Shown here: piece by piece, positions 1-64,000 of the stretch | How the letters are laid out: every line of letters begins with the position of its first letter | How positions within the stretch are numbered: position 1 is the stretch's first letter | Source: Armatimonadota bacterium | GTDB lineage: Bacteria > Sysuimicrobiota > Sysuimicrobiia > Sysuimicrobiales > Sysuimicrobiaceae | NCBI GenBank assembly: GCA_025060455.1 | Contig: JANXBY010000019.1 | Location: 1-64,000, forward strand | Direction: 5' to 3' | DNA: 64,000 nt | Translations under genes and position numbers: made by a program | Notes under the pieces: model-generated | What the model saw: only the letters and a program-made list of their open reading frames with translations | What the model was told of the DNA's origin: nothing | The model's database searches: none

Positions 1-141
1 ATACCCCTTCGGCTCCGCTAACCCCAGCCGCGCCATCGCATGCGTAATCGCCGCCGTCAACGTCGTCTTCCCATGATCCACATGCCCAATCGTCCCAATG
101 TTCACATGCGGCTTCCGCCGCTCAAACTTCGGCTTGGCCAT
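1..141 (-). CDS. tuf: Elongation factor Tu, N-terminal part (runs off the window)
   Basis: EF-Tu is the GTPase that delivers aminoacyl-tRNA to the ribosomal A site. Only the first 47 codons are inside the window. They read [20 protein letters not shown], followed by the G1 loop GHVDHGKT that binds GTP phosphates, which is diagnostic for EF-Tu. The ATG lies at 141. The gene follows tRNA-Thr on the same strand about 130 bp downstream, the classic thrT-tuf arrangement, and probably shares its promoter. The window edge truncates it; nothing suggests a broken gene. Confidence 0.97.
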
Positions 142-270
142 GGCCTGCCTCCCGTCCTTGGATTGCGCCAGGGGCCACAGGCGGCCGCCCGCCGGGCCCC
201 CGGGGCCTGCGGCCCCGAGGCATCTTACCAGAAGGGTCCCGAAGGGTCGAGGGGAACGCCGTCCGGGGTC

Positions 271-346
<76 letters not shown>

Positions 347-365
347 GGACTCCGAGGCCGCTGCG

Positions 366-394
366 ATTATACCAGGGGCCCTGGGGCCCTCCAA
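366..394 (-). promoter_or_regulatory. Promoter for tRNA-Thr-tuf
   Basis: On the minus strand a perfect -10 TATAAT (371 to 366) lies 17 bp from TTGGAG (394 to 389), whose TTG matches the -35 consensus. Transcription would start near 359, about 13 nt before the mature tRNA-Thr 5' end at 346. This fits a sigma-70-type stable RNA promoter. Confidence 0.75.
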
Positions 395-461
395 GGGATG
401 GTCTGGCGGGTGGGGTCCGGAGGCCGCAGAATAGGGGGAGCCGAAGACCGGGAGGAGTGTC

Positions 462-530
462 ATGGGAGACGTCCTGCTGTGGCTGGTGATCGCCCTGCTG
501 ATCTACCTCGTCTTCTTTGCCAGCGGATGA
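462..530 (+). CDS. 22-residue putative single-pass membrane micro-protein
   Basis: A short ORF with a strong ribosome site (GGAGGAG at 451-457, 4 nt before ATG) and a clean TGA at 528-530. The peptide begins MGDVLLWLVIALLIYLVFF and ends ASG, so nearly all of it is one hydrophobic helix able to span the membrane. It sits between two minus-strand tRNA genes; its stop is 3 bp from the 3' end of tRNA-Leu. I do not recognise the family. It looks like small membrane subunits such as KdpF or CydX, but no partner operon is adjacent. The case rests on the Shine-Dalgarno and composition only; a chance ORF is possible. Confidence 0.5.
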   Translation: MGDVLLWLVIALLIYLVFFASG

Positions 531-533
531 GGG

Positions 534-621
534 TGGTGGGCGGGGTGGGGCTCGAACCCACAAGGGCCTGCGGCCCAGCGGATTTTAAGTCCGCCGCGTT
601 TGCCGGTTTCGCCACCCGCCC
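534..621 (-). tRNA. tRNA-Leu (anticodon TAA)
   Basis: An 88-nt class II tRNA with a long variable arm on the minus strand. The acceptor GGGCGGG pairs with CCCGCCC, the discriminator is A and CCA is encoded. The anticodon region ACTTAAAAT holds TAA, and the T loop is TTCGAGC. Class II size, the long variable hairpin (GGGCCGCAGGCCC) and the anticodon all agree on Leu(UUA/UUG). Confidence 0.95.
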
Positions 622-628
622 CCGGACC

Positions 629-657
629 ACGGTACCGTTGCGGGCGGACCCCTGCAA
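629..657 (-). promoter_or_regulatory. Possible promoter for tRNA-Leu
   Basis: On the minus strand TTGCAG (657 to 652) is followed after 17 bp by TACCGT (634 to 629), a weak TANNNT -10 element. The spacing fits a start of tRNA-Leu at 621. It overlaps the plus-strand promoter of tRNA-Gly, so the two would be face-to-face over the same 30 bp. Confidence 0.35.
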
Positions 658-666
658 CCCTATAAT
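638..666 (+). promoter_or_regulatory. Promoter for tRNA-Gly
   Basis: A perfect -10 TATAAT at 661-666 sits 17 bp after TTGCGG at 638-643. The predicted start near 673 is just upstream of the tRNA 5' end at 679. Confidence 0.75.
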
Positions 667-678
667 CGGGGCTGACGG

Positions 679-753
679 GCGGGTGTAGCTCAGCGGTAGA
701 GCGTCGGCTTGCCATGCCGAAGGTCGCGGGTTCAAATCCCGTCGCCCGCTCCA
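679..753 (+). tRNA. tRNA-Gly (anticodon GCC)
   Basis: A 75-nt cloverleaf: acceptor GCGGGTG with CGCCCGC (one G-U pair), discriminator T, encoded CCA at 751-753. The anticodon stem CGGC/GCCG encloses TTGCCAT, anticodon GCC. The T arm carries TTCAAAT. A TATAAT promoter precedes it. Confidence 0.96.
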
Positions 754-804
754 AGGTCTCCCGCGGCACGTTTCTTGCACCCCGCACCCCCTGGAGGTTG
801 CGGG

Positions 805-1074
805 ATGGGTGTGTGCGCCCGCTGCGGATCGCCTGACCTGCGCCACAGCTGGGAGTGGCGTTCGCACCGCATCGGCCGGCACCTCCTCACCGGCCGGGTG
901 GCGACCCTCCGGTGCGCGGCGTGCGGCACCCCCTGGCCGTGGGCCCAGCCTCGGACCCGGACCCGCAGCACCTGGGTGGTGGACCGCCTGTCCCCCGCCC
1001 TGGCGTACCTCCAGGCGGAGGGCGACCTCATCGTGGTACGCTGCCCGGATGGCTCCTACGAGGTCGTGGTGTAG
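805..1074 (+). CDS. Small zinc-ribbon-like protein, function unknown
   Basis: An 89-residue protein. The ATG at 805 has GGAGG at 793-797 as ribosome site. Two CxxC pairs are visible, CARC at residues 4-7 and CAAC near residue 36, spaced as in small treble-clef or zinc-ribbon folds; between them is a basic segment with several Arg and His residues. The second half has no motif I recognise. It could be a nucleic-acid-binding or adaptor protein, but the sequence does not say which. It follows tRNA-Gly by 51 bp and may share its promoter. Confidence 0.7.
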   Translation: MGVCARCGSPDLRHSWEWRSHRIGRHLLTGRVATLRCAACGTPWPWAQPRTRTRSTWVVDRLSPALAYLQAEGDLIVVRCPDGSYEVVV

Positions 1075-1209
1075 GTACCCCCGGAAGGGTGACGGCCCTG
1101 GCGGAAGGCTGCTAGAATGCCGCCGCGGCCTCGGGCTGCTGCCCGCGCGGGCGCCCGGGTTTGCCCCGCGATGGTTGAGGCGTTTGACTCACACTTGGAG
1201 GTGCGTGTG

Positions 1210-1707
1210 GTGCCGGAAGTACACGTGGGAGACCGGATGCCTGAGGCGACGCTGGTGGGCCCGGACCGTCAGCCGGTCCGGCTCTCGTCCCTGTTGGGCC
1301 AGCCGCTGGTGCTGGCCTTCTTCCCCGCCGCCTTTACCCCCACGTGCACGCGGGAGATGTGCGCGCTCCGCGACGGCCTAGAACGGCTCAACCACCTCAG
1401 GGCCCGGGTGGTGGGGATCAGCGTGGACCTGCCGTTCAGCCTGAAGGCGTTCTCCGACCAGCTGGGCCTCAACTTCCCCCTGTTGAGCGACTACGGGCGA
1501 GAGGCGATCCGCAGCTTCGGGGTGGAGGATCCCAGGCCGTTTGCCGGGCTGTTCCCAGGCCTGAGCCGGCGGGCGGTGTTCGTGGTGGACCCGCAGGGAA
1601 CGGTGGTGTACCGGTGGGTGTCCGAGGATCCCAAGGTAGAGCCTCCCTATGAAGACGTAGAGCGGGCCGTGGCCTCCGCGGCGCAAGCCAGCCGCGGGGT
1701 GCGTTGA
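1210..1707 (+). CDS. Peroxiredoxin (BCP/AhpE-like)
   Basis: A thiol peroxidase of about 165 residues that would reduce H2O2 and organic peroxides in the cytoplasm. The peroxidatic Cys lies in FTPTCTREMCALRD, the AhpC/TSA active-site pattern (Pro, Thr and Cys in TPTC), with a second Cys five residues on, as in the BCP/PrxQ subgroup with an intrahelical disulfide. The thioredoxin fold continues through a conserved GISVD strand and VFVVDPQG. I chose GTG at 1210 because GGAGG at 1197-1201 is 8 nt upstream; in-frame GTG 1207 and ATG 1171 are alternatives. The tRNA-Cys promoter overlaps its stop codon. Confidence 0.9.
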   Translation: MPEVHVGDRMPEATLVGPDRQPVRLSSLLGQPLVLAFFPAAFTPTCTREMCALRDGLERLNHLRARVVGISVDLPFSLKAFSDQLGLNFPLLSDYGREAIRSFGVEDPRPFAGLFPGLSRRAVFVVDPQGTVVYRWVSEDPKVEPPYEDVERAVASAAQASRGVR

Positions 1708-1732
1708 GCCGCCGTAGCTGGGCTGGTACAAT
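1704..1732 (+). promoter_or_regulatory. Promoter for tRNA-Cys
   Basis: TTGAGC at 1704-1709 and TACAAT at 1727-1732 with exactly 17 bp between them. The start would be near 1739, 13 nt before the tRNA. The -35 box overlaps the peroxiredoxin stop codon. Confidence 0.7.
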
Positions 1733-1751
1733 GGCCCGGGACGCAGTTGGG

Positions 1752-1825
1752 GGCGACGTAGCCAAGAGGCAAGGCAGGGGTCTGCAAAACCCCGATCCCC
1801 GGTTCGAATCCGGGCGTCGCCTCCA
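1752..1825 (+). tRNA. tRNA-Cys (anticodon GCA)
   Basis: A 74-nt cloverleaf: acceptor GGCGACG with CGTCGCC, discriminator T, encoded CCA. The anticodon stem GGGGT/ACCCC encloses CTGCAAA, anticodon GCA. The T loop is TTCGAAT. It is convergent with the FecCD permease gene, 6 bp away. Confidence 0.95.
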
Positions 1826-1831
1826 CCTCGG

Positions 1832-2836
1832 CTAGGGACTTACAGGGCCTGGGCGCCACAGCAGCCACAGGAAAAACGGTACCCCGACCAGGGCGGTGAC
1901 CGCGCCGACCGGGATCTCCAGAGGAGGGGCCACGGTTCGCGCCAGGAGGTCCGCCCACACCACCACCGCCGCTCCCCACAGCGCCGCGGCGGGTAGGAGG
2001 GTCGCGTGGGCCGGGCCGCTCAGCCGCCGCACCGCGTGCGGCACCACCAACCCCACGAACCCCACCAGGCCCGCGGAGGCCACCGCGGCCGCGGTCATGA
2101 GGGTCGCAGCGGTCACCAACAGGCCCCGGGCGCGCCGCACCGCCACCCCCGCGGAGGCGGCTTCCTCCTCCCCGAGCAGCAGCACGTCCAGCTCTCGGGC
2201 GCTGCCGCGGGCCAGGGCGTAGCCCGCCAGAACCACCGGCCCGGCCAGCCGCACGTGCTCCCACCCACGCCCTCCCAGACTCCCCAACAACCACGCCAGG
2301 GCCTGCTGAAGGGATCCGTGGGAGAGCACCAGCACCACAGACAGCACGGCGGCAAAGAACGTCCCCGCGGCCAGGCCCGACAGCAGCAGGTCCTCAGGCC
2401 CGCGTCCGCGGGACGCCGCGAGCCGGTACACCAGGAACACCGCAGCCCCCGCGGAGGCGAACGCCGCCAGGGAAACCGCCACCCCCCCTAACCCCGCCGC
2501 GATCGCCACCACCGCGCCCAGGGCCGCTCCCGGGGCCACGCCGACCACGTACGGGTCGGCCAGCGGGTTCCGGAACAGGGTCTGGTAGACGGCGCCCGAG
2601 GTCGAAAGGGCAACCCCCACCACCACCGCCAGCACCACCCTGGGTAGCCGGAGCTCCACCACGATGGCGTAGGCCGCACCGTCCGCCGGGGCGGCGCGCC
2701 TGGCGGCGTCGGAAAGGGCCCGCAACACCTCCCCCAGGCTGATGGGAACCGAGCCCGCGGCCAGAGCACACACCATCGTGGCCGCCAGCCAGCCCCACCC
2801 CGCCGCCAACAGCCACCGGGGCCGCCGGGTGCGCAC
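1832..2836 (-). CDS. FecCD/BtuC-type ABC transporter permease, orphan
   Basis: A membrane subunit of about 334 residues of the importer family for vitamin B12, haem or ferric siderophores. The body is hydrophobic throughout, consistent with about ten helices. Near the C-terminus it carries the family signature GLVGFVGLVVPHAVRRLSG, the loop that contacts the ATPase. No BtuD-like ATPase or BtuF-like binding protein is nearby, so its partners must be elsewhere. It starts at GTG 2836, 17 bp after the folE stop, so it may be co-transcribed with folP-folE. The substrate cannot be read from the sequence. Confidence 0.88.
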   Translation of the reverse strand: MRTRRPRWLLAAGWGWLAATMVCALAAGSVPISLGEVLRALSDAARRAAPADGAAYAIVVELRLPRVVLAVVVGVALSTSGAVYQTLFRNPLADPYVVGVAPGAALGAVVAIAAGLGGVAVSLAAFASAGAAVFLVYRLAASRGRGPEDLLLSGLAAGTFFAAVLSVVLVLSHGSLQQALAWLLGSLGGRGWEHVRLAGPVVLAGYALARGSARELDVLLLGEEEAASAGVAVRRARGLLVTAATLMTAAAVASAGLVGFVGLVVPHAVRRLSGPAHATLLPAAALWGAAVVVWADLLARTVAPPLEIPVGAVTALVGVPFFLWLLWRPGPVSP

Positions 2837-2853
2837 CGCAACGGCCGCCGCCC

Positions 2854-3465
2854 CTACCGGCTGCGGATCAGCGATAGGAACTCCGCCCGGGTGCGCGCGT
2901 CGTCACGGAACAGGCCCCGCATGGCGGAGGTAACCATGAGGCTGCCGGGCTTTTTCACCCCGCGCATGGTCATGCACAGGTGCTCCGCCTCGATGACCAC
3001 CGCGGACCCCTTGGCCTTCAGCTCGTCCACCAGGAGGTCCGCGATCTGGGAGGTCAGGCGCTCCTGCACCTGGGGCCGGCGCGCCAAGGTCTCCACCACC
3101 CGCGCCACCTTGCTGATGCCCACGATCCGGCCGTTGGGCACATACCCCACGTGCGCCACGCCGTGGAAGGGCAGCAGGTGGTGCTCGCACAGGGAGTAGA
3201 AGGGGATGTCCTTGAGCACCACCATCTCGTGGTGCCGCTCCTCCTCGAACCCTACCCGCAGGTACTCGCCCGGATCCCGGTGCAGCCCGCTGAACAGCTC
3301 CGCGTACATGGCCGCGATGCGCCGAGGTGTGTCGCGGAGCCCCTCCCGGTCGGGGTCCTCCCCGATGGCCTTCAGGATCTCCACCACCGCGGCCTCGATG
3401 CGCGCGCGGTCCACCGCGGACCGGGGCCGGCTTACCACCTGCCCTGTCACTTCCCGTCGGTCCAT
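2854..3465 (-). CDS. folE: GTP cyclohydrolase I
   Basis: It converts GTP to 7,8-dihydroneopterin triphosphate, the first step to folate. The 203-residue protein has all family marks: [14 protein letters not shown] in the N-terminal helical region, [18 protein letters not shown] with the zinc Cys and catalytic His, and [13 protein letters not shown] with the second zinc Cys. The length fits bacterial type IA. It lies 27 bp downstream of folP on the same strand, so the two pterin genes are probably one transcript, followed by the orphan permease. Confidence 0.97.
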
Positions 3466-3492
3466 CTGCGCCCTCCTTCTCCCCGTTCGCAG

Positions 3493-4383
3493 CTAGCCGG
3501 GACCGGTCTGCCGGACGAAGGACTCCGTGGTGTCGGGTACGGGCACCATGCCCAACAGCGCCTCCAGGGTTCTGACCAAGCGTACCGTGAACCGCACGTC
3601 GTGGGTGCGGACCACCCGTGCGCCCCGCTCCACACCCAACACCACCGCGGCCGCGGTGGCCTCCAGCAGCTCCTCGGGCGGAAGCCGTAGGATGTCGCGC
3701 AGGTAGTTCTTGCGCGAGGTGGCCAGGTACACCGGGTAGCCCACCGCCAGCAGCTCGTCCAGCCGCCGCAGGAGCTCCACGTCGTGGGCCGGCGTCTTCC
3801 CGAAGCTGAACCCAGGGTCCACCAGGATCCGGTCTGGTGGGAGCCCTGCCTGGCGCGCGCGGCCGGTGCGCTCCCGCAGGAAGCCGTACACCTCCGCGAA
3901 CACGTCGTCGTAGCGTGGATCCACCTGCCGAACCTTGTGGGGGCCGCGGCGGTGCATCACCACCAGCCCTGCCCCGTACTCCGCGGCCAGCTCTGCCATC
4001 TCCGGGTTTTCCAGACCGCTGACGTCGTTGACCGCCACCGCACCGGCCAGGAGGGCCTCCCGCGCCACCTGGGGCTTCACCGTCTCCACCACCACCGGCA
4101 GGCCCAGCTCGGACCGAACGCGCTCCACCACCGGAACCACGCGCCGGATCTCCTCCTCCGCGGGGACGTGGGGGCCCGGCCGCGCCGACTCCCCTCCCAC
4201 CTCGATCAGGTCGGCGCCCTCTTCCGCCATCTCCCGGGCCCGGGCCAGGGCCGAGGGCAGGTCAGGGTGGCGGGCGGCCGCGTAGAAGGAGTCCGTGGTA
4301 ATGTTGAGGATCCCCACCACGTACACGCGCCGGGTGAGGTCCAGGACGAGATCGCGAAGCCGCAGCAGGCCCTGGCGCTCCAC
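3493..4383 (-). CDS. folP: Dihydropteroate synthase, divergent
   Basis: It joins 6-hydroxymethyl-dihydropterin pyrophosphate to p-aminobenzoate. The 296-residue TIM barrel keeps most pterin-site elements: GILNIT, IEVGGESARPG, NDVSG, DPGFSFGKT, SRK and RTHD. Several usually invariant positions differ. The TPDSFSD loop reads TTDSFYA, the Asp of VDTxKP is Glu (VETVKP), and HN before the LL motif is HD. The start is GTG 4383 behind GGGGGG; a TACAAT box (4399 to 4394) lies 10 nt before it. It is probably a working but unusual enzyme, or a paralogue with a related pterin role. Confidence 0.88.
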   Translation of the reverse strand: MERQGLLRLRDLVLDLTRRVYVVGILNITTDSFYAAARHPDLPSALARAREMAEEGADLIEVGGESARPGPHVPAEEEIRRVVPVVERVRSELGLPVVVETVKPQVAREALLAGAVAVNDVSGLENPEMAELAAEYGAGLVVMHRRGPHKVRQVDPRYDDVFAEVYGFLRERTGRARQAGLPPDRILVDPGFSFGKTPAHDVELLRRLDELLAVGYPVYLATSRKNYLRDILRLPPEELLEATAAAVVLGVERGARVVRTHDVRFTVRLVRTLEALLGMVPVPDTTESFVRQTGPG

Positions 4384-4457
4384 GGTCCCCCCTATTGTAT
4401 CCGGCGCGGTTGTGCGTCCCCGTCGTCTAGCAGGGGGCGGGGGCGCGGGCCGCGAAG

Positions 4458-5558
4458 GTGGGCCGGGTGGCGCGCATGGACCCTCAGGCCAGGCCTATCC
4501 TGCGGGAGGTGCCCGCGTACGTCTCGGGCAGGCGTCACGCCGCCGGGGTACCGTGCGACGTGCTCCTGGCCTCCAACGAAAACCCCCTCGGCCCCTCTCC
4601 TCTCGCCCTGGAAGCCCTGGAACGCGCGCGGCTGGGGTGGGCCCGCTACCCCGAGGACGACTGCGCAGATCTGCGGCAAGCCCTCGCAGACCGGCTCGGT
4701 GTGCCTCCCGCCTGCGTGGCAGTCGGTGCGGGTAGCACCGCCCTGCTGAAGCTGCTGGCGGAGGCGTACCTGGACCGGCACCGGTTGCTGGTGTGCGCCT
4801 GGCCCAGCTTCCCCTATTACCCGGTGGTGGCGCAGCTGCAGGAAGCGCGCACGGTATCCGTTCCCCTGGACGGCCAAGGGCGACACGACCTCCCGCGGAT
4901 GGCGGACCACGCCGCGGCTGCGTCGGTGGTAGTGGTGTGCAACCCCAACAACCCCACCGGCACCTACGTGAGCAAAGCGGAGCTCGAGGCGTTCTTGGAC
5001 CGTCTGCCGGACCAGGTCCTGGTGGTCGTAGACGAGGCGTACGGGGAGTTCGCGCGGGCGGCGGCGGCCGACTACCCGGACGGGGTCCGGTGGGTGCGGG
5101 AAGGGCGCAGGGTGGCGGTGCTGCGCACCTTTTCCAAGGTGTACGGGCTGGCAGGGCTGAGGGTGGGCTACCTGGTGGCGCCCGCGGAGGTGGTGGAGGC
5201 GGTGAGGCGGGTACAGGAGCCCTTCCAGGTGTCCTCGCCCGCTCAGGCCGCGGCCCTGGCAGCCTTGGAGGACTCCGAGCACGTGGCCCGCACCCTCCAG
5301 GTGGTGGCCGAAGGGCGGCAGCGGCTGCACCAGCTGGCCCGCCAGCTGGGCCTTGGCACCTATCCCAGCGTGGCCAACTTCGTGTGGATGGACGTGCGGC
5401 GCCCCGCCGAACAACTGGCGGCCCAGCTGATGCGCCACGGGGTCCTGGTCCGCCCGGGGCCGCCGGGGACCACGTGGGTGCGCGTGTCCGTGGGGACGCC
5501 GGAGGAGATCGGTCGGTTCGAGGACGCGTTGCGGGCCGCACTGGGCGCTTCCGGTTGA
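4458..5558 (+). CDS. hisC: Histidinol-phosphate aminotransferase
   Basis: A PLP enzyme of aminotransferase class I/II that transaminates imidazole acetol phosphate in histidine synthesis. The protein of up to 366 residues has SNENPLGPSP near residue 40, the NPNNPTG loop, VDEAYGEF, and the PLP lysine in TFSKVYGLAGLRVGY. These match HisC rather than other subgroups, though HisC-like enzymes can act on aromatic amino acids. The start is uncertain (GTG 4458, GTG 4467 or ATG 4476; no strong ribosome site). It is divergent from folP and no other his gene is in the window. Confidence 0.88.
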   Translation: MGRVARMDPQARPILREVPAYVSGRRHAAGVPCDVLLASNENPLGPSPLALEALERARLGWARYPEDDCADLRQALADRLGVPPACVAVGAGSTALLKLLAEAYLDRHRLLVCAWPSFPYYPVVAQLQEARTVSVPLDGQGRHDLPRMADHAAAASVVVVCNPNNPTGTYVSKAELEAFLDRLPDQVLVVVDEAYGEFARAAAADYPDGVRWVREGRRVAVLRTFSKVYGLAGLRVGYLVAPAEVVEAVRRVQEPFQVSSPAQAAALAALEDSEHVARTLQVVAEGRQRLHQLARQLGLGTYPSVANFVWMDVRRPAEQLAAQLMRHGVLVRPGPPGTTWVRVSVGTPEEIGRFEDALRAALGASG

Positions 5559-5630
5559 CGGCAGGGGTGGTTGGAAGCGGCGGAGAATTAGAAGCCGCTG
5601 CACAGAACCTGCGGGAAGGGGGAACGGTGT

Positions 5631-6866
5631 ATGGCCGCTCGTCGATGGTGGGTGCTGCTGGCGGTGGGCGCGCTGGCCGCGGCCTCTGTGGCGGGTGCAG
5701 GGGCCGCGCCCGCGGTCCGGTTCGACCGCAACATCAAGGTCGGGGTGGTGGACACCTACAGCGGGCCGCCCGCGGTGTTCGGCAACGACGCCCTGAACGG
5801 CTTCCGCCTTGCCCTACAGGAGATCAACCGGGACGGGATCCACGGGGCCCGCATCGAGTTCGTCACCCGGGACGAGCGCTTCAGCCCGGAGATCGGGCTC
5901 AGCATGGCGCGGGAGCTGGTGCTGCAGGAGCGGGTGGACCTGCTGGTGGGCACCATCAACAGCGCCACGGCCCTGGCCATTTCCGCCTTCGCCCGGGAGC
6001 AGCGGGTTCCCTTCATTGTGTGGATCTCCAAGAGCGAGGACATCACCGGCGCCCGCGGGCACCGGTACGTTTTCAGCACCACGGAGAACACCGCCATGGC
6101 GGGCAAGGCGCTGGCGGAAGCGGTGGCGCGTCGCGGCTTTACCCGGTTCTGGCTGGCGGCGGAGGACTACGAGTACGGCCACCGGGTGACCAACTCCTTC
6201 TGGCGCTTCATGAAGCGGGCCAAGCCCGAAGCAACCCTGGTGGGACAGACGTGGTGGCGGACGGGGGAGCCGGACCTGGTCCCCTACCTCACCCAGATCC
6301 TGCAGGCCCGGCCGCAGGCGGTGTTCTTCGGCACCGGGGGCGCGGGAATGGCAAACGTGTTGCGGACCATGCAGGTAATCGGGTTCGCCCAGCGGGTGCC
6401 CTCGGCCATCCACACCGCCATCGACGTGACGGTCCTGAGGCCCCTGGGTGCCGCGGCCCCAGAGGGGGTGTTCGGCACCACGGACTACCTGTACTACTAC
6501 CCGGACACGCCCGCCAACCGGAAGTTCGTCCAGGACTTCCAGGCCGCGTACGGCTCCCCGCCCGGCTTCCCCGCGTTCCATGGGTACATCACCGCGTACT
6601 TCATCGCGGAGGCGTACCGCAAGGCCCGGTCGCTGGACCGGGACCGGTTCGTGGAGGCCCTGGAGGGGCTGCGGATCCAGACCCCCGTGGGCGAGGTGGA
6701 GATGCGGGCGTGCGACCACCAAGCGGTCCTCCCCATGATCTTCGGGGTCACGCGCCGCGACCCCGGGTTCCCCCACCTGGTGGCCGGCGACCCCGTTGTC
6801 CTCCCCGGGCGTGACGTGATGCCCACGTGTGACGACGTCCGACGCGCCCGGGAGCAGGCCCGGTAA
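5631..6866 (+). CDS. Branched-chain amino-acid type ABC transporter, substrate-binding protein
   Basis: A periplasmic or extracytoplasmic binding protein of 411 residues of the Peripla_BP_6 (LivK/LivJ) family. It has an N-terminal signal peptide: MAARRWW, a hydrophobic stretch and a small-residue cleavage region near residue 28. The mature part starts IKVGVVDTYSGPPAVFGND, the usual opening of this fold. AAGGGGG-type purines (GGGAAGGGGGAAC) precede ATG 5631. It heads a four-gene cluster with two permeases and a double ATPase. True ligands of this family include Leu/Ile/Val, amides, urea and aromatic acids, so the substrate is open. Confidence 0.93.
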   Translation: MAARRWWVLLAVGALAAASVAGAGAAPAVRFDRNIKVGVVDTYSGPPAVFGNDALNGFRLALQEINRDGIHGARIEFVTRDERFSPEIGLSMARELVLQERVDLLVGTINSATALAISAFAREQRVPFIVWISKSEDITGARGHRYVFSTTENTAMAGKALAEAVARRGFTRFWLAAEDYEYGHRVTNSFWRFMKRAKPEATLVGQTWWRTGEPDLVPYLTQILQARPQAVFFGTGGAGMANVLRTMQVIGFAQRVPSAIHTAIDVTVLRPLGAAAPEGVFGTTDYLYYYPDTPANRKFVQDFQAAYGSPPGFPAFHGYITAYFIAEAYRKARSLDRDRFVEALEGLRIQTPVGEVEMRACDHQAVLPMIFGVTRRDPGFPHLVAGDPVVLPGRDVMPTCDDVRRAREQAR

Positions 6867-6869
6867 GCG

Positions 6870-7748
6870 GTGGACGCTGCTGCCCTCTTGGGCCAGCTGG
6901 TGGTGGGCCTCAGCCGAGCGATGATCCTGTTCATCGTCTCGGCGGGACTCACCCTGGTCCTGGGGGTGCTCCGGGTCCCCAACGTGTTCCACGGTTCCCT
7001 GTACATGTTGGGAGCGTTCGTGGCGTGGACGGTGGCGGAGGCCGCGGGCTTCCACCCCGCCGCCTTCTGGCTAGCCCTGGCCGCGGGCCCCGTGGCCACC
7101 GCGCTGGTGGGCCTGGCGGTGGAGCGGGTGTTGCTGTCGCGGCTGTACCACCGGGAGCACCTGATGCTGATCCTGTTCACCTTCGGGGTGATGCTGATCC
7201 TCAACGACCTCGTGAAGCTGCTGTGGGGCCCCACCTACCGGTCCCTGGTGCCACCGCCTTCCCTGCAGGGGGCGGTCACGGTCCTGGGGGTTGCCCTGCC
7301 CAAGTTCAACCTGGTGCTGCTGGCCGCCGGCCCCCTGGTGGCATGGGGGCTGTGGCTGTTCGCCCACCGCACCCGCGCGGGCAAGGTGGCCCGCGCTGCC
7401 GCCACTGATCGGGACATGGTGGCGGTGCTGGGCACCGACGTCAGCCGCGTGTTCGGCATGGCGTTCGCCCTCGGGTGCCTGCTGGCAGGGCTGGGCGGGG
7501 CCCTGGTAGCTCCCACCACCAGCATCACCCTGGGCATGGACCACAGCCTGCTCATCGACAGCTTCCTCATCGTGATCGTGGGCGGACTGGGCAACCTGTG
7601 GGGTGCCCTGGTGGGCTCCCTGCTGTTCGGCGTGACGCAGTCGGTGGGACTGCTGGTGTGGCCGCAGTTCGCGGTGGCGTTCCCGTACGCGGTCACCGCG
7701 GCGGTGCTCCTGATCCGGCCCACAGGGCTTTTGCGGTCCGCGTGGTGA
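6870..7748 (+). CDS. livH: Branched-chain amino-acid type ABC transporter permease, LivH-like
   Basis: An inner-membrane subunit of 292 residues, hydrophobic throughout. It shows LivH landmarks: GLTLVLGVLRVPNVFHGSLY near residue 28 and VVGGLGNLWGALVGSLLFG near residue 240, the loop that meets the ATPase. It starts at GTG 6870, 3 bp after the binding-protein stop, and overlaps livM by 3 bp at GTGA, so translation is coupled. Confidence 0.92.
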   Translation: MDAAALLGQLVVGLSRAMILFIVSAGLTLVLGVLRVPNVFHGSLYMLGAFVAWTVAEAAGFHPAAFWLALAAGPVATALVGLAVERVLLSRLYHREHLMLILFTFGVMLILNDLVKLLWGPTYRSLVPPPSLQGAVTVLGVALPKFNLVLLAAGPLVAWGLWLFAHRTRAGKVARAAATDRDMVAVLGTDVSRVFGMAFALGCLLAGLGGALVAPTTSITLGMDHSLLIDSFLIVIVGGLGNLWGALVGSLLFGVTQSVGLLVWPQFAVAFPYAVTAAVLLIRPTGLLRSAW

Positions 7749-8701
7749 GCGGCTGGATCCTGGTGGGGCTTCTGGCGGCTGCCCTGGCGGTGGCGCCCGT
7801 GGTACTGCCGCCCTTCTTGCTGTACCTGCTGGCCCTGATCCTGGTGACCGGCCTGCTGGCCACCAGCCTGAACCTGGTGCTGGGCTACGGCGGGCTGTAC
7901 CAGTTCCACCACGGGGTGTTCTACGGGATCGGCGCGTACGTGGCCGCGGTGGCCATCACGCGGCTGGACTGGCCGGCGTGGCTGGCGTTCGCTGCGGGTC
8001 CCGTGGCCGCCGCGGCCGCGGGCCTGGTGATCGGGTTCTTCTGCGTGCGCCTCTCGCGGCTGTACTTCGGAATGCTCCAGCTGTCCCTGGGATCGTTCGT
8101 GTGGATCGTGGCCCTCCGATGGTACCCCGTAACGGGCGGGGACAACGGGATCCACGGCATCCCCGTCCCTGCTGCCCTGCAGAGCCTCCCCGCCGCCTAC
8201 GCTCTGGTGGCGGTGGTGGTGGCGGGCTGCCTGGCAGCCCTGTGGGCGGTGGTCCGGTCACCCTTCGGGCTCACCCTGCAGGCCATCCGGGACAACCCCC
8301 AGCGCTCGGAGGTCATGGGGGTCGACGTGCGGGCGCACCAGCTGGCCGCGATGGTGCTCGCGGCGTTCTTCGCGGGCGTGGCGGGGGTCCTGTACGTGGC
8401 GCTGGAGCGGTCGGTGTTCCCGAACATGCTGTTTTGGGTGCTGTCCCTAGAAATCCTGGTAATGTGCCTGCTGGGCGGGTGGTTCACCTTCTCCGGCCCC
8501 CTGGTGGGTGCGGCGGTGGTGGTGGGGCTGCGCACCCTGGTGGGACGGTACACGGAGTACTGGACGCTGGTGCTGGGCGTGCTGCTCATCCTCCTGATCT
8601 TCTTCCTACCGGAGGGGATCATGGGACATCTGCAGCAGCGGTGGGGTGCGCACCGTACCGTGGCCCCACGGCCGGCCCCCGCGGGGGACGCCCGTGGCTG
8701 A
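7745..8701 (+). CDS. livM: Branched-chain amino-acid type ABC transporter permease, LivM-like
   Basis: The second membrane subunit, 318 residues. Family marks are LNLVLGYGGLYQFHHGVFYG near residue 38 and FTFSGPLVGAAVVVGLRTLV near residue 250. GTG 7745 overlaps the livH stop (GTGA), which fixes the start; an open frame upstream of it is only the livH shadow. The end overlaps the ATPase gene by 8 bp. Confidence 0.92.
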   Translation: MSGWILVGLLAAALAVAPVVLPPFLLYLLALILVTGLLATSLNLVLGYGGLYQFHHGVFYGIGAYVAAVAITRLDWPAWLAFAAGPVAAAAAGLVIGFFCVRLSRLYFGMLQLSLGSFVWIVALRWYPVTGGDNGIHGIPVPAALQSLPAAYALVAVVVAGCLAALWAVVRSPFGLTLQAIRDNPQRSEVMGVDVRAHQLAAMVLAAFFAGVAGVLYVALERSVFPNMLFWVLSLEILVMCLLGGWFTFSGPLVGAAVVVGLRTLVGRYTEYWTLVLGVLLILLIFFLPEGIMGHLQQRWGAHRTVAPRPAPAGDARG

Positions 8702-10178
8702 CCTGCTCCGCGTGCAGGACCTGTGGAGGTCCTACGGCGGCTTCCCGGCGGTCCGGGGCGCCTCCCTGCGCGTGGCCGCGGGGGAGGTGGTGGCCGTCAT
8801 CGGGCCCAACGGCGCCGGAAAGACCACTCTGTTCAACCTGATCACGGGGGTTCTGCTGCCCGATCGGGGCCGGGTGTGGTTCGCCGGGGCGGACGTGACC
8901 CGCTGGCCGGCCCACCGGAGGTGCCGCGCGGGGGTCGGGCGCACGTTCCAGATCGCCAACGTGTTCCCCCGGCTGTCGGTGTTCGACAATGTGCACGCCG
9001 CCTGCCTGGCGCATGCCCGCAAGGGCTTTGAGCTGCTCCGGGCCGCGCGGCGGTTCGCGGTGGACGAAGCCCGGCGGATTTTGCAGCTCACCGGCCTGGA
9101 GGCCTACGCGGACCGGCTGGCGGGAACCCTGTCCCACGGTGACCAGCGAATTCTGGAGATCGCCCTGGCCCTGGCCAGCCGGCCGCGGCTGCTGGTGCTG
9201 GACGAGCCCACCGCGGGCATGTCCCCGGAGGAGACCATCTCCACCCTCCAGCTGATCGCACGGCTGAACCGGGAGCACGGGCTGTCGGTGCTGTTCTGCG
9301 AGCACGACATGGAGGTGGTATTCTCTACCGCGCACCGGGTGGTGGTGATGCACCAGGGCCGGACCATCGCCGAGGGGACTCCGGGCGAGGTCCGCTCCAA
9401 TCCCGAGGTGCAGCGGGCGTACCTGGGAGGGGAGGAAGCAGAGGCCGCGGAGGCCCGTACGCGGACGGAGCGGTCCGGGGGCCCCGTAATGCTGGACGTA
9501 GAAGGGGTGCACGCGTACTACGGCCTCAGCCACGTGCTGTTTGACGTCTCCCTGCAGGTGCAGGAAGGCGAGGCGGTGTTCCTGCTCGGCCGGAACGGCG
9601 CGGGCAAGAGCACCACCCTGAAGAGCGTGGTAGGGTTGGTCCCGCCGCGGCGCGGGTCGGTGCGGTACCGGGGCCACGACCTGACGGGTCTTTCCCCCCA
9701 CCAGGTGGCCCGGTTGGGCGTGGGCTACGTCCCTGATGACCGCCGCATCTTCCCGGACCTGACGGTGCTGGAGAACCTGGAGGTGGCCGCCCGCGGGACC
9801 GGGTACTGGACGTTGGAGCGCGTCTTCGAGCTGTTCCCGGTCCTGCGGGAAAAGCGCCACCACCGCGGCAGCCACCTGTCGGGCGGGGAGCAGAAGATGC
9901 TGGCCATCGCCCGGGCCCTGGTGGGCAACCCGGACCTGCTGTTGCTGGACGAGCCCATGGAAGGGTTGGCCCCGAGGTTGGTCCGCGTGCTGGAAGAGCG
10001 CATCCAGCAGCTGAAGGCCCAGGGGCTGACGGTGCTGCTGGCCGAGCAGAACGTGGCTTCAGCCCTGCGGCTGGCGGACCGCGGCTACGTCATCGACGAC
10101 GGCCGGATCCGGTTCGAGGGGTCGGTCCAGGAGTTGCGGGAAAACCACGAGGTGCGGCGCCGGTACCTGATGGTGTGA
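8694..10178 (+). CDS. Fused LivG-LivF ATPase of the branched-chain amino-acid type ABC transporter
   Basis: One uninterrupted frame of 494 residues encodes two complete ABC ATPases that are normally separate proteins. The LivG half (about 1-255) has Walker A GPNGAGKT at residues 37-44, a C-motif variant LSHGDQ and Walker B LLVLDEPTAG. A linker rich in Glu and Arg follows. The LivF half starts near residue 266 with MLDVEGVHAYYG, then GRNGAGKS, LSGGEQ and LLLLDEPMEG. The start GTG 8694 overlaps livM. An in-frame ATG at 9489 opens the LivF half behind a G-rich stretch, so a separate LivF could also be made. The ATPase drives uptake by the LivHM pair. Confidence 0.9.
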   Translation: MADLLRVQDLWRSYGGFPAVRGASLRVAAGEVVAVIGPNGAGKTTLFNLITGVLLPDRGRVWFAGADVTRWPAHRRCRAGVGRTFQIANVFPRLSVFDNVHAACLAHARKGFELLRAARRFAVDEARRILQLTGLEAYADRLAGTLSHGDQRILEIALALASRPRLLVLDEPTAGMSPEETISTLQLIARLNREHGLSVLFCEHDMEVVFSTAHRVVVMHQGRTIAEGTPGEVRSNPEVQRAYLGGEEAEAAEARTRTERSGGPVMLDVEGVHAYYGLSHVLFDVSLQVQEGEAVFLLGRNGAGKSTTLKSVVGLVPPRRGSVRYRGHDLTGLSPHQVARLGVGYVPDDRRIFPDLTVLENLEVAARGTGYWTLERVFELFPVLREKRHHRGSHLSGGEQKMLAIARALVGNPDLLLLDEPMEGLAPRLVRVLEERIQQLKAQGLTVLLAEQNVASALRLADRGYVIDDGRIRFEGSVQELRENHEVRRRYLMV

Positions 10179-10179
10179 C

Positions 10180-11091
10180 CCCGTACACCCGCGGCCGGGC
10201 ACTCACCAACGCCACCCCGCCTGCGACGAGCGGCAGCCCCGCGATGGGTTGGGCCCCACAGGCACTCCCAGCAGCAGCCACCCCCACGATGCCGCGGTGG
10301 CCCGGTTCAGGTAGGTCACCAACGCGGTCTGGGTGGGGCTCACGTGGAGCACCAGGTGGTCGCAAAGCAGGTCGCCCACCGCGCTGCCGAACACGGACAG
10401 CGCCAGAGTGCTCCCACCGCCTCGCGGGACGGGCGCGCCGGCCAGCCGCCGGCGGCCGCGGCCGGGGCCATGGCCAGGGCACCGCCCAGCAGCGACCCCG
10501 CGGCCAGGGACACCGGGCCGGTGCGGGGGAAGGTGCGCCGGGCGTGCAGGATGCCCCACGCGTACAGCGCCGAGGCCAGCACCACCGCCCCTGCACCCAG
10601 GACGTCCGCAGCCCGAGCACTAGCGGGGTCTGCGCCCACCAACCTGACGCCCACACCCAACAGCTTCGGGACCTCCAAGGGCTCGGTGCGGGTTCCGCCC
10701 CCCAGCAGCACGGCCCACAGCGGCGTGGTGGCCTTTTAGGATAGAGGCGGCGCCGCTGGTGATGGTGCGCTCGCCCCACGCGATCAGGCTGATGGCCGAC
10801 ACGTGGTGGTGGATCGCCTTCGCGACCGCGCTCGCCCCACGCGATCAGGCTGATGAGATCCCCCGCTGACCGCACCGAGGAACACCAGCCGGGCCCCCGT
10901 GGCGGGGAGGCGTCGGAAGGGTCGGCGTTGCGCTGCCACCACCGCGGCCAGCAACAGGCCGGCAAGGCCCAGCCGCACGGCCACGAGGGTTGTGGGCGGG
11001 AAATCGCCCACCGCCACTTGATCGACAGGTAAGACGTGCCCAGAAGAGGCCCCAGTCCCAGCAGCGCCGCCCAGTCCTTCCGCCGCACCAC
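10180..11091 (-). pseudogene. Decayed EamA/DMT-family transporter
   Basis: Pieces of a ten-helix drug/metabolite transporter are spread over three minus-strand frames. In order there are an N-terminal piece (AALLGLGPLLGTSYL), TTLVAVRLGLAGLLLAAVVA, the family-like segment LIAWGERTITSGAASIL, VLASALYAWGILHARRTFPR, and a C-terminal piece ending near LPLVAGGVALVSARPR. At least four frame changes are needed to join them. A 61-bp tandem duplication inside the gene repeats the LIAWGER segment and shifts the frame. The relic fills the gap between the Liv cluster and uvrC, with no stop of its own before livF. Limits are approximate. Confidence 0.8.
10767..10855. repeat. 28-bp direct repeat from a 61-bp tandem duplication
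   Basis: Identical 28-bp copies lie at 10767-10794 and 10828-10855, 61 bp apart, each containing CTCGCCCCACGCGATCAGGC. They sit inside the EamA relic. Because 61 is not a multiple of three, the duplication alone shifts the reading frame. Confidence 0.85.
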
Positions 11092-11122
11092 CGTCCCCAG
11101 GGCCGGCGCAGGGCGTACGCGC

Positions 11123-13009
11123 TCAGCGGGCCGCCTCCTCCCGGTAATGGGGCAGCTCGTGCGCCCGCAGGTACTCCAGCACCCGGCGGGCGGCCGCCCG
11201 GCCCACCACCGCAGCCACCTCCTCCTCGGTGGCCTCCCGGATGCGCCGGACTGACCCGAAGTGGCGGATGAGGTCGCGTTTGCGCTTCTCCCCGATCCCC
11301 GGCACCTCGTCCAGCACCGAGTACACTACCCGGCGGCCCCGGAGCTGCTGGTGGTAGGCGTGGGCGAACCGGTGCGCCTCGTCCCGGACCCGTTGCAGCA
11401 GCTGCAGGGCCGCGGAGTCCCGGGGTAGGCGCAGGGGCTCCTCCTGCCCCGGCCGGAACACCAGCTCCTCCCGCTTGGCGAGGGCTACCACGGGCACCTG
11501 CACGTTGTACTCGAACAGCACCTCCAACGCCGCGGACAGCTGCCCGCGACCGCCGTCGATCAGGATCAGGTCCGGCAGCACCGACCACTTGGGCTTGACG
11601 GACTCGTCTCGGTCCAGCCTGTCCTGCTCCTCCCGGGCGTTCTGGAACCGCCGGCGCAGCGCCTCCTGCAGCATGGCGTAGTCGTTGGGCCCGGGAGTGA
11701 ACCGGATGCGGAACCGCCGGTACGCGTCCTTGCGGGGCCGCGCGCCCTCGAAGGTCACCAGGGAGGCCACCGCCTCCCCGTGCTGAAGGTTGCTCACGTC
11801 GTAGCCCTCGATGCGGAAGGGCGGCTCTTCCAGGTCCAGGACCTGCTGGAGGGCCCGCACCGCCGCACCCTCGCGCCCGGCGAGGCGTGCCCGTTCCTGC
11901 TCCAGGTGCAGCCGGGCGTTGTCCCGGGCCATATCCACCAGCCGCTTCCGGTGGCCGCGGGCCGCCACCACCACCCGGACCGGGGAACCCCGGCGGTCCG
12001 ACAGCCACCGGGCGATCACCTCCTGACCTTCCACAGCCTCCGGGATCACCACCTCCGGCGGCAGGGCTGGTGCGTGCTCGTAGTACTGCTCCAGAAACGT
12101 GCGCAGCACCTCCGCGGTGGGGTGCCCGTGCGCGCCCGTGAGAAAGAAGTGCTCCTGACCCGACAGACGGCCCGCGCGCACGAAGAACACCTGGGCGCAG
12201 GCATCATCGCCGTCCACGTGCACCGCCACCACGTCTCGGTCGTCGAGGCTCGCCGCGGCGGTCCGCTGGCGCTCCGCGATGGCCTCCAGGGCCTGGATCT
12301 GGTCCCGCAGGGCCGCGGCCCGCTCGAACTCCAGCCGCTCGGCGGCTTCCCGCATCTGCTGGCGCAGCTGGTCCAGCAGCGCCTCCTGGTGGCCCTGAAG
12401 GAACAGCACCGCGTTCCGCACCTGCTCCGCGTACTGCTCCCGGGAAGCGCCCCACGCCACGCACGGGGCGGTGCACTGCCCGATGGCGTAGTCCAGACAC
12501 GGCCGGGGAAGCCGGGTGTGCTCCACGTCCACCTGGCAGCTCCGCAGTTTGAACAGCTTGCGGATGGTCCGGATGGTCCGGCTCACCAGCTTCGGCTCGT
12601 GGTAGGGGTACGGGCCGAAGTAGTGGGCACCATCCCGGACCACCCGGCGGGTCATCACGATGCGCGGGTAGGGTTCGTGGGTGATCTTCACGTACGGGTA
12701 GGCCTTATCGTCCGCCATCCGCACGTTGTACTTGGGCCGGTGCTGCTGGATCAGGTTGGTTTCCAGGATGAGGGCCTCCACCTCGTTGGCACAGGCCACC
12801 ACGTCGAAGTCGAACACCTTGGTCATGAGGTGGCGGACCCGCGGGGAGTCCACGGAGGACGGGTTCTGAAAGTAGCTGCGGACCCGCTGGCGCAGGGAAG
12901 CCGCCTTGCCCACGTAGATCACCTTGCCCGCGCGGTCCCGCAGCAGGTACACGCCCGGTCGCGGCGGCAGGGCCCGCAGCTTCTCCTCCAGGTTGGCCAC
13001 GCGCGCCAT
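11123..13009 (-). CDS. uvrC: Excinuclease ABC subunit C
   Basis: UvrC makes both incisions around bulky DNA lesions after UvrA/UvrB damage recognition. About 628 residues: an N-terminal GIY-YIG nuclease (PGVYLLRDRAGKVIYVGKA, residues 14-32) for the 3' cut, the Cys cluster CLDYAIGQCTAPC, a UVR motif around residue 220 that binds UvrB, an RNase H-like domain (EGYDVSNLQHGEAVASLV, then LILIDGGRGQL) for the 5' cut, and C-terminal helix-hairpin-helix repeats (EVPGIGEKRKRDL). I prefer ATG 13009: it has no ribosome site but TAGAAT ends 7 nt before it, as expected for a leaderless start. ATG 13018 is the alternative. Confidence 0.96.
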   Translation of the reverse strand: MARVANLEEKLRALPPRPGVYLLRDRAGKVIYVGKAASLRQRVRSYFQNPSSVDSPRVRHLMTKVFDFDVVACANEVEALILETNLIQQHRPKYNVRMADDKAYPYVKITHEPYPRIVMTRRVVRDGAHYFGPYPYHEPKLVSRTIRTIRKLFKLRSCQVDVEHTRLPRPCLDYAIGQCTAPCVAWGASREQYAEQVRNAVLFLQGHQEALLDQLRQQMREAAERLEFERAAALRDQIQALEAIAERQRTAAASLDDRDVVAVHVDGDDACAQVFFVRAGRLSGQEHFFLTGAHGHPTAEVLRTFLEQYYEHAPALPPEVVIPEAVEGQEVIARWLSDRRGSPVRVVVAARGHRKRLVDMARDNARLHLEQERARLAGREGAAVRALQQVLDLEEPPFRIEGYDVSNLQHGEAVASLVTFEGARPRKDAYRRFRIRFTPGPNDYAMLQEALRRRFQNAREEQDRLDRDESVKPKWSVLPDLILIDGGRGQLSAALEVLFEYNVQVPVVALAKREELVFRPGQEEPLRLPRDSAALQLLQRVRDEAHRFAHAYHQQLRGRRVVYSVLDEVPGIGEKRKRDLIRHFGSVRRIREATEEEVAAVVGRAAARRVLEYLRAHELPHYREEAAR

Positions 13010-13080
13010 CGCCACCATTCTACGTGCGGAGGACGACCGGAGTCCCCAAGTGGCGCCCTCTGGGCGGTCCGTCGGGGCCG

Positions 13081-13109
13081 CAGACAGGGTTGCGCGGCCC
13101 GGGTAGACT
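13081..13109 (+). promoter_or_regulatory. Possible promoter for the aminotransferase gene
   Basis: CAGACA at 13081-13086 (four of six -35 bases) and TAGACT at 13104-13109, 17 bp apart. The predicted start near 13116 leaves a leader of about 30 nt with GGAGGG at 13137-13142 before ATG 13147. Confidence 0.45.
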
Positions 13110-13146
13110 AGGAGCCAAAGCGGTACGTATGCCAACGGAGGGTTGC

Positions 13147-14316
13147 ATGTCCTGGACCTCGCGCCGCGCCCGCGCCATCCCCCAGTCGGTGTTCCTCCTC
13201 ATGGACCGCGCCAAGCAGGAGGCCCGGAGCTCGGGGCTGAGCATCATCGACCTGTCCCTGGGCTCCAGCGATCTTTCGCCTCCTGCGCCGGCGTTGCAGA
13301 CCCTGGCGGAAGCCCTCGCGGACCGGGCCACGCATCAGTACACCCTGCGTTCCGCTACCCGGCCCTTCCTGGAGGCGGCCGCGGGGTGGTACGAGCACCG
13401 GTACGGCGTCACCTTCGACCCCGACGCGGAGATGCTGAGCCTCATCGGCAGCCAGGAGGGCATCGGCCACCTGCTCCTGGCGCTCACGGACCCGGGAGAC
13501 TTGGTTTTGATCCCGGAGGTGGCTTACCCGCCCTACTGGGGCATGGCCGCCCTCGCAGGGGTGGAGGTGTTTCCCGTGCCCCTGAGGGAGGACCTGCTAC
13601 CCGACCTGGAGGCGGTGCCGGAGGAGGTGGCCCGCAGGGCGCGCGTGCTGATCCTCAACTACCCCAACAACCCCACCGCCGCGGTGGCGGACCTGGGGTT
13701 CTTCATGCAGGTGCTGGACTTCTGCAGGCGGTACGAGGTGTTCCTGGTGCACGACAACCCGTACGTGGACATGGTGTTTGACGGCCCGGCGCCGTCACCC
13801 TTGGCCCTGCCAGGCGCCCGGGAGCGGTGCGTGGAGTTCTTCACCCTGTCCAAGTCCTACCACATGGGCGGGTTCCGCCTGGCCTTCGCGGTCGGCAACG
13901 CGGAGGCCATCGCGGCCCTCGAGACGGTGAAGTCCGCCCTGGACTTCAACCAGTACCAGGGCGTGCTGCGCATGGGGATCACCGCCCTGCAGCAGCCCGA
14001 GGCGTGGGTGCGGGAACAGGTGGCGGTGTTCCGGGATCGGCGGGACGTGTTGGTGCGGGCCCTCCGGGACGCGGGATGGGAAGTACCACTGCCTCGGGCC
14101 ACCATGTACCTGTGGGCCCGGGTCCCCACGGACGTGGACGACGTGCAGTTCGCGGTGCAGCTGTGCCGCAACACGGGCGTGGCCGTGTCCCCAGGGCAGG
14201 GGTTCGGACCCGGAGGCAAGGGGTACGTGCGGATCGCCCTGGTCCAGCCCCCGGATCGCCTGGAGGAGGCCGCCGCGCGCATCGGCGACTTCCTGCGCGC
14301 TTCCGTGCGCATGTAG
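13147..14316 (+). CDS. Class I/II aminotransferase, LL-diaminopimelate aminotransferase-like
   Basis: A cytoplasmic PLP enzyme of 389 residues. The aminotransferase fold is clear: IDLSLGSSDLSPPAP near residue 32, NYPNNPTAA, VHDNPYVDMVF and the PLP lysine in FTLSKSYHMGGFRLAFAVGN. The SLGSSDL opening and the SKSYHMGGFR stretch resemble the DapL-like and alanine/aspartate subgroup; sequence alone cannot set the substrate. ATG 13147 follows GGAGGG at 13137-13142. It stands alone on the plus strand, divergent from uvrC and convergent with lhr. Confidence 0.85.
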   Translation: MSWTSRRARAIPQSVFLLMDRAKQEARSSGLSIIDLSLGSSDLSPPAPALQTLAEALADRATHQYTLRSATRPFLEAAAGWYEHRYGVTFDPDAEMLSLIGSQEGIGHLLLALTDPGDLVLIPEVAYPPYWGMAALAGVEVFPVPLREDLLPDLEAVPEEVARRARVLILNYPNNPTAAVADLGFFMQVLDFCRRYEVFLVHDNPYVDMVFDGPAPSPLALPGARERCVEFFTLSKSYHMGGFRLAFAVGNAEAIAALETVKSALDFNQYQGVLRMGITALQQPEAWVREQVAVFRDRRDVLVRALRDAGWEVPLPRATMYLWARVPTDVDDVQFAVQLCRNTGVAVSPGQGFGPGGKGYVRIALVQPPDRLEEAAARIGDFLRASVRM

Positions 14317-14320
14317 GGGT

Positions 14321-17300
14321 TCACAAAGCTCCGGCGGGGGCGGAAGCCCCCACCCTCCTCAGCAGGGCACCGAGCGGCCCGACCTCCACCGCAGCTCCGT
14401 CCTTGAACACGATTCCCACTCCCGTGGAGGGTGGCAGGCGGTCGCCCGGGACCAGCACCCCCACCAGGTTCAGGGGGTCGGCCGCGGACAGCACCACCGT
14501 CTCGTCCCTGGCTACGGTCCGGCGCACGGCCCGCAGGGCTTCCACAGCCTCGGGGAGGGCAAACTGCTCCCCCGCGAACCCTGAAACGAACCGACCTCCA
14601 CGGATGCGCCCCTGGGCCTCCCACCGGCGGAAGATCCTTACCAGCTCCCTCCACGGCGGTGCGGCCCGTTCCCGGGTCAGTACCTCCCGGAACACCACCC
14701 CGTAGCGGCGCAGCATCTGCTCCGCCAGCCGTTCCAGCCGCTCGGAGTCAGGGATCGCCGGCGCCTCACCCCACGGCGCCCACCTGCCGGCGGGCGGGGG
14801 CAGCCTGCCCGTGAGGACGCGCAGTCGGCCGCGCCGGGGGCGGCGCTGGCCCCGCCACAGCAAGGAGCGCAGGCCGTCCATGCCGTCGCCCGTTGCCCGA
14901 CCTGCGGCCACCAGCTCCCAAAGGGCTTCCTCCACCTCCGCGGCCAGCCTGCCCAGCGCCCGGGCCACATCTGACAGGAAGCACGCACCCCGGGAACGCA
15001 ACCACGCGTCCACCTCTCGGGCCAAGGGCGATAGCCTCGCCGGGGGAGGTACTGGGAGCAGGTAGGCGGAAAGTTCCTCTCGCAGCACGAAGGCGATGGG
15101 GGTGTTTCGGGCCAGCCGCGGCGGACGCGTGGCCTCGCGCGCTTCCTCCACACTGCCGGGCTGGATCCGGCCCCACGCCACCAGCCCCGCCAGGCACAAG
15201 GAATCCAGCTCCCGCGGGTCGTAACGGGCCAGCCGCGCGGGCAGAACCCACTGCTCCCAGGCCCCTGCAGGAAGCTCAAAACCCTGCAGCTGCCGTAGGA
15301 TCTCCAGCAGCCCCGCGCGGCCGTGCAGCTGGGTGCCGGGGTGTACGTGCTGCCAGCGCAGCAGGAAGCGTACGAAGTCCGCGGGGCTGGTGGGTTCCAT
15401 CTCCCGCCGAAGCTTTTCCACGGTGAGCCGGTGGATCCGGCTCAGAAGCCGCCGCTCGCACCACTCCTCCTCCGCTTCACTCGGGGTGAACCGCCCGCGC
15501 AGCACCACCCCAAGCCCTTCCAGGGCTGCCAGCCCCACCCGCACATCTTCCGGGGCCAGTCCGAGCCTGGCCCCAAGCTGCGAGGCCGTAACCGGCCCCG
15601 TGTACAACATCCAGCCCGCCACCAGGTCGCGCAGGGCCCGCTCCCGCTCCTGCTCCGGCTGAATGGGCACATCCGGCCAGACCCTGGCGGCGGGCCAAAG
15701 GAGGTGGACCGCGGCCGCGCGCTCCCGCGCCGCGTAGCCGGAAAGGCCAGGTGCCTGCACCCGCACCGCCCGGCCCATCCGGACTAGCTCCCGGGCCGAC
15801 TCCTCCCACGGCTCGGCTGCCGGGTCGGGCAGGAAGACCACCGTCTGCAGCAGGTCGTGTAGCTCGTCCGGGTCGCGCACGTCCGGCTGTGCCTGCGCCC
15901 TCACCTCCTCGATGGCTTCTGGATCCAGGGCTCCGGGCCCACTGGCCAGCTCGGGGTCCACCCTGCGTAGGCGGACGGCCCGGGCACGGCGCTCCTCCAG
16001 GGGCGCGTCATCCAGGAAGGCGTACGGGTTTGCGCTGAGGATCTCGTGGGAGGCCGGCGAGGGCTGCGGGGTGTCCACCGCCACCGTCTGGATGTCTCCC
16101 CGCTCCACGGCCTCGACCACCGCCACCAACCCCTCCAGATCCATCGCGTCTTCCAGGCAGTCCAGCAGGGTCTGGTTCACCAAGGGGTGGTCGGGCGGGT
16201 CGATGGGGCCTGTGTGGTTGTCCTGGCAGCCCACCTGTTCGGGGAAGATCGCGGCCAGCAGGTCCTCCGCCCGCATGCGTTGGATTTGGGGCGGTACCCG
16301 CCGGCCTCCCCAACGCCTGGGGACGGCCAGGGCCCGGTTGGCGGCCTGGCGCCACCGGGTGGCAAACAGGGGCGACTGCAGGGTAGCCTGCAGCAGGTCC
16401 TTACGCGCGGTGTGGGGCCGGACGAACCCGAAGATGGCCTCCAGGGGGAAGCTGTGCTGCTGGCCCAGCGAGAGCACCACGCCATCGTCTGTGGCCGCGG
16501 CCTGCAGCTCGAAGTCGAAGGTGAGGCAGAAGCGCTTGCGCAGCGCAAGGCCCCACGCGCGGGTAATGCGTGCGCCGAACGGTGCGTGCAGGACCAGCTG
16601 CATCCCGCCCGCCTCGTCGAAAAACCGCTCGGCCACCACTCTCCGCTGAGTGGGCACACAGCCCAGCACCGCCAGGGTCTCACGCACGTAGTCCACCACC
16701 TGCTGCGCACCAGCCCAGTCCAGGCCCGCTTCCTCCACCAACCACTGGGCTGCGGACTCCGGGTCCGCAGCCCTCCGGGCCACCTCCTCCCGCAGGTCGC
16801 TGACCGCCTGCGAGAGCTCCGGGGTGCGGGCGGGGGCTTCCCCCAGCCAGAAGGGGATGGTGGGAGGGGCACCCCCCGCCGCCTCCACCCGCACGCGGCC
16901 CGACGATTCCACCCGCCGCACCCGCCAGCTGGTGTTGCCCAGCAGGAACACGTCCCCCGCCTGGGACTCCACCGCGAAGTCTTCGTTCACCCGGCCCACC
17001 GGCTTCTCATCCGGCTCTGCGACCACGTCGTACTCGAAGGTCTCGGGGATGGCGCCTCCAGAGGTGAGAGCCAGGGTCCGGGTGCCGCGCCGGCCGCGGA
17101 CGATACCGGTGGTGCGGTCCCAGTGCACCAGGGCTCCGGCCCGGCCCCGTGAGGGCGCCACGCCGTCCGCCAGCATGGCCAGCACCTGCTCGAACTCCTC
17201 CCGCCGGAGTTCGCGGTACGGGTAGGCTCCGCGGGCCAGCCGCCACAGGTCTTCCACGTGGCACGGCTCCGCAGCCGCCTCCGCGGCCAGCTGCTGCGCG

Positions 17301-18535
17301 AGCACGTCGAGGGGTTTGCGGGGAATCCGCACCCGGTCGAGCTGGCCGGCGCGGACCGCACGCACCGCGGCTGCGCACTGCACCAGCTCGTCGCGGGTCA
17401 GCGGGAACAGCACGCCCCTGGGGGTGCGGTCCACCCCGTGCCCCGAGCGCCCCACCCGCTGCAGCAGGGTGGCAATGGACCGGGGTGCCCCCACGTGGCA
17501 GACCAGGTCCACCGACCCGATGTCGATGCCGAGCTCCAACGAAGCCGTGGCCACCACCACCCGCAGGTCGCCGTCTTTCAGCCGCCGCTCCGCCTTCTCT
17601 CTGAGGGAGCGGGCCAGGCTGCCGTGGTGGCTGGCCACGCGGCCCTCGCCCAGGCGCAGGGTCAGCCGGTGGGCCAGGCGCTCCGCCAGGCGCCGCGTGG
17701 CCACGAACACCAAGGTGGTGCGGTGGCAAGACGCCAGCTCCGCGATGCGGTCGTAGACCTCCGCCCACACCTCGTGGGTGGCCACCGGTCCCAGGACCTG
17801 CCGCGGCACCCACACGGCCAGGTCCCACTCGCGCTGCCAGCCCACGTCCACCACCGCGCACCGGGGCCGCCCGTCGGGTCCGGTGCGCCCGGTCCCCACC
17901 AGCAGGCCTACAAGCCCCTCCACGGGATGTGCGGTGGCGCTCAGCCCGATGCGCTGCGGGGGACGAGCGGTTACCCGCTCCAGCCGCTCCAGGCTCAGGC
18001 TCAAGTGCGCGCCCCGCTTGTCCTGGGCCAGGGCGTGCAGCTCGTCCACGATCACCGTCTGCACGGTGCGGAGGAGCCCCCGGCTGCCCGGAGCCGTGAG
18101 CAACAGGTACAAGGACTCGGGGGTGGTGATGAGCACGTGGGGCGGCCTGCGCTTCATGCGCTCGCGGTCCCGGGCCAGGGTGTCGCCGGTGCGCACCGCC
18201 ACCCGCACCTCGGGCAGCTGGTGGCCCAGGGCGCGGGCCGGCTGCCGGATCTGCCGCAGGGGCTCTTCCAGGTTCCGCTGGACGTCGGCGCTCAGGGCCC
18301 GCAGGGGAGAGACGTACAGCACACGGGTCTCGTCGGGGAGGGGGTCGGTGGACACTAGCTCGCTCAGGGCCCACAGGAAGGCAGCCAGGGTCTTGCCCGA
18401 CCCCGTAGGCGCCACCAGCAGGGCGTGCTGGCCGGAGGCCACCACCTGCCAGCCCTGCTCCTGCACCGGCGTGGGACGGCCGAAGGTGCTGACGAACCAG
18501 TCCAGGATCGCGGGGTGGAAGGACGGGAGGGTCAC
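14321..18535 (-). CDS. lhr: Lhr-type ATP-dependent helicase
   Basis: A 1404-residue superfamily 2 helicase. Motifs in order: a Q-type start PTPVQEQGWQ, Walker A APTGSGKTLAAFLWAL near residue 42, TTPESLYLLLT, the Walker B box DELHALAQDKRGAHL, SATAHPVEGL, SHHGSLARSLREKAE and the motif VI region VGRSGH. The long C-terminal half is the Lhr-specific part, with winged-helix and beta-barrel domains. Lhr helicases unwind DNA and RNA:DNA hybrids and are tied to repair. GTG 18535 is 9 bp after the uvrA stop with AAGGAA overlapping that stop, so the genes are co-transcribed. The length matches full-size Lhr. Confidence 0.94.
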   Translation of the reverse strand: MTLPSFHPAILDWFVSTFGRPTPVQEQGWQVVASGQHALLVAPTGSGKTLAAFLWALSELVSTDPLPDETRVLYVSPLRALSADVQRNLEEPLRQIRQPARALGHQLPEVRVAVRTGDTLARDRERMKRRPPHVLITTPESLYLLLTAPGSRGLLRTVQTVIVDELHALAQDKRGAHLSLSLERLERVTARPPQRIGLSATAHPVEGLVGLLVGTGRTGPDGRPRCAVVDVGWQREWDLAVWVPRQVLGPVATHEVWAEVYDRIAELASCHRTTLVFVATRRLAERLAHRLTLRLGEGRVASHHGSLARSLREKAERRLKDGDLRVVVATASLELGIDIGSVDLVCHVGAPRSIATLLQRVGRSGHGVDRTPRGVLFPLTRDELVQCAAAVRAVRAGQLDRVRIPRKPLDVLAQQLAAEAAAEPCHVEDLWRLARGAYPYRELRREEFEQVLAMLADGVAPSRGRAGALVHWDRTTGIVRGRRGTRTLALTSGGAIPETFEYDVVAEPDEKPVGRVNEDFAVESQAGDVFLLGNTSWRVRRVESSGRVRVEAAGGAPPTIPFWLGEAPARTPELSQAVSDLREEVARRAADPESAAQWLVEEAGLDWAGAQQVVDYVRETLAVLGCVPTQRRVVAERFFDEAGGMQLVLHAPFGARITRAWGLALRKRFCLTFDFELQAAATDDGVVLSLGQQHSFPLEAIFGFVRPHTARKDLLQATLQSPLFATRWRQAANRALAVPRRWGGRRVPPQIQRMRAEDLLAAIFPEQVGCQDNHTGPIDPPDHPLVNQTLLDCLEDAMDLEGLVAVVEAVERGDIQTVAVDTPQPSPASHEILSANPYAFLDDAPLEERRARAVRLRRVDPELASGPGALDPEAIEEVRAQAQPDVRDPDELHDLLQTVVFLPDPAAEPWEESARELVRMGRAVRVQAPGLSGYAARERAAAVHLLWPAARVWPDVPIQPEQERERALRDLVAGWMLYTGPVTASQLGARLGLAPEDVRVGLAALEGLGVVLRGRFTPSEAEEEWCERRLLSRIHRLTVEKLRREMEPTSPADFVRFLLRWQHVHPGTQLHGRAGLLEILRQLQGFELPAGAWEQWVLPARLARYDPRELDSLCLAGLVAWGRIQPGSVEEAREATRPPRLARNTPIAFVLREELSAYLLPVPPPARLSPLAREVDAWLRSRGACFLSDVARALGRLAAEVEEALWELVAAGRATGDGMDGLRSLLWRGQRRPRRGRLRVLTGRLPPPAGRWAPWGEAPAIPDSERLERLAEQMLRRYGVVFREVLTRERAAPPWRELVRIFRRWEAQGRIRGGRFVSGFAGEQFALPEAVEALRAVRRTVARDETVVLSAADPLNLVGVLVPGDRLPPSTGVGIVFKDGAAVEVGPLGALLRRVGASAPAGAL

Positions 18536-18544
18536 CGCCGTTCC

Positions 18545-21445
18545 TTACCGTCCCGCCACGCCGGCACCCACCGCGCCCGCCCGCGCGCGCAGCCGGCGCC
18601 GGGCCTGCTCCACCTTCTCGGGGTCCAGCATCTTCCGGAGGAACTGCCCGGTGTACGACTCCTCTTGGGCCGCCACCTCCTCCGGCGTACCCTCCGCCAC
18701 CACGCGCCCGCCCAGCTCCCCGCCCTCCGGGCCCAGGTCGATGACCCAGTCCGCGGTCTTGATCACGTCCAGGTTGTGCTCGATCACCACCACGGTGTTG
18801 CCCGCGTCCACCAGCCGGTGGAGGACCTGCAGCAGCCGCTCCACGTCTGCGAAGTGCAGCCCCACGGTGGGCTCGTCCAGGATGTACACCGTGCGGCCGG
18901 TGTCGCGCCGGGACAGCTCCGCGGCCAGCTTCACCCGCTGTGCCTCGCCGCCGGACAGGGTGGTGGCGGGCTGGCCCAGCTGGATGTAGCCCAGCCCCAC
19001 GTCCTGCAGGGTCTGCAGCTTCCGCCGCAGGCGGGGGATGGCGGAGAAGAACTCCAGCGCCTCGTCCACGGTCATCTCCAGGACGTCCGCGATGCTCTTC
19101 CCGCGGTACAGCACCTGGAGGGTCTCCCGGTTATAGCGCTTCCCCTTGCACACCTCGCAGGGCACGTACACGTCCGGCAGGAAGTGCATCTCGATGCGGA
19201 CGATCCCATCCCCCTCGCAGGCCTCGCACCGCCCGCCCCGGACGTTGAAGGAGAACCGGCCGGGCCCGTAGCCCCGCAACCGTGCCTCCGGGGTGGCGGC
19301 GAACAGCTCCCGGATCAGGTCGAAGGTCTTCGTGTAAGTGGCGGGGTTGCTGCGGGGCGTGCGGCCGATGGGCGACTGGTCGATCTCGATGACCTTGTCC
19401 ACCAACTCCCAGCCCTCCAGGCCGTCGTGGGCGCCGGGACGGGTCCGTGTCCCCATGACCTTCTGGGCCAGGGCACGGTACAGGATCTCATCCACCAGGG
19501 TGGACTTTCCGGACCCCGACACCCCCGTGACGCACACGAACAGACCCAGGGGGAAGGCCACGTCGATGCCTTTCAGGTTGTGCTCCCGGGCCCCGCGGAC
19601 CACCAGCCACCTGCCCTGCGGGGGCCGGCGCACGGCGGGCACGGGGATCCGCCGCTCCCCCGACAGGTACCGCCCTGTGACGGACCGCTTCTCCCGGATC
19701 ACGTCCTCCAGGGTGCCGGACACCACGATCTCGCCCCCGTGCTTGCCCGCCCCCGGGCCGATGTCCACGATCCAGTCCGCGGATCGGATGGTGTCCTCGT
19801 CGTGCTCCACCACGATGATGGTGTTGCCCAGGTCCCGGAGGCGCTTGAGCGTGTCGATGAGCCGGTGGTTGTCCCGCTGGTGGAGGCCGATGCTGGGCTC
19901 GTCCAGCACGTACAGCACCCCCATGAGCCCCGAGCCGATCTGGGTGGCCAGGCGGATGCGTTGCGCCTCCCCGCCCGAGAGGGTGTTGGCCATGCGGTCC
20001 AAAGTCAGGTAGTCCAGCCCCACGTTCACCAGGAAGCCCAGCCGGCTGCGGATCTCCTTCAGCACCTGGTGGGCGATGAGCTCCTCCCGCTCCGACAGCC
20101 GCAACGTCTCGAAGAACTCCAGGCACTGTCGCACCGTGAGGGCGGTAACCTCCGCGATGTTGCGGCCGCCCACCCGCACGCTCAGGCTCTCCCGCTTCAG
20201 CCGCGCGCCCCGGCACTCCGGACACGGCACCAGGCTCATGTACCGCTCGATCTCCTCCTTCACCGCCTCCGAGTCCGTCTCCCGGTACCGCCGCTCCAGG
20301 TAGTAGACCACCCCCTCGAACTCCGTCTCGTACGACCGCAGGATCCCGTAGCGGTTGTGGTACCGGAGCCGGATGGGCCGGTCCGACCCGTACAGCAACA
20401 CCTTCACGAAGGACCGGGGCAGCTGGCGCAGGGGCGTCCTCCAGTCCACCCCGTACGCCTGGGCCAGGGACCGCAGCAGCTGCTCGTAGTACTCCGCGGT
20501 GCTGGCCGCCCACGGCACCACCGCGCCGTCAGCCAGGGACTTGTCTGGGTCCAGGACCAGCTCGGGATCCACCTGCTGGCGGTAGCCCAGGCCGGAGCAC
20601 TTCGGGCAGGCCCCGTAGGGGCTGTTGAAGGAGAAGATGCGGGGCTCCACCTCCGGCAGGCTGGTGCCGTGCTCCGGGCACGCGAAGGCGGTGGAGAAGG
20701 TCAGCAGCTCGCCGTCGGGGGCGTCCGTCTGCCGCCACACGTACGCCAGGCCCTGGCCCAGCTTGAGGGCGGTTTCCACGGACTCGTGCAGCCGGGAGCG
20801 CGCCTCCGGCTTGGTGACCAGCCGGTCCACCACCACCTCCACGTCGTGCTTGCGGTTCTTGTCCAGCACGATGGATTCCGACAGGTCGTACAGCACCCCG
20901 TCCACCCGCACCCGGGCGAAGCCCTGGCGCCGCAGGTCTTCGAACAGCTGGCGGTACTCCCCCTTGCGCCCCCGCACCACGGGGCCGAGAACATAGATGC
21001 GGCTGCCCTCCGGCAGCGCCAGCACCCGGTCCACGATCTGCTCCGGGGTCTGCCGGGCGATGGGCCGGTCGCACACCGGGCAGTGGGGCTGCCCGATGCG
21101 GGCGAACAGCAGCCGTAGGTAGTCGTAGATCTCCGTCACGGTCCCCACCGTGGACCGGGGGTTGCGGGGGGCGCCTTTTTGGTCGATGGATACCGCGGGG
21201 GACAGGCCGTCGATGCTGTCCACGTCGGGCTTCTCCATCAGGCCCAGGAACTGCCGGGCGTACGCGGAAAGGCTCTCGACATACTTGCGCTGGCCCTCCG
21301 CGTAGATGGTGTCGAAGGCCAGGGTGGACTTGCCGGACCCCGAGATCCCCGTGAACACCACCAGCTTGTCCCGGGGAATCTCCACGGTCACGTTCTTGAG
21401 GTTGTGCTCTCGTGCACCGCGAACGACGATGCGATCTAGGGGCAT
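18545..21445 (-). CDS. uvrA: Excinuclease ABC subunit A
   Basis: UvrA is the ATP-dependent damage sensor that loads UvrB. The 966-residue protein is a tandem ABC ATPase with Walker A motifs GISGSGKST (near residue 31) and GVSGSGKST (near residue 640) and two LSGGEAQR signatures. Zinc-binding clusters are present: CPVC, CPKC and CPEC in the first half, and CEACEGDG with CEVCKGKRY in the second. I chose ATG 21445 because GGAGGG lies 5 nt upstream. It is followed by lhr and preceded, 14 bp upstream, by a small VOC gene. Confidence 0.97.
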
Positions 21446-21459
21446 GGTCCCTCCGAACT

Positions 21460-21888
21460 TCAGGGCGCGGTGGCCAAGGCCTCCTCCGGGAACGCTTCCT
21501 CCAGCTCCCACTCCTGCGCGGGGCCCTCCTCCGCCATGAGCTCCACCTGGTTGCCGAACGGGTCCCAGCAGAACAGCCGCCGCACGCCGGGCCGCGGGGG
21601 TGCGTCCTCCACGCGAACCCCGTGGGTGGCGAGCAGGGCTCGGGCCGCCTCCAGGTCGTCCACCTCAAAGCAAACGTGGCGGCGCGAGGGTGGGCTTCCC
21701 GCACCCGGTTCGATGTCCACGTGGACCTCGCAGTTGGGGGTCCAGAACCACACCCCGCCCCGCTCCCAAAGCGGCGCCGGCTTGGGGATCTCCCGCAGGC
21801 CCAGCAGCCGGCCGTAAAACCACCGCGCCTGCGCTTCCCCGCCCGGCGGGGCTGTGATCAGAACGTGGTTCACCCGCACCACCCGCAT
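21460..21888 (-). CDS. VOC-family (glyoxalase/bleomycin-resistance fold) protein
   Basis: A 142-residue single-domain protein. It starts [20 protein letters not shown] and ends with [13 protein letters not shown], the typical metal-ligand Glu strand of glyoxalase-like proteins; [10 protein letters not shown] supplies a central His. Such proteins may be lyases, dioxygenases or binding proteins, so no substrate is proposed. The start ATG 21888 has GTGGGAGG close upstream (2 nt), so GTG a few codons later is possible. It sits between uvrB and uvrA, 14 bp before uvrA, and so probably in the same transcript. Confidence 0.8.
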
Positions 21889-21993
21889 GGCCTCCCACCT
21901 CCAGCACCCGGCGGGCCGGACCTCCCCACAATCGCCGCGCGATTTTGGGAACCCGGTCCACACCGCCGGTTCCGCGTTCCATCGGACAGGAGC

Positions 21994-24120
21994 CTAGCGA
22001 CGCCCCCGGCTCCGGCCCGGCCGCCCCCCGCGCCCGGCACCCCGCCCGCCCGCGGGCGCGAAGTAGGGCTCCCCCAGGCCCTTTTTCAGCTCCGCGATCT
22101 GGTCCCGCAGCTTGGCGGCCTTCTCGAACTCCAGGTTGGCCGCGGCCCTGCGCATCTCCCGTTCCAGCCGATCCACGGTCGCCTGGAGTTCTTCCGGGCT
22201 GAGGAGGAGCAGACGCGCCACCTCCCACGGGACCGTGGCGCCCTGCTCTTCCACAAGCCGCACCATCTCCTCCGCCGTCAGGATCTCGCCCGACCGGGGA
22301 TGGTACTCCTCCTGGGGTTCGGCCACCTGCTCCAGCTCGATGAGGTCCCGGATGGGCTTCTGAACCGTCTGGGGGGTGATGCCGTGCTCCTCGTTGTATC
22401 GCAGCTGGATCTGGCGGCGGCGGTTGGTCTCCTCGATGGCCCGGCGCATGGACTCCGTGACCTCGTCCGCGTAGAGGATCACCCGGCCGGACACGTTGCG
22501 GGCCGCCCGGCCCATGGTCTGAATGAGGGCGGTCTCCGACCGCAGGTAGCCCTCGCGGTCCGCGTCCAGCACCGCGACCAGGGACACCTCCGGCAGGTCC
22601 AACCCCTCCCGCAGGAGGTTGATCCCCACCAGCACGTCGTAGGTGCCCAGCCGCAGGTCCTTGAGGATCTGCACCCGCTCCAGGGTGTCGATCTCCGAGT
22701 GCAGGTAGTGCACCTTCAGCCCCATCTCCTGCAGGTAGCTGGTCAGGTCCTCCGCCATGCGCTTCGTGAGGGTGGTCACCAGGGTACGCTCTTTCCGCTC
22801 CACCTGGGCCCGGATCTCCGCCAGCAGGTCGTCCACCTGGCCCCGCGCGGGACGTACTTCCACCTGCGGGTCCACCAGCCCCGTGGGCCGCACGATCTGC
22901 TCGACCACCCGCCTGCTGACCCCCAGCTCGAACGGCCCCGGGGTGGCGGACACGAACACGCACTGGTGGATCAACTGCTCGAACTCGTCCCACCGCAGGG
23001 GCCGGTTGTCGTAGGCGGAGGGCAGCCGCCAGCCGTAGTCCACCAGGTTCTTTTTCCGCGCCCGGTCGCCCTCGTGCATCCCCTTGATCTGTGGCACGGT
23101 GACGTGGGACTCGTCGATGAACATCAGGTAGTCTCGGGGGAAGTAGTCCAGCAGGCAGCCCGGCCGCTCACCCGGAGCCCGCCCGTCCAGGTGGCGGGAG
23201 TAGTTCTCGATGCCCGGGCAGTAGCCGGTCTCCCGGAGCATCTCCATGTCGTACCGGGTCCGGAACTCCAGCCGCTGCGCCTCCAGGAGCTTGCCCTGGG
23301 ACCGGAACCACGCCACCCGCTCCTGGAGCTCCGCTTCGATGCTCCGCAGGGCCCGCTCCAGGCGGTCCTCCGTGGTGACCCAGTGCTTGGCGGGCCAGAT
23401 GGCCACCACATCCTTCTCCTCCAGCACCTCCCCTGTGAGCGGGTCCAGCTCCAGGATCCGGTCCACCTCGTCCCCGAACAGCTCCACCCGCACCGCCCGC
23501 TCCTCGTAGCTGGGGAACACCTCGATCACGTCTCCCCGGGCCCGGAACCGGCCGCGGGCGAAGTCCACGTCGTTTCGCTCGTACTGCACGTCCACCAGCC
23601 GCCGCAGGATCTCCTCGCGGGTCCGGCGCTCACCCCGCCGCAGCACCAACACCACCTCGCGGTAGTCCTCCGGACGGCCCAGGCCGTAGATGCAAGACAC
23701 GGAGGCCACCACGATCACGTCCCGGCGCTCCATGAGGGCCTTGGTGGTGGCATGGCGCAGGCGGTCGATCTCGTCGTTGATGCTGGCGTCCTTGGCGATG
23801 TACAGGTCCGTCTGCGGGACGTACGCCTCCGGCTGGTAGTAGTCGTAGTACGACACGAAGTACCGCACCGCGTTGTGGGGGAAGAACTGCCGGAACTCGC
23901 TATACAGCTGCGCGGCGAGGGTCTTGTTGTGGGCAATGACCAGGGTGGGCTTCTGGACCCGCTCGATGACCCGAGCCATGGTGTAGGTCTTGCCGGAGCC
24001 CGTGACCCCGAGCAGGGTGGTGTACCTGTGCCCGGCCCGCAGGCTTTCCACCAGCTGCTCGATGGCCTTGGGCTGGTCGCCCCGGGGCGGCAGGTCGGTG
24101 ACCATCTGGAACCGGCTCAC
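21994..24120 (-). CDS. uvrB: Excinuclease ABC subunit B
   Basis: UvrB verifies damage and recruits UvrC. The 708-residue protein has Walker [11 protein letters not shown] (about residue 38), the damage-probing beta-hairpin region [31 protein letters not shown], the helicase motifs SATPGPFEL and QTMGRAARN, and a C-terminal UVR motif ([20 protein letters not shown]) for UvrC contact. A Gly/Arg-rich tail of about 20 residues follows. It starts at GTG 24120 with GGGGGA upstream and a perfect TATAAT at 24152 to 24147, about 27 nt before the start. Confidence 0.97.
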
Positions 24121-24146
24121 GGCTCGATCCCCCAGCGTAACAGTGA

Positions 24147-24152
24147 ATTATA
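24147..24152 (-). promoter_or_regulatory. -10 element of the uvrB promoter
   Basis: A perfect TATAAT on the minus strand, 26 nt upstream of GTG 24120, in the gap between coaE and uvrB. No clear TTGACA lies 17 bp further up (GGAAGG is there). The A+T block stands out in otherwise GC-rich DNA. Confidence 0.55.
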
Positions 24153-24201
24153 TCCCTCCGCCGCGGCCGCCTTCCACGCGCCGGCAGGATCCCGCGCGCC
24201 T

Positions 24202-24807
24202 CTAAGGGTCCCGGGACACCGCTTCCCATACCGCCCGCACCTGCTCCGCGGTCCGGTGCAGGTCCCCGTCGTTGTCCACCACCCAGCGGGCGTGCTCTAG
24301 CTTTTCCCGCAGCGGCCGCTGTGCCCCCAGCCGGCGCTGGGCTTCCTCCTCCCCCAGGCCGTCCCGCTGCTGCAACCGCCGCAGCTGGGTCTGGGGCGAG
24401 GCGTACACCACGATGGCGGGTAGCCCCTCCACCTCGGGAAGCGGTACGTCGAACAGCAGGGGGATGTCCAGCACCACCACCGCGTCCGGCCTTCTCTGGC
24501 GGATGTGTTCCACCTCCTCGCGCATCCGGTCCCGCACCCGCGGATGCACGATGGCGTTGAGCTGCTGGCGGCGCTGGGGGTCCGAGAACACCACCTCCGC
24601 CAGCTTCCTGCGGTCCAGCTCGCCCGTGGGCAGGAGGAACTCCGGGCCGAAGGCCGCCACGATCTCCCGCAGCGCGGGGCTGCCAGGTGCGACCACCTCC
24701 CGGGCCAGGGCGTCGGCGTCCACCACCTCCGCGCCCAGCTGCCGGAGCATGCGTGCCACCGTGCTTTTGCCGCTGGCGATGCCGCCCGTGAGGGCCACCA
24801 GCTTCAT
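24202..24807 (-). CDS. coaE: Dephospho-CoA kinase
   Basis: It phosphorylates the ribose 3'-OH of dephospho-CoA, the last step of CoA synthesis. The 201-residue P-loop kinase starts MKLVALTGGIASGKSTVARM with its Walker A motif, then VVDADALAREVV and the CoaE signature VVLDIPLLFD. The start ATG 24807 overlaps the stop of the NUDIX-MOSC gene (ATGA), which argues against the longer in-frame start. polA, NUDIX-MOSC and coaE form one overlapping run. Confidence 0.95.
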   Translation of the reverse strand: MKLVALTGGIASGKSTVARMLRQLGAEVVDADALAREVVAPGSPALREIVAAFGPEFLLPTGELDRRKLAEVVFSDPQRRQQLNAIVHPRVRDRMREEVEHIRQRRPDAVVVLDIPLLFDVPLPEVEGLPAIVVYASPQTQLRRLQQRDGLGEEEAQRRLGAQRPLREKLEHARWVVDNDGDLHRTAEQVRAVWEAVSRDP

Positions 24808-25742
24808 CCGGCCGCGTCCACGAGCTCCACCAGGTCCCCGGCCCGCACCACGCCGCATCGTTCCACCCGGGCGTACACCCGCGCCTCCCCCGGGTGGTGG
24901 TCAGGGTGTACGCGCGCGATGTTTCCACCCAGGAAGCTGTGCCGGATGGTAGCACACGGGGTGGTGTAGCGGGTCACCGCCAGCTCCACCCCGCCTACCC
25001 GCACCCGCGCACCAGGCCGTACCCTGGCCCAGCTCAGGCCCGCCACGGTGAGGTTTTCCCCCAAGCTCCCGGGACGCACGGGGTGGCCTTCCGCCCGCAG
25101 CCTCTGCAGGACTTCCAGGGAGAACAGGCACACCGCCCGCTCTGGGCCCCCGTGGTGGCGGGTGTCGTTGTGGAGGTCGCCCTCCAGGCCCTCCAGCCCC
25201 ACCCGCGCTTCCCACACCGGGCTCTTGGGAACCCCGCCCCGGGACACGTTGAGCCGGTAGGCCACGCCCACCTGGCGCCCTAGCTCCACTACACGGCCCT
25301 CCTCCAGGTGCTCTGCCCGTCCGTCGAACCGGAACTCGGCCCACACCCGCCGCCCCTCCAGCACCCTCGGGAGCCAGAACCGGTCGTCCTCCCACATGGC
25401 GTCCAGGGGGAGGTCTTCCATCCGGTACCAGCCCAGCGTGCCCTCGCGCCCCGCCACCGGAGAGCCGGAGAAACGGTGACATGTGAACACGTACACCACC
25501 CACGAGGGCAGCTCCTCGTCGCCGAAGCGGAACCGGAGCACCCCCGCGAAGCTGAGGTCCTGGACGGCCAGGCCCGTCTCCTCCCACACCTCTCGGGCTG
25601 CCCCGTCCTCCGGGTCCTCGCCGGGCAGCAGCTTTCCGCCCGGGCCGTTCCACTTCCCCCCGCCCCACAGGCCCTCCGCCTTCCTCAGGAGGAGCACCTG
25701 CCCGTCCCGCACCGGAAAACACAGGGTGGCGTACGTGGTCAT
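24804..25742 (-). CDS. NUDIX hydrolase - MOSC domain fusion
   Basis: A 312-residue two-domain protein. Residues 1-145 form a NUDIX hydrolase with a perfect box at 36-58 (G-x5-E-x7-REVWEETGL). The approach WGGGKWNGPGGK resembles MTH1/MutT-type enzymes that clear oxidised purine triphosphates such as 8-oxo-dGTP. Residues about 165-308 form a MOSC domain with GSLGENLTVAG and the conserved Cys in TPCATI (Cys263), as in YiiM-type molybdenum-cofactor-linked enzymes that reduce N-hydroxylated bases. It overlaps polA (ATGA) at its start and coaE (ATGA) at its end. One protein thus joins two kinds of nucleotide clean-up, if both domains are active; that role is inference. Confidence 0.88.
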   Translation of the reverse strand: MTTYATLCFPVRDGQVLLLRKAEGLWGGGKWNGPGGKLLPGEDPEDGAAREVWEETGLAVQDLSFAGVLRFRFGDEELPSWVVYVFTCHRFSGSPVAGREGTLGWYRMEDLPLDAMWEDDRFWLPRVLEGRRVWAEFRFDGRAEHLEEGRVVELGRQVGVAYRLNVSRGGVPKSPVWEARVGLEGLEGDLHNDTRHHGGPERAVCLFSLEVLQRLRAEGHPVRPGSLGENLTVAGLSWARVRPGARVRVGGVELAVTRYTTPCATIRHSFLGGNIARVHPDHHPGEARVYARVERCGVVRAGDLVELVDAAG

Positions 25743-28387
25743 GCGGGCGCTCCCCCCGCGGCCGCCACCTCGGACGACACCGTCCCCAGGTGCTCCAGGT
25801 CGTTCCAGTTGCGACCCACCCGCAGCTCTACCTGAATGGGCACCGAAAGCGGAAGGGCGTGGGCCATCACCTCCGCAGCCCGGCGGCCCAGAGCTTCCGC
25901 CTGGTCGGGGTCCAGCTCGAAGACCAGCTCGTCGTGCACCTGCAGGATCATGAGGGCACCCGGGAACTGTGGCAGGACCTCCCGGTGGATGCGGATCATG
26001 GCCAGCTTGATCAGGTCCGCCTGGCTGCCCTGGATGGGGGTGTTGATGGCCACCCGCTCCGCCGATTCCCGTACCACGCGGTTGCGGCTGTGCAGGTCGG
26101 TCAGGTAGCGGCGCCGTCCCAGCAGCGTGGAAACGTACCCCGTGCGGCGGGCCTGCTCGATGGTGCGGCGCACGTATTCCCGCACCCCGGGGTAGCGGGC
26201 GAAGTAGCGCTGGATGTACGCGTCCGCCTCTGCGGGGGTGGTGCCGATCTGCTGGCTCAGCCCGAACCCGCTGATGCCGTAGGCGATGCCGAAGTTGATG
26301 GCCTTGGCCCGGCGGCGCTGTTCCGGGGTCAGCCGGTCCCGCGGCAGGCCGAACACCTCCGCAGCCACCTCCGCGTGGATGTCCCGCCCCGCCCGAAACA
26401 CCTCCTGCAGGGCCGGATCCCCGCTGATGTGGGCCAGCAACCGCAGCTCGATCTGGTTGTAGTCCGCGCTGAGCAGCACCCGCCCGGGCGGGGCGATGAA
26501 CGCCCGGCGGATCCTCCTTCCCTCCTCGGTGCGGATGGGGATGTTCTGGAGATTCGGGTCCTGGGAGCTCAGGCGGCCGGTGGCGGCCACCGTTTGGTTG
26601 AAGGTGGTGTGCACCCGGCCGGTCTGCGGGTGCACCAGCCGGGGGAGGACCTCCACGTACGTGGACAGCAGCTTGGCGAGCTCCCGGTGCTGGAGGATCT
26701 TGGCCACCACCGGGTGGTGGGCAGCCAGGGTCTCCAGCACGTCCGCGTCCGTGGAGTAGCCTGTCTTGGTCTTCTTCAGAGGCGGTAGCCCCAGCTTCTC
26801 GAACAGCACGAACCCCAGCTGTTTGGGCGAGCTCAGGTTGAACTCCACCCCCACCGTGGCGTAGATCTCCTCCGCCAGGGCCTCCAGCCGCGCCCGCAGC
26901 TCGCCGGCCAGCTGCTCCAGGTACGGCACGTCCACCGCCACCCCCGCCATCTCCATGTCCGCCAGCACCGGGACGAGAGGCATCTCGATCTCGTGGTAGA
27001 CCCGCTCCACCTCCCGCTCGCGCAGGGCCGTGCGGAGCCGCGGGGCGACCCGCTGGAGGGCGTCGGCCTCCTCGCACCGGCGCTCCCACGCCTCGCGCGC
27101 GTCCAACAGGTCTTCCGCCTCCTCGCCCAGGCGCCAGCCGATCTGCTCCCACGCCACCGTCTGCAGGTCGTGGCTGCGCCGGCCGGGGTTCAACAGGTAG
27201 GAGGCGATGCCCACGTCGAACTCGAACCCCCGGGGATTCAGCCCTGCGCGCCGCAGCCGCACGAGGTTTGCCTTTGCGTCCTGGCTGATCTTCCGCACCG
27301 CCTCCGACTCCAACAGGGAAGCCAGGGCCGCAGGCATGTGGGAACCCACGGGGACGTACACCGCGCGGCCTGGCCGGTCCGACAGCGCCACCCCCCGGAT
27401 GCGGCCGTCCATGGGCTTGCCCTCGGCGTCAAGGCTCACCGCCACTTCCACGGACCGGTAGCCCGCCACCGCCGCGGCGTCTGCGCGCTGGTAGTGCCCC
27501 CGCTCGTGGACTGCGCCCACCCCCAGCCGCTCCAGGAGGCTCTTGAACTCCAGGTCCTGGAACAGCCGCACCACCCGGTCCCGGTCGTACGGCCGGACCC
27601 GCAACGCGTCCCAGTGCACCTGCACCGGCACGTCCCGGACCACCGTGGCCAGGCGCTTGTTCTGCAGCACCACCTCCGCGAACTCCCGCAGGCGGGACTG
27701 CAGCTTGGGCGGGGCTTCCTCTACCCGCTCCAGGAGGGACTCCACCGTCCCGAACTGCCGTACCAGCTCCGCGGCGGTCTTGTCCCCCACGCCGGGGATA
27801 CCCGGCAGGTTGTCCGTGGGATCTCCCCGCAGGGCTTTGAAGTCCGGCAGCTGCTCCGGCTCGATCCCGAACCGGCGCCGCACCGCCTCCCGGTCGTACG
27901 CGGTCGTCTCCGTGATGCCGCGGCTGGTGACCACCACCGTGGTGCGGTCGCTGGCGATCTGCAACAGGTCCAGGTCGCCGGTCACCACCACCACGGAGAA
28001 GCCGTCCTGCTCCGCGCGGGATGCCAGGGTGGCGATGACGTCGTCCGCCTCGTAGCCCTCCACCTCGAAGGCGGGGATCCGGAAGGCCTCCACCACCTCC
28101 CGCACCCACCGCATCTGGGGCCGCAGGTCGTCGGGCATGGTGGGCCGTGTGGCCTTGTAGGCGGCAAAATCCTCGTGCCGGAACGTGGGAGCCGGGCGGT
28201 CGAACGCCACCCCCAGGTGGGTGGGGTCCTCCTCCTCCCGGACCTTCAGCAGCATGTTGGTGAACCCGTAGACCGCGTTGGTGGGTCGGCCGTCGCTGGT
28301 GCTGAAGTACGGGAGGGCGTAGAACGCCCGGTACACGAGCCCGTTGCCGTCCAGGAGGACCAGCTTGCGCCGTTCGACCGCTCCCAC
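25739..28387 (-). CDS. polA: DNA polymerase I
   Basis: An 882-residue family A polymerase. The N-terminal 5' nuclease (about 1-290) has LLDGNGLVYRAFYALP, GYEADDVIAT, GDLDLLQIAS and the GIPGVGDKTA hairpin. The central 3'-5' exonuclease-like domain lacks the usual DTET, NxKYD and YxxxD residues, so proofreading is probably lost. The polymerase domain has motif A LLSADYNQIELRLLAHISGD, motif B RRAKAINFGIAYGISGFG and motif C LQVHDELVFE. It starts at GTG 28387; TACAAT ends 7 nt before it, suggesting a leaderless message. It fills repair gaps and removes RNA primers. Confidence 0.96.
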   Translation of the reverse strand: MGAVERRKLVLLDGNGLVYRAFYALPYFSTSDGRPTNAVYGFTNMLLKVREEEDPTHLGVAFDRPAPTFRHEDFAAYKATRPTMPDDLRPQMRWVREVVEAFRIPAFEVEGYEADDVIATLASRAEQDGFSVVVVTGDLDLLQIASDRTTVVVTSRGITETTAYDREAVRRRFGIEPEQLPDFKALRGDPTDNLPGIPGVGDKTAAELVRQFGTVESLLERVEEAPPKLQSRLREFAEVVLQNKRLATVVRDVPVQVHWDALRVRPYDRDRVVRLFQDLEFKSLLERLGVGAVHERGHYQRADAAAVAGYRSVEVAVSLDAEGKPMDGRIRGVALSDRPGRAVYVPVGSHMPAALASLLESEAVRKISQDAKANLVRLRRAGLNPRGFEFDVGIASYLLNPGRRSHDLQTVAWEQIGWRLGEEAEDLLDAREAWERRCEEADALQRVAPRLRTALREREVERVYHEIEMPLVPVLADMEMAGVAVDVPYLEQLAGELRARLEALAEEIYATVGVEFNLSSPKQLGFVLFEKLGLPPLKKTKTGYSTDADVLETLAAHHPVVAKILQHRELAKLLSTYVEVLPRLVHPQTGRVHTTFNQTVAATGRLSSQDPNLQNIPIRTEEGRRIRRAFIAPPGRVLLSADYNQIELRLLAHISGDPALQEVFRAGRDIHAEVAAEVFGLPRDRLTPEQRRRAKAINFGIAYGISGFGLSQQIGTTPAEADAYIQRYFARYPGVREYVRRTIEQARRTGYVSTLLGRRRYLTDLHSRNRVVRESAERVAINTPIQGSQADLIKLAMIRIHREVLPQFPGALMILQVHDELVFELDPDQAEALGRRAAEVMAHALPLSVPIQVELRVGRNWNDLEHLGTVSSEVAAAGGAPA

Positions 28388-28394
28388 GCCCCTG

Positions 28395-28400
28395 ATTGTA
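28395..28400 (-). promoter_or_regulatory. -10 element of polA, possibly leaderless
   Basis: TACAAT on the minus strand ends 7 nt before GTG 28387, so transcription would begin at or next to the start codon. No -35 match is obvious at 17 bp (GGGCCG). Confidence 0.45.
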
Positions 28401-28451
28401 CCCTCCGCCCGCCCCGGCGGCCCGCAGGCCCCGACCGTCCCGCGTCTGCGC

Positions 28452-28829
28452 TCACGCCTCCTGGCCGGCCGCCTCCGCGAAGAAGCCTTCCCCCAGCAGG
28501 ACCACGCCTTCCGTGGCTACCGCCCGCGCCAGGGGGTTCCCCCGGCGCCACGCACGGCGGAACTCCCCGGGGGTGAACCCCACCGGCTGCACCCTCCCGG
28601 GCGCGTCCGCCAAGAGCAGCGCCGCCCGCTCGGGGGCCCGCTCCGGAAGCTCCTCCGCCACCACGACCACGTCCACGTCGCTCCACACGTTGAAGTCTCC
28701 CCGGGCCACCGAACCCACCACCGCCGCGGCCACCACGCTCAGACGCGCCTTCAGCCGTCCCACGTAGGAGCGGGCGAGAGCGAGAAGCTCTTCGCGGTCC
28801 TGATGGCGTCGGACCACCACGTCAGCCAT
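28452..28829 (-). CDS. MNT-type nucleotidyltransferase (probable antitoxin of a HEPN/MNT pair)
   Basis: A 125-residue minimal nucleotidyltransferase. The signature GSVARGDFNVWSDVDVVVV gives GS-x10-DxD, the metal and NTP site of the Pol-beta superfamily. The C-terminal half is helical without further motifs. ATG 28829 overlaps the stop of the HEPN gene by 8 bp, so the two are translated together. In characterised MntA/HepT systems such an enzyme AMPylates and silences the HEPN RNase; that role is inferred here from pairing only. The pair lies between dnaE and polA. Confidence 0.85.
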   Translation of the reverse strand: MADVVVRRHQDREELLALARSYVGRLKARLSVVAAAVVGSVARGDFNVWSDVDVVVVAEELPERAPERAALLLADAPGRVQPVGFTPGEFRRAWRRGNPLARAVATEGVVLLGEGFFAEAAGQEA

Positions 28830-29241
28830 CCAGAGACCCCCACACCCGGTCCACGTAGTTCAGAAGTCGCTGCGCGTCGGCCACGGCTTCCTGCGCGTCC
28901 TCTGGACCGTAGTGGGCGCCTGGGGAACCGGCGGCGTGGGCGTCTGGGTATCGGGAGGCGATGTAGTGCCGCCCCAGGCGCCGCAGGGCTGCCCAGACCT
29001 CGTCGGGCACGTCGAGGCCCGCGGCCTGTGCCATCTCGCCGAGACGGACCAGATCGTGACCCCACGGGCCGCGGCCGAGGCCATGGAGGAGCGCCTTGAG
29101 CCCGAGTTGGCCTGCCTGTTCAGCGGCGAAGCAGGCCCAGTTGTGCAGCCCAGACTCGGCCTGCAGACGCGCCGCCCGCAGGGCGCGGTCTGCCTCCTGC
29201 CGCCAGCGCTGGAACTCCTCACGGTCCAACGGTGCAGTCAT
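28822..29241 (-). CDS. HEPN-domain protein (probable toxin partner)
   Basis: A 139-residue all-helical protein. Family marks are the N-terminal WRQEADRALRAA, SGLHNWACFAAEQAGQLGLK (helix with Cys and AAEQA common in HEPN proteins), and YIASRYPDA with its conserved RYPD. An R-x4-H is present in RRLGRH, but the HxY that completes the HepT RNase motif is not. It therefore belongs to the RYPD-type HEPN group rather than classic HepT. AGGAGCTGAGGG precedes ATG 29241. It overlaps the downstream nucleotidyltransferase gene by 8 bp. Toxin activity is possible, not shown. Confidence 0.82.
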   Translation of the reverse strand: MTAPLDREEFQRWRQEADRALRAARLQAESGLHNWACFAAEQAGQLGLKALLHGLGRGPWGHDLVRLGEMAQAAGLDVPDEVWAALRRLGRHYIASRYPDAHAAGSPGAHYGPEDAQEAVADAQRLLNYVDRVWGSLDG

Positions 29242-29282
29242 CCCTCAGCTCCTGCCGCCGCTCCGCCCGCTTCTACTACCCG

Positions 29283-32200
29283 CTACTCCTCCCACACCGC
29301 CCCTTCGCCCAGGAGCACCTCCAGCTCCCGGACGAACCCTGGGTCTGCGGGCACGCCCCTGCGCAGCCGGTGCACCGACTCTCCCTGCAGGGTCACCACG
29401 TGCGCGTAGGCTTCCCGAGGGCCTGACCGGCCCTGCAGGAAGTCCGCCAGCTGGAACAGCTCTTCAGAGGTGGCCACGCGCACGTGCAGGGGCCTTGGGC
29501 CGTTGTGGGCCTGTCCGTTCCTCCCGCCCCGCAGGCCTTCCACGGGCAGCACCTCGTCGGCCACCACGCGGGGCCGGGCCTCTGCCGCCTCCACCCGCCC
29601 GCGCACCACCACCACCGCGTCCACGTGCAGGGCCTCGGAGTACCGCTCGTACGCCTTCGGCCAGACCACCACCTCCACCGCGCCCGACAGGTCCTCCAGC
29701 TGCGCCACCGCGAACCGGCTGCCGTCCTTCTTGGACGTCATGGGGCGCACCTGGGTCAGCACCCCGCCCACGGACACGGAGGATCGGTCCTCCAGCTCCC
29801 GCAGGTCCGCGACCCGGTGCCGCACATGGTCCCGCAGCACCGCCTCCCACGCCCTCACGGGGTGGTCGCTCACGTACAGCCCCAACATCTCCCTCTCCAT
29901 GCGCAGCAGCTCCCGACGGTCCAGGGGCGGCACCCGGGGCAGTTCGGGAGGGGGTTCCAGCTGGTCTGCGTCCCCGAACAGCCCCGTCTGCGCAGAGCTC
30001 TGCTGGCGCTGCCGCCGCGCTCCGTATTCCAGGGCCTCGTCCAGGGCGGCGAGCAGGGCCGCCCGGTCTCCCAGGGAGTCGAGCGCCCCTGCCTTGATGA
30101 GGCTTTCCACCACCTTGCGGGTGACCACCCGCCCGTCTACCCGGGCGCAGAAGTCAAACAGCGACCGGAACGGACCCCCTTCCTGCCGGGCCCGGACGAT
30201 TTCCTGGGTGGCCGCCTCCCCCACGTTCTTGATGGTGCCCAGGCCGAACCGGATGGTGCGGTCGTCCACCACGGTGAACTCCGGCTCGGACTCGTTCACG
30301 TCCGGCGGCAGGACCGAAATCCCCATGCGGCGGCACTCCTCTACCTCCAGGGCCACCCGCTCCAGGTTGCCGCTGTCGGCGCACAGCAGGGCGGTCATGT
30401 ACTCCGCGGGGTAGTTGGCTTTCATGTAGGCGGTGTAGTAGGCCACGAGCCCGTAGCACGCCGCGTGGGCCCGGTTGAACCCGTAGCGGGCGAACGGCTC
30501 GAACTGCTCGAAGACCCGATCCACTACCTCCTTGGGGATGCCCCGCTCCAGGGCTCCCCGCTCGAACTTCTCCCGCTGCGCCAGCAGCTTGTCCTTGACC
30601 TTCTTGCGGATGGCGTAGCACAGGACGTCCGCCTCCGCCAGGGTGTAGCCCGCCATGGCCTGGGCTGTGGTCATGATGTCCTCCTGGTACACCATGACGC
30701 CGTAGGTCTCCCGCAGCACCGGTTCCAGGACCGGGTGCAGGTAGGTGACCGGCTCCAGGCCGTGCTTGCGGCGGATGTACGCGGGGATGTTGGCCATGGG
30801 GCCGGGCCGGTACAGGGCCACCATGGCCATGATGTCGTGGATGCTGGTGGGCCGCAGCTCCTGGAGGTAGCGGCGCATGCCCGCAGACTCCAGCTGGAAC
30901 ACGCCCACGGTCTCGCCCCGGCCCAGCAGGGCGTAGGTGTTGGGGTCGTCCAGGGGCAGGCGGCGCAGGTCCACCCGCACGCCCCTCCGCCGCTCCACCA
31001 GCTCCATGGCCCGATGCAGGATGGTGAGGTTGGTGAGCCCCAGGAAGTCGAACTTGACCAGCCCGATGGCGGCCACGCTGTCCATGTCGTACTGGGTCAT
31101 CACGGTGTTGTCCTTGCCGCGGGTGAGGGGAACCAGGTCGGTGAGGGGGTCACGCGAGATGACGACCCCTGCCGCGTGGGTGCTGGCGTTGCGGGCCACC
31201 CCCTCCAGCCGGCGGGCCAGCTCCACCAGCCGCCGCACCCGCTCGTCGTCCTCCACCTGCCGCCGCAGCTCGGGGTCGGCCTCCAGCGCCTGGTCCAGGG
31301 TGGCGGTGGGCGGGATGCGCTTGGCGATCCGGTCCACCTCCCCGTAGCTCATCCCCAGCACGCGCCCCACGTCCCGCACCGCCTGCCGGGCCTTCATGGT
31401 GCCGAAGGTGATGATCTGAGCCACCCGGTCGTGGCCGTACTTCTCCATCACGTACCGGATCACTTCGTCCCGGCGGCTGTCCATGAAGTCCACGTCGATG
31501 TCCGGAAGGGTGTACCGCTCCAGGTTCAGGAACCGGTCGAAGGGCAGGCGGTAGGCGATGGGATCCACATCCGTGACCCCGCAGGCGTAGAGGACCAGGG
31601 ACCCCGCCGCGGATCCCCGCACGGTGGTGAGGATCCCCCGGGAGCGGGCGAAGTTCACGAAGTCCTGCACGATGAGGAAGTACGGCGCATATCCCATGCG
31701 CTCGATGACTTGCAGCTCGTAGTCCAGCCGCTGCTGCAGCTCCGGGGTGATCTCGCCGTACAGGCGCTCCAGCCCCTGCTCACACAGCCACCGCAGGTAT
31801 GACTGCGGCGTGAAGCCCTCCGGCACCGGGAAGTCCGGGAGCCTCGGACGGTCCAGCTCCAGGTACAGCTCGCACCGCCGGGCGATCTCCACGGTGTTGC
31901 GCACCGCCTCCGGCAGCTCCCCGAACAGGGCTTTCATCTCTCCGGGGCTCTTGAGGTAAAAGTGCGGGACATCCCCCATCCGGGGGCGGTCGGGGTCGTG
32001 CACCGTCTTGTTCATCTGCACGCACATGAGGACGTCCTGGGCGGGGGCGTCCTCCGGCAGGACGTAGTGCACGTCGTTGGTGGCCACCAGGGGCAGCTTC
32101 AGGTCGCGGGCGATGCGCACCAGCTCCGGGATCAGGCGGCGCTGCTCGGGCAGGCCCTGGTGCTGGATCTCGATGAAGAACTGGCCGGGCTCGAACAGGT

Positions 32201-32690
32201 CCCGGAACTGGGCGGCGGCCTCCCACGCGCCCTGGAGGTCTCCGCTCAGGATGCGCTGGCAGACCTCGCTCTGCAGGCAGCCGGAAAGCCCCACCAGCCC
32301 CTTGCTGTGGCGGCTCAACAGCTCCTTGTCGATGCGGGGGCGGTAGTAGAAGCCGTCCAGGTGGGCCTTGGTGGCCAGCCGGATCAGGTTGCGGTAGCCC
32401 TCCTCGTTGCGGGCCAGGAGGGTGAGGTGGTAGCTGGAGGCGTCCAGCTTCGGGTCCCGGTCCGTGTGGCGCCGAGGGGCCTGGTAGGCTTCCATCCCGA
32501 GGATGGGGCGCACCCCTGCTACCTGCGCCTCCCGGTAGAACTCCACCGCCCCGTACAGCGCCCCGTGGTCGGTGATGGCCAGGGCTTCCATGCCGAGCTC
32601 GCGGGCGCGCTGCAGGAGGGGCCGGATCCGGCTGCACCCGTCCAGCAGGGAGTACTCGGTGTGCACGTGCAGGTGGACGAACTCCGACAT
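29283..32690 (-). CDS. dnaE: DNA polymerase III alpha subunit
   Basis: The replicative polymerase, 1135 residues, of DnaE1 type. It has an N-terminal PHP domain (FVHLHVHTEYSLLDG, then ITDHGALYG), the polymerase core with PDIDVDFMDSRRDEV (catalytic Asp residues), YACGVTDVDPI, an HhH region and a C-terminal OB fold (SVSVGGVLTQVRPMTSKKDG) followed by a short tail. ATG 32690 is taken as start; an in-frame TTG at 32702 would add four residues. A promoter with TACAAT and GTGACG lies upstream. It is the first gene of the long minus-strand repair block. Confidence 0.97.
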   Translation of the reverse strand: MSEFVHLHVHTEYSLLDGCSRIRPLLQRARELGMEALAITDHGALYGAVEFYREAQVAGVRPILGMEAYQAPRRHTDRDPKLDASSYHLTLLARNEEGYRNLIRLATKAHLDGFYYRPRIDKELLSRHSKGLVGLSGCLQSEVCQRILSGDLQGAWEAAAQFRDLFEPGQFFIEIQHQGLPEQRRLIPELVRIARDLKLPLVATNDVHYVLPEDAPAQDVLMCVQMNKTVHDPDRPRMGDVPHFYLKSPGEMKALFGELPEAVRNTVEIARRCELYLELDRPRLPDFPVPEGFTPQSYLRWLCEQGLERLYGEITPELQQRLDYELQVIERMGYAPYFLIVQDFVNFARSRGILTTVRGSAAGSLVLYACGVTDVDPIAYRLPFDRFLNLERYTLPDIDVDFMDSRRDEVIRYVMEKYGHDRVAQIITFGTMKARQAVRDVGRVLGMSYGEVDRIAKRIPPTATLDQALEADPELRRQVEDDERVRRLVELARRLEGVARNASTHAAGVVISRDPLTDLVPLTRGKDNTVMTQYDMDSVAAIGLVKFDFLGLTNLTILHRAMELVERRRGVRVDLRRLPLDDPNTYALLGRGETVGVFQLESAGMRRYLQELRPTSIHDIMAMVALYRPGPMANIPAYIRRKHGLEPVTYLHPVLEPVLRETYGVMVYQEDIMTTAQAMAGYTLAEADVLCYAIRKKVKDKLLAQREKFERGALERGIPKEVVDRVFEQFEPFARYGFNRAHAACYGLVAYYTAYMKANYPAEYMTALLCADSGNLERVALEVEECRRMGISVLPPDVNESEPEFTVVDDRTIRFGLGTIKNVGEAATQEIVRARQEGGPFRSLFDFCARVDGRVVTRKVVESLIKAGALDSLGDRAALLAALDEALEYGARRQRQQSSAQTGLFGDADQLEPPPELPRVPPLDRRELLRMEREMLGLYVSDHPVRAWEAVLRDHVRHRVADLRELEDRSSVSVGGVLTQVRPMTSKKDGSRFAVAQLEDLSGAVEVVVWPKAYERYSEALHVDAVVVVRGRVEAAEARPRVVADEVLPVEGLRGGRNGQAHNGPRPLHVRVATSEELFQLADFLQGRSGPREAYAHVVTLQGESVHRLRRGVPADPGFVRELEVLLGEGAVWEE

Positions 32691-32721
32691 CTTGAGCCCC
32701 AAGAGAGAAGAGCTACCACAT

Positions 32722-32749
32722 ATTGTAGGAGCTTCCGCCTGCCCGTCAC
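32722..32749 (-). promoter_or_regulatory. Promoter of dnaE
   Basis: Minus-strand GTGACG (32749 to 32744, four of six -35 bases) and TACAAT (32727 to 32722) are 16 bp apart. The start would be near 32715, leaving a leader of about 25 nt. Confidence 0.55.
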
Positions 32750-32828
32750 CTCCGGCCAGGACCCGTGGAGGGCTCCGGGCGCCGCGGGAGCCCTCCCTCC
32801 CGCCTCCGGACGCTCCCGCTCCGCCGTT

Positions 32829-34205
32829 TCAGCCCGTCTGGAGCTCGGGCCGGCGGCAGGCTTCCCGCAGGCAGTCCCCGAGCACCGACACGGACCGGCT
32901 CAGCTCCTCCTCCCGCAGGACGAGGGGTGGGAGGAGCCGGATCACGTTTCGGAACACCCCTGCCCGCAGGGCCAGCGCACCCCGCTCCGCGGCCCGGCGG
33001 AGCACAAACCCCACGTGGTCCGGCGCGGGCGTCTTGCGGTCGCGGTCGGTCACCAGCTCCACGCCCACCATGGCCCCCAGCCCCCGCACCTCGCCCACCA
33101 ACGGGCACTCCAGCTGCAACGCGCCCAGGCCCTCGTGCAGGGCCTGTCCGATGGTGCGGGCACGCTCCAACAGCCCTTCCTCCTCCAGCACCTCGAACAC
33201 CGCCAGGGCCGCGGCGCAGCTGAGCGGGTTGCCTACGTACGTGCCCCCGATGCCCGCCTCGCGGACCGAGTCCACCACCTCTGCGCGCCCCACCACCGCG
33301 GAGAGCGGAAGCCCCGCGGCCAGGGACTTGCCCACCACCATCAAGTCCGGTTCCACCCCCACGTGCTCGCTGGCCCACATGCGTCCCGTGCGCCCCATGC
33401 CTGTCTGCACTTCGTCCACCACCAGGAGGATCTCGTGGCGGCGGCAGATCTCGCGAAGCCTGGGCAGGAAGGAGGCGGGAGGAACCACCACCCCACCTTC
33501 CCCCAGGACCGGCTCCACCACCACCGCGGCCACCCGCTCCGGCTCCACGTGCAGGGTGAACAGGTCCTCCAGCCGTCGCAGGCAGAACTCCACCGTCTGT
33601 TCCTCGGTGGGAAACGGGCTGCGGTACGGGTAAGGGTAGGGAACCCGATACACCTCCGGGGCGAACGGGCCGAAGCCTGCCTTGTACGGCACCACGCGGC
33701 TGGTCAGCGACAGGGCCATGTACGTGCGGCCGTGGAAAGCGCCTTCGAAGGCCACCACCGCGCTCCGGCCGGTGTACGTCCGGGCGATCTTCACCGCGTT
33801 CTCCACCGCCTCCGCGCCCGAGTTGAACAGGGCGGCCTTCTTCCGCCACCGCCCCGGGGTGGAGGCGCACAGCCGCTCGCACACCGCCACGTAGCCCTCG
33901 TAGGGGAACACCACGTAGTCCGTGTGAAAGAACCGCGCCGCTTGGTCCTGCACCGCCCGGACCACCTTGGGGTGCGCGTGGCCCACTGCCAGGCAGCCCA
34001 CGCCTCCTGCAAGGTCCACGTACGGGCGGCCGTCTACGTCGAACAGCAGCGCCCCTGCTCCCCGCGCCGCGAAGGCCGGCCACTGCGGGGCCAGCGCGCG
34101 CGCCACGCTGGCCTGCGCCCGTGCCCACAAGACAGCACTAGCCCCGCCGCCCGGCTGCACCGTCCACCCCCGGGCCACCGCCCGGGGCGGCCCGCCCGGT
34201 CCCAC
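32829..34205 (-). CDS. Class III aminotransferase, GABA transaminase-like
   Basis: A PLP enzyme of up to 458 residues. It shows FDVDGRPYVDLAGGVGCLAVGHAHP, NSGAEAVENAVKIARTYTGR, FEGAFHGRTYMALSLT, VVDEVQTGMGRTG and the PLP-lysine segment VVGKSLAAGLPLSAVVGRAE, followed by GGTYVGNPLSCAAALAV. The NSGAEAVENA and GRTG-W pattern is typical of 4-aminobutyrate or 5-aminovalerate transaminases; ornithine-type activity cannot be excluded. The first 25 residues are Gly/Pro-rich and the start is uncertain. It lies 30 bp downstream of gatB in the same direction. A GABA or ornithine role would fit the nearby arginase and RpoN genes. Confidence 0.88.
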   Translation of the reverse strand: MGPGGPPRAVARGWTVQPGGGASAVLWARAQASVARALAPQWPAFAARGAGALLFDVDGRPYVDLAGGVGCLAVGHAHPKVVRAVQDQAARFFHTDYVVFPYEGYVAVCERLCASTPGRWRKKAALFNSGAEAVENAVKIARTYTGRSAVVAFEGAFHGRTYMALSLTSRVVPYKAGFGPFAPEVYRVPYPYPYRSPFPTEEQTVEFCLRRLEDLFTLHVEPERVAAVVVEPVLGEGGVVVPPASFLPRLREICRRHEILLVVDEVQTGMGRTGRMWASEHVGVEPDLMVVGKSLAAGLPLSAVVGRAEVVDSVREAGIGGTYVGNPLSCAAALAVFEVLEEEGLLERARTIGQALHEGLGALQLECPLVGEVRGLGAMVGVELVTDRDRKTPAPDHVGFVLRRAAERGALALRAGVFRNVIRLLPPLVLREEELSRSVSVLGDCLREACRRPELQTG

Positions 34206-34234
34206 AGCAGGGTCTGCCCTTCACAAACACGCCC

Positions 34235-35683
34235 TCAGCCCCCCAGCAGCCCCAGCCGCTCCCGCAGGAGCCGCTGGACCAGGGCAGGGTTGGCCCGGCC
34301 CTGCGTCCGGCGCATCACCTGCCCCACCAGGAAGGCCACCGCTTTCTCCTTGCCGGCCAGTACGTCCCGCACCGGCCCGGGGTTGTCCTGGATCACGGCC
34401 TCTACCGTCTCCCGCAGGGCGGCCTCGTCCGAGATCTGCACCAGGCCCTGCCGGTCGACGATGCTGCGGGGGCTATCACCCGTCTGCAGCATCTCCGCGA
34501 TCACGTCCTTGGCGATCCGCCCGCTGATGGTGCCGTCCTCCACCAACCGCACCAGCTCCGCCAGCTGCGCGGGGGTGATGCGGAGCTGCTCGATCTCGAG
34601 GTTGTGCTCGTTCAGGTAGGCGCTCACCTCGCCCAGCATCCAGTTGGCGATGGCCTTGGGGCTAGGGTGGGCCGCCACCGCGGCCTCGAAGAAGTCCGCG
34701 GTGGCCCGGGTCTGCACCAGCAGCTCCGCGTCGTACCGGCCCAACGCGTACTGCGCCATGATCCGGTCCCGCCGGGCGTCCGGGAGCTCCGGCACGCCCC
34801 GGCGCACCTCCTCCAACCACTCCGGGGTGACCTCCACGGGGACCAAGTCCGGCTCGGGGAAGTACCGGTAGTCCTCCGCCTCCTCCTTGGACCGGGAGGC
34901 GAAGGTGACGCCGCGCCGCTCGTCCCAGTGCCGGGTCTCCTGCACCACCGCCTCCCCCCGCTCCAACAGCTCCCGCTGCCGGGCCACCTCGTAGGCCAGA
35001 GCCCGCTCCACGGACCGGATGGAGTTCATGTTCTTTACCTCGGTGCGCACCCCCAAGGGCTCGCCCGGCCGGCGGAGGGAGACGTTGGCGTCGCACCGCA
35101 AAGTACCCTCCTCCATCCGGCCGGTGCTAACCTCCGCGTACTGGAGCACCTGCCGCAGCTTCAGCAGGAACGCCCGCGCCTCCTGGGGGGAGCGCAGGTC
35201 CGGATAGGTGACGATCTCCATGAGGGGGACCCCGGAGCGGTTGTAGTCCACCCAGCTCACGTTGCCCTCCTCCGGGTGCACCAGCTTTCCTGTGTCCTCC
35301 TCCAGGTGCACCCGGCGGATGCCCACCCGCCGCCGCTGCCCGTCCACCTCGATCTCCAGGTACCCGTCCGTGGCCAGGGGCGGATGCTCCAGGTATTGGT
35401 ACTGGGAAATCTGGTAGTTCTTCGGTAGGTCGGGGTAGTAGTAGTTCTTCCGGTGGAACTGGGAGGTGGGGTGCACGGTGCAGTGGAGCACCAGGGCCGC
35501 CCGCAGGCCCAGCTCCACCGCGCGGCGGTTGATGACCGGTAGAGCGCCCGGCAGGCCCAGGCAGACGGGGCACGTCTGGGTGTTGGGCGGTGCGCCGAAC
35601 CGCGTGCTGCACCCGCAGAACATCTTGGACTGCGTGAGCAGCTGCACGTGGATTTCCAACCCGATGACCGTCTCGTAGTCCAT
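34235..35683 (-). CDS. gatB: Asp-tRNA(Asn)/Glu-tRNA(Gln) amidotransferase subunit B
   Basis: The tRNA-binding and kinase subunit of the GatCAB complex, 482 residues. It opens [20 protein letters not shown] and continues [19 protein letters not shown], then [20 protein letters not shown] and [16 protein letters not shown], all GatB hallmarks. The C-terminal GatB/YqeY tail domain ends with QAL-type helices ([20 protein letters not shown]). It lies 3 bp downstream of gatA. Its presence means Gln-tRNA and/or Asn-tRNA is made indirectly. Confidence 0.97.
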
Positions 35684-35686
35684 CCG

Positions 35687-37153
35687 TCACCCCCGGAACA
35701 GGGGGCACCGGTGGCGGTGCCAGTCGGTGGCCTGCTCGTAGGCGTACGCCACCCGCAGTACCGTGACCTCGTCGAAGGGGCGGCCCACCACCTGCAGCCC
35801 CACGGGCAGCCCGTCCACAAACCCGCACGGCACCGAGATCCCGGGCAGCCCCGCGAGGTTCACGGGGATGGTGTACACGTCCGCCAGGTACATCTGCAGC
35901 GGGTCTGTGGTCCGCTCGCCGAGCCGGAAGCCCGCCACGGGGGAGGTCGGGGTGGCCAGCACGTCCACCTTCTCGAAGCACCGGTCGAAGTCGCGCCGGA
36001 CCAGGGTCCGCACCTGCTGGGCCTTCTTGTAGAACCCCTCGTAGTAGCCCGCGGACAGGGCGAAGGTACCCAGCATGATGCGGCGCTTCACCTCCGGGCC
36101 GAAGCCCTCCGCCCGCGTGCGGGCGTACAGGGTGTACAGGTCCCGGGCCCTCGGGCTCCGGTACCCGTACGCCACACCGTCGTACCGGGCCAAGTTGCTG
36201 CTGGCCTCCGCGCACGCGATGAGGTAGTACGTGGGCAGGGCGTACTCGAGGGTGGGCAGGGTCACCTCCTCCACCACCGCCCCCAGCCCCTCCAGCACCC
36301 GCACCGCGTCCAGCACCGCGTGCCGCACCTCCGGCTGAAGTCCTTCGCCGAAGAACTCCGTGGGCACACCCACCCGAAGCCCCCGTACCCCCGCTTCCAG
36401 GGAGGCGGCAAAGTTGGGCACCGGTACCTCCACGGAGGTGGAGTCGCGAGGGTCACGGCCGCTGATGGCCTGCAGCACCAAAGCGCAGTCCCGCACGTCC
36501 AGGGCGAGGGGGCCGATCTGGTCCAGGGAGGAGGCAAACGCCACCAGGCCGTAGCGGGACACCCTACCGTACGTGGGCTTCAGCCCCACCACCCCACACA
36601 GGCACGCGGGCTGCCGGATGGAGCCGCCGGTGTCGGACCCCAGGGCCGCCAGCGCCTCGCCCGCGGCCACCGCGGCCGCAGACCCACCACTGCTGCCGCC
36701 CGGAACGTGGTCCAGCCTCCACGGGTTGCGGGTGGGGAAGAACCCGGAGTTCTCCGTGGACGACCCCATAGCGAACTCGTCCAGGTTGGTCTTCCCCAGC
36801 ACCACCGCCCCCGCCTCCCTCAGCCGCTCCACCGCGGTGGCGTCGTACGGGGGCACGAAGGACTCCAGGATGCGGGACCCGCAGGTGGTGCGCACCCCCC
36901 GCGTGCAAAGGTTGTCCTTCACGGCCACGGGCATTCCCGCCAACGGTGGAAGCGGCTCCTTCCGGGCCAGGCGGTCGTCCAGCGCCCGCGCCTGCTCCCG
37001 GGCCTGGTCCGCGGTGACGGTGAGGTAGGCCCGCACCTGTCCGTCGAAGGCCTCGATGGCATCCAGGTACGCCTCCACCAGCTCCCGCACGGAAAGATCC
37101 TTGCCCAGTCGGGCACGGAGCTCGTGGTACGGCCGTCCGACGAGCTCCCTCAC
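35687..37153 (-). CDS. gatA: Asp-tRNA(Asn)/Glu-tRNA(Gln) amidotransferase subunit A
   Basis: The amidase subunit, 488 residues, which frees ammonia from glutamine for GatB. The amidase signature is complete: GMPVAVKDN with the catalytic Lys, [14 protein letters not shown] with the cis-Ser, and [11 protein letters not shown] with the nucleophilic Ser. GTG 37153 overlaps the gatC stop (GTGA), so the longer in-frame extension upstream is not used. Confidence 0.97.
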
Positions 37154-37446
37154 TCCTCCGCCTCCAACACCCTGGGCACCACCACGAACCCCTCGTGAGC
37201 CTGAGGGGCCATGGCCACCACCTCCTCCACGGGCAAGGAGGGGGTGACCTCGTCGTCCCGGAACACGTTGGCCACCCGGATGGCGTGGGAGGTGGGCTCT
37301 ACCCCCTCCGTGGCCAACCGATCCAGGCGCGCGAAGTACTCCAGGATGCTCGACAGCTGCCACGCGAAGGTGGCCCGCTCCTCCGCGCTGAGCTCCAGGC
37401 GGCTCAGCCGCGCCACCCGCTCCACCACCTCGGGCGTGATCCGCAT
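37150..37446 (-). CDS. gatC: Asp-tRNA(Asn)/Glu-tRNA(Gln) amidotransferase subunit C
   Basis: A 98-residue clamp that ties GatA to GatB. It begins [20 protein letters not shown] and has the late motif LRDDEV-like [10 protein letters not shown], as in GatC. GGGGAGGAACCG precedes ATG 37446. The order gatC-gatA-gatB with overlapping or touching ends indicates one operon, with the aminotransferase gene as a likely fourth cistron. Confidence 0.94.
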
Positions 37447-37513
37447 CGGTTCCTCCCCGCAGGCCTCCGGTATGGTAGCATGCCGCGGCGCGCGCCCAGC
37501 AAGGGTGCTGGGA

Positions 37514-37786
37514 TCAGCTGCCCGCCTGGAAGTGCTCCCGTAGGGCGCGCTCCACCTCGGGCACGATGGCGTCCCAAGGCGCGTCCGGCTGTCGGGTGAC
37601 GGTGACGAAGTCGTTGAGCAGGAACACCATCCGCACTCCCGGGATGCGCAGCAGCCGCAGCGCCAGGGGGGAAGCGGCGGCCTGCTCCAGCGAGGTGTAC
37701 GTCTCGCTGCGACCCTCCGTCACCCGCCGGTCCAGGGTGAACTTGAGGGCGTGGACGTTCGGGGTGGGCTGGACCTCGATGCGCAC
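37514..37786 (-). CDS. Nfu/NifU N-terminal domain protein
   Basis: A 90-residue protein matching the Nfu_N domain: MRIEVQPTPNVHALKFTLDR at the start (TPNP/N..ALKF is the family opening), SPLALRLLRIPGVRMVFLLN and FVTVTR. In larger proteins this domain precedes the Fe-S scaffold domain with CxxC; here there is no Cys at all, so it cannot carry a cluster alone. It might act as an adaptor in Fe-S delivery. GTG 37786 is 14 bp after the rpoN stop, so it is probably the last gene of that operon. Confidence 0.8.
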   Translation of the reverse strand: MRIEVQPTPNVHALKFTLDRRVTEGRSETYTSLEQAAASPLALRLLRIPGVRMVFLLNDFVTVTRQPDAPWDAIVPEVERALREHFQAGS

Positions 37787-37800
37787 CGCCGACCTCGCCG

Positions 37801-39252
37801 CTAGGCCAAGCCCCGGAGGGCTGACCGACCGCCCTCTGCCAGGTCGCGGCGCAGCCGGCGTACGGAGGAGGGTGGGATCCCCACTTCCTCCCGGTACTTG
37901 GCTGCGGTCCGGCGTGCGATGGGCATCCCCTCCCGCCGGAGCCGGAGGGCGATCTCACGGTCCGTAAGGGGGGATTGGGGATCCTCCTCCTGCACCAGCT
38001 GCCGGATACGCTCCTTGACCGGCAGGGAAGCGTCGAAGAACACCTCGCAGGACACCACCCGGCCGTTGGGCAGCAGCACGTACTTCCCATCCAGAGCGCG
38101 GCTCACGGTGGACTCGCTGACCCCCACCCGGGCCGCCACCGTGGCCATGGTAAGGGGTTTCAGGTGCCGGGGCCCCAACTCCAGGAACTCCCGCTGCACC
38201 TCCACGATAGCCTCTAGGATGGCCTTCAGGGTCCAGTTGCGGCGTTTAACGGTCTCGATGAAGAGTTTCGCGCGCGTCACGTACTCGTGGATGTGCCGCG
38301 CTGCGTTGGGCGCGAACTCGTGCGGGTGACGGCGCGCCCGCAGGTACAGGTCCCGGTACAGCTCGTTCACCCGCAGGCCCATGGTGGGGGACCCCATGAC
38401 CTCCACCGCGAACCCGCGTGGCGTGCGCACGATGGCCGCGTCCGGGCGCGGCACCTCCTGCGGTTTCAGCCGGCCGCCCCCGACCCGCTCCGCCTCGTAC
38501 CGGTCCGCGGGGTAGGGGTACAGGTGGCGTCGGATGTAGTCGTGCACCTCCCGCACCTCCTGCGGTGAGGTGCCCAGCCGCTGCCCGATCTTCGCGTACT
38601 GGCCCCGGGCCAGTTCCTCCAGCAGCCCCTGTTGGACCAGCTGGCGGGCCAGAAGGTTGTGGGGGCGAGGCTCTAGGGCCTGGAGCTGCAGCAACAAGCA
38701 CTCCTCCACGGTGCGGGCGGCTACCCCCACCGGTTCGAAACCCTGCACCACGCTCAACACCTCCTCCGCCACCCGCAAGGACAGCCGGAAGCGGTTGGCG
38801 GCCTCCTGGAGGTCGCAGGTCAGGTAGCCCCGGTGGTCCACGCAGCCCACCAGGTACTCCGCCAGCTGGCGGCGCCGTCCCTTGAGATCCTGAGCCGCCA
38901 CCTGCAGCATCAGGAACTCGTGCAACGACATCTCCGCGGCCAGCTGGGAGGTGGGGTCGAAGTCCTCGTCGGGGTTGGACCGCGGGGCCGGCAGGGAGTC
39001 GTCCACCAGGGGTTCTCCCGGCACGTGGCCGCAGTTCGCGCACACGCCGGCGGTGACCTCCGCCCCGCACCGAGCGCAGAAGACCTCCTCCCGCTCCAGG
39101 GCAGGGTTGCTGTGCAGCTCTTCCTCGATGCGCGCCTCCAGCTGAGGCAGTGGGAGTACCAAGACGGCACTCACCGCCATGAGCTTGGGGACCATCCGCT
39201 GCTGGGGCAGCGGGCTGACCTCGAGGCCAGGACGGATCTCCAACGTGCTCAC
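37801..39252 (-). CDS. rpoN: RNA polymerase sigma-54 factor with an inserted zinc ribbon
   Basis: Sigma-54 directs RNA polymerase to -24/-12 promoters and needs an AAA+ activator. The 483-residue protein has region I (residues about 15-52, ending [11 protein letters not shown]), the core-binding domain, an HTH with [20 protein letters not shown], and the RpoN box written [10 protein letters not shown] instead of ARRTVAKYRE. Unusual is a CxxC-x8-CxxC zinc-ribbon motif (Cys 59, 62, 71, 74) between region I and the core-binding domain. GTG 39252 overlaps the stop of the NtrC-type gene (GTGA), so factor and activator are translationally coupled. Confidence 0.93.
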
Positions 39253-40625
39253 CGTCCGCCGGAGCGGCCTGCCGCGGGCAGCTGAACCCCGTGCTGGTCC
39301 AAGCGCCGGCGCAGCTGCGCGGGGCTCAACCCGAGGATGCGGGCCGCCTCCTCCAGGTTCCAGTCGGTGCGCTGCAACACGTGCACCATGTGCTGCCGCT
39401 CCACCTCCGCCAGGGTGGGCAGCCGCTCCTCCGCGGGCTCGGGCCCTGTGCCGCCCAGCCACAGGTCCTCCGCCCAAATCTCCGGAGTCCGGCACAGGAT
39501 CACCGCCCGCTCCACCGCGAACTCCAGCTCCCGGACGTTCCCGGGCCACGGGTACCGGCGCATCTTACGCATGGCCTGCGGGGTGAACCCGGTCACCGGC
39601 TTCCCGTACTTCGTCCGGTACTTATCCAGGAAGTGCTGGGCCAGCAGCGGGATGTCCTCCGGCCGCTCCCGCAGGGGCGGCAGCTCGATGGGCACCACGC
39701 TCAGGCGGTAGAATAGGTCTTCCCGGAACCGTCCGTCCCGCACCATCTGGCGCAGGTCCTTGTTGGTGGCCGCGATCACCCGCACATCCACCCGGACGGG
39801 CTTGTTGCTCCCCACCCGCTCGAAGGTGCGCTCCTGGAGCACCCGGAGGAGCTTCACCTGCATGGCGGGGCTCATGTCCCCCACCTCGTCCAGGAAGATG
39901 GTCCCTCCGTCCGCGGCTTCGAACTTCCCGATGCGGCTGACGGTGGCGCTGGTGAACGCCCCCTTCTCGTGGCCGAACAACTCCGTCTCCAGGAGGGTCT
40001 CGGGGATGGCCCCGCAGTTGATGGCCACGAAGGGGCCCTCAGCCCTCCGGCTCTGGTCGTGGATGGACCGCGCCAGGATCTCCTTGCCCGTCCCCGTCTC
40101 GCCGTAGATGAGCACGGTGGCGTCCGTGGGCGCCACCGCGGCCGCCACCCGCAGGATCTCCTGCATCTTCGGGGAGCTGCCCACGATGCCGTCGAACTTG
40201 AAGCGCGCCCGCAGCTCCTCGTGCAGCTTCCGGTTCTCCTCCCGCAGCTGCTCGTGCTCCAGGGCCCGCCGGACCTTCAGCAGCAGCTCGTCTTTTTTGA
40301 ACGGCTTGGAGATGTAGTCGAACGCACCCTGCCGCATGGCCTCCACGGCCATCTCCAGGGTGGCGTACCCGGTGACGATCATCACCACCGCGCCCGGATC
40401 CTCCCGGCGGATCTCCCGCAGGACTTCCATTCCGTCCTTCTCGGGGATCCGCACGTCCAGCAAGACCAGGTCGAACTCCCCGGAGCTGGCCCGGCGCAGG
40501 GCGGTGGTTCCGTCCGCGGCGGTCTCCACTTCGAAGCCCTCCTGTCGGAGGATCTGACTCATCAGGTTCCGGACGTTCTCCTCGTCGTCCACCACGAGGA
40601 CTCTACGCCTCACCACCTCGGTCAC
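39249..40625 (-). CDS. NtrC-family sigma-54-dependent response regulator (GAFTSA variant)
   Basis: A 458-residue activator. The receiver domain (1-120) has the acidic pair DDE near 13 and phospho-acceptor Asp57 ([11 protein letters not shown]). The AAA+ domain has Walker A GETGTGKE (175-182), [12 protein letters not shown] as Walker B and an R-finger region. The loop that touches sigma-54 reads GAFTSA (222-227) rather than GAFTGA. A Fis-type HTH ends the protein ([20 protein letters not shown]). It overlaps rpoN by 4 bp. No partner histidine kinase is in the window. Nitrogen control is a guess from context. Confidence 0.94.
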
Positions 40626-40725
40626 CGTCCCGGCCTTGGCTTGCCTCCGTTCTATGTTTCGGCCTGGCTCGACGAACTCCTGTGCGCGCCGGATCCATCC
40701 CCTTGGATGCGAACGCGTGTACGGG

Positions 40726-41625
40726 TCAGTGGAGCCGCGCCGCCTCCCCCACCGTGGGCATCTCCGTCACCCAGCTGGCCACACGGGCGAACTGCAGCAG
40801 GGCGTGCAGGTAGGTGCGCAGCAACAGGAGCACCCGCTCGGGACTCGCCACGGAGTCCGCGGTCACCAGGTTCCACCGGGTCTCCACCACCGCGCCCAGC
40901 CACAGGGCGTGCTCCGTGGTGACCAGTCCCAGGTCCGCCAGGGGCAGGAACACCTGCCACCGGCGCGGTGGCCGCTCCACCTCGTAGGTGGTCAACATGG
41001 CCTTGGCGATCCCGGTGGCCGCGCCCGCCCCGTTGCTGAACCAGCCCACCACCTGGTTCACCCGTTCGGCGTCCTTCGCGGTCTCCTCCACGTCCCGCGT
41101 GGCCACCTCGATCACCGCCACGGAGGCCAGCAGCCGCCCCAGCCGCCAGCCGACCCGCAAGGGATCCAGCATGCGCAGGGGCTGGCCGGGCCAAGGGCGG
41201 AACTCCGGGATTCCCTCCCCCAGCCGGCGCGCCTGCTGGAGCACCTCCCGCGCCTCCTCCAGCAGCTTGTCCCGGCCGGCCTCGATCTTCAGCTGGCTGT
41301 CGCGCAGGAAGCGGGCGTGGGCGTCCCGGTCGTTCTCCACCAGCAGCTGGCCCCACCCCAGCATCTCGTACACCACCGGCAGCACGTGCTGGTTCAGCAC
41401 AGACGGGAGGAGGATCCCCTGAGCGGGCCCCAGGGGATTGTCCTCGGCCAGGCGCTCCAGAAAGGAGCTCACCTCCTCCTCCGGCGTCTCCGGCGGGAAC
41501 ACCAATCCCAGCTCGATGTCGGTGTCCGGATAGGTGGCGCCGCTGGGGTACCGCCCGTACAGGTACACCGCGCACACCTCCCGCGTGCGGGAGAAGTACG
41601 CGCGCAGCTCCTCCAACGCCCCCAT
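40726..41625 (-). CDS. Nucleotidyltransferase-like protein with helical C-terminal domain, function unknown
   Basis: A 299-residue protein. Residues about 18-42 read [22 protein letters not shown], a Pol-beta-type nucleotidyltransferase strand and DxD (DTD) after a G-x-x-S-G turn, so it resembles MNT enzymes. The remaining 230 residues are mostly helical with no motif I recognise; a helical C-terminal half behind an MNT domain recalls fused MNT-HEPN or substrate-binding domains. It precedes the NtrC-type gene by 100 bp on the same strand and is divergent from a LysR gene, with a shared operator candidate between them. Confidence 0.7.
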
Positions 41626-41674
41626 CTCGCCCCTATGCTACTGCCCGTCTGGGGCGGCCGGAAGGCGGACCATT

Positions 41675-41693
41675 CCATAGAGGAAATCTATGG
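41675..41693. promoter_or_regulatory. LysR-type operator (T-N11-A inverted repeat)
   Basis: A perfect inverted repeat, CCATAGA - GGAAA - TCTATGG. Its core ATAG-N7-CTAT has the T-N11-A form bound by LysR-type regulators. It lies 22 bp upstream of the lysR start (41716) and 49 bp upstream of the divergent nucleotidyltransferase-like gene (41625), the usual position for autoregulation plus control of a divergent target. Confidence 0.75.
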
Positions 41694-41715
41694 CACGTGT
41701 CGAAACCCTGGCGGT

Positions 41716-42651
41716 GTGGAGCTGCAGAACCTCGAGGCGTTCCTCCAGGTGGCGCGGGAGCGGAGCTTCACCCGCGCGGCGGCGGCCCTGTTCCTGACCC
41801 AGCCCTCCGTCACCGCCCGCATTCAGGCGCTGGAGCAGGAGATCGGGCGGCCTCTGTTCGAGCGCCGGGGCCGCACCGTGCGGCTCACCGAGGCGGGCGA
41901 GGCGTTCCTGCCCTACGCCCAGCGGGCCCTGGAACTGATCCAGGAGGGCGCCACCGCGGCCCGTGAGACGGAAGGCAAGGGGACGGTGCTGGTGGGCGCC
42001 ACGGTGTCCGCGGCCACGGCCATCCTGCCCGACCTCCTGGAGGCCTTCCGGCGCGACCGGCCAGGAGCCAGGGTGGTGGTGCGCTACGGCCACTCCAACG
42101 AGGTAATGGAGATGCTGCGGGACGGGCTTGCGGACGTGGGCTTCGTGGTCCGCCCTCTCCACGAGCCCCTCATCACCGTGGAGCCCTTGGTGGCGGACGA
42201 CATCGTGCTCCTCACGCCTCCTCGACACCCCCTGGGCAGCCGCCGGCGCCTGACGCCGAAGGACCTGGTAGGACACACCCTCATCTCCATGCAGTGGGGC
42301 GAGGGGTTCGAGGAGTTCGAACGGTGGATGCAGGAGGAGCTCGGGCTGAGATCCGCCATCGAGGTGGACGGGATCCCGCTGGGCGTCATCCTCATCTCCC
42401 GGGGGATGGGCGTGGGATTCGCCCCGCAGCGGTCGGTGGCGGCGTACGTGCGGGCCGGGATGGTACGGGTGCGGACCGTGCAGGAGCTACCCCACGTGCG
42501 GCGGGAGGTGTTTTTGGCCCTGCGCCGGGCGGCGCGGCTATCCGGCACCGTACAGGCCTTCGTGGACCTCGCGCGACGGCAGTTCCGCTCCTCCCCTGAG
42601 GGGGAACCCACCGTCCGCACCCGGCGCACCCCCTCTGCAACCTCCCGCTAG
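41716..42651 (+). CDS. LysR-family transcriptional regulator
   Basis: A 311-residue DNA-binding regulator. The N-terminal HTH is classic: MELQNLEAFLQVARERSFTR, then ALFLTQPSVTARIQALEQEI and LFERRGRTVRLTEAGE. The effector domain (about 90-290) is a periplasmic-binding-like fold with GATVSAATAILPDLLEAF. GTG 41716 is the start because HTH homology begins there. The tail after residue 290 is Arg/Thr-rich. The operator palindrome is 22 bp upstream. A target could be the divergent 299-residue gene or the arginase/TRAP genes just downstream on the other strand. Confidence 0.93.
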   Translation: MELQNLEAFLQVARERSFTRAAAALFLTQPSVTARIQALEQEIGRPLFERRGRTVRLTEAGEAFLPYAQRALELIQEGATAARETEGKGTVLVGATVSAATAILPDLLEAFRRDRPGARVVVRYGHSNEVMEMLRDGLADVGFVVRPLHEPLITVEPLVADDIVLLTPPRHPLGSRRRLTPKDLVGHTLISMQWGEGFEEFERWMQEELGLRSAIEVDGIPLGVILISRGMGVGFAPQRSVAAYVRAGMVRVRTVQELPHVRREVFLALRRAARLSGTVQAFVDLARRQFRSSPEGEPTVRTRRTPSATSR

Positions 42652-42730
42652 ACCGCCATCCCCAACCATGGCGCCAGCCGTTTCAGCTGTGGGTGGAGCG
42701 GCCGCAAGCCGCGGCCTCGTCCTCAGAAGG

Positions 42731-43629
42731 TCACAAGATCCGCTTTCCCAAAGCCGACGCCACAAGCTCCGTGGCCAGCCGGGCGGTGCGGTTGTGCTGG
42801 TCCAGGATGGGATTGACCTCCACCACGTCCAGGCAGACCAAGCAGCCCCAGTCTGCCACCAGCTCCATGGCCAGGTGTGCCTCCCGGTACGACAGGCCGC
42901 CGGGGCAGGGGGCGGCCACCCCGGGTGCGTGGGCCGGGTCCACCACGTCCAAGTCCAGGCTCACGTGCAGGGGCCTCCTTCCACCGCTGGTCGCCCACTC
43001 CAGGGCACGCAGCATAACTTCCCCGATCCCCTGGCGGTCTACGTCCTTCATGGTGAACACACGCACCCCGCTTGCTTTCAGCAGCTCCCGCTCACCGGGT
43101 TGCAGCTGCCGGGTGCCCACCAGGGCGCACCGCTGCGGCACAAGCTTCGGCCCGAACCCTCCCACCCGCACCAGGACCGGAAGCCCGAGCCCCAGTAGAC
43201 AGGCCAGGACCATGCCGTGCACGTTGCCCGACGCGACGTTTCAGGCGTGTTGAAGTCCCCGTGGGCGTCCAGCCACAGCAGGCCCACCTCGGGATGCTGC
43301 CGCACCACCGCCGCGAAACTGCCCAGGCTGAGGCTGTGGTCTCCGCCCACCACCAACGGGAGGGCACCCTGCCGCAGGGCTGAGCTCGTGGCCCGGTCCA
43401 CCTCCTCACAGACCCGCACGATGGCGTCCGCGTAGCGGGCCCGGGGGTTTCCTTCCTCCAGCTGTTCGGGCACGGAGAAGCTCACGTTGCCCAGGTCGGT
43501 GACCCGACATCCGAGGCTTTCCAGCCCCGCCTGCAGGTGCGTGTACCGCACCGCGCTGGGGCCCATGTCGGTGCCCCTCCGGCCCGCACCCAGGTCCAGG
43601 GGAACGCCCACCAGGGCCACGTGGCTCAC
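42731..43629 (-). pseudogene. rocF: Arginase with a single-base frameshift
   Basis: Arginase splits arginine into ornithine and urea with two Mn ions. All metal motifs are present but in two frames: GGDHS and DAHGDFNTPETS in the first, and NVHGMVLA, SLDLDVVDPAHAPG and HDN-like late motifs in the second. The break is at 43232-43233, where the reading ETS-(P)-SGNVHGM needs one more base (CG where a CNG codon is expected). Everything else is intact, with normal length (about 300 residues) and no further stop. It may be a very recent mutation or a sequencing error. ATG 43629 overlaps the TRAP permease stop (ATGA). Confidence 0.88.
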
Positions 43630-45647
43630 GGCCTCTCCCGGCGCAGGCCTGCGGAGGCCCCGCTAGTGCGCGGGGCAGTGGAACTGCGGCGTACTAGCTG
43701 GGCTGCGGCCGCCCCCGCCGCGGCCACAAGCCCCGCGGCGTCCAGCCACGGGTTGTGCAGGACCAGCACCACCGCGGCGCCCGCCAGCACCAGTCGTTCC
43801 AGCGGGTGAGCGGGCCCGAACAAGTAGCCCGCCACCGCCGCGGACAGGAACACGATCCCTGTGATCGCGGAGGCCACCGCCACCAGCTGGTCCGGCCACG
43901 AGCCGCTCAACAGGAGCAGCTCGGGGGAGTACACGAAGGCGAAGGGGACCAGGATGGCAGCCAGGGCGTGCCGCGTGGCCTCCAGACTTACCGGGAACGG
44001 AGCGGTGCGGGCGATGCCCGCCGCCGCGTACGCCGCCAGGGCGTCGGGCGGGGTGAGGTCCGCGATGACGCCGTAGTAGAAGATGAACAGGTGGCCCGCG
44101 ATCTGCGACACCGTGACACCCGGGGCTACCTCCGGTCCCTTAGCAGGCAGCAGGGCCTCGATGGCGGGCACCGCCAGGGCAGCCAGGATGATGTAGGTGG
44201 CGGTGGTGGGGATACCCGAGCCGATGATGGTGCACGCCACCATGACCAGCACCAGGGTTAGGAACAGGTTGTGGCGGCCCAGCAAGGTGGTCACCGCGAC
44301 CAGGGCGTTGCCGATGCCCGTGAGGGTCACCACGCCGATGATGACCCCGACCACTGCGCAAGCCAGGGCGACCGTGAGGGCGTTGCGGGCACCGTACTCG
44401 AGCATGCCCCACAGGTCGCGGGGATACTCCCGCAGCCGGCGTTCGCGGGCGCACGTCACCAGGTGGACTGCCGCGGCCAGGGCGATGGCCATGAACGCCG
44501 CCCGGGCGGGGGAGAAGCCCCGCACCAGGTACAACACCATGACCAGCAGGGGGATCACCAGGTACCACTTCCGCACCACGGTCCGCCGCAGGTCGGGGAG
44601 TTCGTCCCGCCGCAGCCCCCGCAGGTCCAGGCGTCTTGCCTCGAAGTGGATCACGAAGAACAGCGACACGAAGTACAGCAGGGCGGGGACGACCGCCGCC
44701 TGGACCACCGTGAGGTACGGGACGCCCAAGAACTCCGCCATCACGAAGGCCGCGGCCCCCATCACCGGCGGCATGATCTGGCCTCCCACGGAGGTGGCTG
44801 CCTCCGCGGCCGCCGCGAACCGCGGGTGGTAGCCCAGGCGTTTCATCAGGGGGATGTTGAACACCCCGTCCGCCACCACGTTGGCCACGGAGGAACCCGA
44901 CACTGTGCCCAGCAGAGCGCTGCTGAACACCGACACCTTCGCCGGGCCCCCGTGCATCCAGCCCGCCAGGGCCATGGCCACCTCCACGAACAGCTGGCCC
45001 AGGCCGGTGCGTTCCAGGAACGCGCCCAGCAGCACGAACAGGAACACGTAGGTCGCCGAAACCCCCAGAGGGATGCCGAACACGCCCTCCGTGGTGTACC
45101 ACATGTGCTCGATGACGCGCTCCACGGGGAACCGGCGAACGGCGAACAGACCCGGGATGTGCTCTCCTATGAAGGGGTAGGCCAGCAGCGCCGCGGCGAT
45201 GAAGGGCAGCACCCCCATCACCCGCCGCCCCGCCTCCAGTACCAGGAGCACGCCCAGGGCGCCCACCAGGAGGTCGGTGCGGCCCAGCTGCCCCGCCTGA
45301 AGCATCAGGCGGTCGTGGTGCCACAGGAGGTAGCCCACGCAGAACAGGCCCGCCAACGCCAGGGCCGCGTCCCACCACCCGAAGAAGCTCTGGCCTGCGT
45401 GTCTGCGGCGCATGGGGTACAGGAGGAACACCAGGGTGAACACGAACCCCAGGTGGACGGCCCGCTGTTTGAGGGCCAGGAGGGTGCCGAACCCCGCGGT
45501 GTATAGGTGAAACGCGGCCATCCCCACCGCCACCACGGCCGCGGCCGTGGCGAACGGCCCCGTCAGCCGGCGGTACCCGAACTCCGGGTCCGCGCTGGCC
45601 AGCAGCCGCTCGATCTCCTCCGGGCGCGGGGGTGGTTGCTGGGCCAT
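43626..45647 (-). CDS. TRAP transporter fused permease (DctQM-like)
   Basis: A 673-residue inner-membrane protein with many hydrophobic segments. It fits the 4TM-12TM fused TRAP permease group that works with TAXI-type binding proteins. Family-like stretches include GGPAKVSVFSSALLGTVSGSSVANVV, AAEAATSVGGQIMPPVMGAAAFVMAE and IGSGIPTTATYIILAALAVPAI, and the late PPDALAAYAAAGIA. TRAP systems import organic acids or amino acids with Na+. No binding protein is adjacent, so this permease is orphaned here. GGAGGAG precedes ATG 45647. The end overlaps the arginase start, so uptake of an arginine-related substrate is conceivable but unproven. Confidence 0.93.
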   Translation of the reverse strand: MAQQPPPRPEEIERLLASADPEFGYRRLTGPFATAAAVVAVGMAAFHLYTAGFGTLLALKQRAVHLGFVFTLVFLLYPMRRRHAGQSFFGWWDAALALAGLFCVGYLLWHHDRLMLQAGQLGRTDLLVGALGVLLVLEAGRRVMGVLPFIAAALLAYPFIGEHIPGLFAVRRFPVERVIEHMWYTTEGVFGIPLGVSATYVFLFVLLGAFLERTGLGQLFVEVAMALAGWMHGGPAKVSVFSSALLGTVSGSSVANVVADGVFNIPLMKRLGYHPRFAAAAEAATSVGGQIMPPVMGAAAFVMAEFLGVPYLTVVQAAVVPALLYFVSLFFVIHFEARRLDLRGLRRDELPDLRRTVVRKWYLVIPLLVMVLYLVRGFSPARAAFMAIALAAAVHLVTCARERRLREYPRDLWGMLEYGARNALTVALACAVVGVIIGVVTLTGIGNALVAVTTLLGRHNLFLTLVLVMVACTIIGSGIPTTATYIILAALAVPAIEALLPAKGPEVAPGVTVSQIAGHLFIFYYGVIADLTPPDALAAYAAAGIARTAPFPVSLEATRHALAAILVPFAFVYSPELLLLSGSWPDQLVAVASAITGIVFLSAAVAGYLFGPAHPLERLVLAGAAVVLVLHNPWLDAAGLVAAAGAAAAQLVRRSSTAPRTSGASAGLRRERP

Positions 45648-45769
45648 CCCGTCTCCTCCGCTGGCTGGCTTTCGTGGTCCCCCACCCAGATCCTCTCCGC
45701 ACAGCTCAAGGAGGCCTGAGGGGGGACCGATTCGTATATTGGAGGTGGAAGCGTTTGAGGGGGAGGGTC

Positions 45770-46582
45770 ATGGCGCACCCGTACGGAGAACAGGACCTGC
45801 GCTTCATCGCCACGACCCTGGCGGAGCGGCCGGAGCAGGTGGAGGTGCTCCTTGCCCAGCTGCGGCGGCCCGACTTCCTGGAGGTCGCCCTGGAGGACGG
45901 CCGGCTGGTGGAGCGGATTCGCACCGACCCCGACATCACCCTCAAGATCTCCCCCCGGCTGCTGTTCGCCGTCCTCCTGCGGCAGGTGGCCCGGGACGTC
46001 CGGCACGCCCGCTACACCATGGAGCGCGTGGGCCTCAAGGAGTCGGTCCCCATCTTCGACACCCCGCGCGTGAACCAGCTCCTGGATGACGAGGAGGTGC
46101 TGGACTACCTCAGCGCCATGCTGGCCTCCTTCGTGCGGACGGAGACGTACGTGGTGCACGTGTGGCACCGCGGCCGGCTGCACCGGCTGCGATTCTCCGA
46201 TCTCAGCATGGACGACATGGTGCGGCTGTTGAACCTGGTGGACGAGCCGTACCGATTCCCCCTCCTGCGGCGGATCGCGGACATCGCCCTGTTCGTCACG
46301 GGCTTGTTCCCCGGCTATGTGCTGTCGCGCGGGGCGTACGCGCGCGGCGTGCGGCCGGGACGGTTCCTGGGGTCGGAGTGGCGCAGCCTGGAGGAGTACG
46401 AGCAGCAGGGAGCCACCTTCTACCGGCTGGCGGCGGAGCACCGGGACGCGGCCGAGTACGGGCTCCGCAGGGTCCTGGAGCGGCTGTCGGAGGACTTCCC
46501 CGCGGCGCGCAAGCCGCTGTCCCTGCTGGCGGACCGGTACCTGCGCTGGCAGCACCTGCGCCTGTTCTGGCAGCTGCAGTAG
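45770..46582 (+). CDS. Conserved-looking protein of unknown function
   Basis: A soluble 270-residue protein that I do not recognise. ATG 45770 follows GGGAGGG at 45761-45767, and codon use is like its neighbours, so it is a real gene. It starts MAHPYGEQDLRFIATTLAER and is rich in Leu, Arg and acidic residues, probably mostly helical. One moderately hydrophobic stretch (IALFVTGLFPGYVLS, near residue 175) is too short for a confident membrane helix. It has only one metal-type residue cluster (HVWHRGRLHRLR). The next gene begins 1 bp after its stop, so the two are co-transcribed. Confidence 0.75.
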   Translation: MAHPYGEQDLRFIATTLAERPEQVEVLLAQLRRPDFLEVALEDGRLVERIRTDPDITLKISPRLLFAVLLRQVARDVRHARYTMERVGLKESVPIFDTPRVNQLLDDEEVLDYLSAMLASFVRTETYVVHVWHRGRLHRLRFSDLSMDDMVRLLNLVDEPYRFPLLRRIADIALFVTGLFPGYVLSRGAYARGVRPGRFLGSEWRSLEEYEQQGATFYRLAAEHRDAAEYGLRRVLERLSEDFPAARKPLSLLADRYLRWQHLRLFWQLQ

Positions 46583-46583
46583 C

Positions 46584-47189
46584 GTGCGCATCTACGCCAC
46601 CGCGGACCTGCACGGCCGCCCGGACCGAATCCAGGCGGTGCGGGAAGCCGTGCATCGGCTGCACCCGGAGGTGGTGATCCTGGCCGGCGACCTCACCCAC
46701 TCCGGACGCGGCCGCGAGGCCCTGGAGCTCCTGGAGCTTGCCGACGCCCTGGTCCTTGCTATTCCGGGCAATATGGATCCCTTCGACGTCGACGAAGCCA
46801 TCGTCCGCAGCCGGGCCCGCAACCCCCACCGGGGCGTGGTGGACTACCGCGGGGTCCGGTTCGGGGGGCTGGGGGAGGAGCCCACCGACGTACTGGTGGT
46901 ACACGAGCCGCCCCGGGGAGTGTTGGACCGCGCTTGGAACGGCGCCCACATCGGTTCTGGGGCGGTGCGGGACTACGTGGAGCGTCACCGGCCCCGGGTG
47001 GTGGTGTGCGGCCACGTGCACGAGTCGCCCGGCATCGCCCGTCTGGGCCCGACCACGGTGGTCAACTGCACCATGGGCAACGACCGGTACGTGGGCGCCC
47101 TCATCACCTGGCAGCTGCCGGAGCCCGCGGTGGAACTACTACCGCGGCCGTCCCCGCAGTCGCCCGGACGGGAAGGAGCTGGGGTGTAA
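46584..47189 (+). CDS. Metallophosphoesterase (Icc/YfcE-like)
   Basis: A calcineurin-type phosphoesterase of 201 residues. All five metal motifs are visible: ADLHGR (D-x-H), LAGDLTH (GD), PGNMDP (GN-x-D), VVHEPP (H) and CGHVHE (GH-x-H). This is the compact version found in phosphodiesterases such as YfcE and in archaeal and bacterial Icc-like enzymes; the substrate is unknown. GTG 46584 starts 1 bp after the previous stop with no separate ribosome site, suggesting coupled translation. Confidence 0.9.
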   Translation: MRIYATADLHGRPDRIQAVREAVHRLHPEVVILAGDLTHSGRGREALELLELADALVLAIPGNMDPFDVDEAIVRSRARNPHRGVVDYRGVRFGGLGEEPTDVLVVHEPPRGVLDRAWNGAHIGSGAVRDYVERHRPRVVVCGHVHESPGIARLGPTTVVNCTMGNDRYVGALITWQLPEPAVELLPRPSPQSPGREGAGV

Positions 47190-47212
47190 GTTTCACATCC
47201 GGGGTCGATCCC

Positions 47213-47590
47213 GTGCAGGTGTACGAGTACCTGGCGTCTGCGCGGGCGCGCCTGTTCGATTGGGTCGCCCGGCTCACCGTGGACAAGTACGCCCGGAAGT
47301 TCCCCGTGGGCCACGGCAGCGTCCGGTCCACGCTCGTGCACGTGGCCGGGGCGGAGTGGGGCTGCGTGCGACGCCTGCGGGGTGAACCGGGGAACGGCCG
47401 TTTTTCCGATACGCGACGGAGCCATTTCCGCCCCTGCGGGAGGCGTGGGAGGTGCAGGCGGAGGAGACCCGGCGCGCCCTGCGTCCACCACCGCGCCCAG
47501 GTCATGTTCATGCTGCAGCAGCTGGGCCAGCGCTCCCAGAACCTGGACTACTCCGCGCTCCGGTTCGAGGTGGAGGAGCTGGACCCGCAG
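47213..47590 (+). pseudogene. DinB-family relic
   Basis: A broken DinB/YfiT-type four-helix protein. The N-terminal half is clear from GTG 47213: VYEYLASARARLFDWVARLT, HGSVRSTLVHVAGAEWGCVRRLRGEP. The frame is then lost; the expected continuation PFPPLREAWEVQAEETRRAL is in another frame, and the segment leading to the second helix is deleted near 47480. The C-terminal piece returns as HHRAQVMFMLQQLGQRSQNLDYSALRF. Intact family members have about 160-170 residues. The relic overlaps the end of the convergent NUDIX-like gene. Confidence 0.82.
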
Positions 47591-48033
47591 GGAAGCACCT
47601 GGCCGCGCGCCGCCTCCACGGCCACCCGCGCGCACAGGGAGCCGCAGCGGACGGCCTCCTCCAGGTCCTCCAGCTGGCCAAACCGCCAGGCCACGTAGTA
47701 GGTGGCGGAGGCCTCCTCCGGCGCGTCCGGAAGTCTTGGTACGTCCCGCAGCTCGGCCTCATACACCGCCATGTGCAGACGGTAGCCGGGGCGGTCCTGC
47801 ACGCCGCGACCCAGGACGCGCCCCAGGCGGACCGGGCATCCCAGCTTCTGGAGGCCCACCCGCAGCGCCGCCGCCTCCTCGGTCTCCCCGGGCTGCAACG
47901 TGGCCGCGGGAAGCCCCCACACTCCGGGCAGCTCCTCGCCCGGTGTTTGCGGCCTGAGCACCAGCAGGACCCGCCGCGGGTCGCCGGGTGCGCGAACCAA
48001 AAGCGCCACCGACTGCTTGATGGGGTGGCCCAC
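47548..48033 (-). CDS. NUDIX-fold protein with a degenerate NUDIX box
   Basis: A 161-residue protein. The fold opens SVALLVRAPGDPRRVLLVLR and continues WGLPAATLQPGETEEAAALR, like a NUDIX hydrolase, but the box REUxEExGU reads RVGLQKLGC: three catalytic metal-binding Glu residues are gone. It probably no longer hydrolyses nucleotides by the standard mechanism and may be a binding or regulatory relative. GTG 48033 has no ribosome site; TATACT ends 6 nt upstream, inside a 14-bp palindrome, which suggests a leaderless message. Its last 43 bp run into the DinB relic, so the C-terminus may be extended by decay. Confidence 0.72.
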   Translation of the reverse strand: MGHPIKQSVALLVRAPGDPRRVLLVLRPQTPGEELPGVWGLPAATLQPGETEEAAALRVGLQKLGCPVRLGRVLGRGVQDRPGYRLHMAVYEAELRDVPRLPDAPEEASATYYVAWRFGQLEDLEEAVRCGSLCARVAVEAARGQVLPCGSSSSTSNRSAE

Positions 48034-48036
48034 GAG

Positions 48037-48050
48037 GCCAGTATACTGGC
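48037..48050. promoter_or_regulatory. 14-bp perfect palindrome over a TATACT -10 box
   Basis: GCCAGTATACTGGC reads the same on both strands and contains TATACT in both directions. On the minus strand TATACT ends 6 nt before GTG 48033 of the NUDIX-like gene. On the plus strand TATACT (48042-48047) has TTGATG 19 bp upstream (48017-48022) and could serve the thioredoxin-fold gene at 48091. It could be a shared promoter, an operator, or both. Confidence 0.5.
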
Positions 48051-48090
48051 GCCAGGTGCCCGGGAAGGCAACGCCGCGGGGCGCGCGCAG

Positions 48091-48435
48091 ATGCTGCGGG
48101 TGACGTTCCTGTACTGGGAAGGCTGCCCCTCCCACGAGGAGGCCCTGGAGCGGGTGCGGGAGGCCATCCGGCTGGAAGACGTGCAGGCGTCCGTGGAGGT
48201 GGTCCGGGTGGACACGGAGGAGGACGCACAGCGGTGGAAGTTCCCGGGTTCGCCCACCATCCTCGTGGAGGGGGAGGACGTGGCGCCCCGGGAGGGCGTG
48301 CCCTCCCGGCTGACGTGCCGGGCGTACGTGCTCGAAGACGGCAGAATCTCGCCCTTGCCCAGCGTGGACCAGATCCGCTCGGCCCTCCGGCGGGCCAGGG
48401 CGATGCAAAGCATGACGCGGCGGGAGGAGGTGTGA
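48091..48435 (+). CDS. Thioredoxin-fold protein with CPSH motif
   Basis: A 114-residue protein. It starts MLRVTFLYWEGCPSHEEALE; the Cys of GCPSH is at the thioredoxin active-site position, with Ser-His replacing the second half of CxxC. The FPGSPTILVEG segment is the cis-Pro strand of the thioredoxin fold, and a second Cys follows in SRLTCRAY. Similar small proteins are annotated as thioredoxin-like or alkylmercury-lyase-like; I cannot assign a substrate. Its stop overlaps the possible GTG 48432 of the next gene, so the two redox genes form a pair. Confidence 0.78.
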   Translation: MLRVTFLYWEGCPSHEEALERVREAIRLEDVQASVEVVRVDTEEDAQRWKFPGSPTILVEGEDVAPREGVPSRLTCRAYVLEDGRISPLPSVDQIRSALRRARAMQSMTRREEV

Positions 48436-48437
48436 AC

Positions 48438-48998
48438 GTGGCAAACCTGACCATCGGCGACCCGGCGATCCCCTTCCGGCTCCCGGGCGTGGACGGACGG
48501 GAGCACGGGCTGGACGACTACGCGGACCGACCCGCGGTGGTGGTGATCTTCAGCTGCAACCACTGCCCCTACGTGCGCGCGTGGGAGGACCGAATGGTAG
48601 CCATTCAGGCGGACTACGCGGCGCGCGGCGTGCAGTTCCTGGTGATCAGCAGCAACGACCCCGAGCAGTACCCGGAGGACAGCTTCGACCGGATGAAGGA
48701 GCGGGCCCGGGAGAAGGGGTACAACTTCCCGTACCTCTACGACGCCACCCAGGAGGTGGCCCGGGCGTACGGCGCACAGCGGACCCCGGAGGTGTTCGTG
48801 TTCGACCGGGATCGCCGGCTACGGTACCACGGGGCCATCGACGACAACTACGAGGACCCCAAGCGGGTGGGCCGGCACTACCTGCGCGAGGCCCTGGATG
48901 CGGTCCTGGAAGGCCGGCAGCCGGAGGTGACCGAGACGCCGCCTGTGGGCTGCACCATCAAGTGGCGCCGGGAGCCCGCCTCCCAGGCGGCGCGCTAG
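48438..48998 (+). CDS. Thioredoxin-family peroxiredoxin-like protein (CxxC)
   Basis: A 186-residue cytoplasmic AhpC/TSA-type protein. It begins LTIGDPAIPFRLPGVDG, has the active-site CxxC in FSCNHCPYVRAWED, VISSNDPEQYPEDSF, the cis-Pro strand AQRTPEVFVFD and the late RYHGAIDDN. This is the YvaA/redoxin-like group of thioredoxin proteins, likely a disulfide reductase or peroxidase. GTG 48438 is preferred over GTG 48432, because GGGAGGAGG ends 7 nt before it. The C-terminal PPVGCTIKW supplies a further Cys. It is convergent with the sirtuin gene, 4 bp overlap. Confidence 0.85.
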   Translation: MANLTIGDPAIPFRLPGVDGREHGLDDYADRPAVVVIFSCNHCPYVRAWEDRMVAIQADYAARGVQFLVISSNDPEQYPEDSFDRMKERAREKGYNFPYLYDATQEVARAYGAQRTPEVFVFDRDRRLRYHGAIDDNYEDPKRVGRHYLREALDAVLEGRQPEVTETPPVGCTIKWRREPASQAAR

Positions 48999-49744
48999 CT
49001 CGGCTGCGTTCCCAGCAGCAGCTCCAGACCCTCCACCGCGCCGCACCGCAAGGACAGGTGGGCCAGGGGCGTGAGGGGCGTGGCCTCCGGGTTCACCTCC
49101 ACCAGGTAGGCGCCGGCCCGTCGAGCCACCCTCCCCAGGGAGGCCGCGGGCTCCACCACCGCGCTGGTGCCCACCACCAGGGCCACCTCCGCAGCCTGGA
49201 AGGCCTCGTGCGCCACCCGGTACGCAGCCGCGGGCAGCAGTTCGCCGAACCAAACCACGTCCGGGCGCGCACGGGATCCGCACCGGGGACAGTGGGGCGG
49301 CGGGACGAACCGGTCCGGCGGCGGCAGCGCAAACCGCTCGCCGCACGCTTCACAGCGCGCGCGGTGCAGGGTGCCGTGCAGCTCCACCACCCGCTGCGAG
49401 CCCGCACGGCGGTGAAGGCCGTCCACGTTCTGCGTGACCAGGAGAAACCCGTCTCCCACCGCCCTTTCCAGGGCCACCAGGAGCTCGTGGGCGCGGTTGG
49501 GGGACGCCTCGCAGGCCATGCGGTACCTCCAGGCGTACCAAGCCCACACCCTGTGAGGGTCCCGCGCGTACGCTACGGGGGTTGCGAGCTCCTCCGGCCG
49601 GAACTCCTCCCACACCCCACCCGGCCCGCGAAAGGTGGGCAGGCCGGAGGCTGCGGAGATCCCGGCCCCCGTCAGCACAGCCACCCGCCGGGCTTGTGCC
49701 AGGCGTCCACGAGCTTCGTCCACCTGACCGCGCAACCCGCTCAC
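48995..49744 (-). CDS. Sirtuin, NAD-dependent protein deacylase
   Basis: A 249-residue CobB-type sirtuin. It has GAGISAASGLPTFRG (residues 27-40), TQNVDGLHRRAG, the catalytic His in VELHGTLH, a structural zinc site (CEACG and CPRCG), VVWFGELLP and VVGTSAVVEPA. Tyr70 and Arg73 (YAWR) form the YxxR pair of class III sirtuins that prefer succinyl- and malonyl-lysine, so desuccinylase activity is likely in addition to deacetylation. GTG 49744 has GGAGG 9 nt upstream. It lies 2-3 kb from LigD and Ku; no direct link is shown. Confidence 0.93.
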   Translation of the reverse strand: MSGLRGQVDEARGRLAQARRVAVLTGAGISAASGLPTFRGPGGVWEEFRPEELATPVAYARDPHRVWAWYAWRYRMACEASPNRAHELLVALERAVGDGFLLVTQNVDGLHRRAGSQRVVELHGTLHRARCEACGERFALPPPDRFVPPPHCPRCGSRARPDVVWFGELLPAAAYRVAHEAFQAAEVALVVGTSAVVEPAASLGRVARRAGAYLVEVNPEATPLTPLAHLSLRCGAVEGLELLLGTQPS

Positions 49745-49897
49745 CCGCCGGAACCTCCGCCTGCCCTGGAATCTGTACGCATCCCTTCCTAACTTCTACC
49801 CGAGCCATAGCGGCTGCGGGGCGGCGTGTGGTGAACGCGCGCGGGAGGGATTGTGAACGTTGCGTGAAGGCTGCCGGTCCCCTACCCTGCCCTTGGG

Positions 49898-51253
49898 ATG
49901 GCGGGCTTCCAAAAGGGCCAGGAACTCCAGCTTCGCGTCGATCGGCTGTCCTACGGCGGGCGCGGGGTGGCCCGCGCGGACGGTTACGTGGTGTTCGTCC
50001 CCTACACGGCCCCCGGGGACATGGTGCGCGCCCGGCTGGTGCGCGCCAAACGCTCCTTCGGGGAGGCGGAGGTGGTGGAGGTCTTGCAGCCCTCCCCTGA
50101 CCGGGTCCCGCCGCCGTGTCCGTACTTCGGCCGCTGCGGCGGCTGCACCTGGCAGCACCTGCGGTACGAGGCGCAGCTTTCGGCCAAGGAACAGATCGTG
50201 CGGGAGAGCCTGGAACGCCTGGGCGGGTTGCGCCACCTGCCCCTGCGGCCCGTGGTGCCGGCCCCGTCGCCGTTCCACTACCGGAACAAGATGGAGTTCG
50301 CGTTTCACCCCGAGGCCACCCTCGGCCTGCACTTGCGGGGCCACTTCGACCGCGTCCTTGAGATCGACGACTGCCTGCTGCCCTCCTCCACCGCTGGCCA
50401 GCTGCTGCGGGAGGTAAAGGCCTTCGTCCGGGAGCGCGGCCTTCCGTGCTACGACCACCGCACCCGCCAGGGCCTGCTGCGCCACCTAGTGTACCGGGAG
50501 GGAGTGCGCACGGGCCAGGTTCTGGTGGGGGTGGTCACGGCTCCAGGTCCTTTCCCCGACGGCCCGGCCCTGGCCGAACACGTGGCACGGCGCTTTCCCC
50601 AGGTGCGGGGGGTGGTATGGGCGCAGTCGGGTGCGCTGTCCGATGCGGTAGTGGTAGACCGGCTGGAGGTGCTGTGGGGCGAAGCCACCATCGAGGAGGA
50701 GTTGGGCGGGCTGCGCTTCCGCATCGGCCTGGAGACCTTCTTCCAGACCAACACGGACCAGGCCGACCGCATGGTCCAGCTGGCTCTGGAGATGGCCGAC
50801 CTGCGGGGAGGCGAGCGGGTGGTGGATCTCTACTGCGGGGTCGGCACCTTCACCCTGGCCTTCGCCCGGCACGCGGAGTTCGTGTGGGGCGTGGAGGTGG
50901 TCCCCGCGGCAGTGGAGGCAGCTCTGGAGAACGCGGCGCGCTGCGGTATGGGCAACGTGGAGTTCCTCCAGGGGGAGGTCCGGCACGTGCTGCCGCAGCT
51001 GGTGGCCCGGGTGGGCCGGCCAGATCTCGTGATCCTAGACCCTCCCCGCGCGGGGGCGGGCGGCAAAGTGATGCGGAAGGTGGGCCGGGCCGCCCCCCGG
51101 CGAGTGCTGTACGTGTCCTGCAACCCCACCACCCTGGCCCCCGACCTGAAGGAGCTGATCCCCTTCGGCTACCGGGTGGCGCTGGTGCAGCCGGTGGACC
51201 TGTTCCCGCAGACCTACCACGTGGAGAGCCTGGTGTTGTTGGAGCAGGCATAG
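49898..51253 (+). CDS. rlmD: 23S rRNA (uracil-5-)-methyltransferase RlmD-like
   Basis: A SAM-dependent RNA m5U methyltransferase of 451 residues. It begins with a TRAM domain (about 6-65), then the 4Fe-4S Cys cluster CPYFGRCGGC with the fourth Cys in IDDCLLPS, the SAM site VVDLYCGVGTFTLAFA, the LDPPRAG motif, and the catalytic Cys in YVSCNPTTLAPDL. The cluster fits RumA/RlmD (U1939), though TrmA-type or RlmCD paralogues share the fold. There is no ribosome site at ATG 49898; TACCCT ends 9 nt before it. It is convergent with the lytic transglycosylase relic. Confidence 0.92.
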   Translation: MAGFQKGQELQLRVDRLSYGGRGVARADGYVVFVPYTAPGDMVRARLVRAKRSFGEAEVVEVLQPSPDRVPPPCPYFGRCGGCTWQHLRYEAQLSAKEQIVRESLERLGGLRHLPLRPVVPAPSPFHYRNKMEFAFHPEATLGLHLRGHFDRVLEIDDCLLPSSTAGQLLREVKAFVRERGLPCYDHRTRQGLLRHLVYREGVRTGQVLVGVVTAPGPFPDGPALAEHVARRFPQVRGVVWAQSGALSDAVVVDRLEVLWGEATIEEELGGLRFRIGLETFFQTNTDQADRMVQLALEMADLRGGERVVDLYCGVGTFTLAFARHAEFVWGVEVVPAAVEAALENAARCGMGNVEFLQGEVRHVLPQLVARVGRPDLVILDPPRAGAGGKVMRKVGRAAPRRVLYVSCNPTTLAPDLKELIPFGYRVALVQPVDLFPQTYHVESLVLLEQA

Positions 51254-51257
51254 CCGC

Positions 51258-51911
51258 CTAGCGGGGGTGGGAGTACAGCCAGCGGTAAACGCCGTAGGAC
51301 TCGAGGACCCTCCTCACGTAGCCGCGGGTCTCCGAGTAGGGGATGCGCTCCGCGAACTCTTCCTCCCCGAGGGCCCGGAGGGCCGACAATCGGCGGGCAG
51401 CCGCCCGCGTTGTACGCCACCAGAGCCGGCACCAGGTCCCCGCGGAACTCCCGCAACCGCTTCGCCAGGTAGGTGGCTCCCAGCCCCACGTTCACCAACG
51501 GATCTGTGAGGGCCTGCGGGCTCACCGACGGGTCCAGCTCCGGCGCGGCAGAGGGGAGCAGCTGCATGAGTCCCACCGCTCCTGCCCAGGACGCCGCATC
51601 CGACCGGAAGCGGCTCTCCTCGCGCACCACCGCCAACACCAGCGGCGGATCCACCCCGCGACGCCAGACCACCGCCACACAGCCTCCCGGTAAGCCAGAG
51701 GGTAGCTCGACCTCCACAAGGCGGCGTCCGCGCGGCTTGAACCCGGCCTGCCCGGCGCTGCGGAAGCCTCCGCCACCGCCGCGCTGCCGGCCAGGTCTCC
51801 TGTCTGGGCCCGCGCCCACGCCGCCCCACGCATTCCTCCAGGGGGTACGCAGGACGCTGGACCGCAGCCGCCGCGGCCCGGGTGCGGCAAGCGCCACCGC
51901 CAGAAAGGCGG
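51258..51911 (-). pseudogene. Lytic transglycosylase (SLT family) with frameshifts
   Basis: A periplasmic murein hydrolase gene broken by at least two frameshifts. Ordered pieces: YPLAYREAVW in one frame; VDPPLVLAVVREESRFRSDA (catalytic Glu in REES), WAGAVGLMQLLPSAA, ATYLAKRLREF and LVPALVAYNAGG in a second; AARRLSALRALGEEEF and IPYSETRGYVRRVLESYGVY in a third, ending YSHPR and TAG at 51258-51260. The last break needs one base near 51408. It begins right after the ligD stop. The order matches intact SLT proteins, so decay looks recent; a sequencing error at each site is the alternative. Confidence 0.85.
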
Positions 51912-54431
51912 TCAGACGGGCAGCCGCTGGGCCGACGTGAGGATGTCGTGCCACGGGTCTCCCCGCTCCCGCAGGCGCGCCGGCACCGTCCGGGCGTTCC
52001 ACTGGAGCGGGTCAAAACCCCTCCGCAGCTCTTCCCATGTGACCGGGACGCTCACCGTGGCCTGCGGGGTGGGCCGCAGGCTGTAGGCCGCAGCCAGGGT
52101 CTTGCCCCGCACGTTCTGGTTGTAGTCCAGGAACACCTTGCCCACGCGGTCCCGCACGCGCCACGCCACGGTCAGCAGCTCCGGGTGGCGCCGGCTCAGC
52201 CACCCGCACACCGTCTTGGCGAACGCGTGCGTTTCCCGGTAGGTGTACTCCCGGCGCACCGGCACGAACACGTGCAGCCCCGTCTTGCCCGAGGTCTTCA
52301 CGTAAGCCCGCAGCCCCAGCCCCGCCAAAGCCTCCTCCAGCCACAGGGCCGCCTGTCGGGCCGCCTCGAACCCTCGGACGGAAAAGTCCGGATCGCTCTC
52401 CCGACCCCGGCGACGAAGCCCTTCCCCCTCGGGCACCAGGAACGGGTCCAGGTCGAACACGACGAAGTCCGGGTAGTTGAGGACGCTGCGTTCTACCGCC
52501 TGCTCCGACCCCGAGAACTCCGTGGAGGCCTCCACCCCCGGGATGGGCGTGACCCGGGAGAAGGCCGCGTGCACCTCCACGCAGCCCATCTGCACCAGCC
52601 ACAGGAGCGTGGCCTCGTCCTGGCAGACCACCATGGTCACGTCGCGGCGGCCCTGGTCCGACCACACGCGCACCGTGCGCACGAACTGGGGGGCGTCGGA
52701 GGCGTCCTTCTGGAAAAAGTCCGGCCCGTGGATCCCTTCCGGGAACCGGCGGAGGGTGAGGGGGCGGTCCTGGAGGTGGGGCAGGATCCAAGGGGCCACC
52801 GCCCTGTAGTACGCCACCACGTCGCCCTTGGTGAGGCCCGCCTCCGGGAAGTACACCTTGTCCACGTTGCTGAACGCAAAGGGCAGGGCGACCTCCGGTG
52901 CCCACACGTCTTCCGGGGTGCGATCCTCCCGGACCCGGACGAACACCGGAAACCGCAGCTTCCCGTCCGCGGTGCGACCCGCGTGCTCCACCTCCACCAC
53001 CACCTGCGGCCGTACCCACCGCACGGAATTCGGCACATCCTCGGCCTGCGGGAGGGGACTGGCCTCCACCTGAAGCGGCTCCAGCAGCGCCCGCAGGTGC
53101 CGCACCTCCTCGTCCCGGAACCCTCCACCCACCTGCCCCACGTGCACCAGGCGGCCGGAGGGGTCTCGCTGTGCCAGCACCAGCGCCCCGAAGGTGGCCT
53201 GCCGGTGGCCACGCCCGCGGGTGAACCCCACCACCACCGCTTCCTCTGTCTGCCGGGCTTTCACCTTCCGCCACCGGTCGCTGCGGACCCCGGGCAGGTA
53301 AGGGGAGTCCGCGCGCTTGGCCACCACGCCCTCCAACCCGTGCGCGCGGACCGCGGCAAACAGAGCCCTGCCTTCCCCCCGCACGACCTGCCCGCGCAGC
53401 AGTGGCACCTGCACCGGAATCCCCTCCAGTACCTGGCGACGCTCCTCGAAGGGCCTGGACCGCAGGTCGCGCCCGCCCCAGTACAGCACGTCGAACACCA
53501 CGTACCGGACCGGCAGCTCGCGCACCAGCCGATGTACCTCCGAGCTCGTCGTCCGGTGCATCCGCTGCGCCAGCCGGCCGAAGTCGGGGCGCCCCTGCTC
53601 GTCGGGCGCGATCACCTCGCCGTCCAGCACGCACGGGGGAAGGCGCGACAGGGCGTCCGCCACTTCCGGGTAACGGTCCTCCACGCGCCGCAGGGAACGG
53701 CTGAACAGCCGCACCGTGCCTTCGCGAACGAAGGCGAGGGCCCGCAGGCCGTCCCACTTGGGCTCGAAGTACCACCCAGGGTCGTCGAAGGGTTCGGGAG
53801 CGCTGGAAGCCAGCATGGGCGGAAAGGGCTCTGGGAACGGGTCTTCGGCTACCGCGCCGACGGGTGCAGGGTCCGCCCGCCGGATCCCCTCCACGGTCCG
53901 ACCGCTGAGTACCGACCGGGTGCCCGAGGGGTCGTAACCGGGCACCGCGTAGGCGTCCTGCGCTTTGAACAGCAGCCAGTCACGGCCTCCGTGCCGCCGG
54001 GTGCGCACCAGGTGGAACTCGCCCCGGAGCTTGTGGCCGTGGAGGACCAAGGTCATCTTGCCGCGCCGGAACGCCTCCGCGGGGTCGCCCTCGCGGCACT
54101 CGTACGTCCCGCGGTCCCACACCATCACCGTGCCTGCGCCGTAGTTTCCCGGGGGGATAACGCCCTCGAAGTCCGCGTACTCCAAAGGGTGATCCTCCAC
54201 CAGGACCGCGAGCCGTTTTACCGCAGGATCCAACGAGGGCCCCTTCGGCACCGCCCACGACCGCAGCACCCCTTCCATCTCGAGCCGGAAGTCCCAGTGC
54301 ACGGTGCGGGCGTGGTGCTCCTGGACCACGAACAGGCGTCCACTCTGTTCGGCCACGGTACCCCCTTCTGGTTCCGGGGTGCGTTCGAACCGGCGCTTCG
54401 TGCGGTACGCGCGGAGATTGAGGTGCGCCAC
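51912..54431 (-). CDS. ligD: ATP-dependent DNA ligase D (multifunctional NHEJ enzyme)
   Basis: An 839-residue end-joining enzyme with domains in the order phosphoesterase (about 30-165), ligase (about 205-505) and polymerase/primase (about 530-835). The 3'-phosphoesterase has FVVQEHHARTVHWDFRLEM and IPPGNYGAG. The ligase lysine is Lys225 in EPKWDGLR, with DGEVIAPD and EGVVAKR. The primase domain has KVYFPEAGLTKGDVVAYY and the metal motif FDLDP, then SGKTGLHVFVP. The order PE-Lig-Pol matches the Pseudomonas type rather than the mycobacterial Pol-PE-Lig. It starts at GTG 54431; TACACT ends 5 nt before it. Confidence 0.96.
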   Translation of the reverse strand: MAHLNLRAYRTKRRFERTPEPEGGTVAEQSGRLFVVQEHHARTVHWDFRLEMEGVLRSWAVPKGPSLDPAVKRLAVLVEDHPLEYADFEGVIPPGNYGAGTVMVWDRGTYECREGDPAEAFRRGKMTLVLHGHKLRGEFHLVRTRRHGGRDWLLFKAQDAYAVPGYDPSGTRSVLSGRTVEGIRRADPAPVGAVAEDPFPEPFPPMLASSAPEPFDDPGWYFEPKWDGLRALAFVREGTVRLFSRSLRRVEDRYPEVADALSRLPPCVLDGEVIAPDEQGRPDFGRLAQRMHRTTSSEVHRLVRELPVRYVVFDVLYWGGRDLRSRPFEERRQVLEGIPVQVPLLRGQVVRGEGRALFAAVRAHGLEGVVAKRADSPYLPGVRSDRWRKVKARQTEEAVVVGFTRGRGHRQATFGALVLAQRDPSGRLVHVGQVGGGFRDEEVRHLRALLEPLQVEASPLPQAEDVPNSVRWVRPQVVVEVEHAGRTADGKLRFPVFVRVREDRTPEDVWAPEVALPFAFSNVDKVYFPEAGLTKGDVVAYYRAVAPWILPHLQDRPLTLRRFPEGIHGPDFFQKDASDAPQFVRTVRVWSDQGRRDVTMVVCQDEATLLWLVQMGCVEVHAAFSRVTPIPGVEASTEFSGSEQAVERSVLNYPDFVVFDLDPFLVPEGEGLRRRGRESDPDFSVRGFEAARQAALWLEEALAGLGLRAYVKTSGKTGLHVFVPVRREYTYRETHAFAKTVCGWLSRRHPELLTVAWRVRDRVGKVFLDYNQNVRGKTLAAAYSLRPTPQATVSVPVTWEELRRGFDPLQWNARTVPARLRERGDPWHDILTSAQRLPV

Positions 54432-54436
54432 GGTTC

Positions 54437-54442
54437 AGTGTA
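54437..54442 (-). promoter_or_regulatory. -10 element of ligD, possibly leaderless
   Basis: TACACT on the minus strand ends 5 nt before GTG 54431, in the 42-bp gap after the VOC gene. There is no ribosome site in the gap. It would give ligD its own start inside the NHEJ operon. Confidence 0.4.
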
Positions 54443-54473
54443 GCCCTCGGGAGGGGCGCTGGGGGCCCGATCC

Positions 54474-55436
54474 TCAGCCGGGGCGCACCGGTTCCACGTC
54501 TGGCGGGTAGCGCAGCGGCGGGAGCTGCGACTCGATCCGTGCCCGGTACGGCTCCAGCCAGGGAGGCAGCACGAGGGAGGAGCCGAGCCGGTCCACCTCC
54601 TCGTCCACTGCGAACCCCGGACCGTCCGTGGCCAGCTCGAACAGCACGCCTCCCGGCTCGCGGAAGTACACGGACTTGAACCAGAACCGATCCACGGGGG
54701 GCGTGGGGTTTCTCCCCGCCCAGCTGACCCGCCGCCTCACCTGCGCCTGGTGTGCGTCGTCCCGCACCCGCCAGGCCAGGTGGTGCACGCCGCCCACGCC
54801 CCACCGTCCGGGTTCCCCCAAGGGGTCCTCCTGCACGTCCAGCCAGCAGCCCGAGCCTCCCGGCCCCGCGGCGAAGCGCACCCAGCTGCCCTCCTCCGCC
54901 ACCCGGCGGAAGCCCAGCACGTCCGTGAGGAACTGCTCCGTGGGTCCCAGAAAAGCCACCCGCACGGTGGCCGCGTGCAGCCCCCGCACCTGCCACGAGG
55001 CCGGAACCGGGCTTTCCTCCCACGGCACGAAGGGCCGGTCCTGGACCTCCACCAGCCGCAGGGGAAGGCCGTCGGGGTCAGCAGCCACGAGCGCGCGCTC
55101 TCCGAACCGCACCTCCTCCCCCCGCAGCGCCACGCCGAACCACCGAAGCCGCTCAGCCCAAAACCCCAGGCTTCCGTGGGGGACCGCCAGGGCCACCTCC
55201 ACCGCCAGTCCCACACCCTGCCGGGCAGGAGGTAGGTCCGGCCACGGGAAAAAGGTCAGGTCGGTCCCGGGGCTACCGTGCCCGTCCGCATAAAACAGGT
55301 GGTACGTGCCCGGGTCATCCTGGTTCACGCTGCGCTTCACCAGCCGAAGACCCAGGACGCCCGCGTAGAAGTCCACGTTGGCCTGCGGGTCCCGGGCGAT
55401 GCAGGTGATGTGGTGAAGCCCTCCGACCGCTTCCAC
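54474..55436 (-). CDS. Ring-cleaving extradiol dioxygenase-like VOC protein (MhqO type)
   Basis: A double-VOC-domain protein of 320 residues. It opens GLHHITCIARDPQANVDFYA and continues GLRLVKRSVNQDDPGTYHLF, DGHGSPGTDLTFFPWPD, then in the second half VGGVHHLAWRV and YFREPGGVLFELATDGPGF; the two His and the Glu are the usual Fe(II) ligands. MhqO/MhqA relatives act on hydroquinone-type compounds; no substrate is proven. GTG 55436 follows GGAGGGAGCG. It lies between DUF72 and ligD in the Ku operon, an uncommon place for this enzyme. Confidence 0.88.
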   Translation of the reverse strand: MEAVGGLHHITCIARDPQANVDFYAGVLGLRLVKRSVNQDDPGTYHLFYADGHGSPGTDLTFFPWPDLPPARQGVGLAVEVALAVPHGSLGFWAERLRWFGVALRGEEVRFGERALVAADPDGLPLRLVEVQDRPFVPWEESPVPASWQVRGLHAATVRVAFLGPTEQFLTDVLGFRRVAEEGSWVRFAAGPGGSGCWLDVQEDPLGEPGRWGVGGVHHLAWRVRDDAHQAQVRRRVSWAGRNPTPPVDRFWFKSVYFREPGGVLFELATDGPGFAVDEEVDRLGSSLVLPPWLEPYRARIESQLPPLRYPPDVEPVRPG

Positions 55437-55449
55437 CGCTCCCTCCCGT

Positions 55450-56199
55450 TCAGCAGGCCGGAGACGCTTCCCGCGCACACAGCTGCATCAGGGCACGCGC
55501 GAACTTGACCGCCTCCGGCCCCGTGTCGTGGGTGAAGTAACAGAACACCTGCGAGACCGGAGCCTCCCGCAGTCTCTGAGCCCACGCCAGCAACTCGTCG
55601 CGTCCGTATCGCAGGCGGTGCAGCCTCAGGTACCCGAAGGGAGCTGTCCACACCACGGGGTCGCAGCCCTCCTCGTCCTCCGCGGCGCACAGGGCCACCC
55701 GGTACCGCCGCAGCCGCTCATAGGTGTCCTCCTGGAACCACGAGGGGTGGCGGAACTCCAACGCCACCCGCGGGAAGGGCGGCAGGCTCGCCAGGAAGTC
55801 CTCCAGTAGCTCCGGGTCCCTCCGCAGGGACGGCGGGCACTGGAACAGCACCACCGCCAGGTGGCTCCCCAGCGCCTCCAGGCGTTCGGCGGTCCACCGC
55901 AGCTCGGAGTCCACCCGGTGCAGCCGCTTGAGGTGCGTGATGCGCCGGTGGGCCTTGACCGCGAACTGGAAGCCCGCGGGGGTCTGTTCCGCCCACGCCC
56001 GCAGGGTGGCTTCCGGGGGCATCCGGTAGAAGGTGGCGTTCACCTCCACCGTGGGCAACTGGGCGGCGTAGTACTGCAGGAACCTGTCCTCGGGTAGGTC
56101 CTGGGGGTAAAACCGCCCCCGCCACTCCGGGAAGGCAAACCCGGAAGTTCCCGCCAGCACCTGTGGCCGTGGGTCCACGTCTCTGGCCGCGCGGCTCAC
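55450..56199 (-). CDS. DUF72 (YecE-like) family protein
   Basis: A 249-residue predicted TIM-barrel protein of unknown function. Family marks are LAGTSGFAFPEWRGRFYP, VEVNATFYRMPPEATLRAWA, GFQFAVKAHRRITH, VVLFQCPPSLRRD and VALEFRHPSWF, ending with FTHDTGPEAVKFAR-type residues. GTG 56199 overlaps the Ku stop (GTGA), so it is the second gene of the NHEJ operon. A second DUF72 gene lies at 62520-63236 next to an endonuclease V homologue. The repeated neighbourhood hints at a nucleic-acid role; this is inference. Confidence 0.9.
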   Translation of the reverse strand: MSRAARDVDPRPQVLAGTSGFAFPEWRGRFYPQDLPEDRFLQYYAAQLPTVEVNATFYRMPPEATLRAWAEQTPAGFQFAVKAHRRITHLKRLHRVDSELRWTAERLEALGSHLAVVLFQCPPSLRRDPELLEDFLASLPPFPRVALEFRHPSWFQEDTYERLRRYRVALCAAEDEEGCDPVVWTAPFGYLRLHRLRYGRDELLAWAQRLREAPVSQVFCYFTHDTGPEAVKFARALMQLCAREASPAC

Positions 56200-57035
56200 T
56201 TGTGGCGTTCCCGCATGGCGGCCACCCGCTTGGGCGGCGGGGAGCCCTCCACCCGCCGGGCGCGCTGCTGCTTGGCCATCTCCAGGCTGCGGCGCAGCGC
56301 CTCCATGAGGTCCACCACCTTTTCCTCCGCGGGCGGCGCCGCCTGTGGGGGCGGGGCACCCTCCGCCTTCGCCCGGATCACCCGTAACAGGGCCTCCCGG
56401 TACTCGTCCCGGTACTCCCCTGGGTGGAACTCCATGGTCATCCCTTCCACCAGCTGCACCGCCATCTTGCGTTCGTTGGGGTGCACCTTGACCTCCAAGG
56501 GGAACTCCGGGAGGTCTGAAACCGCCCGGATCTCGTCCGGGTAGTACAGCACCTCCATGACCAAGGTGTCCCCGTACGGGCGCAAGGCCACCAGGTGTTC
56601 CTTCTCCCGCAACGCCACCTTGCCTACACCCACTCGCCCGGAGGACGCCAGGGCCTCCTGCAGGAGCTTGAACGCCTTCGCGCCACCCACGTCGGGCGCC
56701 AGGTAGTACGCCCGCTCGTAGTACAGGGGGTCGATGTCCTGCAGCTGCACGAATCCGAACAGGTCCACGGTGCCCTTCGTGGGCAGGGGCACGGACTGCA
56801 GGTCCTCGTCGGTGACCGGGACGAACCGTCCCTTCTCGTACTCGTACCCGCGCACCACCTCGTCCCACTCCACGTCCCGCCCGCAGCGGGGGCAGCGCCG
56901 CACCTGCTTGATGGGCGTCAGACAGGCCGCGTGCAGCTGCCGGAACCGAACGTCCTTGGCCTCCTGGGCCACGTACACCCGCACGGGGATCGTGACCAGG
57001 CCGAAGGCAATGTGCCCCTTCCAGATCGGACGCAT
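56196..57035 (-). CDS. ku: Bacterial Ku, DNA end-binding protein
   Basis: A 279-residue homodimeric ring protein that binds double-strand ends and recruits LigD. It begins MRPIWKGHIAFGLVTIPVRV, the family opening, and has CPRCGRDVEWDEVVRGYEYE, KGTVDLFGFV, AYYLAPD, LREKEHLVALRPYG, and HPNERKMAVQLVEGM. The C-terminal tail is basic (QQRARRVEG, KRVAAMRERHK), as used for DNA and LigD contacts. ATG 57035 is preferred because GGGGAG lies 6 nt upstream; GTG 57056 would add seven residues. Order: ku, DUF72, VOC, ligD. Confidence 0.96.
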   Translation of the reverse strand: MRPIWKGHIAFGLVTIPVRVYVAQEAKDVRFRQLHAACLTPIKQVRRCPRCGRDVEWDEVVRGYEYEKGRFVPVTDEDLQSVPLPTKGTVDLFGFVQLQDIDPLYYERAYYLAPDVGGAKAFKLLQEALASSGRVGVGKVALREKEHLVALRPYGDTLVMEVLYYPDEIRAVSDLPEFPLEVKVHPNERKMAVQLVEGMTMEFHPGEYRDEYREALLRVIRAKAEGAPPPQAAPPAEEKVVDLMEALRRSLEMAKQQRARRVEGSPPPKRVAAMRERHK

Positions 57036-57068
57036 GCGCAGCTCCCCGGCAGGCACCTACCCGCACGT

Positions 57069-58013
57069 CTATGGTACGTCCTGGCGTCCAGCCCGTCCGT
57101 ACTCCCGGAACCACGCCACCGTGCGGGCGATGCCCTCCTCGAGGGGCACGCGGGGCCGCCACCCGAGCACCTGTTCGGCCCGGGTGCAGTCCAGGGCGAT
57201 CCTTCGCACGTCACCCGGACGCGGGGGCCCGTAGCGGGGTTCCCCCTCGTACCCTGTGGCCTGACGCAGCAGGTCGAAGATCCGACGGGTGGAGGTCTCC
57301 ACCCCGGTGCCCACATTAAACACTCCCGCCGCGTCCGCCTCCAGGGCAAGCCGGTTGGCCCGTGCCACGTCCTCCACGTACACGTAGTCCCGCGTGTGGA
57401 GTCCGTCCCCGAAGATGACGGGCTGTCGGCCGTGCAGCATGGCCACGCAGAAGATGGCCACCACCCCCGCCTCACCGTACGGGTCCTGCCGCGGGCCGTA
57501 GACGTTGCCGTAGCGCAGGCTCACCCACCGGAGCCCGTGCAGGCGGCCGTACACGGCGAGGTGGTGCTCCGCGCACAGCTTGTGCACCCCGTACGGGCTC
57601 AAAGGACGCGCCGGGTGGTTCTCGGAAACCGGGACCACCTCCGGTTCGCCGTAGATGGCGCCCCCGGTGCTGGCGAACAACACCCGGCCCACCCCGTAGC
57701 GCACGCAGCACTCCAGCAACTGAAGGGTCCCCAGTACGTTCACCCGGGCGTCGTGCAGGGGGTCCCGGACGGAGACTGCCACCGAGGCTTGCGCGGCGTG
57801 GTGGCACACCACCTCCGGCCGCTCCTGCTGGAACACCTCCTCCAGCTGCGGGCTCGCCACGTCCACCCGGTAGAGGGGCACCCCCGGAGGCACGAACTGC
57901 GCACGCCCGCCCTCCAGGGTATCCACCACCGCCACCCGGTGGCCTGCCTGGCGCAACGCCGCCACCACATGCGACCCGATGAAACCCGCTCCGCCGGTCA
58001 CCAGGACCCGCAC
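57069..58013 (-). CDS. NAD-dependent sugar-nucleotide epimerase (GalE-like)
   Basis: A 314-residue extended short-chain dehydrogenase. It starts VLVTGGAGFIGSHVVAALRQ with the NAD GxxGxxG, has LFASTGGAIYGE, the catalytic YGVHK (Tyr-x3-Lys), SLRYGNVYGPRQDPYGEAGV, and FGDGLHTRDYVYVEDVA. These match UDP-glucose 4-epimerase and related enzymes; GlcNAc epimerase or a dTDP-sugar step are alternatives. GTG 58013 has GGGAGG 6 nt upstream. It lies 33 bp upstream of ku in the same direction, so the NHEJ operon may start here. Confidence 0.9.
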   Translation of the reverse strand: MRVLVTGGAGFIGSHVVAALRQAGHRVAVVDTLEGGRAQFVPPGVPLYRVDVASPQLEEVFQQERPEVVCHHAAQASVAVSVRDPLHDARVNVLGTLQLLECCVRYGVGRVLFASTGGAIYGEPEVVPVSENHPARPLSPYGVHKLCAEHHLAVYGRLHGLRWVSLRYGNVYGPRQDPYGEAGVVAIFCVAMLHGRQPVIFGDGLHTRDYVYVEDVARANRLALEADAAGVFNVGTGVETSTRRIFDLLRQATGYEGEPRYGPPRPGDVRRIALDCTRAEQVLGWRPRVPLEEGIARTVAWFREYGRAGRQDVP

Positions 58014-58103
58014 CGACGCCTCCCACGAGGACTCCCGCGTCCTCCGCCAGAATACTCTTTCAACCTTCGCGAAACCCGCGCGGCCTCCTGGGCAGCTGGC
58101 GGG

Positions 58104-58697
58104 GTGTCCGTGGACCGGGACGAGCACGCGTACGCGCTCTTCCGGCAGGCGCTGGTGGATGGCGATCCGGACGCCTGGCGGGAGCTGTACGCCCGCTACG
58201 AGAACCTGGTGGCCGCCTGGGTCCGGCGTCACCCCGGGTTCCTCCAGACCGGCGAGACGGTGGCCTACTTCGTCAACCGGGCTTTTGACCGCCTGTACAC
58301 CGCCGTGGGCCGGGAGAAGTTCGCACGGTTTCCCAACGCGGGCAGCCTCCTCCGCTACCTGAAGATGTGCGTGCACGCCGCCATCCTGGACGCCGTTCGG
58401 CAGCAAGAGCGACGTGCCTTCGAAGAGCCGTCCCGCGTCAGCGAAGCCGCGGACCCGGAGGCGGAAGCGGTGGCCAACCTGGAGCGGGAGGAGCTGTGGG
58501 CGGTGGTCCAGTCCGCGGTGCGGGACGAGCGGGAGCGGATCCTGGTGTACGAGTGCTTCGTGTGTGGCGCCACACCTCAGCAGCTGCACCGCCGCCACCC
58601 GCAGCTGTTCCCTTCCACCGAAGCGGTGTACCTGGCCAAAAGAAGCCTCCTCCAGCGGCTGCGCCGCCACCCGCGCATCCAGGCGCTCCATGGATAG
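58104..58697 (+). CDS. Sigma-70 family (ECF-like) RNA polymerase sigma factor
   Basis: A 197-residue sigma factor with region 2 (ALVDGDPDAWRELYARYENLVAAWV, then FVNRAFDRLY, RFPNAGSLLRYLKMCVHAAI with DAVR) and region 4 (RERILVYECFVCGATPQQLHRRHP, the HTH). Between them is a linker rich in Glu. It resembles the short sigma-70-like factors of chloroflexi and related lineages. No anti-sigma gene is adjacent. GTG 58104 and GTG 58110 are both possible. It is divergent from the epimerase. Confidence 0.85.
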   Translation: MSVDRDEHAYALFRQALVDGDPDAWRELYARYENLVAAWVRRHPGFLQTGETVAYFVNRAFDRLYTAVGREKFARFPNAGSLLRYLKMCVHAAILDAVRQQERRAFEEPSRVSEAADPEAEAVANLEREELWAVVQSAVRDERERILVYECFVCGATPQQLHRRHPQLFPSTEAVYLAKRSLLQRLRRHPRIQALHG

Positions 58698-58748
58698 AGG
58701 GGTAGGCCCCAGACCTGAAGCCGGGTTGTGAACCCCTTTGCGGCTGCC

Positions 58749-58783
58749 AAAAAGCCAGCGGCGGCCGCGAGGGCCGCCGCTGG
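58749..58783 (-). terminator. Rho-independent terminator
   Basis: A perfect 12-bp stem (CCAGCGGCGGCC / GGCCGCCGCTGG, 58755-58783) with loop GCGAG. On the minus strand it is followed by TTTTT (58753 to 58749), the classical form. It lies between two converging genes and ends the 125-residue coiled-coil gene; as a hairpin it may also slow the sigma-factor transcript, though without a U tract there. Confidence 0.85.
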
Positions 58784-58833
58784 TGGGGGGTGGGGCATCA
58801 CCCTCGGCCGGGGGAGCCGAGGGGTGGGGTGGC

Positions 58834-59211
58834 CTAGGTTTGGGCAACTGCGGGCTGCACGGCCGCCGGACGCGCCGGCGCCTCAGCCCGAGCCCGTGCG
58901 CGCTGCGCCCGCATCTGCTGGATATGTTCGTACAGCGCCACCAGCTTCAGCAGCCACGCGTTCTCCTGTAGCGCCCGTCGGTGGGCGTCCAGACCGTCCC
59001 GCGCCAACCGCTTGGCACCGTCCAGGACCGCCCGGTGCTCACCGCGGTACGCGGCGTGGGCGGAGGCGTACTGTGCCAACTCGTGGCGAACCCGGGCCCG
59101 GCGGCGGCGCTCGCCGTCCAGCACCCTCCGGTAGTCCCGTCGGTGGTCCTCCCGAGCCGCCACCATCTCCCTCCGGACCTCCCACAACGCTTCGCGGTGC
59201 ACGCGCAGCAT
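58834..59211 (-). CDS. Small helical, coiled-coil-like charged protein, function unknown
   Basis: A 125-residue protein made almost wholly of Arg, Glu, Ala, His and Leu in heptad-like spacing (LRVHREALWEVRREMVAARE, YRRVLDGERRRRARVRHELA), so it is probably a long helix or coiled coil. There is no signal peptide or membrane helix; the tail is Ala/Pro-rich. ATG 59211 has GGAGG 5 nt upstream, better than the TTG at 59280. A terminator follows it. The neighbouring sigma gene converges with it, so co-regulation is not implied. Confidence 0.7.
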   Translation of the reverse strand: MLRVHREALWEVRREMVAAREDHRRDYRRVLDGERRRRARVRHELAQYASAHAAYRGEHRAVLDGAKRLARDGLDAHRRALQENAWLLKLVALYEHIQQMRAQRARARAEAPARPAAVQPAVAQT

Positions 59212-59406
59212 CGCTTCCTCCAACAGCGGAGCCGGCTGCCCGACTCCCTCATCGGGTGCCGGCCCTGTTCCGCTCCACAAACGCCGACGCGGTCCCGGCG
59301 GCCTCCGTGTCCGCCGAGCACCGCGTCCGCTGTCATCGTACCATGGGTTGCCTGCACGTCAACCTTCTTGGGCTAGAACCTTTCGATGGAATGTCCGGGG
59401 TGCGTT

Positions 59407-60678
59407 CTATGGGTCTGGAAGGGCGCCGGCGGCGCACACCGCCCCGTACACGGACGCGGAGGGACGCGGCCGGCGGCGCTGCGACGCGGGGTCCACGGCG
59501 AACAGGCCGAACTTCATGCGCCAGCCCTCCGTCCACTCGAAGTTGTCCACCAACGACCAGTGGTAGTACCCGAGCACCGGAATACCCTCCTCCACCGCCC
59601 GGTGCACGCAGGCCAGGTGGTCCAGCAGGAACCGGGGCCGCCAGCGGTCCTCCGCGTCCGGGAGCCCGTTTTCCGTCACGTACACGGGCCTTCGGTAGCG
59701 CCGCCACGCCTCCCGCAACACCCGCAGCAACCCTTCGGGGTACAGCTCCCCGTAGCCGAAGTCGCTGGTGGGCGCTCCCGGAGTCGGCCGGTGCAACCCG
59801 AAGCCCAGGTGGGGTGCCCCCGGGCTGAACCGCACGCGGTCGCGCGTGTAGTAGTTGACGCCCACGAAGTCCAGGGTGGCCGCGCACTCCGGGATCCTCC
59901 CCAGCACCCACCGACCGCGCGCCCGGCCTCGCTGCAGGACGTCCAACCACGCCCAGTTGAACCACTCGCTGTGCCAGCGGGCTACCCACCGGTCCAGGGG
60001 GTTTTGGGGCCGGAGCGGGTCCATGGGACGCAGGTGGTGGGCGATCCCCACCCGCGCGTGGGGCTGCAACTCATGAACCGCGTGGTAGGCGGCCGCGTGG
60101 GCCCGCAGCAGGTGCCGGGCCGCCACCACGGCCCTGCGCAGGCTCCGCACGGCCGGCGGGTGTCGGCCCTGCAGGTAGCCCAGCACCACCACCAGGTTGG
60201 GCTCGTTGACTGTCACCCACACGTCCACCAGGTCTCCGAACCACTCCGCGCACCGCCGCGCGTGGGTGCGGAACCACTCCACCGCGTCGGGGTTCTCCCA
60301 CCCTCCCGCCTGAGCCACCCACAGGGGCAACGTGAAGTGGTGCAGCGTCACCATCGGTTCGAGGCCACGGTCCCTCAGTCCCAGCAGCATCTGGCGGTAG
60401 CGGCGCACCGCGGCCTCGTCCACCCTTCCCAGCTCGGGTTCCAGCCGGCTCCACTCCACCGACATGCGGTGGGCGGTGAGGTGGAGCGCCACCATGCGGT
60501 CGAAGTCCGCCTCGGCATGCCGCCACCAGTCGCACGCCCGGCCGGACCGGTGGCCGCCGTAAATGCGGCCCGGGTGTTGCTCGAAGGCCCACCAGTCGTT
60601 GTGGCGGTTGCAGCCCTCCACCTGGTGGGCGCTGGTGGCCGTGCCCCACCGGAAGCCCCTCGGGAAGCGCCGCGCCAC
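59407..60678 (-). CDS. Beta-glucosidase, glycoside hydrolase family 1
   Basis: A 423-residue TIM-barrel retaining glycosidase. It opens FPRGFRWGTATSAHQVEG, has RMSVEWSRLEP, HHFTLPLWV, the acid/base Glu in TVNEPN, FVGVNYYTRD, the nucleophile Glu in YVTENGLPD and the C-terminal YYHWSLVDNFEWTEGW. All are GH1 hallmarks. The enzyme likely splits beta-glucosides or beta-galactosides; no signal peptide is visible, so it is cytoplasmic. It lies 22 bp downstream of the PQQ dehydrogenase gene on the same strand. Confidence 0.95.
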   Translation of the reverse strand: MARRFPRGFRWGTATSAHQVEGCNRHNDWWAFEQHPGRIYGGHRSGRACDWWRHAEADFDRMVALHLTAHRMSVEWSRLEPELGRVDEAAVRRYRQMLLGLRDRGLEPMVTLHHFTLPLWVAQAGGWENPDAVEWFRTHARRCAEWFGDLVDVWVTVNEPNLVVVLGYLQGRHPPAVRSLRRAVVAARHLLRAHAAAYHAVHELQPHARVGIAHHLRPMDPLRPQNPLDRWVARWHSEWFNWAWLDVLQRGRARGRWVLGRIPECAATLDFVGVNYYTRDRVRFSPGAPHLGFGLHRPTPGAPTSDFGYGELYPEGLLRVLREAWRRYRRPVYVTENGLPDAEDRWRPRFLLDHLACVHRAVEEGIPVLGYYHWSLVDNFEWTEGWRMKFGLFAVDPASQRRRPRPSASVYGAVCAAGALPDP

Positions 60679-60699
60679 GGGGTGCGCCTTTGGCCGCGT

Positions 60700-61770
60700 T
60701 CACTGGGGCAGGATCAGCCGCAGGATGCGGTCGTCCGCGTCCGCGGGCCGCCCTCGGCCATCGCGGTTGCTGGTCAGGACGTACACCGCACCGTCGGGCC
60801 CCTCTACCACGTCCCGGAGCCGCCCGAACCCCGACAGCACCACCTCCTGCCGCTCCACCCGGCTGCCGTCGTGGCTGAGGACGAAGGCGCGCAGGTGTGC
60901 TCCCCGCAGGTTGGCCACCAGCAGCCGGCCGCGCCAGCTCCCCCGCCGCACGAACTCCGCACCGGAAGGGGCCCAGGTGTCGTCCCCGCTGCACGCGAGC
61001 GGATCCACGAACTCCGGCCGGCTGCCCTCGCTGCACACCACCTCCGGCCACCCGTAGTTGGCCCCGGGCCGGATGAGGTTGACTTCGTCGTGCGCAAACC
61101 CCCGCTCCCCCGAAGGACCGTGCTCGGTGCTGTAGAGGCGGCGCGTCTGCGGGTGCCATGCCAACCCCTGCACGTTCCGGTGCCCCAGGGAGTAAACGGG
61201 GGAGCCAGGGAACGGGTTGTCCGCCGGGACGCCTCCGTCGGGGGTGACGCGCAGGATCTTGCCCGCCAGGGAGCGCGGGTCCTGGGCCAGGGACGGCTGG
61301 CGGGCGTCGCCCGTGCCCACGTACAGCATGCCGTCCGGTCCGAACCGGATGCGGCCACCGTCGTGCACGAAGGCGCCGGGGATGTCGTCCACCACCACGC
61401 GGTCCCGCACCAGCCTGCCGCCCTGCTCCCGGAAACGCTCCACGCGGTTGCGCAGCCCGTCCTGCTGGTACGTGTAGTACAGGTACACGTACGGGGGGTT
61501 GGGGAACCGGGGGTGCAGAGCGATCCCCAGCAGGCCCCCTTCGCCCACGTGCGCCACCGGCAGGATGGCCGCGGGCTGCGGGTCCACTCGGCCGTCCCGC
61601 ACCACCCGCACGCGGCCCGGCCGCTCCGTCACGAAGGCGCGGCCGTCCGGAGCAAACGCCAGCGACCAAGGGATCTCCAGCCCCCGCACCCACTCCACCA
61701 CCTGCGGCCGTGCGGGGGATGTCGCCCCCAGGGTCAGGAACAGGCCCACAGCCGCCGCCAGCCAGCGCAT
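60700..61770 (-). CDS. PQQ-dependent soluble sugar dehydrogenase (aldose dehydrogenase family)
   Basis: A secreted beta-propeller enzyme of 356 residues. The N-terminus is a signal peptide (MRWLAAAVGLFLTLGA, cleavage near TSPARP). The family marks follow: PWSLAFAPDGRAFVTERPGR, GEGGLLGIALHPRFP, FGPDGMLYVGTGDA, GHRNVQGLAWHP, EHGPSGERGFAHDEVN and GANYGWP. They match the Glucose/sorbosone dehydrogenase (YliI/Asd) family that oxidises sugars with PQQ. GGAGGTG precedes ATG 61770. Together with the downstream GH1 gene it suggests a sugar-use pair. Confidence 0.92.
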   Translation of the reverse strand: MRWLAAAVGLFLTLGATSPARPQVVEWVRGLEIPWSLAFAPDGRAFVTERPGRVRVVRDGRVDPQPAAILPVAHVGEGGLLGIALHPRFPNPPYVYLYYTYQQDGLRNRVERFREQGGRLVRDRVVVDDIPGAFVHDGGRIRFGPDGMLYVGTGDARQPSLAQDPRSLAGKILRVTPDGGVPADNPFPGSPVYSLGHRNVQGLAWHPQTRRLYSTEHGPSGERGFAHDEVNLIRPGANYGWPEVVCSEGSRPEFVDPLACSGDDTWAPSGAEFVRRGSWRGRLLVANLRGAHLRAFVLSHDGSRVERQEVVLSGFGRLRDVVEGPDGAVYVLTSNRDGRGRPADADDRILRLILPQ

Positions 61771-61878
61771 CCGCCACCTCCACCGGGTATTCTGCAGACC
61801 GCGTTTCGACGCTGCCGGAGGTTTTCCCCAGGAGGAGTTCCGCCCCTGGGGCCCCGAAGGCCTCCAAGGGGTGCTGCC

Positions 61879-62514
61879 ATGGACCTATTCCACGCCCGGC
61901 TAATGCCGTACCTGGAGTCCCTGGTGCCCCCGCGGCACCCGGTGATGGAGGAGATGGAGGCCCGCGCCCGCGCCACCGGCTTCCCCATCGTGGGCCCCGC
62001 GGTGGGCCAGCTGTTCTACGTGCTCACCCGGCTGGCTGGGGCGCACCGGGTGTTCGAAATGGGCTCCGGGTTTGGCTACTCCACCGCGTGGTTCGCCCTG
62101 GCCGTGCGGGACAACGGGGGCGGAGAGGTGCACCACGTGGTGTGGGACGCTCAGCTTTCCCGGGACGCGCGCGGTTACCTGGACCGCATGGGGCTCCTGC
62201 CTGTGGTGCGGTTCCACGTGGCGGAGGCGGTGGCGCAGCTGGCTTCCATGGACGCCACCTTCGACGTGGTGTTCAACGATATCGAGAAGCCCGCCTACCC
62301 CGCGGCCCTGCCCGTGATCAAGGCCCGGCTCCGCCCTGGCGGGTTGCTGTTGGCGGACAACGTGCTGTGGTACGGACGGGTGCTGGACCGCCGGGCGCGG
62401 GACGAGGCCACGGAGGCCATCCGCGCCTTCACCCGCGCGGTGTCCGAGGACCCCGAGTTCGCCGCCACTGTGGTCCCCCTGCGCGACGGCGTGCTGGTGG
62501 CGTACCGGCGCTGA
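61879..62514 (+). CDS. O-methyltransferase (CCoAOMT-like)
   Basis: A 211-residue class I SAM methyltransferase of the caffeoyl-CoA/catechol O-methyltransferase group. It has VFEMGSGFGYSTAWFALAVR as SAM-binding motif I, VHHVVWDAQL, and VVFNDIEK, ADNVLWYGRVLD, which carry the metal ligands (Asp/Asn) in this family. The usual DxD after motif I region is changed (FNDIEK), so metal binding should be checked. ATG 61879 is the first good start. It is divergent from the PQQ dehydrogenase and convergent with DUF72. Confidence 0.88.
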   Translation: MDLFHARLMPYLESLVPPRHPVMEEMEARARATGFPIVGPAVGQLFYVLTRLAGAHRVFEMGSGFGYSTAWFALAVRDNGGGEVHHVVWDAQLSRDARGYLDRMGLLPVVRFHVAEAVAQLASMDATFDVVFNDIEKPAYPAALPVIKARLRPGGLLLADNVLWYGRVLDRRARDEATEAIRAFTRAVSEDPEFAATVVPLRDGVLVAYRR

Positions 62515-62519
62515 GGGAC

Positions 62520-63236
62520 TCACCCCTCCCGGCGGAGGAGGTCGCGGAACCGCAGGGCGTCCTCCCACATGCTCACGTTGTTGAACAGGACGTATGCGGG
62601 TGCCGTGCAACGCCCTCGCAGCTGCCGCAGGTCCTCCTCCGTGTACCGGTAGCGGTATCCGCCGCGCCCGTGGAGCCGGTAGTAGCGCACCCGCCCGTAC
62701 ACGCTGGGAGCGGCCAGCGGGTCGGTACAGTGGATCAGGTCCAGGTCCTGGCACAGCTGGCGCACCAACCCCTCGGGCCAGGGCCCCCGGGGCTCCCACG
62801 CGAGCTGCAGCCCGTCCCGGGGCGCGCGGCGGAAGAAACGCCGGAGGTTTTCCACGTGGGCCGGCGTGGGCGTGAAGCTGGCCGGGCACTGGAACACCAC
62901 CACCGCGGCCCGCAGCGCCCGTGCCACCTCCAGGGTTCGGGCCCACGCCTCGTGGACTTCCTCGGTGGGCGCGAAGAACCCGTAGCGGTCCAGCTGGGAC
63001 GCGGGGACCGGCCGGCTGAGACGCCGGTACGTGGGGCTGGTGGGCGGGTGGGTGACCAGCTGCCACGCCTTCAGGGTGAAGACGAACCCGTCCGGCACCC
63101 GGCGCCGCCAGCGCTCCGCCGTCCTCACCTGCGGAGGTTGGTAGAAGGTCTGCTGCACCTCCACCACGGGCAGCTCCCGCGCGTACTCCTCCAGTTTCCG
63201 CGCAAACCCGCAGCAGCCCACCCAGATGTGCTCCAC
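62520..63236 (-). CDS. DUF72 (YecE-like) family protein, second copy
   Basis: A 238-residue predicted TIM barrel. It opens VGCCGFARKLEEYARELPVV and has VEVQQTFYQPPQVRTAERWR, GFVFTLKAWQLVTH, VVVFQCPASFTP and YYRLHGRGGYRYRYTEEDL, ending LFNNVSMWEDA. It is shorter at the start than the copy at 55450. GTG 63236 is 73 bp from the divergent endonuclease V homologue. The active site, if any, is unknown. Confidence 0.88.
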   Translation of the reverse strand: MEHIWVGCCGFARKLEEYARELPVVEVQQTFYQPPQVRTAERWRRRVPDGFVFTLKAWQLVTHPPTSPTYRRLSRPVPASQLDRYGFFAPTEEVHEAWARTLEVARALRAAVVVFQCPASFTPTPAHVENLRRFFRRAPRDGLQLAWEPRGPWPEGLVRQLCQDLDLIHCTDPLAAPSVYGRVRYYRLHGRGGYRYRYTEEDLRQLRGRCTAPAYVLFNNVSMWEDALRFRDLLRREG

Positions 63237-63309
63237 CCCGTGTGGGGTTCACCCATCCGCCGCGGGAAATCCTGCAGGGGAAGGGCAGGCCACCTCGAAC
63301 ACGCCCACC

Positions 63310-63996
63310 GTGGCCGCCGGTGTGTGGCCCACCACCCGCGACGAGCTCCTCCGGGAGCAGGAGTGCCTGGGCAAGATGCGGCCCCTGCCGTGGAAGCCGG
63401 AGGGGACGTGGACGGCGGGCGCCTGCTTCGCCTGCTACCCCCTGGGGCGAGAGGGAGCCGGCGGGACGGGTGAGACGTGCTGGGCCGCCGCGGTGCTGTG
63501 GACTCCTGAAATGTCGCACCCAGTGGTGGTCGTCCAACGTGTGGAGGCTCCGTACGAGCCAGGGCTGCTGGCCCTCCGGGAGGGCCCCGTGCTGGAGGCC
63601 GCGGTCCGTCGGCTCCCCCGCCTTCCAGACGTGCTCCTGGTGGACGCCACCGGGCGGGACCACCCCCGGCGCGCCGGCCTTGCCCTCCACCTGGGCGCGG
63701 TGCTGGGAGTGCCCACCGTGGGCGTCACCGACCGCCCCCTGGTGGCGCGGGGGCCGGTGCCGGAAGACCGGCGCGGTGCCCGGAGTGCCCTGGTGCTGGA
63801 GGGCGAAGTGGTGGGCTACTGGGTCCGCACCCGGCCGCGGGTTCGCCCCGTGTGCGTGCACGCGGCATGGCGCACCGACCCGGAGACGGCTGTGGAGGTA
63901 GTGCTACAGTTGGCCGCCCGCTACCGCACCCCGGAGCCTGTCCGGCGGGCCCGGGAGGCTGCTCGGGCAGCCCGGGCCGGGCGCCTCGCCTACTGA
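63310..63996 (+). CDS. Endonuclease V family protein with altered catalytic residues
   Basis: A 228-residue homologue of Nfi, which nicks DNA or RNA next to deaminated bases (inosine). The family region PYEPGLLALREGPVLEAA gives the catalytic Glu91, and LLVDATGRDHPRRAGLALH gives Asp112 and the PRR helix; VPTVGVTD and YWVRTRPRVRPVCVHAAW follow. The first catalytic Asp (AGxD) is Cys39 here (AGACFACY) and the late His is Trp187 (AAWRTD). Two of four metal/active-site residues are therefore missing. It may be inactive, bind deaminated nucleic acid only, or use other ligands. GTG 63310 or GTG 63322 is the start. Confidence 0.85.
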   Translation: MAAGVWPTTRDELLREQECLGKMRPLPWKPEGTWTAGACFACYPLGREGAGGTGETCWAAAVLWTPEMSHPVVVVQRVEAPYEPGLLALREGPVLEAAVRRLPRLPDVLLVDATGRDHPRRAGLALHLGAVLGVPTVGVTDRPLVARGPVPEDRRGARSALVLEGEVVGYWVRTRPRVRPVCVHAAWRTDPETAVEVVLQLAARYRTPEPVRRAREAARAARAGRLAY

Positions 63997-64000
63997 CCCC

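Follow-up and report, generated by a model that had tools for sequence, protein, structure and literature searches.

Bacterial non-homologous end joining (NHEJ) is commonly presented as the work of two proteins, Ku and LigD, while the DUF72 family (PF01904; also COG1801 and YecE) is widespread and has solved structures but, to our knowledge, no assigned function. The window analyzed here, a stretch of 64,000 nucleotides, contains genes of both kinds and raises the question of whether DUF72 proteins take part in DNA repair. In a first-pass annotation, two DUF72 genes had been located in it, each reported to stand beside a DNA-processing gene, and this repeated placement was taken to suggest a role in repair or in the handling of damaged nucleic acids. 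A repair function for DUF72 has already been predicted in print, in 2013 (PMC3828134), and the distance between ku and ligD is treated in the neighbourhood description of another report, the accessible part of which contains no word starting with 'DUF' (PMC7719229). Ties of DUF72 to LigD, to end joining or to endonuclease III were not found in the open-licence PMC literature; within that literature, it is the end-joining link that would be new here, the repair function having been predicted before.

Genomic context of the two DUF72 genes

Gene calls were obtained with a codon-usage script, and the relevant features are listed in Table 1. The ku and ligD genes, both over their equivalog cut-offs, resemble those of known bacterial NHEJ systems and are close and co-directional, in an operon with the order ku, DUF72-A, glyoxalase-family gene, ligD on one strand; the difference is that a DUF72 gene is added inside the operon or next to it. 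Ku also matches PF02735 (167.9 bits), and the PE domain of LigD scores 217.6 bits against a cut-off of 144. The epimerase/dehydratase gene upstream of ku probably lies outside the NHEJ system. DUF72-A is found directly downstream of ku, as annotated, while the claimed overlap of 4 nt is uncertain because it rests on the choice of start codon: it exists only with GTG 56199, and the alternative in-frame GTG codons at 56178 and 56160 would separate the two genes by about 17 and 35 nt. Start codons of the homologues examined are mostly located 9-42 nt before the GTSG motif.

Table 1. Location of the features discussed in the text, in window coordinates.
Feature	Position	Strand	Basis
ligD, 3'-phosphoesterase, ligase and polymerase domains	51912..54431	-	TIGR02776 459.9 bits, cut-off 373.2; Pfam domains
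Glyoxalase/dioxygenase-superfamily gene, between DUF72-A and ligD	54474..55436	-	PF00903
DUF72-A (FxH-type DUF72)	55450..56199	-	PF01904 213.2 bits; 249 aa from GTG 56199
His224 codon, end of predicted strand 8, clade-marking residue	55528..55530	-	
ku, bacterial NHEJ end-binding protein	56196..57056	-	TIGR02772 300.6 bits, cut-off 150
NAD-dependent epimerase/dehydratase gene, co-directional, upstream of ku	57069..58013	-	PF01370; gene call
DUF72-B, different DUF72 type	62520..63236	-	PF01904 134.8 bits from profile position 9
Endonuclease V-like gene	63310..63996	+	PF04493 143.4 bits; open frame from 63226

The second gene, DUF72-B, lacks the segment after strand 1 at the N-terminus and carries an F-N-N motif. 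Its divergent orientation with respect to an endonuclease V homologue was borne out, and GTG 63310 is favoured as the start of the latter since the resulting 73-bp gap is kept in two congener loci, L197 (genome G003) and L198 (genome G001), with the same gene caller. The partner is homologous to endonuclease V but differs from it at two catalytic positions, neither of which is kept in any of the 17 aligned members of this type. The catalytic residues of EndoV are Asp43, Glu89, Asp110 and Lys139 in the numbering of the Thermotoga maritima enzyme. The equivalent of Asp43 is Cys in 16 of the 17 sequences and Val in the other, and none has Lys at the position of Lys139; in the window protein the first position is Cys and the last Asp, with Glu and the middle Asp kept. 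A C-F-[AV]-C motif, new with respect to EndoV, is present in 16/17 members. The window gene also stays below both NCBIfam EndoV cut-offs (133.6 vs 230 and 109 vs 300 bits), which by itself means little because the copy from genome G009 (L064), canonical-looking and used as the canonical row of the alignment, misses both as well (229.4 vs 230 and 240.4 vs 300). DUF72-B and the endonuclease V-like gene form a divergent pair in 6 of the 11 genomes having both; for this reason, and given the loss of catalytic residues in the partner, the placement of DUF72-B hints only faintly at repair. Thus, the location beside a DNA-processing gene holds for DUF72-A, next to ku, whereas a DNA-processing role is not demonstrated for the partner of DUF72-B, and the two genes, which are of different types, were not accepted as equal evidence.

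Association of FxH-type genes with ku and ligD

A quick tree (LG+G4, with SH-aLRT support only and long branches flagged) placed DUF72-A in a clade of 76 rows (SH-aLRT 99), with the motif F-x-H rather than F-N-N in the final strand, and DUF72-B in a separate clade of 14 rows. Of the 44 DUF72 rows sampled near ku or ligD, 40 fall in the FxH clade, giving 40/76 rows inside it vs 4/63 outside, proportions that do not represent a family-wide rate because rows were chosen for their likeness to the A type. The four linked rows outside the clade count against a clade-specific link, and NHEJ-linked rows of another DUF72 type are present in Alphaproteobacteria. The remaining 36 clade rows had neither gene nearby in the stretches seen, many of which cover 1.5 kb on each side. 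Judged by sequence, DUF72-A is a member of a distinct DUF72 subfamily, marked by a His that ends strand 8 and is specific to the clade: position 224 is His in 75/75 clade rows having a residue there and Asn in 54/55 rows of other types, as well as in all 7 rows of the alphaproteobacterial/Deinococcus group in which the position is occupied.

In the phylum of the window, Ku and DUF72 were compared genome by genome in 41 genomes, a set that leaves out two f7 genomes (G041 and G042). The A type was present in 31 of the 32 genomes with Ku, the exception being G009, and in none of the nine without it (Fisher 3e-8, counting genomes as independent despite their kinship); these nine, some of them incomplete, belong to three families and five genera. 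Among the 31 copies, 17 adjoin ku and 11 adjoin ligD (28/31 together), ten f7 genomes having ku on another contig and the A type next to ligD instead; of the other three, one is about 4 kb from ku, one is unlinked and one lies on a 3.8-kb contig. The other types behaved differently. The window genome has four DUF72 genes, and not just the two previously annotated, the additional ones adjoining a tyrosyl-tRNA synthetase gene and a PLP-enzyme gene. The C type had no ku or ligD in 17/17 neighbourhoods, and its proximity to dnaX/recR and endonuclease III was discarded as a repair link, this order being seen only in genus g1 (3/17 loci). A substitution of DUF72-A for a missing endonuclease IV was also rejected: nfo is over cut-off in 37/41 genomes, including that of the window, where it is a separate gene (201.7 bits vs 129.65), so DUF72-A fills no obvious gap.

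Similar neighbourhoods were found in other phyla, ku-DUF72 pairs being read by eye from match tables, among the matches listed. Among the matches listed for Chloroflexota, DUF72 occurs no farther than 4 kb from ku in 9 of 69 genomes with Ku, in three arrangements, vs 0.58 expected (P ~5e-9 if places and genomes are independent); the expectation assumes random placement, with match counts, rounded sizes and a 4-kb midpoint window, while observed pairs were measured edge to edge. As a control, HhH-GPD gave no pair with Ku within 4 kb among the matches listed in this phylum, a weak control given that most matches are unlisted. In Actinomycetota, DUF72 and ku are within 4 kb of each other in at least 13 of 152 genomes with Ku, about one being expected according to a mean-value estimate under random placement. 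In 30 loci of this phylum the commonest direct neighbours are not repair genes: an alpha/beta hydrolase gene (16) and a GlnD-like gene (9), the latter adjoining DUF72 in 6 of the 13 cases close to ku. In 6/30 loci, DUF72 comes immediately after an endonuclease III-like gene; one neighbour of each of these three kinds was identified by profile and the others by clustering, the endonuclease III-like representative passing the nth cut-off (TIGR01083, 235 bits vs 211.7). FxH-type genes also stand beside ku or ligD in Gemmatirosa (Gemmatimonadota) and in Microvirga (two records) and Shinella plasmids (Alphaproteobacteria); one Shinella copy has an NHEJ island on one side and a 3-methyladenine glycosylase gene on the other. 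The plasmid loci, 13 in number, were not drawn at random, L265 having been chosen for its side-by-side ku and DUF72 matches and L287 via its Ku. Across phyla the arrangements include ku-DUF72-ligD, DUF72-ligD without ku, DUF72-ku-ligD, DUF72 divergent from ku and ku-ligD-DUF72.

A general link between DUF72 and Ku was nevertheless rejected for Ku loci drawn by similarity. Out of 80 such loci, five of the window's phylum (L085-L088, L122) were set aside, and none of the 75 others, mostly Bacillota by title, had DUF72 in the fetched flanks (under 10 kb where contigs ended), so NHEJ works without DUF72-A. Of the 80 loci, 30 could be assigned to a genome; of the 28 genomes searched for the non-phylum loci, 20 carry a DUF72 gene at some place. 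Taken together, partners are not random for the A type, and the proposed connection between placement and repair is partly supported: for this type in several phyla, but not family-wide, as the C type and the 75 Ku loci indicate, and weakly for DUF72-B.

Fold and conserved residues

Both window proteins exceed the PF01904 cut-off of 25.3 bits and keep the TIM-barrel core, as previously predicted, with AF2 models of mean pLDDT 94.7 (DUF72-A) and 91.8 (DUF72-B) whose best solved matches are the DUF72 structures 1vpq, 1vpy and 1ztv. For DUF72-A, Z ranges from 24.1 to 25.7 (1vpq: Z 25.7, 230 residues aligned, rmsd 2.3), and for DUF72-B from 20.7 to 21.6 (1vpy: Z 21.6, 215 aligned, rmsd 2.7). DUF72-A is thus alike TM1631 (1vpq) and EF0366 (1vpy/1ztv) in profile, fold and core residues, and differs from them in sitting in NHEJ operons and in having His224 where other sampled types have Asn. 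Within the clade, Glu52, Lys82 and Arg192 are invariant (76/76) and Gln120 (75/76), Arg150 (75/76) and Glu148 (72/76) nearly so, while the pocket positions 58 (46 Tyr, 26 Arg, 4 Asn) and 194 (31 His, 45 Arg) vary.

Endonuclease IV and UVDE are among the nearest non-DUF72 folds of both proteins (Z 12-15), with the TIM barrel in common. However, D-tagatose/D-allulose 3-epimerases score the same Z, and pyruvate kinases nearly as high for DUF72-A (12.1-12.6), so an endonuclease IV assignment from the VIA structure rows is not decisive. Both endonuclease IV and UVDE were absent from the 50 Foldseek rows listed for DUF72-A; the matches listed for DUF72-B include UVDE 3tc3 (E 7.5e-5). At the family level, an NCBIfam scan of both proteins (E<=1e-5) returned only PRK10302 and no nfo match (TIGR00587), a Pfam scan (E<=1e-3) returned DUF72 and no UvdE, and no cluster of invariant His resembling the three-metal His/Asp/Glu site of endonuclease IV was seen at the level of the sequence alignments.

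Possible functions of the FxH-type protein

Since FxH-type DUF72 genes are repeatedly found beside ku and ligD in several bacterial phyla, their products are probably helpers of NHEJ that had not been described before. We consider a functional link with NHEJ very likely from these neighbourhoods. Inherited synteny without any such link is quite improbable: kinship inflates all counts, the ku/GlnD-like/DUF72 order of Actinomycetota looks like one conserved block, and the C type shows that lineage synteny alone can place a DUF72 gene near dnaX/recR in a genus, but the arrangements of ku, DUF72 and ligD differ in several phyla, Ku and the A type are jointly absent from nine genomes, and the C-type control gave no ku or ligD. 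It is also unlikely that DUF72 proteins generally act in nucleic-acid repair, both window genes included. TM1631 has been predicted to be an endonuclease IV-like damage endonuclease (PMC3828134), DUF72 has been described as enriched near polB2 and close in fold to UVDE (PMC11791011), and both the divergent DUF72-B pair and the NHEJ-linked alphaproteobacterial rows of another type would agree with this; against it, the B, C and D types have changing or unrelated partners in the window's phylum, and the endonuclease V-like partner has lost catalytic residues.

Regarding what DUF72-A itself may do, it seems doubtful that it belongs to the sugar- or nucleotide-processing TIM barrels of the epimerase/isomerase kind, handling small damage products or cofactors and merely co-regulated with NHEJ. 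The tie in Z between the 3-epimerases and endonuclease IV/UVDE, the hydrolase and GlnD-like neighbours in Actinomycetota, and the putative active site of TM1631, with a sulfate and no metal (PMC3828134), fit this possibility, as does the glyoxalase-family gene between DUF72-A and ligD in the window, a homologue of which follows DUF72-A in the f1 loci L183, L197 and L198 (gene order; cluster c13). Yet no such gene was seen adjoining DUF72-A in f2, f5 and f7 loci, and the partners recurring across phyla are Ku and LigD. A non-enzymatic bridge, recruiter or regulator of Ku/LigD, less likely still, would be compatible with the operon position and with the variation at positions 58 and 194, but the (near-)invariance of Glu52, Lys82, Arg192, Gln120, Arg150 and Glu148 suggests catalysis.

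We favour, with moderate confidence for the explanation as a whole, an accessory NHEJ protein that would clean DNA ends held by Ku; that it is itself an end-cleaning enzyme is a more tentative proposal. DUF72-A would act on blocked or damaged termini, for instance abasic remnants or 3'-unsaturated aldehydes, after which LigD would fill and seal; as a guess, the chemistry could either require a metal, at Glu148/Glu174/His224, or resemble that of a lyase, at Lys82. Endonuclease III leaves 3'-unsaturated aldehydes, and end cleaning would explain the endonuclease III-like gene before six actinomycetotal copies and the glycosylase neighbour in Shinella. In its fullest form, slightly more tentative again, the FxH-type protein would be a third dedicated NHEJ factor in several phyla, with an endonuclease IV/UVDE-like fold and a site altered by the Asn-to-His change in strand 8, cleaning Ku-held ends before LigD seals them and coupled elsewhere to endonuclease III.

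A DUF72 subfamily that tracks Ku, is located in the Ku operon and bears one diagnostic residue gives the 2013 repair prediction (PMC3828134) a concrete partner, a substrate class and mutants to make, and through the FxH-type protein a minimal repair pathway may gain a step of end processing.

DUF72-A and Ku in the phylum

DUF72-A, the DUF72 (PF01904) gene of the non-homologous end joining (NHEJ) operon, had been described in the first-pass annotation as overlapping ku. Its place directly after ku stands, while the overlap is possible and hinges on the start codon, because GTG at 56199, which would share the sequence GTGA with the stop codon of ku, has in-frame alternatives at 56178 and 56160, and homologue start codons mostly lie 9-42 nt 5' of GTSG. 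The genome holds four DUF72 genes, the two others adjoining a tyrosyl-tRNA synthetase gene (a D-type copy, 14 nt behind it; L348:1896-3919) and a PLP-enzyme gene.

Genes of the NHEJ operon, in minus-strand order, and of the DUF72-B pair
Feature	Coordinates	Strand	Remark
epimerase-family gene	57069-58013	-	first in order
ku	56196-57056	-	after epimerase-family gene; over curated cut-off
DUF72-A	55450-56199	-	after ku
glyoxalase-family gene	54474-55436	-	between DUF72-A and ligD
ligD	51912-54431	-	last in order; over curated cut-off
DUF72-B	62520-63236	-	divergent from endonuclease V-like gene
endonuclease V-like gene	63310-63996	+	likely start 63310

The collection used contained 43 genomes of the phylum, 41 of them in the Ku/DUF72 test. 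The closest Ku records with a name come from 'Armatimonadota/Armatimonadetes' MAGs, a group that probably corresponds to CSP1-3/Sysuimicrobiota. Ku was present in 32/41, and the DUF72 type that includes DUF72-A (A type) in 31 of these 32, with G009 as the exception. The A type was found in none of the nine Ku-negative genomes, several of which are incomplete (G002 72%, G035 78%, G032 85%, G008 89%); any DUF72 gene in these nine was of type B, C or D. The A type adjoins ku in 17/31 genomes and ligD in 11/31 (ten f7 genomes, with ku on another contig, and G017). It lies about 4 kb from ku in G026, where the gene is cut by the contig end, is unlinked to ku or ligD in G020, and in G011 stands on a 3.8-kb contig. 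The C type, taken as control, had ku or ligD in 0/17 neighbourhoods, and was beside dnaX/recR in genus g1 only. Nine f2 and three f5 genomes have, in divergent orientation to ku, a gene of a further family, cluster c4 (L179:5173-5817, L182, L199 and others); the one member scanned had no Pfam match.

Linkage in other phyla and on plasmids

Among 80 Ku loci from named genomes, five belonged to the phylum and the other 75 were mostly Bacillota by record title. DUF72 was found in none of these 75 (fetched flanks up to 10 kb), and was present somewhere in the genome in 20 of the 28 such genomes searched. The neighbourhood check proposed in the first-pass annotation was answered in part: linkage to ku or ligD recurs in several phyla for the A type, but was seen neither in these 75 loci nor for the C type.

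Of 251 Chloroflexota genomes drawn, 69 have Ku, and in nine of these DUF72 lay within 4 kb of ku, against 0.58 expected (P ~5e-9 under random placement). DUF72 is upstream of ku and co-directional in G089, G175, G255 and G263, followed by ligD, and in G251, with one gene between; in G257 and G155 DUF72 and ku diverge, and the order is ku-ligD-DUF72 in G078 and G119. G054, which resembles the DUF72-upstream arrangement and is cut by contig ends, was left out of the nine. In five Chloroflexota loci (L222, L225, L230, L232, L233) a gene of the Na/Pi-cotransporter plus PhoU kind, identified from one representative scanned, is directly 5' of an FxH-clade DUF72, a partner outside DNA repair.

Among 13 plasmid loci examined, DUF72 was beside ku in those of Microvirga lotononidis, M. 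ossetica, Shinella sp. H4-D48 and Gemmatirosa and not in the other nine, a count that is no rate, since Ku was the reason for choosing two of the four. In Gemmatirosa both genes adjoin and are co-directional; the Shinella DUF72 is followed by a gene with a DNA-3-methyladenine glycosylase annotation. In the latter locus (L291, plasmid p1), an NHEJ island with LigD and two Ku genes diverges from the DUF72 and glycosylase genes.

At least 13 of 152 Ku genomes among 296 Actinomycetota drawn had DUF72 within 4 kb of Ku. Because six of these share a GlnD-like gene next to DUF72, much of this linkage may represent one inherited block. In the best 30 loci, DUF72 adjoins ku in three (convergent), an alpha/beta hydrolase gene in 16 and a GlnD-like gene in nine; in six (L300, L302, L307, L311, L315, L316) it directly follows an endonuclease III-like gene, with overlapping ends in 5/6 by our own gene calls. 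One endonuclease III-like representative scored over the nth cut-off.

The FxH clade and the DUF72-B pair

A quick tree was built from 139 DUF72 rows, and 40 of the 44 ku/ligD-linked rows fell in one clade of 76, the FxH clade (SH-aLRT 99). The linked rows outside it, three alphaproteobacterial and G155, suggest separate recruitment. His224 (DUF72-A numbering) was found in 75/75 clade rows with a residue there, and Asn in 54/55 rows of other types; Glu52, Lys82 and Arg192 were present in 76/76 clade rows, Gln120 and Arg150 in 75 and Glu148 in 72. In the predicted DUF72-A structure Glu52, Lys82, Gln120, Glu148, Glu174, Arg192 and His224 end strands 2 to 8, respectively, so that in this model they would lie on the face that normally bears the active site in such barrels. 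Outside DUF72, sugar 3-epimerases tied with endonuclease IV and UVDE as the nearest solved folds, and pyruvate kinases came close behind for DUF72-A.

DUF72-B belongs to a 14-row clade. Its 73-bp gap to the endonuclease V (EndoV)-like gene is identical in the congeners G003 (L197) and G001 (L198), and the divergent pair occurs in G000, G001, G002, G003, G005 and G020; in G014 the two genes are separated by 3.7 kb, and in the four other genomes having both they are also not together. The EndoV paralogue was found in 19/41 genomes of the phylum (L065-L083; 63310-63996 in the window). Two of the four positions that we take to be catalytic in EndoV are lost in 17/17 aligned members; a C-F-[AV]-C motif replaces the first Asp in 16/17, Lys is absent from 17/17, and the middle Asp is Asp in eight and Asn in nine. 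The paralogue may be a pseudo-nuclease or have a new activity. The pairing from which a repair role was drawn earlier is conserved, but does not count as evidence of repair.

A proposed role in end joining

DUF72 action in repair is already in print as a prediction, since Konc et al. (2013; PMC3828134) predicted that TM1631 is an endonuclease acting on DNA lesions, noting that its site contains a sulfate but no metal, and a 2025 paper (PMC11791011) reports DUF72 enriched near polB2 and a fold close to UVDE. In the open-licence PMC literature searched, no paper mentioned DUF72 alongside LigD, 'end joining' or 'endonuclease III'.

Three points speak against a function of DUF72-A in cleaning DNA ends: NHEJ often comes without DUF72, many copies of the FxH type show no linkage within the stretches covered, and the fold is common to metabolic enzymes. 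Bacterial Ku itself has abasic-site lyase activity (PMC4245934), so that processing of damaged ends belongs to the pathway, and for this reason we favour the reading that DUF72-A would clean DNA ends in NHEJ.
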